Positions 1 through 64,000 of a DNA stretch of 64,000 nucleotides are shown piece after piece. Below the pieces are notes generated by a model that was not told the DNA's origin, did not search any database, and saw only the letters and a list, made by a program, of their open reading frames with translations. The stretch is from Pseudopyrenochaeta lycopersici (lineage: Eukaryota; Ascomycota; Dothideomycetes; Pleosporales; Pseudopyrenochaetaceae). The position numbers and the translations under genes were made by a program. Position 1 is the first letter of the stretch. The number at the start of each line of letters is the position of its first letter. The stretch is taken from positions 248,001 to 312,000 of the forward strand of contig NHZP01000011.1 in NCBI GenBank assembly GCA_003313425.1, read 5' to 3'.

Positions 1-801
1 CTTCTATACGACTCCATACCCTGTGACAAGGCAACAAACCCTGAATCTGTTCGCGACCGTACCCCGTTCTTGAGGCTGCCTAGAACACTTGAGGCTGCCA
101 TGATGACAGGAAGGGCTTGTGTTGCCAGTAATCTGCTGATTGGTGGCGCACGGCCGTTCACCAGGCTTCAGCCTTCTCCGGCGCAGCTCAAAGGACGGCC
201 GGCACTCGCGACGGGTGTCAGCATAAACGAGCAGGCTGTACAACACGAGTATACATGTACGACTGGAAGATTGTCTAGATGAGAGAAATCAGGTCATTAC
301 CGTTCACAAGCCATTTACCAAAACACCCAATCATGCGATCTCTAAAGCGCTCCTGGAATAGCCCCACGCATTCGGGTAGAGAGCAGAAGCGAGCATGTAG
401 CAATTCCTCGCCGAACCCCTCGTTGATGGGCGTTCAAGGTCACCCCGACTATTCGGCGATCAAACATGACTTCCCTCAGAAGGCAGCGCGCTCCGAGTTC
501 CCGACACAGTGCATTCACAAAACATGGAGCTCCTGCAATTTGTTACAGTCAGTAGGGGTTTGCTGTGCGTGTGCCGATAAGCGGCCTCTGGATTCGCAAT
601 ATCTTCGATACGTGGACGGTGTTGGCGACACGCATACCGGCTCTCGTTGGATGCATTACTGTTCCGAGTGCCAAGGTATACTGCCAACACGGCTCTGCCC
701 TCTTTTTTCCTTGACTGACAACGTCTGAAGCCGATTGGGCGTCCTGCAAGAACCCAGAGACTCTGCTTGGAAATAACCTAGGCTCAAACAAAGCCACGGA
801 C
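1..801. other. Stretch without a supported gene
   Basis: Open frames exist, the longest on the plus strand at 279-728 (149 codons). It has no recognisable domain, biased composition and no clear splice context, so I do not call it a gene. No RNA gene or repeat is evident. Confidence 0.4.
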
Positions 802-1167
802 ATGACCGACCACATCAGAGTCAGTTGCGCCGGACAGACTTTTGACTTCATTCGCTCCGAGGATTCGACACTGGACGATCTGAGAAACAAGGTGGCACGA
901 CTCATGGGGTGCGATCCCTGTCAGCTCATCGTCATTGCGACCGACATGGACCTGGAAACGCATTTGCAGTCCCGTGCATCCAACCGGCCTGCATCCAGCC
1001 CGGCTGCATCCATCCCATACTTAGAACGCGTGCATTTTCTATGCGTTGACATCCTCGGATCGGATTTAGAGGACCAGGACGGAATGGAGGGCGTAGAATA
1101 TGAATATGCTCAGAGAGTGCGCCGGGATCCTGTGGCATGCAGATTGGTAGACGCAGACTGTGCCTAG
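802..1167 (+). CDS. Small hypothetical protein, possibly ubiquitin-fold
   Basis: An intact 121-codon frame begins at ATG 802. Residues 4-50 alternate hydrophobic strands with a short helix-like stretch (I-R-V-S...T-F-D-F-I...S-T-L-D-D-L-R) in a pattern reminiscent of a ubiquitin-like beta-grasp domain. The second half holds a short repeat, ASNRPASSPAAS, followed by an acidic tail. There is no catalytic motif, signal peptide or membrane segment. I do not recognise the protein. The ubiquitin-like reading is inference from pattern alone, and the frame could be chance in this gene-poor interval. No intron is needed to read it. Confidence 0.35.
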   Translation: MTDHIRVSCAGQTFDFIRSEDSTLDDLRNKVARLMGCDPCQLIVIATDMDLETHLQSRASNRPASSPAASIPYLERVHFLCVDILGSDLEDQDGMEGVEYEYAQRVRRDPVACRLVDADCA

Positions 1168-2348
1168 AAAAATTTATTCACAGAGCCAGCGGACGTCATT
1201 CGACACAACGTCCATGGCAGCCTCACAGACGCTGGGCGTGGCGTTCCTGTCCTCAGGGCTTCAAGTGGTACACGAGGCGGTGGAACCTTTAAAGGAGGTC
1301 TGAGCGCTCTCTGTGCACAAGATATGCGTTATGGCGAATGATTAAGCTTTGACGGTGATGTGGCGTAACAATTACATCTCTTTATACATCTTCACGCACA
1401 TCACTCGAGAACTGTTTGGCTTGTACAAGAATTGACAAGGAACAGCATCAAACTACAACAGACCTTTTCCGCAACTGCAGTTGCATCATGATACGACATG
1501 GGCTGGAACGAGTCATTCATTCGGGCATCAATCTCTGGGGATCCCAATAGAGGACCGTGAGCGTGCACGGTAGCCTTCGAGAACATCACTAGACGCGAGT
1601 CTCAGCTGTCGAAACAGTTTCAGCCCCCCGCTAATTTGACAATTTGGTAAGTTTCTTGGATCGCCACTTTGACGAGCAAAGCTGACGGACATGACCGCAC
1701 ACCCTGGGTGGCGACGAGTGATATCGCGGAAATCATCATCCTCCACTATTCTTAAGCCCGCCGGGGACTCTGCCAATCTGTCGGGCTTGATGTCCGTGAT
1801 TCGCCAGTGTTTGCCTCTGGGTGACCATAGCGTTCTCGGGACGCATCACCACATGATGAATTTGAAGTAATCCTCCGCGCCAGTCACACCAATCGACAAG
1901 CTGCTTCTCAAGACTTCCAGTCCGGTCGGCCAAGCAGGCTGACCAGGTTCACACCGCTACGCGTCCGGTAAACCGACATATCGGGCTTTATGCGCCACGA
2001 GAAAGCTTCTTTTCATATGGTCCTAGCTCTTTGATGTCACATGCCCCCTCGCGTCTAACATTGGCTATTGCTGATGCAAAATGAGATGTGATTCCGCCTT
2101 GGTTTGCTTTGGGTCGAGTGAGCTATTCATTATCCCTTTGATGACCAAGTACCTTCTTGGGAAGGTCCCAAATTTTTTCATTTCCCACCATGCCATGATA
2201 CAAGTGAGAAACACGAACATTCACAGCTGCCTTGTCGACTCGCAGCTTGTCATCTCAGCCTGATGCATGGACACGGAGCTAGACGGAATGAAGTGACGCT
2301 TGACGGATACAAGCGGAGCCCAGAATAACAAACTTTCGGTGCCACTTA
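1168..2348. other. Intergenic stretch
   Basis: About 1.2 kb upstream of the cysteine-rich gene cluster. Only short overlapping frames on the minus strand (1401-1933) are present, none with recognisable content. It presumably contains the promoter of the gene at 2349. Confidence 0.4.
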
Positions 2349-2882
2349 ATGACTTCTTCCTTGCAGTCGCCGTTCAAGCCCCCACCAATAGTCCAATGCC
2401 TATGTCAGAGCTACTGTCTCGGTATTGGCAAAAAGGTCTATGACCAGGCCTTGGTCTGCCCTGATTGTTTGAAACGACACGACCTTCAGCAGCTTCGGAT
2501 CTGGGCGAAAGACAACGCTGCCGCCATACTCCTCATCGACGCAGAGTCCTCTCGGAAGCAAGTACTAAAGCAAAACATCGAAGCACACGGTCGTTATCTA
2601 TGCGCCTTTGAGGACCCGGATTTTCAATATTGTGAGTGGCGAAAGCAAAATCTGAACCTACGGGGTACCCGATTGAACTGCTCTTCAGTACGGAGAAAAG
2701 GTACTGCCTGTAGAAGGTGCTGGTCGCGGCATCTGCAGAAGATTGAAATCGTACAATACTTCACGCCCACTGGACTATGCCATGAGGAGGCGGACAAAGC
2801 TGTAGCGAAGCCGGAAGAAGCGGAGGAGGGAATCGAAGGCGGAGACGATGACGTGGAAGGATATGATATGGTATTTGATTGA
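2349..2882 (+). CDS. Cysteine-rich family protein, member A (one C-terminal module)
   Basis: Intact 177-aa frame, single exon, ATG at 2349. The N-terminus has Cys17, Cys23, Cys37 and Cys40, spaced C-x5-C-x13-C-x2-C like a zinc finger. A module at residues 81-138 ends with Cys111, Cys121 and Cys124 (C-x9-C-x2-C) and then Q-Y-F at 136-138. The tail after residue 145 is acidic (E/D-rich). The same two-part layout recurs in the genes at 2899, 5328 and 7624 on the same strand, so these are divergent tandem paralogues. I do not recognise the family. Metal binding is inferred from cysteine spacing only. There is no signal peptide, so it is likely intracellular. The downstream paralogue starts 17 bp after this stop codon, which is very tight for a fungal gene and may mean the true transcripts overlap. 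Confidence 0.65.
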   Translation: MTSSLQSPFKPPPIVQCLCQSYCLGIGKKVYDQALVCPDCLKRHDLQQLRIWAKDNAAAILLIDAESSRKQVLKQNIEAHGRYLCAFEDPDFQYCEWRKQNLNLRGTRLNCSSVRRKGTACRRCWSRHLQKIEIVQYFTPTGLCHEEADKAVAKPEEAEEGIEGGDDDVEGYDMVFD

Positions 2883-2898
2883 AGTTGAACAACGTCGT

Positions 2899-3651
2899 AT
2901 GTGGCCATATTGGTAAGCTAAACTTTTTAATGCTTTGGTGAATGCTAACACACGCAGTGTCACATCGCCGACCGAGTTGGTTATGATGCTGGCGCCACCA
3001 AAGCCCCATTGCGCATTCGGTACTGCTTGTAACTCCCATCCCGAGGGGCAAGAGAAGGGCCCGAATATCTGCTCATGGTGCAAAAACATGAGTTTTGATG
3101 CTCTGTACGGATTATCCGAGTCAACACCAGATACACGATCGTTGAAGCGTCTCATTGACGCATACATGCATGAACTCGAGCGTGATAACGATGAACGTAT
3201 CACCAAGGGCTGGGCGCATCTCTGCGCCTGCAAGGACCCAGAATATCGCTTTTACCCCTGGCGCCGCAACTTCAACCCTCAGGACTCTCGACTTTGCGGC
3301 ACTGTTCGCTTTCAAGGCCAGCTATGCACGAGGTGCTTTCGGAAGGCAGAAGAGCAGGGTTGTCCATGGCTTGTCGACTTTGACGGCGACAGACTCGGAT
3401 TTCCGTGCGTCTTCGAAAACCCACAGCTGAGAAGGCCTACGGACCTGATCTGGAGGGTCGGGCCAGTGGATGAACAAGGGAATCGAGATTCAAGTTGGGA
3501 AAAGGACCCGAGAAGACACGGGCGGTGTGAAAGACCAAGACGCAAGAATCAATTATGTCAGAAGTGCTTCAATCGGATATGTGAGATTAGAGGATTTGGA
3601 AGATACTTTGATACTGAGTGGGGTACATTGCGAGAAGGCTACGGTCTGTGA
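2899..3651 (+). CDS. Cysteine-rich family protein, member B (two C-terminal modules)
   Basis: Model: exon 2899-2912, intron 2913-2957, exon 2958-3651, giving 235 aa. The 45-nt intron has a GTAAGC donor, GCTAAC branch site at 2944-2949 and CAG acceptor, and its phase joins the 14-nt first exon to the long frame. If that exon is 5' UTR, translation would start at the Met-Met pair about residue 14. Cys23, Cys29, Cys43 and Cys46 repeat the C-x5-C-x13-C-x2-C finger of member A exactly. Two C-terminal modules follow, each with C-x9-C-x2-C (CGTVRFQGQLCTRC and CERPRRKNQLCQKC); the second ends in G-R-Y-F. Member A has only one module, so B looks like an internal duplication. Function unknown; a zinc-binding role is inference. 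Confidence 0.65.
2913..2957 (+). other. Intron near the 5' end of member B
   Basis: 45-nt spliceosomal intron with GTAAGC donor, GCTAAC branch site and CACGCAG acceptor. The open frame continues into it on the 3' side, but that start is a non-ATG codon, so splicing to the ATG at 2899 is the better reading. Confidence 0.6.
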
Positions 3652-4417
3652 GGAATAGGCGGTTCCAATATCCAGCGGCTGATACTTTGCGACTCTGCAG
3701 GGTATAAATTTCGAAGTTCAAACACCTGAACTTGAATGAAAGATAATAGGAGCGATGCAGAGCATCGTTCGTAAGCGTGAGACTCAACAAAGTTTGAGAT
3801 ATAGAACGTCAGGAATAGTTCAAGCGGTAGCTCACGAGCAGGCTCGGTGATCATCTGTTCCACCAACCTAGATGGTATTTCTCTTGTAATTTCCCAGACT
3901 TCCATGCATGATATCCGTACTCGTAGGCAATCCAGGTGATCACACTTGAGAAACTCATCTACCGTTGTCAGTCAAAGTTTTGTGCAGGCTGTCACAGAAT
4001 ATTAGACTCCGACGGAATTGCGAATGAAGGGAACATCACCGACTATACCATCCCTTTCCGCGTCCGCTATTCCAACGTAGCCACTGCTTAAACACATCCA
4101 CAACACGTCTACTTTTATAAGTGGCCTAGACTTTCCCCTTCACACCAATCATCTTGGGCATTCCGCTCGGTACTCTGCGACTCGAATATTGCAGTGACAT
4201 GCCCACCTACCTAGCCTAATCCATCCCATTTCATACCCGAGTCCTAGAATTGAGATACGGATGTGAAACTAGTGGATTTGGCGAATCGAGTTTTGGTTTT
4301 GATCAGTTTAATTTCACTCACTCCCTATTGCCCGTGGCCATTCTACGTGTGCGCGGAAGTGTAATGTAGAAAGGCTTAGTGCGTCGGTGAAATGCGGTGG
4401 CATTGCCGACAATTAAG
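3652..4417. other. Intergenic stretch
   Basis: Spacer between family members. No convincing coding frame. It includes the sequence TTTTATAAGTGG near 4112, which could act as a promoter element for the short frame at 4418. Confidence 0.35.
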
Positions 4418-4663
4418 ATGCATGTGTATATCACAGAGACTTGCAACCACGAAGCCCATGGCAGTGATTGTTCATATCACAACAGAGCAGCAACAGAACC
4501 AAAGTGCATCGAGAAATCCTGTCTCAGGTACGCACAATTCGCCGAAGGCTGCTCTCAATGTCTGGCAGTGCCATATTTCAAAACCTGCCATAAAAATAAT
4601 TTCTCAGTCAAGCCTACGATTCAACAGTGTCATAATGGACTAGGAGCTTTGAGGTTAGTTTAG
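4418..4663 (+). CDS. Short Cys/His-rich frame, possible truncated fifth family member
   Basis: 81-codon frame from ATG 4418. It contains Cys30, Cys35, Cys45 and Cys48, spaced C-x4-C-x9-C-x2-C, close to the finger spacings of its neighbours (C-x5/6-C-x11/13-C-x2-C), plus additional Cys/His residues before it. The C-terminal C-x9-C-x2-C module is missing. A GTTAGT sequence at its end (after the codon for Glu or Arg near 4652) could be a splice donor, so it may be a first exon rather than a complete gene. It lies on the same strand between members B and C. It may be a decayed paralogue; chance cannot be excluded. Confidence 0.3.
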   Translation: MHVYITETCNHEAHGSDCSYHNRAATEPKCIEKSCLRYAQFAEGCSQCLAVPYFKTCHKNNFSVKPTIQQCHNGLGALRLV

Positions 4664-5327
4664 TAAATCTAGTAAAGATAGAATAGAGAAAACATCGTGA
4701 TCAGCCCACGAACAATCTGCTGTAGCGAAGTCGTTGATTTGGCGTGTAACTTTGTAACAGCTGCGTGAAGAGAAAACCTGTCATTCCGATCCTCGTAAGA
4801 GATAGTCAATTCAATATTCAATTTACTTTTGCGTTCTTTTGGAGATGCGCATAGGAGCATCGGTATCTCGGGCTAGTGAGGACAGACGCTAGTACTGAAA
4901 TAGTTGATCGTATCGATGTGATCGTCTTCGTTTCGAAATGTGGCGAATTCTTGATTGATCGTATCACGAACAAGATAACTCTGATATTATTCGCTTAAAT
5001 AATTAGGCCTATTTTTGGATTGTGAGCTATCACTATGGTCAATGGCTTCGTCGAGATTTGAAGGTGGAGCCATCGCCGATAGGGCTTGAGAACACGGCAG
5101 GCTTTAGGCATAGGATTTCATTGAATTAAAAGAGTGTTCGTCAGTTCATTCCTGAATGAAGGAATAGCTGGATTCCGAATCGCCAATTTCAGCAACGTTC
5201 GGCGTCCACTCTATCCTGGAACACGAAAGCAGCCAACGAATTCAAATTGTGATTCTCTCTCACTGAAAATCGTCATCATCTTACAAATTGAAATCTCACA
5301 CAAAAGTTGGTGGGTGTTATTAGAAGA
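4664..5327. other. Intergenic stretch
   Basis: AT-rich spacer upstream of member C. No supported gene, repeat or RNA. Confidence 0.35.
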
Positions 5328-5999
5328 ATGTTCCAGTCTCCAACAGCATGCGTTTTCCATGGGCATATTTGCGTTGGTGGTTGTGAGATGGAGGGAGAGG
5401 AGCCATGCCCGGACTGCGCTATCACTCATCCGCAAATACTTCTACAAAGGGATCCCAAAGACTTTAATGAGTTCCTAGACAATACCAAGATACGAAAAGC
5501 GTTGTATGCCATCGTAGAAATACAACAACAGCCCCAACAGGGACTTTACCCCTGTGTCTCTCGACTTGGACGGTTCCAACAAGACGGACCACTTTGGTGG
5601 CTCAAGGGAGTAGTCGATGCAAGACTAAAAGAATCGCCAAAACCATTCTATGGGTGTGCTGGCGTAGAAGATTGGCGACTGCTATGCGGCGACTGCGTTT
5701 CTGCCGTGCGGAAACATATGCCCGACACCTTAAGAGGGGAGCCTTTCACGAGTCAAGGACGTTACATGTTCAAATGTACGATGTCGAAGTCGATCCCTAT
5801 ACAATTCAGCGACTTAATTAGGATTTGGGAGAATCGAGCACTTGAGGATCGGACCAAACGATGCACGCGGACGGATTTGGAGAATATGATCTGTGCACCA
5901 TGCTACAATCATTACAGAGCGAATCCAATGAAGAAGTTTGTGATTGAAAGATATTTTGATGGAAACATGATGCTTAAGGAGAGTATAGAAGCGTTTTAG
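5328..5999 (+). CDS. Cysteine-rich family protein, member C (two C-terminal modules)
   Basis: Intact 223-aa single-exon frame from ATG 5328. The frame is open upstream, but the only nearby alternative start is TTG. The N-terminal finger is Cys8, Cys15, Cys27, Cys30: C-x6-C-x11-C-x2-C, the same spacing as member D at 7624. Two C-terminal modules each carry C-x9-C-x2-C (CAGVEDWRLLCGDC and CTRTDLENMICAPC), and the protein ends with E-R-Y-F shortly before the C-terminus. The two-module layout matches member B, the finger spacing matches member D. I do not recognise the family. No signal peptide or membrane helix is visible. Zinc binding is inferred from cysteines only. Confidence 0.65.
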   Translation: MFQSPTACVFHGHICVGGCEMEGEEPCPDCAITHPQILLQRDPKDFNEFLDNTKIRKALYAIVEIQQQPQQGLYPCVSRLGRFQQDGPLWWLKGVVDARLKESPKPFYGCAGVEDWRLLCGDCVSAVRKHMPDTLRGEPFTSQGRYMFKCTMSKSIPIQFSDLIRIWENRALEDRTKRCTRTDLENMICAPCYNHYRANPMKKFVIERYFDGNMMLKESIEAF

Positions 6000-7440
6000 T
6001 ACACGGCTCATGTAGCTGGGATGTGGTTACATTTCTTTCATTTGCCTTCAAAGTCCGCTCGGCGGTGAAGCTCTCCAGGTGAATGTATGATAGACCACTA
6101 TTGAGTTCTCCTCACCATCCGCGTTCATCATCTGTAATATTAATATCCATATCCTAGCGAGAGACTTGAACATGAGCCTTATACTGAATAGCAAGAAGCC
6201 TAGCACATGAACATCCGCCAGTATCAATCTTACAGTCTCAAGCACGAGAAGTACTTTATGCCCTGTATATGTATCTATCTGCAGTCCATAACGAAACAGT
6301 TGTAAACTGGTTTGTATCTCTCAATCGAGATATTGCAACAAATGAGGAAGTATACGGCACTGTCCTGCATGTTTTGATCGAAGACATGGACGGGATGGTT
6401 CGACGGTAGTTTCAGCAAGGCAATCGAAACCTGCGCGAACTTTATCGAACATCGGGGCGAGCTTCTACGAAAAAAAGCCCTTTGCAAACTAAATAAATTG
6501 CTCAGTATCGATCAAGAGAATGGATTCCGGGAAGCGGGGTACGCTGGGATGAGTATTGCTCGACAGCCTTGTATGCTCGCCGTTGACACATCGAACACTA
6601 GAGCGATCTATGTTTGCTTGTGGAAGCTGTCAAATAAAGGGATTAAGACTATGCCATTTCGAAAGTTACAAAAGTTTCGGTTGCCCAAAGTCTTATCCCC
6701 GCTGGTGATCAAGGCTTGGCAATTTGGTGGGTTGTGCTGGGATACCAGATATGTCGTATGACATGCCTTCCAAAAGTCGGACAGATCATCCAATTCATGC
6801 GGTGGCTAAATATGATTCATTTTCAAAGCAATACCATGTGGACCATTCTCCTTTTCATTTACCACCTAACAAATGCCTTCAGTATCCGTTGTTACAAGCT
6901 CATAAGTTAGCGGACATCAAATCTTCAACGTCATTCAGGAGTGTGAAAACGCGTCATCGGCGATGCCAAAAAAAGGGCGAATTCTCAAGCAAGAACATAT
7001 TCGAGGATGATATATTATCCTATGCAAGTGTAAACAATTCCTCATCGCCTCTCGTTCCCACAATTTCAAAGCGAAAAGATTGAGATATTCCCATCAACGC
7101 AAAACCGGTTGATTTTGCGAAAAAATTAATCAAACATCAGGAAAGCAAGTATCTCTTCCTTCATGAATTTCGTGCAGCGTCTAGGTATCCTATTGGCACA
7201 AGCTGTTCTCCTGAACACAATACTTGCGGTCAACATCACGCTGCCCCGTGCCGAATGAGTAACCACAGATTCAAACACTGTACTCCATACCGTGTACTAC
7301 CCATTGTCCACACTACTGCTAAAACCAGTCAACAAACCCGCTAGTCCAAAGAGTCACACTTCATTAGTCCCTCCTTCGCACTCGAACTCTCCACCATCGC
7401 CTTGCGTAGTATTCACACCCCAACCTTCCCACTACATAAG
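6000..7440. other. Intergenic stretch
   Basis: 1.4 kb with no supported gene. An open frame at 6751-7083 (110 codons from ATG) is Ser/Lys-rich, without recognisable domain or the family cysteines, and I leave it uncalled. The 3' end of the interval leads into the trinucleotide repeat at 7451. Confidence 0.35.
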
Positions 7441-7450
7441 CAAGAAGCAA

Positions 7451-7622
7451 GCAGCAGCAGCAGCAGCAGCAGCAGAAGAAGAAGAAGAAGAAGAAGAAGA
7501 AGAAGAAGAAGAAGAAGAAGAAGAAGAAGAAGAAGAAGAAGAAGAAGAAGAAGAAGAAGAAGAAGAAGAAGAAGAAGAAGAAGAAGAAGAAGAAGAGAAG
7601 AGAAGAGAAGAGAAGAGAGAGA
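7451..7622 (+). repeat. (GCA)8-(GAA)40 microsatellite with GAGAA tail
   Basis: Perfect GCA repeats at 7451-7475 (8 units) run into perfect GAA repeats at 7475-7596 (about 40 units), followed by a GAGAA pentamer tract to about 7622. The strand is pure purine for ~145 bp and ends one base before the ATG at 7624. It will therefore lie in the 5' UTR or proximal promoter of member D. Open frames across it encode only Glu, Arg, Lys or Phe homopolymers and are artefacts of the repeat. Confidence 0.95.
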
Positions 7623-7623
7623 A

Positions 7624-8088
7624 ATGCCATTCATCGACATCAAATCATGCGCCCTCTACCACAACGGCTGCAAAAGCCAGTGCACAAAACCCAGCAATAC
7701 CTTCTGCCACACCTGCTCGACCGACCACCCCTTTTCGCTGCGCAAAATGATTGCCGAGAAACCCAGACTCGCCCCCCTCTTCGACGAAGTCATGGAGAGA
7801 AATACAGACTACGGAACTTGTGTGTCTCGTACATGGCGCTATCTCGATGCGCCGTGGGTGCCTATCCTGATCGCAGCGCGTGTCGAGCAAGACATTGCGG
7901 AGCGTATGGTGAGTGCGAAGAAGCTTGATTTCAACGTTGGTTCGATTGTATGTACGCGCAATATGTGGCCGGATGTGTTGTGTGAGGTGTGTCTGCAGGT
8001 GTTGTCGGTTGCTGACGAGAAGTGTTTTGAGAGGTATTTTTGGCAGGATGGCAGGGTCAAGATTTTAGAAAGATTGGACAGGGTGTAA
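7624..8088 (+). CDS. Cysteine-rich family protein, member D (one C-terminal module)
   Basis: Intact 154-aa single-exon frame from ATG 7624, directly after the purine microsatellite. The N-terminal finger is Cys9, Cys16, Cys28, Cys31 (C-x6-C-x11-C-x2-C), identical in spacing to member C. One C-terminal module carries CTRNMWPDVLCEVC (C-x9-C-x2-C) followed by F-E-R-Y-F. It is the shortest complete member. The conserved cysteine grid, the Y-F terminus and the tandem order show common descent with the genes at 2349, 2899 and 5328. Function unknown. Expression may be sensitive to repeat length because the (GAA)n tract abuts the start codon; that is inference. Confidence 0.65.
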   Translation: MPFIDIKSCALYHNGCKSQCTKPSNTFCHTCSTDHPFSLRKMIAEKPRLAPLFDEVMERNTDYGTCVSRTWRYLDAPWVPILIAARVEQDIAERMVSAKKLDFNVGSIVCTRNMWPDVLCEVCLQVLSVADEKCFERYFWQDGRVKILERLDRV

Positions 8089-8420
8089 TAATTGTAGATG
8101 GAATCTACTGGTCTCTTGCTTGCAAATTCTAATATCAACAACACAAGATACTCATCAGTTCTAAAGCAGACTTAATCGAAACATCAATTCAGTATATACA
8201 CTTAATGCTAGAGCCGACGCTTACGACGACATATCGATACATAGCCAAGGTCTTCATAACGCACAAGATGAATGCTGTCGACTGGACTCCCGGTGAACAG
8301 AATATGCTGTAAATGACAACAAAAGACAGCCTCCGTTAAGCAAGAATGATTCTCCGATACCAAAATGCTGGAAATATGTTGACATGCGAAACTTTGCGGC
8401 AAACAATTTGCAGAACTCGC
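8089..8420. other. Convergent 3' intergenic region
   Basis: 332 bp between two convergent genes. AT-rich and likely 3' UTR/terminator sequence for both; no further feature seen. Confidence 0.4.
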
Positions 8421-11198
8421 CTAGAATCCTACAGCGAGCATGAGCCCATAGCCCACGGTAATAATAACAAAGAACGTAATAATCGATGCCGGAACGCCGC
8501 GGGTGAGGAAGTGCTTTACTGCCAGGTATCGCTGACCTGTTCGTTGGTCTTCCATCATGATGGCAGCTACCTTGAGTTAGCACGGCTCTCCATGCGAGAA
8601 GAAAGAGACTTACTCATATTAGGAAATCCACTAGTTGGCAAGCCCATGGCTCCACTCGCCATGAGCACCGCGCCCATAACTAGCAAATTCGGATGCGGCT
8701 CGCTCATGGTCTGCCCCACTTGCTGCACCAGTGGCAGCACAATGAGTGCCGCAACTGTATGACTGATGAAGGTCGCGACCACCAAGATCAACGCACAAAA
8801 CACAACAAGAACCTGATATAAGCTCATACCCTCTACGCTTTCCGTGATGGAACCGGCCATGGTGTGTAGCAGGCCAGAAGAATTGACGGATTTTCCGAGC
8901 GCGAGACCACCGGCAGCGAGAATGATGATGGTCCAGAGAAAGTTGTTGAAATCTTCTTTGGTAAGAATACCTGTGCCGAAAAACAGGACGAGCGGGATGA
9001 TAGCAACGACGCCCATATCTCCAAATATCGGTTCGAGTTGATGACTGACACACCACAGCACAATTGTTACGATGGTGACAATGCTGATGAACCACTGGAC
9101 ACCAGTGAACTTGTCCTTTAGGGGTCGAATGGGAACAATGGTAGTACCGCGGCTAGGCTGGAACGTGACAAGGAGCAAGACCCAGATCGCCAGGATAGAG
9201 ATGATACATACAGGGAGTGCGATGAAGAACCAGACACCCCATGATGGTTCAGGTTGCATGTTTTGGAGTGCGATGAGGTTTTGGGGAGAAGCGATGGGCG
9301 ACGCTGCACCTCCAATGTTGGAGGAGAGCGCGATACCGAGGAGTAATGCCTTAGTCATGTCGGAGTCGGCGGGTAGATTGCGGAGAATTGGCTGTTTTAT
9401 TAGCATGCGTGATGAGTGTTTAGAGGATTCGACATACTTGAATGATAGAGAAGCACAACACCGGCGCGGCGACATTGCTAATCCACATACTCGCAAACAT
9501 AGCGACAAACATATTGACAAGCAAGACAGTCCTCGGCTTCGTCCCAGCCTTACTCAGAACGAGAGTGGCCATCATTTTTGCAATATTGTATTTGGATAGC
9601 GCAGCGGCAATGGTGAATCCACCTAAAAGAAGCATGATGACGGGAGTCCACATGGCGGAGAAAACATAGCTGGCTGCCTGTTTTGAGTCAAGCCTATGGT
9701 GAGGTTTCGTATCACTGCGGACGACATCGAGCGTGACTGCTAAAAAGGGCACAAGAAGGGATGTGACGAATAGTGGTATAGCCTACGGCGATCAGCATTG
9801 AACGAGTGCCACACATATCGTAGCTTACCTCAGTAGCCCACAGCAAACTGACAAAGACAACCATGGCTAAGCAGTTCTGCTGCTCTGGCTTCTCCATAAT
9901 AGGCACCACTAGTAGCACAACGAAAATAGCTATGCAAGCGACTAGCATCCAGAAGGTCCTGCTAATCAGCCATTGTGGGCAGCGATACTTTCCAATTGGC
10001 GTGTCGACCTCCTTCATATCCGACTCGAGGTCGTCTCCTTGACGTCGGATCTTGCCGCCGCGTGTTTCTTGGCCCAAAAGTGTTTGCGTGATGCCAATGT
10101 TGGCCGCTTGCGCTTTGCGTTCGATTCCAATCATTTCTCGCCATACGGTGTTTCGCTCCCATACCACGTGTTCGCGTAGATGGAGCCTCAACTCACGCTT
10201 CGCCTCGGCTACGTCTCCCTTTGTGCAGATTTGGGAATACGCAACTTCCATGCGCTCGAGGTTGCGCGTCAGCCTGTCCATTGTGCTCTGCTGGAATGGA
10301 TAGGCGGGGTAAACGAATTTGTTCAGGTAGTGATTCTTCAGCTTGCGATCTAGGATCTTGTCGTACTTCTTCAGGACCTTTTCGAACCCCGTCTTGTTCA
10401 GCTGGATGAACGATCGCAGCTCACAGAGCGAGACGTAGACGCTGATGGCCCGCTTCTTGAGAGACACTCCCTCGTCATAAAGCGCAGAAAATGCCATGTC
10501 GTTGTAGTCATCAAAGGCTACGCTCGTCTTGCGCTTTGACGAAGCCCAATCATTCGAGGGGGGGATTTCCTCGTCAGTTGTCCGCCTCCTTCGCCGCTGC
10601 TGGCCATCTGGACTCTTTTTGCGCAATCGCGATGTCTCGTTCGCCTCCTCATCCGAATCTTCATCATCCTCGTCAATGTCATCTGTTGTTGACCGCCCAC
10701 TTACTGTGCTGAACGTCCTGGGCCGAACGGGCTGATGGAAACCAATTTGTCTGAACACGCTTCCACTGCGTAGCTTCTTCCCTGGAGGGGCATTCTCCTG
10801 CTCGTGGTTGTATTCTTCTTGTTCTTCCTCATACATCTCCTCATCTTTGATTATAGCATCCAGCTCTGCATAGATCTCAGGCTCCTTGATCTGATAAAAC
10901 GAGACGACTCGCTCCAGCTCAGCGTCGAGGGTATTGGTGAAGATTTTATCGGCGTCTTCGGCACCTCCGTTGAGTAGGGGCGAGGACTCGGCGTCCGTTT
11001 GCGCATTTTTCTGGTTGATTTGGGTCTCGAGATTGTATATTCTGCGGTGTAACACGTGTCAGCAAGCATTCCCTATCGTCCAGCCATGGGTACACATCTA
11101 CTGTGCCAAACGTACTGCTTCTTGAGGTTGCTGTATGCGATGTAGTGGTTGCTCCAGTCCGGCACAGAATTGAACTGCAAGCTGTGAGAGAACTTCAT
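8421..11198 (-). CDS. PHO91: SPX-domain low-affinity phosphate transporter (Pho87/Pho90/Pho91 type)
   Basis: Five exons, 854 aa: 11198-11116, 11041-9829, 9782-9438, 9391-8614, 8566-8421. All junctions are GT-AG and in phase. Residues 1 to about 320 form an SPX domain, beginning with the typical MKFSHSLQFNSVPDW start. The basic segment K-x2-F-x-K-x2-K-K-x-D-K at about 244-256 is the surface that binds inositol polyphosphates in this family. The linker is acidic and arginine-rich. From about residue 390 on it is an SLC13/DASS-type transporter with about a dozen membrane segments, including WATEAIPLFVTSLL and the SNIGGAASP and HTVAALIVLP hairpin motifs. The role is sodium- or proton-coupled phosphate transport in the plasma or vacuolar membrane, regulated through the SPX domain. 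The exact orthologue among Pho87, Pho90 and Pho91 cannot be settled from one sequence. The acceptor of the last intron is CAAGGTAG; the upstream CAAG would shift the frame. Confidence 0.93.
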
Positions 11199-12065
11199 CT
11201 CGTCGGCCTCGCGAAGCTGCTCGAGCTTCTCCCGTCTCTTTTGCTCCCTTTTGCTTCCCCGCGCCGGCGCCTTCGCCCGTGGTGGGTCTGTGTGTGTGGG
11301 TAGTTCTTGAAGCTCAAAGCTTTGCGTGGTCGCAACGTCACCGTGTGGAGAGAAGATGTCCAGGGTGGTGGTGGAGCAGGTTGGAGCAAGGAAAGAACGA
11401 AGGCGAAAGCCGGCAGACGCAAAGCAATGGCTGGCGGTCTAGGTCATGTAGCAACGGAAAGTCAGGTGGAGCTGCGGGCACTTGAAGGGCTGCATCAAGG
11501 ATTCAGTCGTATGGGGATTGGGTGGGTGCTTTTTGGTGCGCGACTTCGCTGGGTGACGAAGCCAAGCTCGCAAACCACATGGGTGGATCGGTTGGCCCTC
11601 CGCAAAACCCCCGTCGACAGCCCCACACCATCAGGGCGCACAAGGATGCACGAACTGATATTGCGTCTCACCTGTCACGAGGCATTGGAAACTAGAATGC
11701 CGTCGTTGGTGTCCCAAATTGCCTGTCTTTCTAAGTCAGAGCCGTTTCGGCGCCTGCACAGAGCGAAGCCACTACGGGCATCTTGGTTAGTATGACGCAC
11801 TTCCGCTAAACCATGCAACATAATCGAGCATAGCCTTCCCGCTTTTGTGGGCAGCCAATCACCAAGAAAAACGTGCGACCCATCAGAACGTCCGAGATAT
11901 CATCACCAAACGGAGAGCATCACGAACAATGGCAAGCACAAGTAGTTTGTGTGCGAAGTAGAAACAGATGTGCTTGATCTTCTTCATCTACATGTATTTC
12001 AGAAGCTCTAAGTTGACGTGAGCACAAGTTCATTCAAACGACGACGATCAACCAAAGTTTGGCAT
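11199..12065. other. Promoter of the phosphate transporter and 3' flank of TRP5
   Basis: 867 bp. The transporter start codon lies at the left edge and the TRP5 stop at the right edge, both genes being on the minus strand. The plus-strand open frame at 11307-11795 overlaps the promoter and has no recognisable content. No repeat or RNA gene noticed. Confidence 0.4.
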
Positions 12066-14522
12066 TTAGACTACAGCATGAGTTAGCCAATGTCACCAAT
12101 AGTAACAGAATCATAGTCACTTACACCTCAGGTCCCAACCAATCTTTGGTCCCAACTTGGGCAGCTCCTCAGCCACGCTTTGAACATCCTTATCACCGCG
12201 GCCAGAAAGGCAGATGACAATGTCTTGGTTCTTGTCCATGGTCTTAGCCAGCTCAATTGCGCCGAAGATGGCATGAGCAGTTTCAAGAGCGGGGATAATG
12301 CCCTCAAGCTGAGAAATGAGACGGAAGCCAATGAAGGCCTCAGCATCAGTGGCTGCGATAAATTTGGCGCGCTCGCTGTCCTTCCAGCTCGACAATTCGG
12401 GACCCACACCTGGGTAGTCGAGACCAGCAGAGACGGAATGTGTGTCGCTGATCTGGCCGTGCTTGTTCTGGAGAACATATGTACGGACACCGTGGAGCAC
12501 GCCCTTAGTACCGGCAGAAAGCGTGGCACTGTGACGGTCCGTATCCACGCCATCACCACCAGCTTCTACACCAAGTAATTTCACAGACGGATCGTTGGCG
12601 AAGGGATAGAACATGCCCACGGCGTTACTGCCGCCGCCAACACAAGCCACAACTGCATCAGGAAGCTTGCCACGCTGCTCCTGCATCTGCTGCTTCGTCT
12701 CATTCCCGATGACCGACTGGAAAGTACGGACAATGGTAGGGAAGGGATGAGGACCAATGGCAGATCCGATGATATAATGCGTAGTGTCGAGGTGGACCAC
12801 CCAGGCACGCAACGCTTCGTTGACGGCATCACGAAGCGTCTGCGAGCCGGCCTCGACAGCAACTACTGAAGCACCAAGAAGCTTGATGCGGAAAACATTC
12901 AAAGCTTGGCGCCTAACATCTTCGGCGCCCATGTAGATGGTACACTTCATACCAAACTTGGCGCACACTGTAGCAGTCGCAACACCGTGCTGACCAGCGC
13001 CAGTCTCGGCAATAATCTCAGTCTTTCCAAGTCTGCGAGCCACGAGGATCTGTCCGAGAGCATTGTTGATCTTGTGACTTCCTGTATGATTCAAATCCTC
13101 GCGTTTGAGCCAGATGTTGGCCCCTCCAGCATGCTCTGTTAGGCGTTCTGCAAGGTGCAAATGCCCAGGACGACCCATCCAATCGTAGTAAGACCGGTAC
13201 TCTTCCCAAAACTTTGGATCGTTAATCGCTTGGCTGAATCCTTTCTCGAGCTCGGAAAGGCAGTCCATAAGCGACTCGGGCACGTATTGGCCACCGAATT
13301 CACCAAATCGAGGGGGATGCGCGTGCTCCTCGTTGAAGCCATTCTGCTCGCCATTGGCGTTGGTGTTCAAAGCCTCCAACTGGTCAGCGAGTCCAGGACC
13401 ATCAGGCGTATCGGCATCAGTGATGACTTTATCGACGTGGACACCGGTAGGCTCCTTGGCCTCGGCCAAACTCTCAATGATGCCGACCTCGCGAGTTGTC
13501 GAGCGACTGCTCTTTCCACAGATCTTGTCGCAGTACTCCTGGACACCCTTCGCGCCCTCTCCAGGTGCGGCATTGATCAGGGTGTTGATGATTTGGCTGC
13601 CGATAACAACACCTTCAGCGATCTTGCCGACGCTTAGAAAGTGATCTCTGGTACTGACGCCGAAGCCCACTGCGGCTGGAACATTGCCGGAGTACTTGTG
13701 GACGCGCTCGAGCAGCTGAGGAAGGGCGGCGTTCAATGTTCCAGTAGCACCAGTGACGCCCATGCGGGAAACCACGTAGATGAAGGAATCAGCGATTTTG
13801 CAAAGGACGCGCATGCGGTGCTCGGAGGTAGCGGGAGCAATCAGAGGGACGTAGGAAAGACTATGCGGACTTATCAGTAGCCATCTCATGAGCCAGTGGT
13901 GAAATGCTCACCCGTAGCTGCGGCAGAAGTTCCTGAAGCGCAGAGCCTCCTCAGGTGGGAGGTCTACCATGATGAAACCATTGGCGCCCGCCTCCTTTGC
14001 ATCTTGAAGCATCTTTTCCTCGCCGTAGCTCAGCAGAGGGTTGTAGTATCCCATGAGCAGGACAGGCGCCTTGAGGCCGCGTTTCCTGGCATCGCGAACC
14101 ATCTGCAGGACATCGGTGGTTGTAACGCCATTCTTGAGGGCTTGCTATAAAAATGCAATATCAGATTAATGCGTAAAAGGATGCGTGGCGAATGAGTCAA
14201 CGTACAGTATTCGCAGTCTGAATCGTAGGGCCGTCGGCAATGGGATCGGTGAAGGGCATGCCGAGTTCAATAATGTCTGATCATGTCAATTGGCTGTCCT
14301 TGCACCTGCAGAGGCCGTAATTGCTCGTTGTACTTACCAGCGCCACCAGCCTCCATTCCCAGCAGGATATCAGGTGTTTCCTGCGCAGTCGGAAAGCCAG
14401 CAGTTACATAGGTGATGAGGGCAGACTGCAATTGCTGTCAGTATGGGGTTGAATTCGCCAGAATGAACACATACCCTGCCCTCCTTCTTGCATTGCGCAA
14501 ACGTCTTCTTGATTCCTTCCAT
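12066..14522 (-). CDS. TRP5: Tryptophan synthase, fused alpha and beta domains
   Basis: Six exons, 726 aa: 14522-14475, 14425-14338, 14276-14206, 14144-13912, 13860-12125, 12070-12066. The enzyme makes tryptophan from indole-3-glycerol phosphate and serine, the last step of the pathway, in the cytosol. The alpha domain (about 1-260) has Glu49 and Asp60, the catalytic acids, in the stretch [14 protein letters not shown]. The beta domain (about 325-726) has the PLP lysine Lys410 in [11 protein letters not shown] and the phosphate loop GGGSNAVG. Length fits fungal fused enzymes (about 700). A linker of about 60 residues joins the domains. The last exon is only 5 nt and encodes Phe plus the stop. 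Without that splice the frame ends a few codons later as RCK, whereas fungal enzymes typically end in WDLRF, so the spliced form is preferred. The upstream frame at 13889 is an intron read-through. Confidence 0.95.
12071..12124 (-). other. Terminal intron of TRP5 preceding a 5-nt last exon
   Basis: 54 nt, donor GTAAGT, branch GCTAAC, acceptor TGTAG. It separates the penultimate exon from a terminal exon TCTAA. Confidence 0.8.
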
Positions 14523-16173
14523 ATTCGTGGTTCGATAGGTTTTTCGGTCGGTAGTGATTGTAGTGTGCTATGGTGCGTATAAGGCACAAATCGAAGTACT
14601 TATGTATGCCAACCGACTGTGAGTCACTGTATACTCGGCCGTAGAGGATCACGGAAGAATTGGAGTGAGTATGAGTCTTGCGCTCATAATTTATTGATGC
14701 CGAAGGCGGAGAGTCGGAAGCAATCTATTCCCCGCATTAGCTTATTTTGGTAAAGCGTCAAATGTCATCCTTCCAGATTCCAGATCGAACAAAGCACCCG
14801 GTAATGCTTCTTTGACCATGCAGGGGTCAATGTCTTTTGAATAACACAATCAGAGAAGTGATTAAATACATTTATGGGGCTGGAACGGTACCTGTAGGTA
14901 TGAGTTTGACCTCTACAGCTCCAGTGACGCCAGCCACCTTCTCGACACATTTACTCGACTATGGCTATTGTCATTGGCTGTCATTGTCCGCGATCTCGTT
15001 GAAAAATCATATGGCCAATTGTATTTACGGCAGAGTACATAATACCAGGCCACAAGAAGGGCTAGTCACCACAACTGTTGATCCCTAGCATGAGTATCGG
15101 CAATCTAGAAGCGGCAACTCGATTGTTGTCCAACTTTTTTTCGATACGTGAAGCGGGCCGTGCATTGATTGTTATGGGCTGTGCATCCTATCATTTCTTG
15201 TCGTACCCATAAGTGCATCCCCAAGATGGGCATAGACCTTTTCACCATTTCTATGTGAGTGCGGCTGCTGCTGATTTTATCAGGATGCACACTTGATATT
15301 GCGGACCTCTTCCGAAATGTTGGCCATTTTGTCGATCATAATAAGCGTTGACGCCTTCCTGAGCGGAACAAATATTGCCCGAATTGAGGAGCCAAAGGCA
15401 TTACCATTAACGAAGTCGATAGAGTGACTTGAATAACTTGTTCAGGTATCTCACTAGAATCTCTTTTGGTGCATTGTACGAGCCACGGTAAAGCATAGCA
15501 GGACAACCTCCTAGTTTGCAAGCCTCCAGAGTTCGGTCCGGTCCCTGCATACAAATAGACCTGAAACCCAATAAAATAGATGGGGTTGGGACTAATTTTT
15601 ATATCAGCTGATTACATCATTTAAGGCGTAACTCTCATGAGTATTACATGTACCCATGCATAATATTAACTTTGATGTGTTCTCCCACTCAATTCGTCAT
15701 TCACTGGCATTTAAACATTAGCAAATTATGGAATCAATACCTCTCCAATCTTTCACCCATTTATTTGCGTTTGTCCTGAAGAATATTAACTTAAGTCCGA
15801 TAGCTTTACTCAGCACGCATCCTTCGCGCATCCCTAACGAGCCCGTCCACCCAACCATCATAAGCGCTAGCAATGATTTCCATTTACGGCAAGCATTTAT
15901 GAAAATCGGAACACGACTTGTCTAAGGCTTCAAACTAGCATTTCGTTGTATGATGTTTGCGAATTGTTAAGCGGACGAGGCATTACGTTAGGCGTGCTGT
16001 GCTGAGAAATCGACATGTCGTTATGGCTACTGCAGCTGAATTAACTGTTGCCTGGAAACAGCAGCATATAAAGAGAAGCCGCGTATTATTTGATATGAAC
16101 TATACAAGACCTCATAAAGTCTCCATTCTATTCTTTGGTTGCCCACCGCTTACAGACCTTCTATTGAGTCAAG
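14523..16173. other. Intergenic region
   Basis: 1.65 kb of AT-rich sequence between divergent genes. Short frames only. A TATAAAG sequence at 16067-16073, about 100 bp before the next start codon, is listed separately. Confidence 0.4.
16066..16073 (+). promoter_or_regulatory. Candidate TATA box
   Basis: ATATAAAG about 100 bp upstream of the ATG at 16174, a normal fungal distance. Inference from sequence and position. Confidence 0.45.
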
Positions 16174-17133
16174 ATGAAGTTTTCTCACACTTTGCTCTCC
16201 TACTTTGTTACCACATCTCTCGCAGTAAACATCCGCACAGTTTATCAATTCCCGAATCCAACATGGCTTGAGAACGTTGCCGCCATGCGCAACGGTTCAC
16301 TCCTCGTCACCGTTATTGGCCGCCCTGAAGTCCACCTCGTCGATCCACTCATCGAACCATCCACAGCTTCCTTGGTTGCATCTTTCCCTAACGCAAATGC
16401 AGTTCTGGGCATTTCCGAACTCTCCAACAATGTTTTTGCGGTCGCAGCGGGAAACGTGACGCCCGCAAATGCCCCTGTCCTCGGCAGCTTTGCCATCTGG
16501 AAGATCGACTTGAGCACGAAGAAAACTAAGATTGAAAAGGTTGCAGACTTGCCAAAAATGGACATGGTGAACGGCGTTGAAAAGCTAAATCCCCACACGC
16601 TACTTCTGGCAGACTCATGGGCTGGTAACATTGTCAGCTTAAACATCAAGACCGGCGCATACCAAGTCGCCCTCTCGGATGCCAGCTTGGCGGCTAATTT
16701 CTCTGTTCCAGCCTTACCACTGGGCGTCAATGGTATCAAGATCCATGAGGGATATCTGTACTATTCGAACACAGTCCAAACCCTCGTCGGCCGTGTTCGC
16801 ATCTCGCCTTCGGGTAAACCTATTGGCCAATTCACCACTCTCGCCTCTGGCCCTAAGATCTCGGTGCCTGACGACTTCGCAGTTGCAAAGGATGGCTCTG
16901 TTTACCTCGCCGGACCAGTCGCTGCGCCGCGGGGCGATACACTCCAACACATAACCCTTGACGGAAGGGTAGAGACAGTGGCGGAGGGTGGAGTGGTCGC
17001 TGGTGCAACTGCAGCAACATTTGGAAGGTCACGCAAGGACAGTTCTGTTGTTTACCTCAGCACAATGGGCGGATTTGGTGCAGATGGAACACCTGCAGCT
17101 GGTGGGAGGGTTGTTGCTGTTACCCTGGCTTGA
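16174..17133 (+). CDS. Secreted six-bladed beta-propeller protein (SMP-30/gluconolactonase-like)
   Basis: Single exon, 319 aa. The first ~18 residues are a cleavable signal peptide (Lys, then a hydrophobic core ending at S-L-A-V). The rest shows repeated propeller-blade strands: ENVAAMRNGSLLVTV, ELSNNVFAVAAG, NPHTLLLADSWAGNIVSLN, VNGIKIHEGYLYYSNT, PDDFAVAKDGSVYLAG and SSVVYLSTMGG. This is the pattern of fungal SMP-30/LRE-like proteins. Some relatives in secondary-metabolite clusters act as hetero-Diels-Alderases, but no such cluster is visible here. The substrate is unknown. Asp and Asn residues in the blade loops (LLADSW, GVNGIK, VPDDFA) sit where this fold binds a divalent metal. Start chosen at the first ATG giving a signal peptide; a candidate TATA box lies 100 bp upstream. 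Confidence 0.85.
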   Translation: MKFSHTLLSYFVTTSLAVNIRTVYQFPNPTWLENVAAMRNGSLLVTVIGRPEVHLVDPLIEPSTASLVASFPNANAVLGISELSNNVFAVAAGNVTPANAPVLGSFAIWKIDLSTKKTKIEKVADLPKMDMVNGVEKLNPHTLLLADSWAGNIVSLNIKTGAYQVALSDASLAANFSVPALPLGVNGIKIHEGYLYYSNTVQTLVGRVRISPSGKPIGQFTTLASGPKISVPDDFAVAKDGSVYLAGPVAAPRGDTLQHITLDGRVETVAEGGVVAGATAATFGRSRKDSSVVYLSTMGGFGADGTPAAGGRVVAVTLA

Positions 17134-19006
17134 GTTCATATTCGTATGCACTGGATGTGTCTCCGGGTTTAAGAATGAGGGCCTAATATCTAATAGATGT
17201 CATGAGAGATATCAAGATTGAGGATCTATATAGAAATTAGCTGTGTAAGAATGGTGCAATTTACTTTGGATAGAACTTTTGTCATGTTCCGAACCACCAC
17301 TCCTTTATCCGTCCTCGTCAGATCTGTAGACAAAAAGCACGTAGCAAGACGGCTCTAACATCCAACGAGGCTATAGTAAACTTAATTGGGAATTTATCGA
17401 GAATGACATGTACGAAATTGGCGTGCAGATCGATTGTAACAGGTGGTAAATGGGAGACTAGCTAGAGTGAGGATGGATGCGTCACGCGATATTTTGAGTG
17501 ACTTCGATCATGCTAAAAGATTTGACTTAGTAGTGAACCTTGTTTTCTACTGAGCTGAATAGGCGCTACAAGATCTAGTGCCATGGTTGAATCAATTTCT
17601 CACTACTTGGATTGAGATGGACATGGACAGCACTGAGAGCCAGTTAGAACAACTATCCCAAGCAGTCATGCTCAAGCGCGTGAAGTCTACATAAGAATAG
17701 TCTGGACCACTAAATTGACCAGCATCAGCGCTTGGCATCAGGCTCATGCATCTTTCAGCATTGCCGAATGCTGCAACATCCCGGGTATATGGTTAAGAAA
17801 TATGAATGACAAGTATAGGTCACGCAGATAACGATACGAGTATGTCCTGCATGCTGACACTGGCAGCAAAGTCAGACCTACATGGAACGAAGCTGACAAA
17901 TTGGAATGCATTCAGAGTGGGATTTAGCGCTCCTGGAAGTCTGTATTCGCGAGCCTTATAAAGCTGCCGTTCAAGAAGCGTGAGTACCTACACCTTTTAT
18001 GCCGAACTGCTCAACGCTGACAAACGAAGACGTAGGCGAATAGTTAGATTCTATAAGCAAAAATAAGCTTTATAAGGCTGCCCGAAATGATGTAAGCCCC
18101 GCGGTAGGATGTCACTCTGTAGCAACGCGCTCGTGCTCCTAGATAACGCATTTGTGACAGTCACAATAACCATGTCTCGTGACTCGTGTGCCGCGACGAT
18201 AGTTGAGGATAGAGTAACATAAGAAGGCTATATGGGGCTATATCTCAAGCAAGGAGGTCGTTAAGAGGCCGTCAACTTGTAGGATGTCTTCGAAGCTCCT
18301 TCCGCGGAAATTGAAGTGAAGTGACTTGGCAGTACGTATCATCAACAGATAGAATGTAGAGTTCGAAATCACTTAGTTCTCACATAACCTACACCTTACC
18401 TGCCAGTCAGCGTCTGTGGCAATTAATTATGGGAAAGTCAGTCCATGACTGCCATACTGCGACGAGGGCGTCCAGATAGCTGTGCAAGCTGATCTATGCT
18501 CTCCATAGGTCAACAGTAAGAAAGTCCAACAGCCTGATGATTGTTGCTAGCGGATTCGGAAGGCTAAAGGCCGAAAGGATGAACGCATCCATTTGAAGGG
18601 TGGGGCAAGAAAAGATCCCCACACGCCAGGACTTGAATCTGGCCCATGGCTCGCAGGGGATTTAACGGTGAGAAGAGAACCGCACCAATGACCAAAAGGA
18701 AGAGGGAGCTTGGCGTGGCCAAATTGCATTACTGCGAGCCTGAGTGGCCCAAGGCTCTCGCGTGCAGGAGAGCCGCATATGCATCATTCTACCAGTGGGA
18801 CGAGCGACCACAACGCCCAACTCATAGTAAAAAAACAAAACAACGACAAATCTATGATCCTCCCAAAGTTTTTGAGTCCCCTTGTGGGACATGATTAGAT
18901 AAAGGAGAAGCGAAACCGTTGGAAGGCAACATGGGTTTTGAGAGCCTCCCTCCTGTGGTGCTTGCGTGCGCCTGTGTGTCCGCACCTGCAAGCACCTGAG
19001 CGCCGT
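17134..19006. other. Intergenic region with possible gene remnants
   Basis: 1.9 kb with no intact gene. Around 17920-18060 a short exon-like frame ending at a GTGAGT donor (17981) and followed by a plausible acceptor (about 18036) suggests a gene fragment, but it cannot be extended. A weak tRNA-like B-box on the minus strand near 18635 does not fold into a cloverleaf. Confidence 0.3.
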
Positions 19007-19599
19007 CTATCGATGCATGGTACATCGGTCCAGCGCGTCCAGTAACTCCGGGCGCTCGGCTAAGGCCTGTCGGGCCTGGGAGTATGTGAACCAGTTCCTT
19101 GATCGCTTGTGCATCTCGGGCCACTGGGCCTCCTGCTTCTCCACGGTGGCTTCGAAGAACTGATACGAGGCCTTGGGGGCCTGAGAGGTGAGTTGGTCTG
19201 CCTTCCGCTTTTCGGGAATGAGGCCAAGGTCGTAGTTGATCTTGCATATTATTCCAGCCTCTTCCCAGGCTTCGCGTTTGGCGGCATCTTGGGCGGTCGC
19301 TTCGTCCAGCTCCCATCCACCCTTGGGGAGGACCCAGCCGCCCCGTCGCGTGGACTGGATGAGGAGCACGTAGTACTTGTCAGCGGAGAGCGGAACCACG
19401 CCCGCGACTAGTCGTTCGCCCTGGGCTCCGTAGCCTGCCGCAAATCAGCCGGATGTCGAATAAAAGCGGTGAGAAAGCGCCAAAAAAAAGTGGACATATC
19501 AAGTCTACAAAGGGAAACGGCGAAGGCCTGGTGAGGCGACTTACGCTGATTCACACGACCTGTGCGGGACTGCATGGGCAGCTGCTGGGTGGCGGCCAT
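19007..19599 (-). CDS. DDP1: Diphosphoinositol polyphosphate phosphohydrolase (Nudix, Ddp1/Aps1 type)
   Basis: Two exons, 160 aa: 19599-19545 and 19434-19007; the intron has a GTAAGT donor and GGCAG acceptor, phase 1. The N-terminal S-R-T-G-R-V-N-Q-R-Y-G-A start and VAGVVPL are typical of the Ddp1/Aps1/DIPP group. The Nudix box spans about residues 57-79. It has eight rather than seven residues between the first Glu and the R-E-A-W-E-E-A-G helix, a spacing I also associate with yeast Ddp1. Expected activity is hydrolysis of inositol pyrophosphates (InsP7, InsP8) and diadenosine polyphosphates, in cytosol or nucleus. It is transcribed divergently from ATE1 about 1 kb away. The domain and splice model are clear; substrate is by family. 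Confidence 0.92.
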
Positions 19600-20613
19600 C
19601 TAGCCGCTGGGCGACCTGAAAGAAAAAAAAAGTCGAGCAGGAGCGACGGGCACCGCTGGCGTGCGAGTCGCCCACCGGAGGCTCAGGGGACTCAAAGGAA
19701 GGGCTTGGGCGCAGGAGCAGAGGCGAGCCAGGCGGTGAAATGAAGCCGAGCAATCAGTAGTGAGGTGGCTTCGCAGTGCTGGGCGAGGAGAGGGAGGGAG
19801 CAAGTGTGAAGGGGAGCAAGTAGGGTGGCGATGGGCTGAGCAAGGCTCAGTCCCGTGGGTGACGGGGCTGAGGATGTTGGAGGAGCCTGCGAGCAGCAAA
19901 GAAATTCGGCATGGTGGATGGATGTTTTAGTAGGTGGTTCGGCTCAGCGACTTTTTGCGTGGGAAACTAAGAGCAGGCGGAGCGTCACTTCTGCTGCCAA
20001 GACCCGCCTGCAAGAAGGGCCATTGTCCGGGGGCCCTGGCGCTGGGGGGCAACAAGGAGCGCAATAAAAAACCCCCGCCAGAAGCCAGAGAAGACGTCGA
20101 TGCATTCCGTTGGCGCCAAAAGACAGGCCACCAACCGCTCCAGCGTGCAGCCCGCTGCGAGCACCAGAGCCGGCGGGGCGCGCAAGACCAGCGCGCCGCT
20201 GCAGCCTCTCTCACCTGCCTGCTACCTGCTCGAATGACGCGCCGGCATTTAAAGGGCGAATTGCCCACTAGAAAACGTGCAATTGCCCCCGTGTAGACGC
20301 TGATCAGATTCCTGGAGCGCTGCCTGCACGCTGCGGTCGTACAGGACTTTCATTGTCGCGGTACCTGACCCCGCGACCGCCTTTCTCCGCTAGGCCCCAT
20401 CCTTTCCCAACACCAGACCGCCCAGCGGCCACCCGACGCCCTCAACCGTCTGCTTTTGGGTGCGAAGAAAAAAAAGGCGGCTATTGTCCAACTCCGTGAA
20501 CGGCTGCCATCAACCTCCGCCGCTCCGCACGCGTGCTCGTTGCAAAAACACGCCAGTTCCGCCGCGAACCAACCCCCACCAGTTAGGCCTGCTCCCACGC
20601 TTATGCTGCCCTC
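19600..20613. promoter_or_regulatory. Divergent promoter region between DDP1 and ATE1
   Basis: About 1 kb, clearly more G+C-rich than the surroundings, with A-runs and CT-rich patches. Several open frames here (for example 19934-20296) are by-products of high GC and have no recognisable content. Probably holds both promoters and 5' UTRs. Confidence 0.5.
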
Positions 20614-22762
20614 ATGCAGTCGAGCGTGACGCCCTTCGGTATGTTTTGCTCCAACCAATTCCCTGGAATCCGGCTCGTGCCTGTCTGGCTGGACACGGTG
20701 CTGCCCCCGACCCCTTTGAATGCAACAGATATCGCATTTCCCGAACCCTGGGCCATGACCATGATGGTGCTGATGTTCACTTTCCAGGCTACAGTAGTGA
20801 GTCCTGCGGATACTGCAAAAACGCATCGAATGGCCGTCGAAAGCCCACTTCTCGTACGTGGATAGTCATTTTGTCTTTCCTAGTTCAGACCCACTTTGTC
20901 ACGCGTGCATGCTGCTGCTGGAGCGGTCAAGACTCCATGGCGAAGATGCTCGCGTCCATTGCAGACGCGGTGCTCCGTCTGCTTTCCATTGATGTTCTGT
21001 TAAGGTTGCCCGCCTTCACGTGCCTATCCCCGCGGTGCAACATGTACTTTCCGTTGCCTGCCCCATTCGCTTGAAAGTCACCGCCAAGGATCGTCAACGG
21101 ACACAAAAAGTCTACTCGGACGATTCTGCTCGAGCTTTCCCCGGCTCATCTTGATGGCTTGCACTTTCGATGCCACGTCACGGTTAATCTGCGAGCCTAA
21201 GCGAGCGTTTTCGGAAGGAGCCCATTTAATCGTATACTAACAGACATTACATAATCAGGAGCAAGCTATTACTTCTCGTCAAAGCGCTTGACAGTTGATG
21301 TTTACCAAATCCTCGTAGACCGCGGGTGGAGACGGTAAGTGGCCCGCAACTGCACAGCTCGCCGGGTACAAGCACCCTGCATGATACCACCATGCCCACA
21401 CCAGTTATCACTGATGTCAGTTACTAGATCTGGCACAATTTTCTACAAGCCTGATGTGCTACGCCACTGCTGTCCACACTACACGATTCGGTAGGCATTT
21501 GTCCAGTGGGACGTGATCAATGACTTACAGAAGCCCAGTCTTCCAGTAGACAGCTTCAAGCCTTCAAAAGACCAGCGACGAGCTGTCAATAAGTGGAATG
21601 ACTATGTCTTGGGTGAAACCTACATGAAAGAGGCCTCTAGGCTTCAGCCAATATCGAAAGAGTGTGTACATTCGCCATCGATCCAACGCAGAGCCTGATG
21701 ATCGTCCAGGGAGAAAGTGAAACTGAGGAACACATTCGACCTTGAGCGTGAGATTCACAAGGCTGAACATGACAACGTCAAGCAACCGCCAAAACCTGCA
21801 CATCGGTTCGAGGTGACACTCGAACCCACCGACGTCACGGCCGAAAAGTACGAACTGTTCCATAACTATCAGCAGAATGTCCACAAGGAAAAGGATCATG
21901 AAATCTCTATGTCTGGGTTCAAACGCTTCCTGTGTGAGTCTCCGCTACAACGAACCTCCAGAGAAGTCAATGGCAAATCTCAGCTCCTCGGCTCCTATCA
22001 CCAGTGCTACCGACTTGACGGACGGCTCATTGCAATGGGTGTGCTAGATCTCCTGCCTCACTGTGTCAGTGGTGTCTACATGCTTTACCATTCAGACTTT
22101 GAACAGTGGCAGTTTGGGAAATTGAGCGCTCTGCGAGAGGCTTCTCTGGCGCTCGAAGGTGCTTACCAGTACTATTACATGGGCTACTATATTCATTCCT
22201 GCACCAAGATGAAGTACAAGGGTGACTACAAGACTCAGCATGTTTTAGACCCCGAGACGTACGAATGGAATCCCCTAGATGATGAGCTACGAGGGCTGCT
22301 TGACAAGAAGGCATACGTGTCGCTGTCGAGGGAGCGGCGACAGAGGAAGGTCGAAATACCTTCAACTGAGGGCTCAAATGACGTAGAGAAAGACGAGAAT
22401 CCTGAGCAGACTGATCTTTCAGATTATAAACTACCGAATGCGGCCGAAAGCGGTTCAGCTGTATCGAAGGGCATGTCGCTGTTCGACCTCAAGGTTCCAG
22501 GGCTGATGACAGTGGAGGAAATTGAAGACCAGTTAGACCTTGGAACCATGCCCATTCGAGTGGGGAGCAGGGTAGCAGAGGCTCAGGTGCGCGTTGTTGA
22601 CATGATTAGCCTATCATGCTCAGGGCTAACGGTTTTCAGGATCTTGTGTCGTGGGATACGAGCGATTTGAAAGATCCTCGCTCGATCAAAGGCACCATTG
22701 GCGAACTAGTTGCATGTCTTGGCCCAGAAGCTGCGTGGCAGGTGGTTGTGGATTTTGGATGA
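20614..22762 (+). CDS. ATE1: Arginyl-tRNA--protein transferase 1
   Basis: Seven exons, 450 aa: 20614-20638, 20788-20853, 21259-21334, 21428-21490, 21539-21661, 21710-22586, 22640-22762; all GT-AG and phase-consistent. The enzyme adds arginine from Arg-tRNA to N-terminal Asp, Glu or oxidised Cys and so marks proteins for the N-degron pathway in cytosol and nucleus. Cys15 and Cys18 (SCGYCK) and Cys70-Cys71 (HCCPHY) are the conserved cysteines that bind an Fe-S cluster or are needed for activity in this family. The N-terminal domain also shows Y-Q-I-L-V-D-R-G-W-R-R-S-G, and the C-terminal GNAT-like domain has LDLLP and YYYMGYYIHSC. The first exon is only 25 nt. Intron 2 is 405 nt, unusually long here, but ends with a TACTAAC branch site and CAG. 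Length is slightly below that of yeast Ate1. Confidence 0.93.
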
Positions 22763-23036
22763 AAAACGCCATATAGAGAATTTGTGACATACAAACATTA
22801 CACATAATCAAAGCGCATCAGCAGGTGATGAGCACATTTTTCAAGCGTCAGCCTGGATTATGAATAATCAGACCTCAGATAGCGCTGACTGTTCTATCTC
22901 ACTTGAAGCAATTGCTATATCGACCTAACCATTCCAAGAGCGTACCGAGGCGCGGGCGCAAAAAGCCGCCACCTCCGAAAGCTGTCAACAAAAGTCTCAC
23001 GCAACAACAACAGGAGCCATATCGCAACGCAGCACC

Positions 23037-24074
23037 ATGTCTGCATCCACAATCACACTCGTCGTGCGCCCACGTGGTATGCTTCCCTTCGCTCACTACT
23101 CTTGACGCCATTACCTCAATTGCAGCCATGCTCACTGTCACAATCAGGCCGCCCGATCAAGAATCTCCCCGAGACCATCACAGTCAGCTCAGATGCGTCG
23201 ACATCACAGATCTTCGAGGAGATTGCCAAGTCTTCGAAATTTTCGATTCATAGATTGAGGGTGACAAAGGGCAGCGATGGGTCGTCTATCGCCAATGTGA
23301 AGGACGTAAAAGTCCATGACACTGGCTTGAGGAACAAGAGCGCCGTGGATGTGAAGGACTTGGGTACGATATGCTTCTTCTCTTCACAAAACATAGCTAA
23401 TAAGCCATAAAGGCCCTCAGATATCCTGGCGTACCGTCTTCATTGTCGAGTATCTTGGACCCCTCCTCATCCACCCGCTCATCTACCTCGCCCGCCCTAT
23501 CATCTACGGTACCTCCGCGCCCGCGTCCTCGCTTCAGAAGCTTACGCTCCTGATGTGCGTCATTCACTTTGCCAAGCGCGAGTTCGAAACGCTCTTTGTA
23601 CACCGTTTCTCGTCAGCCACTATGCCTATCATGAACATCTACAAGAATAGCGGATACTACTGGGTACTCTCAGGCTTCAACCTAGCCTACTGGACATACG
23701 GCCCCAACAGCCCCGCCGCTAAACCCTCAAACCCCCTGCTCACATATCTCGGCATTGCACTCTTCACAATTGGCGAAATCTGCAATTACAGCACACATCT
23801 CACCCTGAAGAACCTACGCAAGCCTGGCACAACTGAACGCGGCATCCCCCAGGGGCTGGGATTCAATCTCGTGACATGCCCCAACTACATGTTTGAGGCA
23901 ATTGCGTGGATCGGCGTTGCATTGGTCAATTGGAGTCTGAGCACCGTCATCTTCATTATCGTCGCAGTCGGACAGATGGGCCTTTGGGCTTGGAAGAAGG
24001 AGAAGAGGTACCGCAAGGAGTTTGGCGACAAGTACAAGCGCAAGAGGTATGCTATTTTGCCTGGAATCTGGTAG
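23037..24074 (+). CDS. TSC13: Very-long-chain enoyl-CoA reductase
   Basis: Three exons, 305 aa: 23037-23076, 23148-23363, 23413-24074; introns GT-AG, both phase 1. It catalyses the last step of each fatty-acid elongation cycle in the endoplasmic reticulum (trans-2-enoyl-CoA to acyl-CoA with NADPH), supplying very-long-chain fatty acids for sphingolipids. The first ~80 residues form the ubiquitin-like N-terminal domain (FSIHRLRVTKGSDGS). The C-terminal steroid 5-alpha-reductase domain has about five or six membrane segments and ends with the typical YRKEFGDKYKRKRYAILPG, a lysine-rich cytosolic tail. Length equals that of yeast Tsc13 (about 310). It lies 275 bp downstream of ATE1 on the same strand. 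The third exon uses AAG as acceptor, which the frame requires. Confidence 0.95.
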
Positions 24075-25647
24075 AGGAGAAGGGCGGAGAAGGTGCAGGA
24101 CAATGGCTTATTGGAATCGGGGGTATGTGTTGGAGGCGTTGAGACGGTTATGGTATCATCATTGGTCAGCTGCCTGTCTGCGGCGAGGAAACCAAAAGGA
24201 ATATGGGCAGTGGTATTTATGGTGGGTTACAGTGGCACAGGCACACGAGCATATTGTGGAAAGAGGCCACCAATGACGTATCGGAGCCTGTATCAATATG
24301 GTAATGGGTTTCTGGCTAGGCTGCTACAAGGCACACAATAGTAAGCACAAAGTGAGATTTCGGATGATAAGCCGACGATCTCACTGCCCATTTATTTTCC
24401 TGTCCAGCGGTTCACCGCAGGTACCCGCATGAATGGTAGTGGAGATGTGCAGCATTCGGCCTTGACCTACGTGATCTGTGGTACAGGCTCGTTCTCTGAT
24501 CTCGAAAACAATTGACACATGGTCCATGTTCTGCCCCCCGCGGGCGGCGCCTTCCATTGTTCGGATGCGCCGAACGTTCACGACGGACCCTGCATAAGTG
24601 CGAGGGACAAGCCGCCATCGTATTTACTCGCACGCACACGCGCACACGCACACACACACCGTTGAGTTCACCGGCACTTGAAGGACTCATAGATGGCATG
24701 ATGATCTTGAGATTGGCATTTGTCGCCTGAAAGGAGGCATCGCAGGCAGCAAGCTGAACACCCACATCGTCTCTGCTTATCCCGACCCCACGGCCAATAC
24801 GATGGCCAGTCTGGTCGCGCTCCCCGCCATCAGAAGCTTCGTCTGGCGGTCAGCTAAAAGAGGACCACCAGAGCCCCTCATTTGGCGGCGACAAGTTTCT
24901 GATAATGACGCGCAGCTCATTGGGCCAGGCTTGCATATGGCGGGCCGCGGCAATGGCGTGGATGCACGCGTTCAGCTTTCTCGGCTTTGAAGAGGGCTGA
25001 GCTGGACGTTTTGGCACTGGACGGGCTTACACATTCGACATCAGAAGGACACGCTGGGGTCCGAATCTAGTCGAATTGGTCCTCCTCAGCCGCAGAGGCC
25101 GTCGCCAGCCAGGGATTATAAGAGGTTCGAGGCTCGCGTTGGGGGACGCCTTACGTCTTGAACCCTCGCTGGGCCTACGTGAACGACTCGTATTTGGCTT
25201 GTGCTTGTGTAGCCTCATCCTAGTTGCTTTTTTTGGTTGTTGGTGTACTTATACCCAGTCTCGCTGGGCTTTTCAACTTCTTTACTTTTATTGCATTCGG
25301 CTTCTCACAGCGAGTGTCAATTACCTTGCGTAACCTTGCTGCTCATCTCTATCGGTCCTGATTCCGGATCGGATAAGAGCACTTAGACCGTATCGGTTGA
25401 TTCCAGAACATCATCATCTGAAGATCTTGAAGCAGATGTGAGTTCACCAGAAATTCGTTTCTTCTCAATCCTATTCCCCAAGCTAAGGTAGTTTTTATTG
25501 TGGCTTGGGTATCTGTCATTCTCCAACTCTTGACGGCCACAAACTCTTGTATCCTGGTCATGTGGGGGCCTTCTTAGGAATTTATGACCTGGAGCTCCCT
25601 AATCTTTCCCAACATTTACTGACCAGGTACTCCAGCAATTGCTCGTT
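24075..25647. other. Long upstream region of the dioxygenase gene
   Basis: 1.57 kb without a supported gene. Contains a short (CA)n-type dinucleotide run at 24629-24660 and pyrimidine-rich sequence towards the right end. Presumably includes the promoter and long 5' UTR of the Ppo gene. Confidence 0.4.
24629..24660 (+). repeat. CA/CG dinucleotide microsatellite
   Basis: Short alternating purine-pyrimidine run (CACGCACACG...CACACACACC), imperfect, about 32 bp. Confidence 0.7.
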
Positions 25648-28600
25648 ATGTCTGCAGATGCAATGGCAGCGTGGGATTCCCACGTCGACACCAGGACTGG
25701 TGCAGTCCCCCCCAAGCCAGCCGAGCCATCTGAGCTGGAAAAGATCCGTGAAAATATTGGAGGGTCCTTCAAATCTATTGCAGCTCTAATTGGAGCTGCT
25801 GCTGCACCAGTGCCACATGAGACGGGAGATGGTTCCAAGATTACGCCAGAAGAGAAGGCGAGTCTTTTCAAGAAGATCGAGGGCGGCCTCCGAGACATGT
25901 CACACCTTGGCATTGAGAATGTACAGACCTTGCTCGAGATGCAGAAAGAGAAACTCACAGGCGCACCTACCGACGACAAGACCTATCTAATGGAAGGTCT
26001 GATTCGGACCGCTGCAGATCTACCAGATGGCTCCAAAACACAGGAAGCGATTACGCACAAATTCATAGAGCAGCTATGGAACGATTTACAGCATCCTCCA
26101 CAGTCATATCTTGGAGAAAAATACCAGTACCGATCAGCAGATGGATCCAACAACAGCCTTGTTAATCCACAGGTAGGTGCAGCCGGGACGCCGTATGCGA
26201 GAACGGTGAAGCCTTCCATGATGCAGACTCCCGCACGACCAGATCCTGGAGTTGTGTTCGACAGCGTCATGGCCAGAAGACCTGGAAACAGGGAGAAGCA
26301 TCCCAATGAAATATCCAGTATGTTGTTTTACCTCGCCTCGATCATCATTCATGATTGCTTCCGCACAAGCCATGAAGACTACTCAGTGTCCATGACTTCG
26401 TCGTATCTTGATCTGTCACCATTATATGGTAGCAACCAGGAGGAGCAGGATATGATGAGAACACATGTTGATGGAAAACTCAAGCCGGATTGCTTTTCAG
26501 AAGCGAGATTGCTATTCTTCCCACCTGGAGTTGGTGCAATGCTGATCATGTTTAACCGATTCCACAACTACACTGTTGAGAATCTGGCAGCCATCAACGA
26601 ACAGGGCCGCTTCAAGAAGCCCTCTGCCGAGGCACCAAAGCCAACTGGGGATGAAAAGGCCGACGAGGCAGCGAAGAAAAAGTATGAAGCGGCGTGGAAG
26701 AAGTACGATAATGATCTGTTCCAAACCGCTCGCCTCATCACCTGCGGTCTCTACGTAAACATCATTCTGATCGACTATGTCCGCACCATCTTGAACCTCA
26801 ATCGGACCGACGATAACTGGCAGCTGAATCCTCGACTCGATATCAAGGGTGTACCCATGGGCATTGGCAATCAAGTGTCCGCTGAGTTCAACCTTGTCTA
26901 TAGATGGCATTCCACAGTCTCCGATCGTGATGAAAAGTGGACAAAGGAGTTGTGGGACGACATGTTCGGCGAAGGCCGCGATCCCAAGAGCATCAACAAA
27001 TACGAGTTCCTCGCCACTCTGAACCAGGTCTACAAGAAGACCGACCGTGATCCATCGAAGCGGAAATTCGCAAATCTGGAGCGAAACATGGAAACTGGCA
27101 CTTTACCAGACCAAGGGCTCGTTGACATCCTAACTTCCAGCATTGAAGATTGCGCAAACTCCTTTGGCCCCAATCGAGTTCCCGCTGTCTTCCGTGCCAT
27201 CGAAGTACTGGGCATTGAGCAGGCGCGTTCCTGGAACCTGGGTAGTTTGAATGAGTTCAGAAAGTACTTCCACCTAGAGCCACATAACACATTCGAAGAC
27301 ATCACGACCGACAAGTATGTCCAGGAGCAGCTCAGGCATTTGTATGATCACCCAGACAAAGTTGAGATCTACCCCGGCATCGTTGTTGAGGATGCGAAGA
27401 AAGCCATGGCCCCGGGGTCTGGCTTGTGCCCCTCATACACCGTATCTCGCGCTGTACTCTCTGACGCAGTGGCCCTCGTGCGAGGTGACAGGTTCTACAC
27501 ACATGATTACAACCCCAGAACACTTACGAACTGGGGTTATCGCCTCGTAGACTCTGACATCGGCATTGACAATGGCTGTGTATTCTACAAACTCTTCTTG
27601 CGAGCCTTCCCTCAACATTTCAAGCACAACAGCGTGTACGCACACTACCCACTTACGGTTCCATCAGCAATGAAAGTAGCTCTTGAAGATCTCAAGAAAG
27701 ACCACTTGTATGATTTCTCTAAGCCAAAAGCTACATTCCACCCGCATCTCGTCCGCGAGTACAAGCTCGGCACAGAGATCATGAAGGACCAGAGTACCTT
27801 CAAGGTCATTTGGGGCAAGGCGATGGAGTTTCTCATGGGCGATGTCGCAAAGGACTTTATGCTCGCTGGCGATGGGCCCAAGAACACTGCATCCCGCGAG
27901 ATGGTGAGCAAGGCGCTTTATATCTCCGACTGGGACAAGGAGGTGCGCTCGTATTACACTGCAAAGACTCGAGAGCTGTTGCAAGCGAAGAGCGCGAAGA
28001 TTGCAGACTTCAACCAAGTCGACATCATTCGTGATATCGGCAACCTCGCACACGTCCACTTTTGTGCGGAGTTGTTCATGCTGCCGCTCAAGACAGATTC
28101 TACGCCGCGCGGCATCTTTACAGAGGCAGAGCTGTATCTCATCATGTCGAGTGTCTTTGCGCTCATCTTCTTCGACGTCGATCCCGCAGGTTCTTTCCCT
28201 CTCCACGTCAAAGCGCACAAAGCGACACACCTCCTCGGTGAGCTTGTGGAGAAGAATGTCAAGGCTATCGCGCATTCAGGCTTCCTGTCAAGCATCATGC
28301 AGGCCATCTGGCCGCAGGAGTCGGTTCTGAAGAGCTACGGTATTCACATGATCAAACGTCTGCTGCAGTCTGGCATGGATCCCAAACGACTAACCTGGGG
28401 CCATCTTCTCGGTACAGCGGGAGGCATGGTGAGTAACCAAGGCCAGTTGTTTGGTCAGACAATTGAATACTACCTCCTCGGGGAAGGTAAGGAGCACTGG
28501 CCTGCGATCCAAAAACTGGCGCAAGAGGATAGCGAAGAAGCATTCGAAAAACTTATGCACTACACCATGGAAGGTGGCCGCCTGAACGGCGAAACTGCCA

Positions 28601-29072
28601 TCGTACGCGCCGTCGCGAAGGATACTTCCATCACTGAAGGCGGTAAAACCACAGACTTAAAGGCCGGCGACGTAGTCTTCGTCAACCTCCGTGCCGCCTC
28701 CCACGACCCGACCGAGTTCCTCAACCCAGACGCGGTGGACATCACCCGCCCTCTGGACGCCTATGTGCATCTAGGCCACGGCCCACACCAGTGCCTCGGA
28801 CTACCAATGACACGCGTCACGCTCACCACGATGCTGCGAGAAGTCGCCAAACTGAAGAATCTCAGGCCAGCACCCGGCCCACAGGGCAAGGTGCACAAGG
28901 CTGTTAAGAAGATGGGCCATGGTGAGGACAAGTATCCATACCATGCGTACTTGACCGAGAATTGGGACATGTACTTCCCGTTCCCTTGTGGTACGTTTTA
29001 ATATCCCCCAAATGTACTTTGATATGTCATGCTAACGTCTTCGCAGCGCTAAAGGTGAACTGGGACGATTAA
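25648..29072 (+). CDS. Ppo-type fatty acid dioxygenase fused to cytochrome P450 (oxylipin synthase)
   Basis: Two exons, 1122 aa: 25648-28990 and 29047-29072; the 56-nt intron has a GTACGT donor and GCTAAC branch. The N-terminal half is a cyclooxygenase-like haem dioxygenase: His235 in IIIHDCF is the distal ligand, Tyr418 and His421 in VYRWH are the catalytic tyrosine and proximal histidine. The C-terminal half is a P450 hydroperoxide isomerase: N930-Q-G-Q933 in the I helix and the haem-thiolate Cys1049 in GHGPHQCLG. Such enzymes oxygenate linoleic acid and convert the hydroperoxide into diols or epoxy-alcohols; these 'psi factors' affect sporulation and host interaction. Because the Cys and the I-helix amides are kept, the P450 half should be active, unlike PpoC forms that lost the cysteine. 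Whether the product is 5,8-diol, 7,8-diol or an epoxyalcohol cannot be read here. ATG 25648 is preferred; the frame opens at a TTG nine bases earlier. Confidence 0.93.
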
Positions 29073-29292
29073 ATGATGATTTGACAGGTATAGGGGCGCT
29101 TGAAAGTGTTGTACGCGGAGAGTGATTTCAACCACAAAAATGCATGTTTGGCTTCGATGTGTTTACTTTATTTTGAACCAAGCGGGCGTCTATAACGTTT
29201 GTATTCTGATATCTATTTCGGACTAGGGCTGGGGATTCCTATAGTCGCATCTGCATAACGTTGAATCAGAGAATATTCGAATATGCTTTGGT

Positions 29293-31442
29293 CTAGTATT
29301 GGCGCTTCACAGGCGGTACGCTGGCGACTTCTTTTTCATCCAGTGTTCCCATCTGCACTGCTCTCATTCCATACTTTACGTCGTCGCCAACATTAGTTTG
29401 CCATGTCAGACTGTGCTTCATCCAGTCTTTGTCGTCACGTTCTTTGAAGTCGTCTCTTGCGTGGGCGCCTCGGCTCTCCGTCCTGGTCAAGGCAGCCTTG
29501 CTGGTTTGACTTGCGTTGGTGAGGAGATTACGCAATTCAAGCGTTTCAACCAGGTCGCTATTCCATATGAGCGATCGGTCTGTGACTTTGAGGTCGTTGT
29601 TAAATGTTGTTTCAATGTCTTGCAGTTGTTTATTTCCGGTTGTGAGGGAGTCGTGGGTGCGGAACACGGCCGTGGTTTTCTGCATTGTACTTTGCATTTG
29701 GTCTCGCAGAGCAGCTGTTGATGTGTTGCCTGAGGCGTTGAGGAAGCTGGAGATTTCTTTAATGGAGTCGAGGCCAATGTCCCCAGGGGCGGAGTGGTGC
29801 GGCGCGGAAGGAGAGTGGTTTGATGAGACGTGTAATGCGGATGCACGACCCTAGATTGTCTGTCAGTAGATGGCCAGCTTAAAGATTAAGAGCAGAGTGG
29901 AAACTTACGAATACTACAATGTCTAGGAGCGAATTAGCACCCAGGCGGTTCGCGCCATGTACGCTAACACAAGCTACCTCGCCAGCAGCATATAAACCAT
30001 CCACAACAGTATCCTTGCCATCCTTCACATCCAGCACTTGGCCGTGATAGTTCGTCGGAATACCACCCATACAGTAATGTACTGTGGGTAGTACTGGAAT
30101 CGGCTCTTTTGTGATATCAATACCCGCGAAAATCCCCGCTGTTTCTGCGATACCGGGCAATCTCTCCATGATGATCTCCTTCGGTAAATGTGAGAGCTGG
30201 AGGTGAATATGGTCCTTGTTGGGTCCGCAGCCACGACCTTGGAGAATCTCCAGGTTCATGCTGCGGGAGACGACGTCTCTCGAGGCAAGGTCCTTTGCGG
30301 TGGGTGCGTAGCGTTCCATGAAGCGCTCGCCTTCGGAGTTGAGGAGGTAGCCGCCTTCGCCACGAGCGCCTTCTGTAATCAAGACCTAGGGAGTATATTA
30401 GAACAGCCAGAAATAGAGGGGAGTGGGTTGCGTACGCCTGCACCATAGATTCCAGAAGGATGAAATTGTACGAATTCCATATCTTGTAGTGGGAGACCTG
30501 CTCTTGATACCATGGCGCTGCCGTCTCCGGTACTTGTGTGTGCGCTCGTAGCACTGAAGTATGCTCGTCCATAGCCTACACTCGTCAGCTCAATACGCCT
30601 GAAAGTCTGACACCTCCTCCAACAAGACGCCCAGATAACATACCTCCAGTCGCCAGAATTGTATTCCTAGCGAACATGCGATGGCATGTCCCGTCCTCCA
30701 TGTTTAGTGCGGTAACGCCCACACACTTGCCCTCACTCATCATTAAATCCAAGGCAAACCACTCAATGAAGAATTGCACTCCCTCTTTCAAACTTTGTCC
30801 ATATAGTGTATGCAGCATAGCATGCCCCGTGCGATCTGCCGCACATGCCGTCCTATATGCCTGTCCTCCTTTACCATACTTTAAGCTCTGGCCGCCTAGC
30901 GCTCGCTGGTATATAGTGCCTTCACTGGTTCTCGAGAACGGCATGCCATAGTTCTCCAATTCGACAACAGCAGGAACGGCTTCCCGGGTCATGTAGTGTA
31001 TAGCATCTTGATCGCCTAGCCAGTCTGAGCCTTTGACCGTATCGTACATATGCCAGCGCCAGTCGTCTTCTGTCATGTTACCAAGGGCAGCGTTGATGCC
31101 GCCTTGGGCTGCGACTGTGTGCGACCGTGTAGGGAAGAGCTTCGATACACATGCAGTATTTAGACCGGCTTCCGTGAGGCCTACAGCGGCGCGAAGACCT
31201 GCGCCGCCTGCACCGACAACTATGGCGCTGCATCGGGTCAGTAGGTTGTCCTGGCATGGAAGAAGGAATTGGAAAGGAATGTAAGGGAAGCTGTACTCAT
31301 AGTGGTGGTCTATCACCGTAAGACCCTTGACATTCGCACTATTTACTGAAGCAAATCCCCGTCGTGGTGTCGAGCTCCGGAGTAACTGGCTTCGAGCACC
31401 GAATTGCCGACGCTGGATAGCTCGCGCGAAAGCACGCATCAT
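29293..31442 (-). CDS. SDH1: Succinate dehydrogenase flavoprotein subunit, mitochondrial
   Basis: Five exons, 634 aa: 31442-31297, 31227-30644, 30575-30436, 30385-29909, 29850-29293; all GT-AG and phase-consistent. Complex II and TCA-cycle enzyme oxidising succinate to fumarate, passing electrons through FAD to the iron-sulphur subunit on the inner mitochondrial membrane. Residues 1 to about 38 form an Arg/Ser-rich presequence (R-A-I-Q-R-R-Q-F). The FAD-binding motif [12 protein letters not shown] follows VIDHHYDA. His85 in [11 protein letters not shown] is the covalent FAD ligand. [11 protein letters not shown], the substrate-site [13 protein letters not shown] and the C-terminal domain to R-Q-Y are complete. 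Two Met codons open the protein (31442 and 31439). It converges with the Ppo gene with only 220 bp between the stop codons. Confidence 0.96.
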
Positions 31443-32144
31443 GAACGGTGAGCAAGAAGAGGACAAAGCATTGAAAACGGGCAATTGATTGAGAAGGTAA
31501 AAGTATCTAAGACAACATAGAAATTAAAGCAGGGAGCAACGCCCGTGGCGCTAGCTTAGCAGTTCCGGTATGCCCCTCCCCAGACTCGGGATGGTTCCTC
31601 GGTTGTATGGATTCGAGGCCGGCGAGATGTTGCGGCTTGAAAGATTCTGTGGGTCAGTTTGTAGTTTCACTGTCAGCTCTGGGTTGCACTCCAAGGGCTC
31701 ACGGTTTGGCTTGTACAGAATACGCTCTGAACTGTTGTAGCAACATTAGAGAAACATCCATCTGTCAAGAACACAGTTTGCGGGGTCTTCAATTTGAGAG
31801 CTGGGGATGCAAACGTCAGACGCGTCTGACTCGCGACGCTCCCGCAGCTGCGGACATGTTGGCGCTGGCCAATCGGCATTAGCTCATTTGACAACGCAAG
31901 TAACCGAACACTGCTCATCGGCTATTTGGCCCAGCGCATCTATTCAAGTCACGTCGATATCCAAAGACGGACAAGCTAGAGTGTTTGGATAGTATATCGA
32001 CACTACGACATGATCTCATCATTCGGCGAGTTCAGGCAACATAGTTTAAATAAACCGAATCGTGGTCGTGAAGGGAATTTTCGGAAGCCAGCCCAGAGAC
32101 CTCAATGTATCTACACGAACATGCCATACTTTTACAAGTCTCTT
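31443..32144. other. Upstream region of SDH1
   Basis: About 0.7 kb, likely SDH1 promoter. No other feature seen. Confidence 0.35.
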
Positions 32145-32465
32145 TTAGCCTTCCTCCAACTTCGATAGCATCCTTAATATTTCCAACAGCTTATCTTCGC
32201 TATCAATCACAGTGAAGCACCTGATCTGCAGCGACGGCATTCGTATGATCTCTTGAGCGACTTTTAAGCAGGAAGGAAGGTAGAAATGACCATGAGGTCG
32301 GTACTCTGCCACTGGGCAAAGTTCTAGTTTCACATTGATACTGTTTAGTCCTACTGGGCATGACCAGACTTCAGATGACGGATGTACTTGAAGACGCATA
32401 AGGTGATTGTGGATCAGAAAAGTGAGAAAGGTAAATTCCTTGTACATGCTTTGTCCTATACCCAT
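32145..32465 (-). CDS. Hypothetical 106-codon frame, uncertain
   Basis: Open from ATG 32465 to TAA at 32145. Composition is protein-like, with a leucine-rich amphipathic C-terminus (K-L-L-E-I-L-R-M-L-S-K-L-E-E). There is no identifiable domain; it could be a terminal exon of a larger decayed gene, or chance. It lies between SDH1 and the minus-strand hypothetical gene at 32675. Confidence 0.25.
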   Translation of the reverse strand: MGIGQSMYKEFTFLTFLIHNHLMRLQVHPSSEVWSCPVGLNSINVKLELCPVAEYRPHGHFYLPSCLKVAQEIIRMPSLQIRCFTVIDSEDKLLEILRMLSKLEEG

Positions 32466-32674
32466 ACAATGCCCGCTTGCTCAATGTCAATACTGACGAG
32501 ATTAGATGTGATCTCTCTTGGATCATGTGAACAATGCTCACCAAAACCCAACAGTATTCATTCAAGACGCCCATCGCTATGCTGTATATCCGTCCCATCA
32601 TTAAGTGTCATGTCGTGTCGTGCCTTAAATTAAGGACTGAACTTTCTAAACGTCACCAGTACGTATCAGGTCCG

Positions 32675-33295
32675 TCATCGCTGCATGTACATGCCAGAGT
32701 TCAGCATGACGGATCCGTATCGTTCGTTTGCGCGCCACAAGTACTTGAGAAAGATGATTGCCTTCAAGTACACCTTCAAGATCCGTCTTCGTCGCATCCG
32801 GTCAGCCTCGAGAATTTTGCGGAGTATCCTGGATATGAACGAGGCAGAGACGGTCCGGCGAAGTGGCGACTGGATGATGGCATGCCTGGACGTAGCTCTG
32901 GTGAGGGTGGGTGCGGCAATAGTGGAAGTCTCTAGTGTAAATGCTTCGAGAGTCTCTTGGGCTTCGTGGGGTGACTGTAGTAAGCTGAGTCTTGCGTCGA
33001 GCGACTCATGCTCGGAAACCTCAGGGATGCTTCCTAGCGTGGGCGAGAAAGGCGGAGAGCGAGGACTATCTGAATAGAGAGACATGTTGTTGACTGAAGC
33101 AGATTGTGGATGTTGTCGTGGTTTAGATAGAGCGGACAGCGTGGGGGGAATTTGTTGAGAGCGAGGCGACAGTGGAATGGACACAGAACTGGCAGACCAG
33201 AGTGGAATTGAAAGACGCTTGGAGGTGAGAGCTGTTTGTTTTACCAACGCGCTGCCCAGGAGTAAGTCACATCGTGGCGGTGAAAAGAGTAGCAT
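32675..33295 (-). CDS. Hypothetical protein with possible mitochondrial presequence
   Basis: Single exon, 206 aa from ATG 33295 (the frame extends three codons further only through a TTG). The first ~60 residues are rich in Arg, Ser, Leu and Pro with no acidic residue for a long stretch, as in mitochondrial targeting signals. The middle is Ser/Pro-rich (SPRSPPFSPTLGSIPEVSEHE) and likely disordered. The last ~50 residues form a strongly basic amphipathic helix (R-I-L-R-K-I-L-E-A-D-R-M-R-R-R-R). No known domain is recognised. It is divergent from the tetraspanin gene, about 1 kb away. Codon use looks like that of nearby real genes, which supports it, but function is unknown. Confidence 0.55.
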   Translation of the reverse strand: MLLFSPPRCDLLLGSALVKQTALTSKRLSIPLWSASSVSIPLSPRSQQIPPTLSALSKPRQHPQSASVNNMSLYSDSPRSPPFSPTLGSIPEVSEHESLDARLSLLQSPHEAQETLEAFTLETSTIAAPTLTRATSRHAIIQSPLRRTVSASFISRILRKILEADRMRRRRILKVYLKAIIFLKYLWRANERYGSVMLNSGMYMQR

Positions 33296-34336
33296 GTTGC
33301 CCAAGTGTGACCTGTGGACGGGTTTGAGCGACGAGGCTGAGATGGCAGAAAGGATGAAGTGAGGGAAGGAAAACTGAAAAAGCCACGAGCATGGGACGAC
33401 GTTATAGGCACAGGGCGTGAAGGATTAGTTGCGTATGTTTTTATTCGATAACCCCGCGTTTGCAGACGGTAATTGGGCTAAGAGACCCTTCTTTTAGCAT
33501 ACTGGTGACGGTGATCGTGTGGACAGAGGCGTTTCTGGTCAGACAACACACGCTTGCAAGCCGCATGCCACGACGATGCACGTCAAAGACGAGCAGGAAG
33601 CTGGAGGAGCCGATTGGGCAAAGTGTTAGCTGGCGTTGAGGAGTCTGAGAAGCCGTCTGGAACAAGACTGAGCGGTGTTTGTGTGATTGTTATTGCCCAT
33701 GTCGTCTGGATGGGAAAGTTCAAGATCGGATATGGACAATTTTGGGCATGTGCGCTGAAGAGCCGGCGGGGGTGGGTGACAGCGGCAGCCTAGCGCAACT
33801 GCCAATGGGATGACGTGCAGCGCTTCCGCGGTAGGCCTTCTCACACCACCACTTACCACATGGCTCGGCATGACCGTGGAGGGTGCAAGGCAGTGCAATC
33901 CCAGCCATCGTCGTCGCATCTAAACACGTCGGCGCTGGCGTCACCAGACAAAGCTCTTCTTCTGAGCTGACTGTGCGCGCTCACGTCCTCGACCCCTTGC
34001 TTGCCCTCTGCCAGCAAATGATACCCCTCATCATGTACTTGGCACGTACGGCAGCTGCATGCGCAGTATTGGCGATAAGTACCGCTGAGGTACATGGGAG
34101 AGTGTTCCGACACCTCGCATGAGCGTGCGCCCAACCACTGCGTCGGAATGCGGGCATGATATACAAGAGTGCAGATCTGCTCATTGTTGATCAAACTGTG
34201 CCAGCACAGCCTGTGCCTTCATTTCGCTTTCTGTCTGTCCTCTCTCTGGCGCTTTCTTCTTCTCTCTTAATTGAAACTGCTCTGCACACAAGCCAGAAAG
34301 CAAGGACCCACTCAAAGCCAAGGCAGCACATCCACC
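33296..34336. promoter_or_regulatory. Divergent intergenic region upstream of the tetraspanin gene
   Basis: 1.04 kb between divergent genes. A CT-rich tract at about 34229-34270 precedes the tetraspanin start, as is common in fungal promoters. No gene or repeat seen. Confidence 0.4.
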
Positions 34337-35382
34337 ATGTCCTACACGAGGAAGCAAGTCGTCACCTGTCTCAGCGTGGTGGTGAGGACAGTGCAGTCTT
34401 CATAGCTTCCCATTATTGACTATTCCCAGATTCTCCTCGTCGCAATTGGGCTCGGAGGGTCAGTAATTTCGAGGCGTTGCCAGCCTGCCAGCTGACCCGC
34501 ACAGATATGCCTCATCACGAGCGAACGCCCGCTCTGTGCCCATCTCCAGCACCCTCACCGGTTTCACAACGGCATTGCCCATTGTAGCTGGCCTCCTACT
34601 TGAATCAGGCTATGATCTCACCCGCCGACAAGAACGCCGCAAACACCTCAGTCGGGGCGAGATCCAGCGCCCGCCGCTAGTCATCATTGCAAATACCATC
34701 ATCTTCATATATTCGACCGTCGTCGTAACCCTCCTTGGCACACATGCCGCTCCAGCTTCAGGTCTGGATTGTGGGCTGAGAGGGCGCTGGCAGACGCTGT
34801 TCAGGCAAAAGGATGCAGATGCCATCAGGAAAATCCAGGATACATTCAGCTGCTGCGGCTTGACCAACCCCAGAGACATGGCCTGGCCGTTTCCGGACAA
34901 AACTCATAATCAACATGCATGTGAAGACGCGTTCAACAGGACGAATGGATGCCTTGGAGCATGGAAGGCCGAGGAACAGAAAATTGCGGGCTTGTTGATT
35001 GCTGTCGTCGGCATGGTGTTCATTTGGCAGGTGTGTAACTGATTCACAGACCATACACATTAGTTAACGCTTGCTGCAGTTTTCAATCATTGCTATACCC
35101 ACCCAGCGCGAGTCCTGGCTTCACCACATCGCTCCCGATCGCGTCTCTCGCATGATCGCTGATGAAAGAAACGGCGGCAGTGATGAGCCCCGACGCGCCA
35201 TTGACTATGTTCCCAGCTATAATCGCTATTCAGATCGCGTTGAAGAAGAGGTTGATCATGAACATAGCCTCAGTCCAGAACGTGCGATTGAAGAAGGCAA
35301 TCGCCGGCTCAACAGTGCCTTACCAGGACACCTTGAGCGGGATCAACAGCCTACGGTCGAGAATGAGTGGACAAGGAGCTAA
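34337..35382 (+). CDS. Fungal tetraspanin (Tsp3-like)
   Basis: Four exons, 300 aa: 34337-34381, 34430-34458, 34505-35030, 35080-35382; GT-AG and in phase. Four membrane segments can be placed: around residues 7-30, TLTGFTTALPIVAGLLLESG, LVIIANTIIFIYSTVVVTLL, and IAGLLIAVVGMVFIWQFSII after the large loop. The large loop carries the tetraspanin C-C-G motif in FSCCGLTNPRDM and two further cysteines (HACEDA, NGCLGAW) for disulphides. The C-terminal ~80 residues are charged and cytosolic. In fungi such proteins organise membrane domains; the founding member Pls1 is needed for appressorium penetration, but this sequence fits the Tsp3 group better, in my recollection. Exon 1 end is slightly ambiguous: donor at 34382 (GTGAGG) is chosen over 34379. 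Confidence 0.82.
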
Positions 35383-36048
35383 GATGAGCGGTGATGTTCA
35401 ACTGATGAAGAACTGATGATATTGGAATCTGGTAAACGAATATGACTGTACATGGTGTTATGGCGCATATTTCTGGGCTTGCATGGGATCAGCGTTTATG
35501 CATATTGGGGGTCACTATGAAGGTTCATGAGTAAGGTAGTAATGCAGGCCAAGAAATGACGTTCAATTCGAGAAGAGCCATGATGTTTTGAGAATAGTCT
35601 GCCGAGGAGATCAGCCTGAACGACATGTCTTGAACGGATGATTCGGCCTCTTCCGTGCCATGCATAGGCCGTAACAGACTGTCGCAGCATAACACCAAAA
35701 TGATTTTCAACACATGTAAAAGCTTGGTCACAGGGTCGACGTACCATGGTATTGTACAATACACTCTCACAATCACAATGCACGTACAATGCTCCAAGCA
35801 CTCCGCCAGAACGCACATATTGTGTAAAATATGGACTACCGCGCATTGTGTATTCACAAGCTCATATACACAGTTGATCCACAGCAGCAATTCGGCCATG
35901 GAACCAAGTCGTATAAAACCATCCTGAGTATACTCTCAACAACCTCAAACCCACACACATATTCACCAAATCGGACATCCCAGCCAACACGCTACCAAAA
36001 TCCAAATCCACCACTCGGAACTCCACAGCCCCCAGTCTAATCCACAAA
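35383..36048. other. Intergenic region
   Basis: 666 bp, AT-rich. Contains the candidate TATA box of the next gene; nothing else supported. Confidence 0.4.
35912..35918 (+). promoter_or_regulatory. Candidate TATA box
   Basis: TATAAAA, 131 bp upstream of the ATG at 36049; the sequence between is A/C-rich and T-poor, as in many fungal 5' UTRs. Confidence 0.5.
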
Positions 36049-36333
36049 ATGTCTAACCTGAACAAAGCGTCAACCCCTAAACCCACTATCTCCCGGCCCG
36101 TCGTCAGCCCAATGTCGCACTCACGCAGCAACAAAGCCTCTTCATTCACTAACGCCCGTCCAGCACCCAGCCCACAGCCTCTCCGCCGCTACCCCACTGA
36201 GTTCTCAGACTTTGTCCACTACGAGCAATTGTCGACGATGCAGAAAGAGGACGAGAAGGCGGCGGCGAACAAGACGAAGGTGAAGGTTAAGAAGGTGGCG
36301 AAGGGGCTGGTGAGAAGGGTGACGGGGTTGTAA
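36049..36333 (+). CDS. Small basic hypothetical protein
   Basis: Single exon, 94 aa, ATG in good context (AAAATGTC). The first half is Ser/Pro/Thr-rich and likely disordered. A short conserved-looking block, Y-P-T-E-F-S-D-F-V-H-Y-E-Q-L, leads to a Lys-rich helix (K-V-K-V-K-K-V-A-K-G-L-V-R-R-V-T-G-L) that could bind nucleic acid or membrane. No signal peptide. Proper TATA box and leader support a real gene; function unknown. Confidence 0.6.
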   Translation: MSNLNKASTPKPTISRPVVSPMSHSRSNKASSFTNARPAPSPQPLRRYPTEFSDFVHYEQLSTMQKEDEKAAANKTKVKVKKVAKGLVRRVTGL

Positions 36334-37403
36334 GTCGAGTTTTCTGGGTGTTTCAGAAACAATTGTAGATGGAGGGGATATTGATATCTTCTCACTTATA
36401 CGCCTTAGAGGTTGAGGTATAGTAGGTAGTAGCTACGTCTTTGCGATTAAATCCATGATCACAGGGGATGGTGGTAAGTAGATGGTGAGTATATTTGAGA
36501 TACAAAAAGGAAAATCTCTGGTTGAGCTGTAGGACAAAATAAAACTCATCAGAATGTTTACAGTCGTGAGTCCCAACCATTAACTACTTGCCATGTAATG
36601 ATAAGCAATGACGAATCAAATATGTCGAATGCTTTTGGACGCAAAAGACTGATACGCTGGGATGTAGTTTGCACTACAACCAAGATAAGAATTCTGTACC
36701 AGGCTAGGACTAAGAGATAATTGTACCAAGGTAGGAGCAGGGACTGCGTTATAACTTAATAACTTATACCCTTGCATTATAAAGCCTATAATTAGCTAAG
36801 ATGCAATCGAGAAGCCCAGCCGATAATGGTACTACTAACCATTTCCGGCGTTTTCGGGTCTGATCCACTCAAATGGATGCAGCAACCAAGTCGTCCGGTG
36901 AAGCGAAAACGGTACCCTGCAGCTTGATCAAGCGCAAAAACCACTGTGCTATGATATACGTATTGCTTCTAGAGTATGCCTAATAACCACAACAAGAATT
37001 CAACAGCACCAGGCCACGCCCATCGAAAGTTGATGATTGTTATTTGCCCTACCTGTGATTCAGATTCCCTGCGCATCCCAGCCTGCGTCATACGTGTTTT
37101 CTTCGCAATCAGCCATGGTTTTTACTCAGTAAGCCTTGCTAACTTAGGAGTAATCATACTCCTAGCCAAGAAGCCAAAGGTGCTTGTAGCGGTTGCTTGC
37201 GCGCAGCCACAGCGGGCGCTGGGATGGGCGCTGGGCTGAGCCCCTCCATGTGCACTGCCTTGACCGGCTGCCGTCACAGCCCACCCCCAACCACTATAAT
37301 CAATCAACCGCTTCTGTTGTCCCTCTCAATTCGTAGTCGCAGCTACTTGCCCCGAATCGTTTTTGTTCACTTGCCGTCTAGTGCTAAAACCGACGTTATA
37401 GCG
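36334..37403. other. Intergenic region, partly AT-rich
   Basis: 1.07 kb. The part around 36700-36810 is very rich in TA and may be a small decayed repeat. The part after 37190 is more GC-rich with a C-rich tract and resembles the promoter of the HET gene that follows. Confidence 0.35.
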
Positions 37404-39800
37404 ATGCGACTTCTCCACTTTGATCGTTCTAGAAGACTAATCTCGACGGACTTTAGCGAGAAGAGCATTCCGCCATATGCTATTCTTTCACACAGATAGG
37501 GGGATGACGAGGTTCTCTTTGAAGATCTGCAAAATGGCACCTACACAGAGAGAGGCGGTTATCGAAAGATTGAGTTCTGCGCAGAGCAGGTGGCCCAGGA
37601 TCAGCTGCAGTTCTTCTGGATCGACACATGTTGCATCGATAAATGGAACCTTCGTGAGCGCTCGAAAGCGATCAACTCGATGTTTCGTTGGTATAAGAAT
37701 GCGGCAAGATGCTACGTATTCCTGTCGGATGTTTCAGTGTCCACTGCGACAGAGACACCCCAACAAAGTGACTGGGAGGCATCGTTCCAGGCAAGCAAAT
37801 GGTTCACTCGAGGTTGGACACTTCAGGAACTCATTGCTCCAGTATCAGTCGAGTTCTTTTCCCGTGAAAGACGGCGAATAGGCGATAAAATATCTCACGA
37901 ACAGCTAGTACATAAGATTACTGGCGTTCCGCTCAAGGCATTGCGGAATTGTCCTTTAGACGAATTTACGATACCAGAGCGGAGGCAATGGGCCGCAAAT
38001 CGCGAAACAACTGAAGAAGAAGATAATGTATACTGTCTTCTTGGAATTCTTAATATCTCTTTATCAATCTCCTATGGCGAGGGAGTGGAGAAGGCATGGA
38101 GAAGACTCCAGGTCGAACTAGAAGCAGCTAGTAGTGCGCCATCTATTATTCCATTTTCCCAGAACGATCATTTCGTGGGCCGAGAGTCACAGCTTGCTGA
38201 ACTGGAAGCAAAGCTCTTTGGAAACAAGCAAGCTACAACGATGGCAATAGTCGGACCCGCTGGAACAGGCAAATCACAGTTAGCGCTCGAGGTTGCGCAC
38301 AGAACAAGACAGAAGGACAAGAACTGCTCGGTCTTCTGGATTGATGCAGGCGATATAAACAGTCTCTACCGATCGTATGCGAGTATTGCCCAAAAGCTTA
38401 ACATTCCTGGCTGGGACGACGAGAAGGCAGATAGTAGGCAGCTGGTAAAAGCCCATCTCAGCGGGAAGGGGAAAAGGCAGTGCTTGCTTGTTTTTGACAA
38501 CACCGAGGACGTAAGCCTAGGATCTAGCGGGTTCTCCACAGGAGCTACCAACGTAGTCAACTACCTGCCGCAGTCAGACCTATGCTCGGTCATCTTTACA
38601 ACCACTAATAGCGATGTAGCTAAAATACTGGCATCGGAAAATGTTGTAGAGCTAAAAGAAATGACACCAGATACGGCCCAAAGAATGCTGGAAAAATATT
38701 TGGACACATCACTATCAAATAAGCAGCAGGAGGCGAAGCTTTTGTTGCAAGAGCTATCCTATCTTCCCCTAGCAATTATTCAAGCAGCAGCTTATATTAA
38801 GACTAGACACATCACACTACAGGAGTACCAATCTCAAGTAGTAAGGCTAAAAGAAGCAGTGCTTGAGCATAATAGCAAATTATATGAGAATAAGTCCCAG
38901 GAGCATAGTATAGCAGGTCCCGTAGCTACTACACTATTCATTTCCCTAAATCAGATCCGCAGCGACAATGCACTGGCAGCAGACTATCTATTTCTCGCGG
39001 CTTGCGTTAACCAGAAAGACATCCTAGTCGATCTTCTAGAAGCACCCTCAACTCATGAATAGGATGAAGCGATAAAAGTTCTCAGCAGCTACGGGCTTGT
39101 TACTAGGCGGCCTGCCGAATCAGCACTCGATCTTCACCAGCTAGTGCATCACGCTCTACGGGGATGGCTTCAAAAGCAAGCGAGGCTGGACCAATGCACG
39201 GAAGGTGCCATTAGGCAGCTGCACAAGGTGTTCCCAGGCCATGATCATGGTAGTAGAAGCAAATGGAGACGATTGCTTCCGCATGCTAAGTACGCGCTGT
39301 CACATAGTGCAGCGGAACAAGAGGGCTGGGATAGGTTAGGGCTAGTATGGAAATGTGCCATAGCACTGTATAATGATGGATTGTGGATGGAAGCCGAAGA
39401 GCTGTTTGTGCAAGTCATGGAGACGAGAAAGAGGGTGCTTGGGGACGAGCATCCTTCCACGCTGACTAGCATGGCCAACCTGGCGTCGACGTACAGGAAT
39501 CAGGGGCGGTGGAAGGAAGCCGAAGAGTTGCAGGCTAATGAACTAAGAATATGCTCGAGAGTGCTTGGGGACGAGCATCCTTCCACACTGACTAGCATGA
39601 ACAACCTCGCATTCATGTTAAAGCATCAGGGCTCTCTAAGCGGAGCACTTTCCTTAATGGAGGATTGCTGCGAGCTGCGGACAGTAGTCTTAGGTCCTCA
39701 ACATCCCTCTACTATATCGTCTCGCGAAACTCTCACAACATGGCGGCTAGAGGCTACGGAACGTAATAAGCAGAATGATTTCAGGGAAGTTAGCAAGTAG
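37404..39800 (+). pseudogene. HET-NB-ARC-TPR NLR-type gene interrupted by two TAG codons
   Basis: One reading frame of 799 codons runs from ATG 37404 to TAG 39798-39800, broken only by TAG at 37497-37499 and TAG at 39060-39062. Residues 1 to about 220 are a HET domain: MRLLHFD start, FFWIDTCCID, NSMFRWYKNAARCYVFLSDV, WFTRGWTLQELIAP. An NB-ARC-like NTPase follows (P-loop GPAGTGKSQLALE near 38250, hhhhD as CLLVFDN, FTTTNSDVA). The C-terminus has kinesin-light-chain-type TPR units of 42 residues with near-identical R-V-L-G-D-E-H-P-S-T-L-T-S-M. The first stop falls at the place of the conserved Trp of the HET S-H-T-W-G motif, as expected from a TGG-to-TAG change. Family members control heterokaryon incompatibility and cell death. 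Here the product would be a 31-residue stub unless read through, so it is called a pseudogene. No intron can remove either stop. Confidence 0.85.
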
Positions 39801-41007
39801 ACTGTCTTTAAAGCGGCATGCTAGATGTGATACAAAAGAGCATGGCCAAGGTATAGTAATTTGCTTACCAAATATCGTGAGGCGTAGCCTATGTGAGAAT
39901 GGTGCTTTGAGTTGTCACCACTAGCAGGGAGGACGGCCGACCCGCACCGGCTATGACCTTGCCGCGAACGTCTAGAATGAATGGCGTCAGGAAGAGATAT
40001 AACCATCGTTTCCAGTGACAGAACGGCATGGAGCCCCAGATAGTGCAGTGCCCTGCCAAGCATAGCTACCATTACAGCTCTGTTATACATCGCGTACGTG
40101 AACGATCTAAACCCCTCATATCCCTCACATGTTAAAGTAAAGCACGTCTCTACAACTCTAAAGATTGTAGTGCTTATACGACAGCTGTATCACCACTAGG
40201 GCCGTCCACTCTATCCTATCTTATAATTGTATTCCCCTTCTACGAGCTGAGACTAGAGGCCTTTCGTTTGGTTAGCGGAGGGGCAACAGTCGGTTTCGGA
40301 GCTTAAGGGCGAGGAAGCTATTGAGGTTATTGTGCGTTGGACCGCATCTTGAAGTGCGTAGGATAGCTTTGTTAAAGCCGCTTCGGCGCTGGAAACACGT
40401 TAGCTAGTTAACTGACAAGCGCCGTGGCCGTGCAGGTCTTAGCATTGCTCCCAATCCTAAGCCGGGTTTAATCATATTCTGAGCGCACGTGCGATCCGCA
40501 CAGCTACATATCTTACAGTAAGATACCTACGGATGTATGAGCTGAGAAGTGCGGGGTCATCTCGCATTAGCTAGAATTAGGGATTTGCTTCCGTGGAAGT
40601 ACTAATTAACATAGCGGCCCTGTATGAATTTGCCTGCGACAGCGCGCACTAGGCTAATAATATCTTCTAAGCACTAGAGGGAGGTTCTAAGGCTTAGATA
40701 AGGCTATTCTATAAAAATTTAGAGCGATAAAGACTTAATATTAGCGCTGTAGGGAGGAAGGTCTACTACGCTATAAAAGAAGGCGCTGTACAAATCTAGC
40801 TTAGAGGCAATAATACTATTATAAATTTTTAGAAATAGTATATTATAGATATTTAGGATTAGCTATAGCAGATTATTTTCTTTAAAGTATAGTAATAATC
40901 TTTATGCGTATAGGTTTTCTAGTTGCTGAAAGTCAAAGTACCCCTCATTTGTCTCGCTACATAGTGTGTCTCGCTACGCAGTGGGTGACGTTACCTGTGT
41001 CGCAAAA
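39801..41007. other. AT-rich spacer, probably decayed repeat
   Basis: From about 40560 on, the sequence is TA-rich with almost no CpG or intact frames, as in RIP-altered DNA. No terminal repeats or protein similarity could be recognised. It ends at the target duplication of the DNA transposon. Confidence 0.45.
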
Positions 41008-41016
41008 AGCCCACTC
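41008..41016 (+). repeat. 9-bp target-site duplication, left copy
   Basis: AGCCCACTC, identical to 53762-53770, immediately outside the terminal inverted repeats. Confidence 0.85.
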
Positions 41017-41061
41017 GAGGATGCAGGCCATGTGACCATAAGTAGGCTAAGACATGGCATG
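41017..41061 (+). repeat. Left terminal inverted repeat
   Basis: Pairs with 53717-53761 in reverse orientation. The inner 13 bp (AAGACATGGCATG) and the central TGACCAT are exact; differences elsewhere include transitions. The distance from the target duplication is the same at both ends. Confidence 0.85.
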
Positions 41062-41116
41062 CCAAGATGTCGGTGCACGGCGCTTGTTTAGTGCGCTAAG
41101 AGAGTATATGTAGGGC

Positions 41117-41149
41117 GAATTGATTTCGAATCGGTTCTGAATCGATTCT
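41117..41149 (+). repeat. Subterminal triple palindromic unit that keeps its CpGs
   Basis: Three adjoining 10-bp units, GAATTGATTT, GAATCGGTTC and GAATCGATTC, separated by single bases, about 100 bp inside the left end. The intron copies elsewhere in the element read GAATTAATTC or similar, that is, the same unit after CpG-to-TpA changes. It lies upstream of the plus-strand gene. Confidence 0.75.
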
Positions 41150-41246
41150 ATCAAAACAACAATCCCTAAACACCGCAACACACACCACTAATTACATCCA
41201 CAACACAACGGCATAGCTGCCAGGCGCCGCACTACTGTCCTTGACA

Positions 41247-42002
41247 GTAATATATGTGTTCTATATATTAAATCTATTTTAAATTAATTCCTAATTAATT
41301 CTAGCCCGACTATAAAGCATATCGCCGGCTGAATACCCTCCCTATAGGTATTAGTGCCTTTAATCTTAACAATAATGCCGCTCTAATCGTGCATGTTAGC
41401 AAGGTTATGTGCCGCTAGCATATTAGTGGCGGACATCTCTGCGGTGTATAAATTAATTCAGAACTAATTCAGAACTAATTCTAACTAAGCATAGCGTCGG
41501 TTCTCTGCCCGTAGGAACTTAATTAACTACCTCCGCCGCAACTATAATGTCCTCGTAGTCTCTCCCTCCGCTTATAGAGTTGGAATCCTGCCTTAGCCTG
41601 TAATTTAAGCTAAGATGTGTAAGTATGTTAAATTAATTTAGAATTAGTTCCTAACTAATTTTAGTGTAGTACGGAACTATTATAGCTGCCTACTAAGTAT
41701 AAGTAGTACCCCTCCTTACTGCCCAGGCTAATATTACTGCCGCCTAAGCTTTAGTGCCGCAGCCGCCTCCCTAGGCTATAGTGTTGCTTCCTGATAGTTC
41801 TGTAAGTTAAATTAATTTAAAATTAGTTCTAAATTTGTTCTAATAACTTTACAGCGAGATCTAGTCTATATGAACGCCGCCTGCTACGCTATTGGTGGCC
41901 GCCAGGTTCCATGCGATACTTGCATGTCTAAAGAGGATAATAATAATATTAACGGTTAGAATATGCTCGAATTAATCCTAAATTAATTGCTAATTAATTT
42001 AG
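41247..42002 (+). repeat. Homologous introns of transposon gene 1 (plus strand)
   Basis: 41247-41304, 41444-41494, 41619-41664, 41802-41854 have GT...AG ends, branch-like CTAAC/CTAAT and 46-58 nt length; 41961-42002 has lost the donor G. Each consists of two or three AATTAATTC/GAACTAATTC units between donor and branch site. Confidence 0.75.
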
Positions 42003-42076
42003 GATACACGTTCTTCTAGACTAGTAATTTCTGGAGGTGTAAGAATAGGGGTTTATAAGTAGAGATAATTGCGGAG

Positions 42077-42082
42077 GATACG
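42077..42082 (+). repeat. Target duplication of the gypsy element, left copy
   Basis: GATACG, repeated at 49120-49125 directly outside the other LTR. Six bases match; five would be the usual length for the group, so one may be chance. Confidence 0.75.
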
Positions 42083-42471
42083 TGTAAAGAATCTTAAAAG
42101 CTATTAGTAAGGATAGCTAATAAGATTGCAAGGTTAGTTCTCCAGGATAGAGTGAGGGACTAGATAGAAGAGGGTTTAATACTAAGATAGTAAGAGAGCG
42201 CTTCTGTAAAGAGTACTAAGGGTTAAGAATAATTAGTATTACTATTACTATACTGTAGAGTATAATATTAAGTTAAACATAATAAGCTATAAGGGTTCAT
42301 TGTGGTAATCTATATACATAGAGGTTATGCATGTTACTCAGTGTGCTCTGTGTGCTCAGTGCCACTGATCAAACTAATTAACTGAGCACGTCACGTGACC
42401 TTAGTTGTTAGTCTAATACCTGTGAGGTCTAGTTGGGGCTACTAGGGCAGGGTCCTGGCAGGATCGTAACA
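42083..42471 (-). repeat. LTR (3' LTR with respect to element orientation)
   Basis: 389 bp, TG...CA ends. Differs from the other LTR at 18 positions by hand count, every one a transition. Confidence 0.92.
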
Positions 42472-45174
42472 CCATCCCCCTCCTGTCCTAGCGCTGTCCT
42501 CAGTACTTATTATATAACGCGGGCGTTTCCTACTTCTTACCGCATTATGTCTTATTATGCCTAAACATCTATAAGTGTCTAGCACTATTCGTTACTAACG
42601 TCTCTATAATTTTATTAACTTCTTTAGGGAAGCTATAGTTTAAAAGTGCGCGACGTGCGCGAAGTATAATTAGGTGTGTAAGGTCTATATTTATTCTAGG
42701 AAATATAGTAAGTGTCTGCGTTAAGGGTAACGTTGTAACGTGCAAGTTACAGAGTCTAAATTTAAACGATTAGTAGATTAGAAGACGAAGCTTTAGGAGC
42801 AGATAAAAGAATCTAGGAATGCATAAGAGGTTGTGATAAAGGCGCATAAAAAAGCTCTAGAGGAGCTGCGCGTTACTTAGGCTTATAAAGAGTAGTTATA
42901 ACAATAAATAGATTTAATTAATTAGCGCGCAGAGGAAGTAATAGCTGTAGAGGAACAAGACATTAAGGAGCAAGAAGCAGCGGAGGCCTTGTTGCCTGAA
43001 AACGCCTCTAATGCTCTTAGGTTTAGTTTATTGCCTAGTACTTAGGGTGCGTTTAAAGGCTTCTCTCTTGAGTATTAAGAGGTCTTAGCTAGCGACGGGC
43101 CACTGGTGGCGGGTCTGTTAGTCTCCTCTAGCTCTTAACGTTTCTTAAGGTTTATTTGCTTCTTCTTTTTCTTTTCCTCTCTTTCTTAGTATTCTCTAAT
43201 TTTTTCTTAACAGTTTCTTAGATTTTCTAGTGGTTCCTACGTACTCTCTACACTTAGGTACCCTTTCTATTTAACTAGGTAGCTAAAGCTTGGTTCTAGG
43301 TCGTTAGTTCTTCTGTTTCGTTAGTATCCCTAAATTTTCTTAACTTTAAACTTATTTTCTTCTTCTAGTTTATACTAGAATGTTTTTTATAACAGTGTAG
43401 CAGGGTTAGCTGGTTCCAATTTAGAGATATAGAAGCATAGGTGAATCTTTGCATCTAGTAGTAGCTTAAGTATATAGTTTACTAGTCTATCCTATCCTTT
43501 AACTAAAAATAGTCTGACTTTGACGTGATTAAGTCCCTTACTTAGTCGCTTGTTACGTAAGTTTTTTATAAGTAAGTATGCTTTATCCCCCTTTTTTAGC
43601 TGAGGTGCCTTTTTTCTTTTCTTATTTTAGTAGGAAATACTGTTACGTTATGCTTTCTCGAGGTTTTCTTAGAGTTATTTATGTACTTTCTTTATTTCTT
43701 TAGCTGTTTTTATCGCTGCTTTAGTTTTTCTACTAGGATATAATTTTATAAAGAGATTAAGGTGTCTCCTGTAGTTAGCAAAGAATAGTGTCTTTCTAGT
43801 TAATTCTAATAATTTGTTATTATAGGCTAGTTGCGCTATTAGTAACAATAAGACCTAATTATTTTGTTATTAATTGCTGTAAATTCTTAGGTAGGTCTTT
43901 ATCGTTCTGTTCGTCCTTTCTGTCTGTCTGTCTGTTTGTGGGTGATAGGCTGTTAATAACTTTCTCTTTATCCCTATTGCAGCTATTAGGGTAGACTAGA
44001 AGTTAGATGTAAAGAGCTTGTCTCTATTACTTATAATAGACTTAGGTATGCTATAATATTATATTAGTCTGTCTAAGATAATAAACGCTAGTTATTCTAT
44101 ATTATAGTCGTTTCTAAACGGTATTATTTCTACTACTTTTGTAAACCTACAAACTATATTAAAGATAGCGTTATACTTAATTCCTGTTGCGGGATCTTTA
44201 GACAGTAGTAACCCTGTTATAAAGTCTATAGAAATGTCTGCCTAAGGTTTATTGGGTAGCTCTATAGCTTGCATTTCTCTGTAGAGTGCGTAGGTACTGT
44301 ATTTATTCTTATAACAGTCCGCGCATTTTTTAATAAACTGTTTAACCTTAGCCTTTATATTCTTAAAGCTGTAGTGTCGCTGTATTAGTTCTATTATTCT
44401 CTTAATTCCTAAGTAACTATATACTAGGTTATTATAGTGTTATTAGATAATTACTTCTTATAATTCTTTAGGTACTTCAGACGTAATTATTATAGTGTTG
44501 TTTAATAACTTATTAGGTCCTAAGCTTCTATCCTAGTTTACTTAAAGGATAGCATCGCTAACTATTACTTTCGTTCCTGCGATGTCTAATCTGCGGCTAA
44601 GAGCGTTAGCTCTACTGTTATCCTTTCCTAGCGTATACACAATCTTAAACTTATATTGTCCTAACATTTCAGCCTATCTAACCTATCTTTAATTTAATGT
44701 TTTAGTAGTAGTAAAATAAACTAAGTTCTTATAATCTGTAAATATTATAAGATCTAAGTAACTTTCTGCGTAGATCCGCTAGTGGTTAAGGGCGTTAACA
44801 ACTACTATAAGCTCTTTGTCATGCACATTGTAGCGTTCCTCAGCGTCTATGAATTTTCTTAAGTAGTACGCGATTAGGTGCTATTTTCCATCGCTTTCTT
44901 ATTTTACTGTTACACCTAGTGTAAGGTCTAAGGTATCTGTTTTAAACTGTAAGAGTTCTCCTATCTAGAATATAATTAACACTAGTAGTATAATGCAGGC
45001 TTCCTTAAGTATCTAGAATACTTTTCTTTATTTATTTCCCTATTTCTATTATGTATCTTTCCTTATAAGTTTAGTAAGTAGGATAGATTTTTTAGAGAAG
45101 TCTTTAATAAATTATTAGTTAAAGTTAACAAATCCTATAAATAATTATATATCTTTAACTATTTTAGGTTTAGG

Positions 45175-45420
45175 CTATTCTTTTACTACTCTTATTTTTT
45201 CTTTGCTTATCTTTACTCTATATGTACCTACTGTATATCCTAGGAATTTAACTTCCTCCTTATAGAACTCGCATTTCTTAGGTTTAAGTAGTAAACTAAA
45301 TCTCCCTAGGCAGGTAAGAACTGTTTTAACATGCTTAATGTGTTCCTGTAGGTTATTAGAGTATACGAGGATGTTATTAAGGTATGCGATGATAAATATA
45401 TCTAGGTGTTCTCTTAACAC
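45175..45420 (-). pseudogene. Reverse transcriptase fragment of the gypsy element
   Basis: The only sizeable open frame left in the element, 81 codons. It shows the reverse transcriptase palm with Y-L-N-N-I-L-V-Y-S at 45358-45384, where active enzymes have Y-L-D-D; both aspartates have become asparagine by G-to-A changes. Downstream KPKKCEFYKEEVKFLGYTV is typical of gypsy reverse transcriptases. Confidence 0.9.
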
Positions 45421-47873
45421 GTTGTTAATGAGTGCCTAGCATGTAGCTAGTGTATTAGTAAGACTAAAGGGTATTACTGTATATTTATAATAGCCGTAGC
45501 GTGTTCTAAACGCAGTCTTCTATTCTTTACCTTCCTTTATGTAAATAAGGTTGTACGCTCCTCTTAAGTCTAATACCGTAAAGACTTTTGTAAAAGCTAG
45601 TTAATCTTGTAGCTCCGCTATATTTAGTAGAGGGTATTAATTCTTTATTATAATGTTGTTAAGCTTTTAATAGTTAACGCATAATCTTAGCTTCCTATTC
45701 TTTTTTAGTACGAATAGTATAGGGTATCCTACTAGCGACTGTAATTCCCTAATAAATCCTTTTTTTAAGTTTGTCTTAATATATTCGCGCAGGGTTTTAA
45801 GTTCTTTTTCTAATAAACTGTAAATTAGGTTAAAAGTTAGTTACTTTCCTTCTTATAGGATTATCTTATGATCCTAGGGTTAGTGCTTAGGTAATGCTTT
45901 TGTAGTTATCTCTTCCTAAAAGAGTAACTTATATTCTTTATACTTGTTAAGGATTACTAGAGTTACGCTTTACTCTTTAACTCTAGCTTATTAGTCTAAG
46001 GGCCTCTTATTAGTACCTGCTAAGTTGGACCCTTATGTCTTGAGGCTGTCCTTATTTAAAGTAAGGATCCTAATCGTTATCTTCTTATCTACCTAGGCAC
46101 TCGGCCGTAGTGTAGGTTTACTTGTAGTTGCGTCTGTTCTACAGCATTTAAATAAGAACTTTTTCCTTTTCTAATCTATGTCTAGACTATGTTCTCTTAA
46201 CTATAGGAGTCTTAGTATTATATTATACTATAATAGTCTAAAGACGTCTAGGTTAATCGTTTCCCTATAGTTCTAGATAATAAGTTACACGCTCCGTACT
46301 TCGTGTGTGATTACAGACTCTGATAGCATTGGCTGTCCATCGGCGACTGTTAATAGATATAGTACTAATTTTAACGATAGAATAAGGCTAGCTTATTCTA
46401 TTACTCGCGTAGAAATATAGCTCTGTTATGCTCTAGAATCTACTAGTGCCTTTATCTAGCTTCTATTAAGCTTAATATTTAGCTTAAGGAGTCCTTATAT
46501 GCCTATTGCGTATAAGGTTCGCGGTTCTTACCTATTAGTAGGCGTAACCCTAAAAAAGGCTCCTCCTAATACCTGTTTAATGTCTTAATATCTTTATGCT
46601 TAAGGTAGTTAGAGTTAAGGTACGTTTACTATTACTACTAATTACATTCTCTATTAAAGACTAACTGCATCGCTATAGTAGCTGTAGGGTTATTATTTCC
46701 TAGGAAGTAGAGGACAGTCCTCTTATCCTATAGGTAGTTATTGTATTTAACTTTAGGACAATTATACTATTAGTATTTACATTAGTAAAACGAGTAAGGG
46801 AAGTATCCCTATTCTGTTTTACTTAAATAGTGTATAGCGCACAGGTCTGTAGTATAGAAAGACTAGTAGATAACACCGTGTCGCTTATTGCGTGGATCCA
46901 TTAAGTAGTCTAGTACTAGTTTCTGTAGTCCTTTGCGCATAGTATGTAGGGTTTAAGCCGCCTCTGCGCGCTTATAATAGTTTCTGGCTTCTTCCTCTGT
47001 AAGTAGCTAGTTAGGGTTAACGTTCTCTTTATCGTCCTCCTAATGTATTTATTATTTAAGCTAGGTATAGATATCCTGTTTCTTACTGTCTATAAGCACA
47101 ATCTTGCTATAGGAGTTAACTTAAAGGTACCCTTATTATACTAGGTCTAGAGTATTAGGTATATAGAAGGCGTCTTCCCTTGTTAATAGTGGCATTATTT
47201 GGCGTCGTGATATATATTTAGGGGTCTTAACTACTAGGGGTTCTAGTACCTATGTTTATCTAGCTTGTTAAAGTTTTTATAGTGCGTCCCTAACGCTTGC
47301 AGGTTACTATACTTCTTTAGCTCTTTCTGTCTACTCTTAGGTTGCCTTTGTATAATGTTCGGGGTAACAGTAATGTTCCCGCAACATGTCTTGTATCGCT
47401 TATTTAGCTAGAATAATTATACTTATTCCTTATTTTATAGCTGCTTCCTATTCTTCTAGGGTTAACGCGTTAATATATTATGCTTTATACATGTGTTGCG
47501 TGTATAGTTAGCGGTTAAGTTCTATAATATCTTTTTCTGCCTCTGTAGGCGTTAATAGCCTTAGGGTTCCTAGTTAATATTAGTTCTAGAAGTTTTCCCT
47601 TTTTTAATCCTTAGTTAAAAGCACTATAGTATTATTAAGGTCTTCCTTAGCATCTTTATAGACTAGGGACAGGGAGCTGTTACTCTCTTCTTCCTTATCG
47701 CTATACTAGGTTCCTAGAATCCCTTTCTTAGTAGGTTCTAGGAGAGGTGGCTGTAGCGTCTCTTTATCTTAAGCCCTTTCCTCTCAGGTTACGACGACTT
47801 CCTATATTTTATTATTGCTGTTTTCTTCTTTTACGGCTAATATGTTAATCTAGGGGGTTACCTTATTCTTTTA

Positions 47874-47918
47874 CCTGTAGTCCTTAGCTATATAGCCTTT
47901 CTTATTGCAGTTAAAGCA
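47874..47918 (-). pseudogene. Gag zinc knuckle, damaged
   Basis: Reads C-F-N-C-N-K-K-G-Y-I-A-K-D-Y-R. A functional knuckle needs His and Cys at the two tyrosine positions; both replacements are single transitions. Confidence 0.8.
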
Positions 47919-48730
47919 GGTTATTTCTTTTTTCTTCCTGCCCTTACCTATCTTTTCCTTATTAAAGTTATCTAGATGTATTGCCTTAGGGCCTCCTAAT
48001 ATGTACTACCCAGGCACTCCTTATAGCTGCTACTAATATTATAGGTAACTATTATTTAGCTTATTACAATAGTCCTTCTAGGGTTTCTTATCTTCTTTTG
48101 TTTATCCTAGTAGTTGTCTTTTAAGTCGTATACAGAGCTTATAGAGTTCTATATCTAGTCAGATAGTTTCGTTAATTAGGTTATTTAGCGTGTTAATACC
48201 TATGCTAGAGCGTATTAGTTTAGTCTAAACGTCCGCTTTTAGGCCTTGCTTATACATAGTTTTTAGGGTGTCATTGTTCTAGTTAGTTTGTCTAGTATAC
48301 CCTAAAAACTTATTAGCGTAATTAGCTGTAGACTAGGTTTGTTGCATGTTCTAAATTTTACGTTCTGCGATAGTAGTCTCGTTTAGTAGTCCAAACGCTT
48401 ATCGCATGCGTGTCTTAAATTCCCCTGTGTCTTTAAACATCTAGATTAGCTCCTTAGGTTTAGTTCCTTTAGCTAGGTACTTAACTAGGTAAAGCTTTAC
48501 CTATTTAGCAGCTTCGCCCCTTATGTAGCTTATTATAAGTACTGCTTAGTTATCGTTATTTATAGTAGTTATATTAAACTTAAAGAACAGGTTAAATTAG
48601 AGTAACTATTCTTTGAGCTTAAACTAATCTCTATAGAAGAGGTCTGGTTTAGCAACAGCGTTGCCTGGCCTGGTAGTATAGTAGGCCGCGTTTTCTATAT
48701 AAGTATTACTTATCTTAAGGGTGTTTAAAG

Positions 48731-49119
48731 TATAAAGAATCTTAAAAGCTATTAGTAAGGATAGCTAATAAGATTATAAGGTTAGTTCTCTAGGATAGAG
48801 TAAGGGACTAGATAGAAGAGGGTTTAATACTAAGATAGTAAGAGAGCGCTTCTGTAAAGAGTACTAAGGGTTAAGAATAATTAGTATTACTATTACTATA
48901 CTGTAGAGTATAATATTAAGTTGAACATAATAAGCCATAAGGGTTCATTGTGGTGATCTATATACATAGAGGTTATGCATGTTACTTAGTGTGCTCTGTG
49001 TGCTCAGTGCCACTGATCAAACTAATCAACTGAGCACGTCACGTGACCTCGGTTGTTGGTCCAATACCTGTGAGGTCCAGTTGGGGCCACTGGGGCAGGG
49101 TCCCGGCAGGATCGTAACA
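48731..49119 (-). repeat. LTR (5' LTR with respect to element orientation)
   Basis: 389 bp, same length as the left copy; the outer TG has become TA on the plus strand. Confidence 0.92.
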
Positions 49120-49125
49120 GATACG
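49120..49125 (+). repeat. Target duplication of the gypsy element, right copy
   Basis: GATACG, matching 42077-42082. Confidence 0.75.
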
Positions 49126-49299
49126 GTAGTGCAGGCAGAGGAGCAAGCAGTAGAGCTAGAAGAGCATAGCAGCTCTGAAAGCTCCACTAGGCTCTCCTCT
49201 ACCCACCTATCTATCTTCTCTGCCTTTACTAATTAAATTAATTTAAAATCGATTTAAAAATAATTCTGAAATAAATTAGACTTTTTAGTCCATTCTAAC

Positions 49300-52200
49300 T
49301 TCTAGCTTTAGGCTATTATATAGCTGAATAAAAAGCACTCTATAATTCTAAATATCCTTCCCCTATTTAAAGTACTGTCTATTAATATATATACCCTTAA
49401 GTAAACACCCTAAATTATTTGTTAATAAATTTAGAATGTATTAAGCTTAAATAGTACGTACTCTTAGCCTTTCTCTTCTGATAATTCTTACAAGGTGTAG
49501 GTATATTATGTAAGAGTAGTAATCTTTAAGTCTCTTTATAGTTAATCTGACCCTTTTTCTACCTCTTACCCTTATTAGAAGTCTTATAGTAAGGTGTGTT
49601 AAACTGAAAGGGACTGGCATAAGCATCCTCTTTATAGGATAGAATTAGTTCTAAATTAGTTCTAAGTTTATTCTCTATCTGCTTATCGCCTGCTGCTTCC
49701 TCTTTACTGTTTCCAGTTGCTGCTACTGCTAACACCTCAGACATAGCTAGAGGAGGCAATAATGCATCTTCTTAGTGTTGTGTCTGAGATTACTCTAGCA
49801 TAGGAGGCGGTTGTTAGGAGAATTAATTCTTAATATCTTCTATATGCTTATAATAGAGGGCTATTACTCTTTAGATATACTTAAGGGCACTATGTGTACG
49901 TTTAAGAGATAAAACTCCTGCAGGAACTGGAGAGAGTTTATATTGTAGATAGATGTTGCGCATATAGTGTGCAAGAGCTCCCCTTAAGCTGAATTTACGC
50001 TAAATTAATTTAGAATTGATTGAAACACAAGGGATTAACATACAGAGTATAACATATTACTACCCTTAAAGGTAGCCTGACAGAATAGCTCGCCTGCATA
50101 GATTATATATTGGCCCTGGCTATCCTAAAGACTAAACTCTGTTGACCTAGCTAGCAGAGAAGGAAGGGAAGCATATTGTTAGTACACCGGCTAGATTAAT
50201 TAGGAACTAATTTAGAATTAATTCGCGCTTGCTTACATAAGAGGAGAGTATTTTACTAGTTATCGTTAAAATGTTGTTGTAGAGAGGTCGCTTAGAAGAC
50301 AGAAGATATTGTTGTCTGTTTGTATCTAGTGCGGAAAACTTTTTACTATGCTAGACCTAACTAGGTTAGTATTAGAATAGGATATAAACTAGTTCTGAAT
50401 TAATTCCCTCCTTAAAATCTACATTTCTAATTGTAACTGTGCTTCGCGTGCTCTAAGCGCTAAATCAACTTCTTGTTATTCTATATAGAACTCGCGTTTC
50501 TTACGTTTAAGTAATGCCCTCTCCCTTTTAACTCAGAATTCTTTACGCTCTTGTTTAAGCGTTTAGCTACACGTTAGGCTAGCTTACTTAATTAGTTTAT
50601 AATGTATTCTGAATTAATTAAGAGCGCTCTGCACTGTATAGTAGGAGCTGGTGAAGACCCTGCTAGGGAACCTTGTAGAGGAGAAGATTCGTAGGACTTT
50701 CCCTGTCGTGCCCTTGACGCTCTTCTTCCTTTAGCTGAACGAGAGCGCCGTGCCCTACTTAAACTAAAGTTTTTAAGGCTCTCTAAGATATTCTTAGTAT
50801 TATCTAATATTTGGTGAATATCCGCCTTATAACGTTCTAATTAACTTAGAATTGATTCGGAATTAGTTTCAATGTCACCTACTTATCTCTCTCCCTATAT
50901 TCTGATAATACTGAGCACTAAGAGTGAGGTTTTAGCGCGACCTATGTCTAATACTATGTTTATCACGAACTTTATACTCCTAGATATCTTACATATCTAT
51001 AATTATAGCCCTGTAGCATTTAGAATTAGTCTAGGACTAGTTTAGAATTAATTTACTTACATCTTAATTCCTTCGAGGAGCTTATGCCTAGTTCCAGTAC
51101 AGTATCCCTTAGAAGCAGCTTGTTCAACAGCATTAGTGTAAGACTCTAGAGTATCCTAAGCAGCTCTAAGCATATTATTGCAATAGTAGTTAAGACCTGC
51201 TGCAATAACTAGGTTCTTCTTATGTTTAACCCAATCCTTAATAGCCTGGGATGCCGCATTATCTTGAATTGATTTAGAACTAGTTACGAATCTATTCAAT
51301 GGGATCTTACCAGAGATTAGGTCACATAACTTAAAATACTCTAACTGTGAGGTAGCTGTTAGGAGAGCCTTTATTCGGCCCTAGTTAGAATCTTCCCTGT
51401 GAGTAGACTAAGGACAGACTTTATCAATCCCGCGTAGAAAATGAATATAGCAGAACTGAAGGCAACAGCTAAGCTGGTACTACCATGACCTGTTACGTAG
51501 GTCAAGCCTTAAGAGATATTGACTGAATCCTAGCAAGAATTAGCTCCGAATTGATTCAGAACTAGTTCGCCTACTAGCCATTTGCTTTGTATCTATATCT
51601 ACTGTTACACCTACCGCACCAGTTCTATTCAGGTATATCTAGTTAAATGATACCCTAGTAAGATGCGCATAAACAGCAAAGAATTCTGTAAACGCCTTCT
51701 TATATATATCTAAGGTTTGCGCATTTATAATTATACGCCTAAAGGTAAAAACTAACCCTAATTAATTACAAGCTAATTTAGACTTAATTTAACTTACGTT
51801 TCCTATACTCTATAAGGAATAATGCAAACAGTACCTTAGACTAGTTATCCTAAAATCTCTTAAAAGATATATTAATTTAAAATGTATTCTAGGTTGCAAG
51901 CATTAACGCTTAGTCCTTAAAGAGGCAAATTATAATATCCCTAGTTATTGCAGGGAGAACGCGCTATATATATGCCTAATTTACGTAGAATTAGTTCAGA
52001 ACTAGTTTAGAATAGGTTCTACTAAACGTACTGTAGAGGGTTCTGTATAATGCGTCTTCTATTCAAATAGGACCCCTTTAAGTCTACTACCGTACAGGAA
52101 TATAAGTAGCCACTTACGATGAACTAGCCTTGTAATTTAGTCTTTATCTATGAAGGCTATATAGAAATCTTTAATTAATTTATACCTATGCTGCTGCAGA

Positions 52201-53500
52201 TACCGTAACAGAGCTAGTAATTTAAGGAATTTAGCTGGAACTTATTTAGAATTAATTCAGAATAAATTTAATTATTATACCTACTTCTTATTATACCTAG
52301 GTGCAGGATAGGCTGTAAAACCTGAAGAATATCTCCTGTATGGTCCTGATCTATAAGCCATGGTAGTAGAGGTATATAAGTGTGTATACCAGTTAATACT
52401 AGTATAAGATACAGGACCTGAGCTGTATTTAATAGGATAATAATGTTAAATATAACATTACAGCCTCGTTTTATTAGTGTTCCCTGTCCTTAAATATAAT
52501 CTGTGCCTAATCTTAGTTAGAATTAATTCGTAATTAATTCAGAATACATTACCACACGTCTGTAATCGTAAGCACTGTGGTTTAACTACGTTACACTATT
52601 CTTGACGAGGCTCAGAGAAACCATCTAGCAGCGTTTGTAGATACTTAATATCTAGGGCAGGAACTCGCTGGAGTAAATAAGTCTCTGTCATACCTCTAGT
52701 CTAGTTCTGGCATCCTATAAGCTACAGTGGAGATCTAGTTAATAGCTGAATTAGTTTAGAATTAATTCTAAATTAAATATTAAAAACTTACTACGCCCTC
52801 TGCTCTATATAGCCTTATGCTATAGGATAGCTTTCTTAGGGTACAAGCTGTCCTAAAGCGTTAGGATAAGCTATTAAAGTAGCTCTTTACCTTTCGCTTT
52901 CCCTTATTATTCTTAATTTAAGATAATAAGCTTTTAATCTCTCGTAGCTTTGCGTATAATACTGTGTCTACCTCTAAATAGGAGATTAATTTTAATTTAT
53001 TCTAAATATATTTATAATGTTTAATCCCAGAATATTTAAGTACCTAGCGAAAGGCCTAGGTATTTAAGAAGGGGTAGAATGTAGGCTTCTTGCCTACTTT
53101 ACTAGCCTTAGAGTATTAGAACTATCTACCCGCGAATTAGCTTAGAACTAATTCTAAATTAATTTACTTTACATACACTCTTTATGCGCTGTAATAGACT
53201 ATCTTAATTAACACCCTGTCTGTATATATCCCTTAATCATATAATATAGGCGTAGCCTGTCTTAGCTGTCTTTAGGTATTATAGGATTGTAGCTGTATAC
53301 TCTATAATATTAGCTTAGAGTGCGTTATTCTTATTATTACTACTTATAATAACAGCGCGATCCTACTCTAAATTAATTCATAATTAATTTAAATCTAATT
53401 GTTACACTTACATAATACTAGTCTGCACCCTCGTGTGGTATATCATCTTTAAGGTCTACAGCTACTCTACTACTGTTTATCTCATCCTGCGTACTATTAG
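49300..53500 (-). pseudogene. Transposon gene 2, large intron-rich putative transposase (decayed)
   Basis: Reading the minus strand across about 18-20 short introns gives a long protein with stops almost only as TAG/TAA/TGA. Recognisable stretches include NTAQVLYLILVLTGIHTYIP (about 52350-52420), LLALLRYLQQHRYKLIKDFY, VLFALFLIEYRKR, FTEFFAVYAHLTRVSFN, GVTVDIDTKQMA (about 51580-51615), FCYIHFLRGIDKVCP, DNAASQAIKDWVKHKKNLVI (from 51262), LESYTNAVEQAASKGY and a basic coiled-coil C-terminus (about 50800-50430). The D in TVDID, the following Cys/His block and the E in NAVEQA are arranged like a DDE core; a Mutator-like transposase is my inference. The exon-intron phases agree at nine consecutive junctions tested (53126 to 51011). 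Ends are approximate. A residual open frame at 49559-49759 belongs to the 3' part. Confidence 0.65.
49989..53411 (-). repeat. Homologous introner-like introns of transposon gene 2 (minus strand)
   Basis: Introns with both GT and AG ends: 53363-53411, 53126-53176, 52746-52791, 52507-52552, 52235-52284, 51976-52031, 51758-51797, 51530-51574, 51263-51310, 51011-51060, 50191-50236, 49989-50043. Degenerate copies lie near 53567-53611, 52985-53020, 50825-50870, 50590-50640, 50375-50430, 49640-49690 and 49225-49290. Length 40-56 nt. Each holds two to three copies of a GAATTAATTC-like unit, with the last one often overlapping the branch site as TTCTAAC or TTCTAAA. Spacing between them is about 200-270 bp throughout. 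Confidence 0.8.
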
Positions 53501-53716
53501 ACTTAAAGATATCTCAGTCTATAAGTATATGTGCAGTATTAATAGTTAGAAATAAGGTATTTATTGTAATTAAATCAGAATGAATTTTAAATTGAGTTTA
53601 AATAGATTCAAGCCTTAAAAACACTGTGGGCGCTAAATACCCTAGTAGACACTAATGTCTTCGCATGGCATAAAAAAGTCTTAGCTGTCCTCTTGGACAA
53701 CCTGAAATAGTTAGGT

Positions 53717-53761
53717 CATGCCATGTCTTGGCATGGTCATGGTCAGGTGGCATGCCACCAC
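53717..53761 (-). repeat. Right terminal inverted repeat
   Basis: Reverse complement begins GTGGTGGCATGCCACCTGACC and pairs with 41017-41061. Confidence 0.85.
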
Positions 53762-53770
53762 AGCCCACTC
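53762..53770 (+). repeat. 9-bp target-site duplication, right copy
   Basis: AGCCCACTC, identical to 41008-41016. Confidence 0.85.
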
Positions 53771-55837
53771 TGCCGAAATGTGTTACGGAGAACTTACTTT
53801 AACTCCAAGCCACTTAAAACTTTTCCTACACACTGAATATTGCCATCTTAATGCATGAGCCTTGTAATCATTATAGCTATTTGTGCACACTCGGGACCGG
53901 TCCTTACCAAAATTACGTTCGCCTCGTCAGCTTCAGGACAGATTCGCATAGAGCCTCTGGCTATAGCGTATCAGGATACTTTCCCTATAGCACCATCATA
54001 AACTGCGTCTGCCCACCTTGCATGTATCTACGCGTCAAAGCAGCACAAGGCTGGTGATGATTTCCCAGCTTTATACCCCTGAAAAGAAAATAAGAATGTT
54101 TACAAGTTAAACAAAGCAGCACCTTGCGGTATCTCTAATCCCAGCGGCTACTGAGCTGTCTAGTGCATAGTAACGCTGCACATGTAATTCACTTGTGTTA
54201 TTTAGTGCGTCAGATTTCTGGCTTGAGTCTATGGTTGTGCAACCGCTCGGAAGATCAAGATCTAGCTTTTGAGAAATCATTAAATGTTGATCACTACTCC
54301 ATACAGCCCAGAGTAGCAACCGCTAATTATATAAACTTCCCTACCAATGTTGCCAGACATCCTGCGCGCAGAGATACATTCATTTTCTAGGCATATTAAT
54401 CCCTCTCTCGCCAATACAATAGTCATATGTAGCAAGTTGTTGCTCTTCAGTCATTTGTCCTTAGAAGTTTAGTGTTCAGCTAGAAAAATACAGTAACGCT
54501 GGTCATATCGTCGACGATCCCATTGACAGCACCCAGATCGACTTTAGCTTCATGCCTCTGCTCCACCACAGTTATTAACATTCCCTTCGAAGTCTGACGT
54601 ATTATTAAGGTATAATACCCAGTAGAGAATATGACTTTTAAATTTCAAAGTGCACAGATTATTAGAATATACACTCAAAGTATCTCCGGGCCGGGCAGAT
54701 AGATAGAGACAATCTTTTGACAGAAAGACTTGGTGCGCTTATGTGCTGTTTTATCGCTGTACCATATCCGAATAGACTTCTAGTACGGCGTGATTCTCGA
54801 GCTTTTCTCGGTTGTTACGTCTTAGCTATCTTTGGAGTAGGCTCGCCGCTTTTAGTGGAACGTAGGACTTACGACTCTCCTGAACCCGTTCCCCACATTC
54901 GCCGCAATAGACCGAACTAATTAGTTGCAGTCTATGCAGATGGACTCGCACCAACGTATATGGTCGCCATGGTCTCGCTAGTCACCCTTAAATCTGCTCA
55001 TTCTATTACTATACTTCCATACTTGTGAGAGTCACAGAGGTTTTGTTCATCTATCTCTATAATTCTCATAAACAGCAGACCTTACATACACAGTCACGCT
55101 ATTCCCGTTCCCCATAGTAGAAAGAGTATTGGAAATGAACAAGGAAAGAAGAAGCCAATCACCTCTTGAACTCTCGGATTTAATCACATCAGAACGAATT
55201 AAGGTTCATGATAGCTATCCACACTAGCCTAGTTCTAGTACCAATACTAATGATGTTCTTGTACACAAGCTATGCATGATGCCCGGAGCTCTACTGCCTA
55301 ATTTCAAGCATGTGACGTCGCTCCATTCCTCTTCCGGCAGCCATTTGTTCTAGTTGCCATTCACAGAAGGAGGTAGACTATGCCCGTTTTTGTTTCGTGC
55401 GCATTGCATCAAGTTCTTTCTACCTTTCAGCATATTGACATCGACGCTATTTGTGATCATCGGAAGCATGTGAGACATTGGGAATCATCGTCGCTACTGC
55501 AAGATTCAGGAGCTACTAAACAGTCATTTCCTACGCCTCTGGCTTTGGCCCAACTCTAGGCCTCTACGTTCGCGCTATTACCAGAAGTACCATGATAATT
55601 TCGGTGGCAAGGTTAGACAGTTCTAGTAGGAAAGGATGAGCTATACCTGAGCACCCTAAGGTGTCGCGGCGCGGGTTGAGCGACGGGTGAGCTGTTTGTA
55701 ACAAGGAGGTTGTTTAGCCCTCTACTGCCAATTCAAGCGCTTGTACAATTTCTCTTGGTTTCTAAACGCTCAAAGTACGCGAGTTATGTGGTTGTATTCC
55801 TATCCTTTTCTCTAACTTAAATGACAAATGTATATGT
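53771..55837. other. Intergenic region
   Basis: 2.07 kb, moderately AT-rich, less altered than the transposon. Only short frames; no domain, repeat or RNA gene recognised. Confidence 0.4.
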
Positions 55838-58800
55838 CTATATGAATGCCCCACTCTTCCTCTTCAACTTGGAAAAGAAGTTACTCTTCTTCTTCCCCTC
55901 AGAGGGCATACCCACACCCAAGCCGTCGAAACTCGTCGTGCTCGAATTCGTCTCCAATGAGTCAATAAGAGTGTTTCCATCTAGGGATGACAAGACTGTG
56001 TGTGGCATTTCTCCAAGCGATGGCGAACTCGACTTAGACTTGTTCAACGCATTCGCAAAGCTTGAAGATAGCCCTACACCCCCCTTAGCTTGCTCGATAG
56101 CAATTAGGCGTGGGATATCTTCGAGGGCGAGGGAGTATCGGTCGAAGTCTCTTGGCTTGGACAATTCAGAATCTTGTGGATTGTGTCCTGGTGCCGGTCT
56201 GTGCAGAACCATGTCTTGAGAAGATGACACGGGAGCGTTGGATGAATCTGGGAATTCCCATTGAGAAATACCCGTTTGAAGGTTCATGAATAAGTATCTT
56301 CTTGCCCTGTTCATTAATTAGTGACTATAAAATGTGATATACTGATTCTCAACGTGAGTAGAGGCTTACGGTGTCGACCAATAGGCTTTCCAACCGTGTG
56401 GGCATGGTGGTGGAAGTGGGAGTGAATCATCCTGGCCATATGCACGACTTCCCGCAGCATTGGTTCCTTTGGAAACGCTAGATGATGATTCCTCAACAAC
56501 CAAAAGCGCTAGACAGAATGCCAGTTAGCATCATTATGGTAGACTTCTGGTGCCATGGTTACGTACAAGGAGAGACATTAGGTTTCAAGGTCTGCGCAAG
56601 GCGAGCCCAAGCTACGTAAAGTAGGTGCGTCCAGACGAGGGATCGAGAATCTAGGATGACGAAGTCTGGCTCGAGATTTTGAGATATAAAGCGCCAGATG
56701 CCCCTATGATTGCAATGTGACCATTTCACTGGACTGTATCCATCATTTTCGGTTATGACCTTCGGAGAGTCATTGCAGGAAGAACACCTGACGCAATCAA
56801 TGTGATAAATTTGAGTATGGGTCCAGTAGCATCCTTGACTACCAAAATCTTCAACACTCTTTTGACACAGGGAGCATAAGTGTGCATGACGACTGACATA
56901 GTCGTTATCTTGAATTTTCTTGTAGATTTTTGACTGGATGGTCTGCTCGGTAGACTGCTCAGTGGTCTCTTTGATATTAGCAAGAAAAGCAGAAACAACA
57001 GGTCCTTTGTTATTGGTATTCAAAGACCACGCCGCCTGGAGACCTATTCGAATGAGAAGCTTCAGGTAGTGAGCAAGACCAGAAACCAAGGATAATGATT
57101 CTTGTGAAACCTCTCGCTTCGAATCGCTGGTCAATATCAGATGCCTGAAAAGGGCAACTATCTTGTTGCAGAGGACTTTCTGCTCCCGTTCCATAGATAT
57201 CCCTATGAATATGTCAATTTGTAATTCTCAATTTCGCTTGATCTCAAACATACTTGTCTGCTCCTGAGACTGTTTCAATCTGTCGATGATATCTAGCGCT
57301 GTAAAAAGTCCTTCGATCTTAAAAATTAAATAAGCAGATGTAGATGCGGCTTTGGGAAGATGTGATTGGAAAGTATGGAGCATATCCGAAAGCGAGGTAG
57401 CGCAGCTCTCTTCGAATTTAGACATCACTTGCCACACTTGATCGACAAGATCACTAGTCTGATCCAAGGATGCTTCAACGAGGCTCTGAGGTACCTCCAA
57501 GCCATTCTGACAAGGGCGCTCGTGTTTGGCAAAGAACTCTGCGAACTCATTCTTAAACTGAAGATTCCAGTATTTATGAATCATGTCTGCCCTTATGTCA
57601 GCAAGGTATTACTCTTGGTTTAATGAAGACTTACAGCATCCAGGATGCCACTGTTGGTTCTGCCCATTGCGGAAGATCTCCACGAATTGTTCACAAATTG
57701 CCGTACCACAGCCATGACACAATGCCGCGTACTGTGTCATGTAGTGGCGCCTGCAGTACACTCTTTCTTCGTGCTCATAGTAACTAACCGTTGGCCCGAA
57801 GGACATCCCGCAGCCAAGTTCTTCGCAGACAAAATGCTCGAGATGGTATTTATTTTTAAGAGCTGTGATATACGATCCTCTCAGAGCTCTCCCACAGGTG
57901 TGACATAAGAGTTCCAAACGCCGAAAATAGTCGGTTTCGCATAATGGTATCTCTTGAGCATGTCCCTCTGGAGGATTGGCTATGGCAATGAATTTACCTC
58001 CTATGATCTTTCCAGGAGTAGGAAAAAACTTGCTTGCTACGATTTGATTGCAATCCTTTCATAACGTTAGTCTCTCAGTATGATTGCACATTTGCCGGGA
58101 ACTAACCGCACAAGTGAAGCAATCTATATGAAATTTCCTTGAAAGTGCCCTAACAAATTTGCCCGTTAACACCTCGTGGCACTTTGCACAAACATTTTCT
58201 GTTTCATGGTTAGGTGCAGGAAGCTTGTACGGTAAAACATCGGTAGAAGTGCCTCCAGTATGCTCCGGTGGTTGCGAGGCCCCCTTTTTAGGCGTGTCAA
58301 GCGACCACGTGGTCGAAGGAGGGATAGGAAGACTAGAAATTTTCGACTCCCGGTGCGTTGTTGGCTGATCCCCTTCCCATTGGGAATGGTTGCTATTTTC
58401 AGTCATGTCACCCTCAACTCCCCGTGCTTCAGCGTCTTTGAGCGACTTATCTTCTCGAAAAGTCCTTGTACTGGTTTTGGGAATACCATAGTCAGCAGAA
58501 GGTTCTGAAGTCATATACTCAGAAGGATGAGTACTGATATCGTTGGCAGGTGGACTGAAAGTCGATGATTGCGAGTGAGCCAGCAGAGGCAACCGTTGGT
58601 AGTTCATATCCCCGATAATCTGCTGCTGAGCATGAGTATCATTATATGCCGGAGCGGTGGACGGAGATCCTTCTCTTTCCATATCGCCTGGACGTGATGA
58701 ATCCCCTTTGCCACCTAATATAGGCACTGTTGTGTTTTCAGCGGTGAGAGGGAGTAATTTTGAGATTTCCCCAGCTTGCTCTTCAGCATCTGCAATTATC

Positions 58801-60734
58801 ATTTCCTTCAAATCCTCAGTTGGACCATCCCCAGTATCGGACGCTACATCGACGGCGCGTCCAACGGTCAGCCCCATAAAATTATTCTCACGACCACCAT
58901 GAGTTTGTAGTGCGTCTTCATCGTAGGCGACATGATTTGGTGCTTCATTTAATGACTGTAAAAGAGGCAAAAACACTTCAGAATGAGTAGACTGGCTTCT
59001 TTCAAGATTAACAGCCTGGTCTTGTGATATGTTCCCACTCGTACCAATATCGGTCTGCCTCAAAGTATCTGGGTATAGATTCTTTTTTGGAGACTCGCCA
59101 ATAGTGACAAGCACGTTCTCCTCATCGCTCAGCTCGCATCTCTGGGAACCGTCCAAGGCGGGTGGTATTGTAGTACTTTCCTCTCTTGACAAAAGGTCGT
59201 CTGCCTGAGGGTCAAGGGTTTCCGGTCTTGATGAAACTTCATCAACATGCCTTGGTACAATGTCGTACTGTGATGTTGATGCTCCAGAGAGTGCTTCTGG
59301 TTGTTCCTCCTCTGGAAGCTTCTGAGCGGAATGAGTGGCTACTAATGAAGGGTGGAGAACAGCGCCGTCAACGGCGTTATCGTGAAAAGACTCGTCAGAG
59401 GATATCACACTTTCGGCCGATTCTAGCTCGTTCATACAACATTGCCCAGAGAACGCGAATTTGACCTCTGGATTGTTGTTAACAGTCTCGATTTCAGAGA
59501 GCAGCTGGCGAGCAGTCCACCGCTTGCGCTGTTCTGGAACAATTAAATGGCGAATCCATTCCTGCGGGGGATTATCAGCCAGAGTTGGCGTCGACTCTAA
59601 ACTTTTCATCCAATCGAAGACGGCTTCGCAATTCAAATGATAACAGGACGACATGGTGACGTTGGTCTCTAGGAAGGCGTGAAGGTTGGCAACAGTCTCG
59701 CCTTTCAGAACCGACCAAATCTCAAGGAAAATGCACCCCAGTGACCACATATCAGATGAAGAGTTTCTCGGTGCATAGTCGGATACTTCTGGAGCACAAT
59801 ACCGCGCCGTCCTGGGCGTCGGTCCTGTCGTAGTGCTCTGTCCAATCTCAGACCAGTCCAATGAAATGCCGAAATCGGTGAGAAAGACAGTGTGCTGCGA
59901 GACAAGAACATTCTGGGGTTTGATATCTTTATGGCGGATAGTATTATCGTGCAAGTAGGACAAGGCAGACGTGAGACAGCCGAAGAAGGACCGGATGAAC
60001 GACTTGGACGAGGGAGGGGTGCCCTTCGCATCGGAAACGCAATTATTCAGAAAGTCCTTCAGGTCAGACTCAGCCACCGGAGACATTAGAATGCCCACAA
60101 AACGCGGATCCGTATAGCTGCCGATGAGTTGCACAATGTGTCGGTGGTGACTTAGTTTCTTGAGAGTGCCTAACTCGCGCTCGAAGTCTCGCAGGATCTT
60201 TTGGTCGCGTTGAAATGTGCGGCCCCGTGGAATCAGTTTCCGCGCATACTCCTTGTAGCTGATGGTACTAATGACCCGATCCACGTACCCATAGGCCCCT
60301 TTGCCCAGCTCTTCGACTTTAATGAAGGGCACGTCATTGGTGCTCGAAAAGTGTCGATGACGGCCGGTTTCGCGCTCTAGGTCAAGGGCACTCGACAGCA
60401 CCACGCGTTGCACCTGTAGAAACTCATGCGCAGCGGACGGATTCAGAGACTGCGGCAGAGTCTGGTGCGTGAAAGGGAAGTAGACGTCGGATATGGCCTG
60501 CGCAAGGAATAGGTCTATTACGTCAAGGCGATCAAGCAGCCGCAAGACGGTGAAGATGCGGGGGATGCGAGACCATGTGCCCCGGCCGACGCGCTGCAGA
60601 ACATCAGAGATCCCTCGAAGATCTGTCTCGGAGAAGCGCTTGGGTTGCGCGACAGTCGAACTGCCTGGCGGCGACTCGGGAAACCAGCGCTGAAGCAGCG
60701 AGGCTTCAAGGTTCGCGGGGGGAGCGCTCAACAT
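55838..60734 (-). CDS. Protein kinase-LIM-WW fusion protein
   Basis: Six exons, 1541 aa: 60734-58107, 58055-57635, 57586-57254, 57202-56567, 56508-56370, 56306-55838; all GT-AG and in phase. A serine/threonine-kinase-type domain covers about 138-430: glycine loop GKGAYG 144-149, Lys166, H-K-D 268-270 with IKPQNVLV, DFG 287-289, APE 314-316. A long Ser/Thr/acidic disordered region follows (about 440-840). LIM1 starts at Cys849 (CAKC), LIM2 at Cys927 (CHTC), LIM3 at Cys989 (CHGC); the order and text (CETDYFRRL, RALRGSYITA, FVEIFRNGQ..WHPGCYMI) closely resemble fungal Lrg1/Rga1 LIM-RhoGAP proteins. A further C-x2-C pair (CSLC, CSSC) lies in the later helical region. Near the C-terminus a WW-like segment (PHGWKAYW...QTGISQWEFP) precedes a Ser-rich tail ending in K-K-S-N-F-F-S-K-L-K-R-K. 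No RhoGAP domain is seen. Likely a signalling or cell-polarity scaffold; catalysis is plausible as all key kinase residues are present. Confidence 0.82.
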
Positions 60735-62484
60735 GGGCGTCTCCGGGTGACAAGCAAAACATTACCATGAATGAAAGCATGCAAAGCAAACACAAGAAAG
60801 TACGAAGAACGTATGTACAGATTCTTGAGACGCACCCATATGCCAGGCTGTGATGTCTTTCAGCGACTGCAGGAGGCCTGAAGCAGGCACGGTTCAGCTG
60901 CACTTCTCCCCGCCCCCACACAACAAAGCCTCTGCCATCCATGTCTGCTTCTCGTTCAGAGCCGCACCAACCCCTGAAGAGCATTTTGCCGCATCCCAAT
61001 ACTATTTGAATACAAAGATTATCGCGTTTAACAGCTTACAGAGGTTCTATTTATTAGTGTAATATATGTCAACCTAGAAGTACTATGTATACTTACGAGC
61101 TACTTATTCCCCACAGAATAGTATCTTTTTATAGGCAGTTTTGCTTTTGTTAGTATTATTTACTAGATCTTTAAAGAGGAAGTTATTATCGACCTAAGTA
61201 TAAAGAATACTTACGTACAGGAGAACTATTTTTTAGCTAAAATCTGCCTAGGTAAGCCATCTCGAACTATTAATGTAAAGGAGTGTTCTAAGACGCAAGG
61301 ACAGCGGAAAGCAAAAGGGTTGAGAGAGCAAATAATTGTAAGAAGCCAGGAGAGATAGCTATAGCTATAGCTATATGATCGCAGGGGATAAAGTAGCAAT
61401 CTGTGTATTATAATAGCAGGCTTTGCGAAGGCTGTGTGAAAGCAGTGTAATGGCGTTTGACAGGCTCAGCTGCACGATTACAAAAGTAAATAAGCAAATT
61501 AATCTAGATTATAGAAGATGAACGTTAGCTTGATTTCCTTATCGAATTATTTAAGCATAGTGTTAGAGGAGCACTAAGCTGTCATGAAAGAGATACAGCG
61601 AGTAATTAAACGCATAGAAAGCAATAAACACATAGACTGTTATGTCGCTCGCAGGCGCATAGAAGATAGATAGGCCAGCGAAACTTTAGACTATCAACGC
61701 ATACAAAAGTTTTTTCCATTATTATCAAGTCTAAGTACCCATAATTTTGTCTACTACAGTGGTTGTTCTGATACAAAGGGATGCACGTTCGCGAGGTTGA
61801 ATTGCAGAGATTGGCATGAAGCGTACCCGCATTTCAAGAAACAATAGACCACTCTAGCAATATTAGCAACAAGAAGAATCGAATGACTCCATACCAGTCT
61901 GGCTAAACTGGTAGAGATGGATTGAGAGCGTGGGTTGCTCAACCTCTGTGGCAATTCAGGCATGGGCAGTGTAGCAAACACAGCCGATCGCCTCCTTTAA
62001 AGCTGAACAGGCTATTGTATTCAGTTTGGCCCTTGCTATTGAGTCAGGGTTTCTGATGGCTCCTCGAGTAGGGAGACTGGGACGATTTCCAAGTCTTCAC
62101 GTTCACTCTTTGTCATCCTAATATTGTGATTTCTTGCGTTTGTCTGCATTTCCTACTTATATTGACGAGGTATCGGCCCCTAATCTTTACTCGACTTGGG
62201 TCCTGAAATTATGTTCAGTATACCTATAGCAAGAGCAGTCACTAGGTGCCCTCAACGTGGGGTAATCAAGCCAGCAATTTCTTTGCTCGCGTTTAGTCCC
62301 CCGTCGCAGAGAAAGTCCAACGCCGACCCTGACTCTTCCAATCACTCAGTCATAAGACAGGCGCATATAAGGATCCCTTCAATTCTTTGTCCGTAGCAAA
62401 GAACACAAACACAATTTTAGCCCTAAGATACGATTTGTTCCTGAAACCCACTACCTAATCAAAGCCACCACCAAAACCGGCACC
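60735..62484. other. Intergenic region with AT-rich block
   Basis: 1.75 kb. The part 61040-61740 is AT-rich and frame-poor with a short ATAGCT tandem run at about 61352-61374, perhaps a decayed repeat. The part next to the kinase gene presumably contains its promoter. No gene supported. Confidence 0.4.
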
Positions 62485-62834
62485 ATGAGTATGCAGACTA
62501 ACGAGGAGACCATCGTCCTCATCACAATGGCGCAACCAACCTCAGACCATGGGATTTGCTGGGTCTTCCAAAGTTGTTTTGCAACCAGTTCAATGTAAAA
62601 GTTCTCTTTATTTTTCCAAAACGCCTCGCTGATTTTCACTTGCTAAATTCCTTCGTTGAGGCTGACATCCACACTTCAGGTGGTTGGACGGTTGTGCGGC
62701 GCAGAAAGGCCGGATGGGCGATCAAAACGCGGCAACAACTGAAAGAAAGTAAGGAGGAAAAGGATACAAGCAAGGGGCACACTGAATTGAAGAAGTTCAG
62801 GAACGTGATGGAGAATGAAGTGCACTTTGAGTGA
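62485..62834 (+). CDS. Possible small two-exon gene
   Basis: A candidate: ATG at 62485, donor GTATGC at 62489, acceptor TTCAG at about 62679, then the frame GGWTVVRRRKAGWAIKT... to TGA at 62832-62834. Spliced, it would give about 52 residues, strongly basic in the first half and Lys/Glu-rich afterwards. A CATATAAGG sequence near 62363 could be the TATA element. Evidence is thin: one intron of about 190 nt, long for this genome, and no domain. It may not be a gene. Confidence 0.25.
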
Positions 62835-63513
62835 CCGAGAATGGAGAGTGATTGGAGCCGAATGTGACGTTATGACCTCGTAGTTGTTACCAACCATATT
62901 TTATATAGCACGAAGAGTAATATTTAGATTGCAAGCGGGCCTTGTAAAGATATGAATGTAAAGAAATGTATTGCAAAGCAGCCAGTGCATTAATGCTCTT
63001 CAAGCATGACTCTCTACGGTACCTTTTAGCTCAGGAGGCCTGTCTAGGTACGTGTACACAATTAATCATGTGCACAAACAGTGTTTTTGGCCATCATACT
63101 CCTACAAAAGCACGGAATAGTTCACGAATGAGACCACGAGGTCCACTATGACTTCGAATTGTCAGGCTTATATCAGCACATCAGTACTACTTGACTTAGC
63201 AGCAAAAGTGATGAAAAGTGTGATGTGATTTAATTACCTTTACTCTCTGGATGCAGATTCACTTCCCGTCGCTTCTAATGATTGCGAACAGTGTTCGCTG
63301 TAATTGCCGTAACAACACACTATGTAATCCTTTCATACGTCAGCACTTACAACACAATGTCGTTGTCCGAGGTACTTAAACGCATAATTTACCACATTGC
63401 TTTTCTCCACTCACTCAAAAACTTCACCAGCATCCAGAAGCAAATCAACCATCCCTGACTCTAACAGGAAACATTGACCCAGTTCACCGCTAGCCTTCTC
63501 TAGGAACGCCACT
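62835..63513. other. Intergenic region
   Basis: About 0.7 kb without recognisable feature; upstream region of the small gene at 63514. Confidence 0.35.
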
Positions 63514-63807
63514 ATGGAATCTGCACCCACTAACATTGCCGCTCTCACCACTCAGTGCGACCAACACATCCAGTTTGGCAACATGCCTTGCCGCAACCCG
63601 AATTCAGCCCCACTACCATCACATCGCCCTCACAAAGTCTCAGTCTTTAGAGAAATGTTTGAGACAGAGGAACCAAAGAGCATGTCAGATCTTGATAAAG
63701 AGGAGGAAGTGCGCATGGCTAAATCTCAACATGAGAAGCCCAAGGAGATGAGCCATAGGTTCTATGTTTGGATTGCTGGACTGACGAAAAAAATTAACAG
63801 GAAGTAA
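63514..63807 (+). CDS. Small hypothetical protein
   Basis: Intact 97-aa frame, ATG in good context (CACTATGGA), preceded by a C/A-rich leader as in expressed fungal genes. The N-terminal half is Pro/His-rich with Cys14 and Cys26; the second half is charged (V-F-R-E-M-F-E-T-E-E, D-L-D-K-E-E-E-V-R-M-A-K). It ends with a Trp-containing basic segment. No known domain, no signal peptide. Function unknown. Confidence 0.5.
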   Translation: MESAPTNIAALTTQCDQHIQFGNMPCRNPNSAPLPSHRPHKVSVFREMFETEEPKSMSDLDKEEEVRMAKSQHEKPKEMSHRFYVWIAGLTKKINRK

Positions 63808-64000
63808 GTAGGCTCATGGCCATGGTGAGTGATGTGGTTGAGCGATGCTTGTCAGCTCTGCCAAACTCATAGTTGTAATGCGCACTTGCATCGTGGGCGT
63901 AGGCTAGTAGTCTCTTACTCTTCGACTGTGTTGGGGTACGGAATTTCTGTTAGTTGGCTAATCAATGATAAGAGCACTTGCAATGTTATAGCTATACGCA

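Follow-up and report, generated by a model that had tools for sequence, protein, structure and literature searches.

Evenly spaced triple-dyad modules along a DNA transposon of Pseudopyrenochaeta lycopersici look more like a built-in protein-binding array than a self-copied intron

The transposon, its copies and its two genes

The window, i.e., the whole stretch of DNA analysed, comprises 64,000 nucleotides of Pseudopyrenochaeta lycopersici (contig NHZP01000011.1, positions 248,001 to 312,000), and contains a RIP-mutated DNA transposon at 41017..53761 (no strand) with the ends GAGGATGCAGG ... CCACCAC. The original prediction had recognised one DNA transposon here, but had placed it at 41247..53411, inside its real limits. 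The window copy is flanked by 9-bp direct repeats, AGCCCACTC, a target site duplication (TSD) recognised by eye in the flanking sequence, and is split by an LTR retrotransposon (42081..49119, no strand), the repeats of which form a pair of at least 300 nt with 97% identity and the insertion of which presents a 4-bp overlap (42077-42080 / 49120-49123). Two other copies, C24 and C68, are found without the LTR retrotransposon at the same place; target-site repeats of 9 bp immediately flank two of the three copies, the right repeat of C68 being shifted by 9 nt (by eye). Since 562 of the 575 columns differing among the three copies are C/T or G/A, the GAATTAATTC form of the motif described below is at least partly RIP decay. 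A short derivative (C17) has kept the two ends and nothing else, and carries units of the motif just inside both of them; its long run of units may be a secondary expansion.

Mutator-like elements (MULEs) have a TSD of 9-11 bp, a range that includes the duplication of this transposon. The MULE transposase profile PF10551 has 111 matches in the genome, 0 of them at the transposon coordinates on C11, C24 and C68; RIP damage may mask this profile in the transposon. As to MULE transposases, by-eye resemblances were noted for CYIHF and TNAVEQ in gene 2. Pfam gave 0 families for 4 + 4 pieces of gene 1 and gene 2 (a sub-threshold match among four further fragments, E 0.053, was taken as chance), PDB 0 matches for one 154-residue gene 2 piece, and Rfam 0 matches over the whole window. 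No homologue was found among the 7991 protein database candidates that had the most words in common with the query (cut E 0.01) or among 48 candidates (cut E 1), and a weak C3 protein match was dropped for its low-complexity look.

Gene 1 is probably encoded on the plus strand, judging from its splice motifs and one open exon. Between the left end and this gene, the motif scan found a module outside any recognised intron (41117..41148, plus strand). On the same strand follow the intron candidates GTAATA..TAG (41247..41304, module 41270-41301) and GTGTAT..TAG (41444..41494, module 41450-41481), the introns GTAAGT..TAG (41619..41664, module 41630-41661) and GTAAGT..CAG (41802..41854, module 41809-41840), an exon with an open frame containing ACYAIGGRQVPCDTC with its cysteines (41855..41954, no match in Pfam), and the intron candidate GTTAGA..TAG (41955..42002, module 41969-42000).

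The features of gene 2, all on the minus strand, are given by ascending coordinate. A module with uncertain splice sites (49235..49266) is followed by the intron candidate GTACGT..TAG (49410..49461, module 49412-49443, ends counted by eye), a probable exonic module (49642..49673) read in frame inside the open frame 49562-49771, for which splice sites were sought and none seen and whose coding character is without homology backing, and a weak module (score 32; 49820..49851). Then come the intron candidates GTATGT..TAG (50000..50043, ends by eye), in which the third unit of module 49991-50022 is weak and lies partly past the acceptor, and GTAAGC..TAG (50191..50236, module 50193-50224, ends by eye), a module with a GTAGAT donor upstream and a branch-like TACTAAC downstream (50375..50406), and a module with unclear splice sites (50589..50620), the E12/E13 junction being in phase with a weak donor only. 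The phase fits at the introns GTAGGT..TAG (50837..50882, E11/E12), GTAAGT..CAG (51011..51060, E10/E11), GTAAGA..AAG (51263..51310, E9/E10) and GTAGGC..TAG (51530..51574, E8/E9); retention of 51263..51310 would also keep the frame, since its length is 48 and it is open. CYIHF and TNAVEQ are found in exons E9 and E10 (51061..51529). The candidate GTAAGT..TAG (51758..51797, E7/E8) needs the farther acceptor 51739 (59 nt) to be in phase, and the candidate GTACGT..TAG (51976..52031) is out of phase with the chosen exon frames for its GTACGT donor, E6/E7 being in phase with weak donors only. The phase fits again at GTAGGT..CAG (52235..52284, E5/E6), at GTAATG..TAG (52507..52552, E4/E5), whose donor is not the top-scored one (the top donor GTGTGG gives the same length), and at GTAAGT..CAG (52746..52791, E3/E4). 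Lastly, there are a module without an in-phase GT-AG pair (52982..53013), the intron candidates GTGTAT..TAG (53126..53178, module 53134-53165), one of the in-phase candidates for E1/E2, and GTAAGT..TAG (53368..53411, module 53370-53401), and a module upstream of gene 2, outside any recognised intron (53578..53609).

The 32-bp module and its spacing

The transposon contains 27 modules of 32 bp, each consisting of three 10-bp dyads with an 11-bp period. These modules are real: scores of 36 or more were reached by 19 of the 27, the best of 100 Markov-1 resamples of the transposon reaching 35. The other eight score 32-35, in the chance range by score alone, yet they sit at the places predicted by the spacing. 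With a unit cut-off of 11, the first, second and third places are occupied in 24, 27 and 22 of the 27 modules, whereas at the four places beside the module the cut-off is reached in 0/27 each time, a value of 10 being attained four times. Chance AT-richness is ruled out for the 19 strong modules by the resample scores and this cut in the flanks. Conservation, profiled in 22 aligned modules out of 27, is 1.10 bits per column inside the module, 0.07 upstream and 0.11 downstream. The dyad symmetry of the units is reflected in 62, 56, 44 and 48 matched pairs of 66 at positions 2-5, and 27 of 66 at position 1. Likeness among the units of a module does not clearly exceed that between modules (the observed value is equalled in 350 of 5000 shuffles), so local tandem homogenisation within the module is not supported.

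The modules are separated by a mean of 208 bp with a CV of 0.17, against 0.80 at random, and none of 10000 random placements was as even. For the 19 strong modules taken alone the CV is 0.39, with 4/10000 placements as even, their wide gaps being about double steps. The same modules are present, and align, in all three copies of the transposon.

With regard to their distribution, two unit-pair patterns, scanned genome-wide with up to three mismatches, gave 33 of 34 matches within the transposon family (4/4 and 29/30) and one at C22, in agreement with the predicted confinement to the transposon; such counts are lower bounds, more diverged arrays being missed. These two patterns give no support to a genome-wide introner in host genes.

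Splice context and alternative explanations

Donors of the type GTRNG were scanned up to 24 nt upstream of each module in gene direction, and were found at 12 of the 16 right-hand modules on the minus strand (gene direction) vs. 0/16 on the plus strand, with a background of 0.11-0.12. At the left-hand modules the counts are 3/6 in gene direction vs. 0/6 on the other strand, and in the middle region 2/5 minus and 1/5 plus. The prediction that orientation follows the gene is thus borne out for the donors. On the other hand, YAG acceptors (14/16 vs. 4/16 at the right-hand modules) say little, because their background is already 0.65-0.70. Single-segment stop counts were uninformative as strand evidence: the summed minima for the plus strand are 39 on the right side and 10 on the left, those for the minus strand 37 and 6, and the left-hand values run contrary to a plus-strand gene 1. 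The strand of gene 2 is settled only by its chained frames together with homology to a 35%-identical relative (C34:166310-166687), which extends from E10 onwards. In the window copy 16 intervals have GT and AG ends, the number predicted as a minimum, but divided as five in gene 1 and eleven in gene 2 instead of four and twelve. Seven of the 12 gene 2 junctions tried join up in phase, three introns in the run E3-E6 and four in the run E8-E12, and agreement over nine consecutive junctions was not reproduced; at E2/E3 an in-phase GT-AG pair was sought and none found. The module-bearing introns are presumably spliced in vivo.

That a short intron was inserted repeatedly into nucleosome linkers of the ancestral transposon, yielding evenly sized exons and staying confined there, seems to us unlikely, even if the even ~208-bp spacing and the gene-direction donors at 12/16 right-hand modules speak in its favour, together with two points in passages of PMC9860276: a predicted bias towards linkers in 104 of the 132 genomes with introners, and the description of fungal introners without TSD and TIR. 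Short introns of one design do recur in the transposon, as predicted, but the further claim that the intron itself multiplied finds at best partial support. The homology does not span the intron (1.10 bits in the module vs. 0.07/0.11 outside): the donor-to-module distance varies, the flanks have almost nothing in common, and the 32-bp module alone is shared. Some modules (41117, 53578 and 49642) have no recognised intron around them, and units occur in the ends-only derivative; the alignment of the three copies holds at every module, and 33/34 pattern matches lie in the family. Furthermore, C34 has introns at both testable gene 2 positions with the same phases (50837..50882, seen by eye, and 51011..51060), so neither of these is a recent gain. 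A burst of introners may have taken place long ago in an ancestor of the transposon. Compared with the introners of Pezizomycotina, as presented in passages of PMC9860276 and PMC4457414, similar short introns are likewise repeated in genes with linker-like spacing, but here two pattern scans found none in host genes (one C22 match aside), the homology is limited to the 32-bp module, and modules also lie outside recognised introns.

It is rather improbable that the three dyads act at the RNA level, aiding the splicing of very short, ordinary, old introns by pairing of units 1 and 3 or as branch sites. Pairing of these two units is possible at 164 of 220 positions (G-U counted) and the third unit often continues into TAAC..AG; however, such pairing is expected anyway because each unit is near-palindromic, modules and units occur in non-intronic places, and the even spacing is left unexplained. 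Subterminal transposase-binding repeats spread inward, with no chromatin role, are more doubtful still: the outermost modules do begin close to the ends (at ~100 bp on the left, ~150 bp on the right), and C17 has units just inside both ends, but module density is constant throughout the transposon, whereas in the known cases (Ac/Ds, En/Spm and P) the sites are confined to the ends.

A candidate array of protein-binding sites

We give roughly even chances to the reading that the transposon bears an array of candidate binding sites at about nucleosome pitch, tolerated in its genes because the in-gene modules are spliced out. The 32-bp triple-dyad module would be a cis-acting DNA element, on which a dimeric DNA-binding protein, encoded by the transposon or by the host, would dock three times on one helix face. 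With one module per ~208 bp set along the entire transposon, and those in genes mostly inside short introns, the sites would cross the coding region leaving the protein unchanged, and splicing would accommodate the array without being its cause. The role we infer for the array is likely chromatin marking or opening along the transposon (anti-silencing, VANC-like), or coating for transposition. As a more tentative proposal, a ladder of triple binding modules at nucleosome pitch through the whole transposon, with nearly every in-gene rung hidden in an intron and so kept out of the transposon's own proteins, might represent a chromatin system against silencing or RIP that this fungal transposon encodes itself.

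In favour of a binding array we counted the end of conservation at the module edges and the absence of a fourth unit at the cut, the even end-to-end spacing, the dyad symmetry of the units, the concentration in one family, the modules outside recognised introns and the units in the ends-only derivative. To these are added the VANC21/VANDAL21 precedent (passages of PMC5735166) and a GC-richer array in one C34 intron, at the same position as in the transposon, with GAACCCGTTC twice and a degenerate third unit. Against it we counted that no binding protein was found via Pfam, PDB or the protein database; that VANC arrays differ in repeat number from copy to copy, while here there are invariably three units, consistently so in all three copies; that units are not clearly more alike within than between modules; that few introns of relatives pass the strict scan (one of two in C34, none in C110, dyads in the remainder being seen by eye only); that in-gene modules are nearly all in introns, as an intron-creating element would also give; and that the C17 run is possibly secondary.

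The nearest precedent would be VANDAL/VANC anti-silencing. According to passages of Hosaka 2017 (PMC5735166), VANC21 is concentrated on the non-coding portions of VANDAL21 (introns, intergenic and terminal), and its target is a short motif frequently found in tandem repeats. Likewise, the modules recur in the introns, the intergenic stretches and the terminal parts of a single transposon family; in the portions of PMC5735166 and PMC10398659 covered, the Arabidopsis motif is YAGTATTAY in variable repeat number, whereas here a 10-bp dyad occurs in threes at ~208-bp pitch in a fungus. Galileo (PMC3688188) also has several transposase binding sites inside the transposon, but in its terminal inverted repeats, the modules here running throughout the genes. 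Among the papers listed by the literature searches, no description of such an array was recognised.

A binding array would offer a reason for the many short introns of this transposon, namely room for evenly pitched DNA sites within coding sequence. If confirmed, VANC-like anti-silencing would extend beyond plants, and the transposon would allow a natural test of whether a DNA-binding array, and not intron insertion, can set exon size at the nucleosome scale. As a minor observation, Grainyhead-type homodimers bind the palindrome AACCGGTT, with a similar specificity in Neurospora GRHL (PMC3348937); a threefold array with an 11-bp period is absent from the passages of that source covered, and the GC-richer unit GAACCCGTTC appears close to these Grainyhead/CP2 sites in motif similarity only.

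Transposon and its copies

The DNA transposon carrying the modules (window copy, 41017-53761, contig C11) has two further near-complete copies in the scanned genome (62.7 Mb, 188 contigs), which, judging by RIP and the genes present, is probably that of a filamentous ascomycete. These copies lie at C24:257335-263519 and at C68:76159-81353 plus 88388-88898. The window copy holds an LTR element of ~7 kb (42081-49119), which C24 and C68 lack at that place. Flanks read by eye show nine-base direct repeats, AGCCCACTC around the window copy and TCCTTCACC around the C24 copy. Together with the motifs CYIHF and TNAVEQ, also read by eye, this nine-base duplication would suggest a Mutator-like transposase, but the PF10551 profile gave 111 matches in the genome, none of them at this transposon, and Pfam and PDB searches with the transposon protein pieces tried gave no match. 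Across the three copies 575 of 5702 columns differ, 562 of the 575 by C/T or G/A transitions and 399 of these 562 in CpA/TpG context; the copies are therefore RIP-mutated, the window copy being the least AT-rich.

Several minor features accompany these copies. At C68 (extracted stretches L043/L044), nine bases (GTTCGCCAC) separate the right flank repeat TGACTGGTG, read by eye, from where the element ends, as though adjoining DNA had been carried along. The C24 copy contains an insert of 474 nt (L042:4120-4593) with inverted ends GGGTGGCAAATGGG / CCCATTTGCCACCC and flanking matches overlapping by 8 bp; it may be a miniature element of hAT type. Within the window copy, 30 nt of the LTR element (45261-45290) resemble a gene 2 exon (50484-50513) at 93% identity, either by chance or as a shared fragment. 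A dispersed repeat with 31 further genome matches lies ~20 bp outside the left end (40950-40994).

Module array and its spacing

Scanning for three units RAAYNNRTTY (10 bp each, period 11 bp) yielded 27 modules of 32 bp. Nineteen of them score at least 36, while none of 100 first-order resamples of the element exceeded 35 (mean best 30.1); the other eight (32-35) depend on their position and splice context. The module is sharply bounded: a unit cut of 11 is reached in 24, 27 and 22 of the 27 modules at the three unit places, and in 0 of 27 at the two places on each side, where four values reach 10. Aligning 22 of the 27 in gene direction (five middle-region modules left out) gave 1.10 bits per column inside, a figure inflated by selection because the same motif found the modules, and an unaffected 0.07 and 0.11 bits in the 40 bases on either side. 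With dyads spaced by roughly one turn of the helix, dimers would be adjacent on one DNA face.

Start-to-start distances are 152-282 bp (mean 208, CV 0.17); random placement of 27 modules gave a mean CV of 0.80 and was equally even in 0 of 10000 trials. The 19 strong modules alone have a CV of 0.39, matched by 4 of 10000 random placements; their wide gaps are about double steps, and the weak modules sit in those gaps.

A sequence model built on 16 window modules and one array from the diverged relative on contig C34 matched nothing in the window outside the transposon at E 1 or better. Unit-pair scans of the genome (up to 3 mismatches), whose counts are lower bounds since more diverged arrays would escape, gave at least 4 matches for the GC-rich pair GAACCGGTTCTGAACCGGTTC (one C34 place on both strands, window copy, C24; control 0) and at least 30 for the mutated pair GAACTAATTCTGAACTAATTC (window copy 10, C24 7, C68 10, C17 2, C22 1; control 2). 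Within the limits of these two scans, the array appears to belong to this transposon family. The sole GAACTAATTCTGAACTAATTC match outside it (C22:923933-923953, 3 mismatches) is about control level.

Putative introns and reading phase

Of the 16 right-part (gene 2) modules, 12 have a GTRNG donor no more than 24 nt upstream on the sense strand, and none has one on the opposite strand (background 0.11-0.12); left-part modules gave 3/6 vs 0/6, and middle-region ones 2/5 on minus and 1/5 on plus. The nine consecutive in-phase junctions of the original prediction were not reproduced in gene 2 (minus strand, exons E1-E13): 7 of 12 junctions tried chain, as two runs, E3-E6 and E8-E12. The first chain has 8 stops, compared with 25 and 28 in its alternative sense frames and 17 or more on the plus strand; the second also has 8, compared with 24 and 42 and with 21 or more. 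Every stop in the two chains is TAA or TAG, as RIP would make. Equally few stops arise with random cut lengths in fractions of 0.036 (E3-E6) and 0.011 (E8-E12), close to 1/27 and 1/81, and with randomly placed cuts in 0.0006 and 0.0090; all are optimistic, because splice sites were chosen with the frames in view, and the donor adopted for E4/E5 does not have the highest score. Stop counts per segment did not tell the strands apart. Elsewhere, E1/E2 has in-phase candidates, E7/E8 fits if a more distant acceptor is taken, a fit at E6/E7 and E12/E13 requires weak donors, and E2/E3 has no in-phase splice-site pair.

Independent support for the gene 2 introns comes from homology with C34:166310-166687 (35% identity, E 3.3e-8). 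The tblastn gap falls at the E10/E11 junction, where C34 has a GT..AG stretch of phase 2, as in the window; for the frame to hold its acceptor must be TTAGAG, two bases past TTAG, and by eye this lines up with TTATAG of a second relative, C110. The second C34 intron, placed by eye at E11/E12, has phase 1 in both (in the window by arithmetic from lengths) and holds the array GAACCCGTTC-A-GAACCCGTTC-A-AGACATGTTA; the first C34 intron and those of C110 fail the strict array scan, with dyads visible by eye. These relatives suggest that the unit GAATTAATTC arose, at least partly, by decay from a GC-containing dyad resembling AACCGGTT, to which Grainyhead-type factors bind. One study describes a similar specificity for Neurospora GRHL (PMC3348937).

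Modules outside recognised introns and the nature of the array

In none of the copies does module 49642-49673 show splice sites. It is read in frame as part of 70 codons (49562-49771) that contain no stop in the window copy and, from this open frame, are putatively coding. Modules at 41117 and 53578 are upstream of the first recognised exons; a long 5' intron might conceivably cover them. A short derivative, C17:366820-367765, resembles the transposon at its two ends only (~85 bp each), is too short to hold its genes, and has 19 unit matches at up to 1 mismatch, some just inside both ends. In its extracted stretch (L045:1516-2466) this C17 derivative measures 950 bp and, between both transposon ends, carries a lengthy series of 11-bp and 20-bp units; it might have arisen by amplification of the array in the absence of genes.

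Our best reading, to which we give about an even chance, is a cis-acting DNA array of the transposon. A self-copying intron, by which the original prediction explained the array, is less likely. Donor orientation follows the gene; the even pitch along the whole element, the use of intron, intergenic and terminal places and the units in the C17 derivative fit a cis-acting array better. Nucleosome-sized exons were reportedly described in algae by Huff in 2016. The introner reading keeps a minor weight because a linker preference is reported for introners (PMC9860276). For a cis-acting array the nearest precedent is VANC21, which according to two papers accumulates along VANDAL21 in its introns, between its genes and in its non-coding ends (PMC5735166; PMC10398659). 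Gene 1 (plus strand) encodes a cysteine-bearing piece, ACYAIGGRQVPCDTC, with no family match in Pfam; speculatively, its product may bind the module array. Far from the transposon, 7292-8088 of the window is a triplet-repeat tract in which ORFs overlap and contain lengthy poly-E and poly-R stretches.
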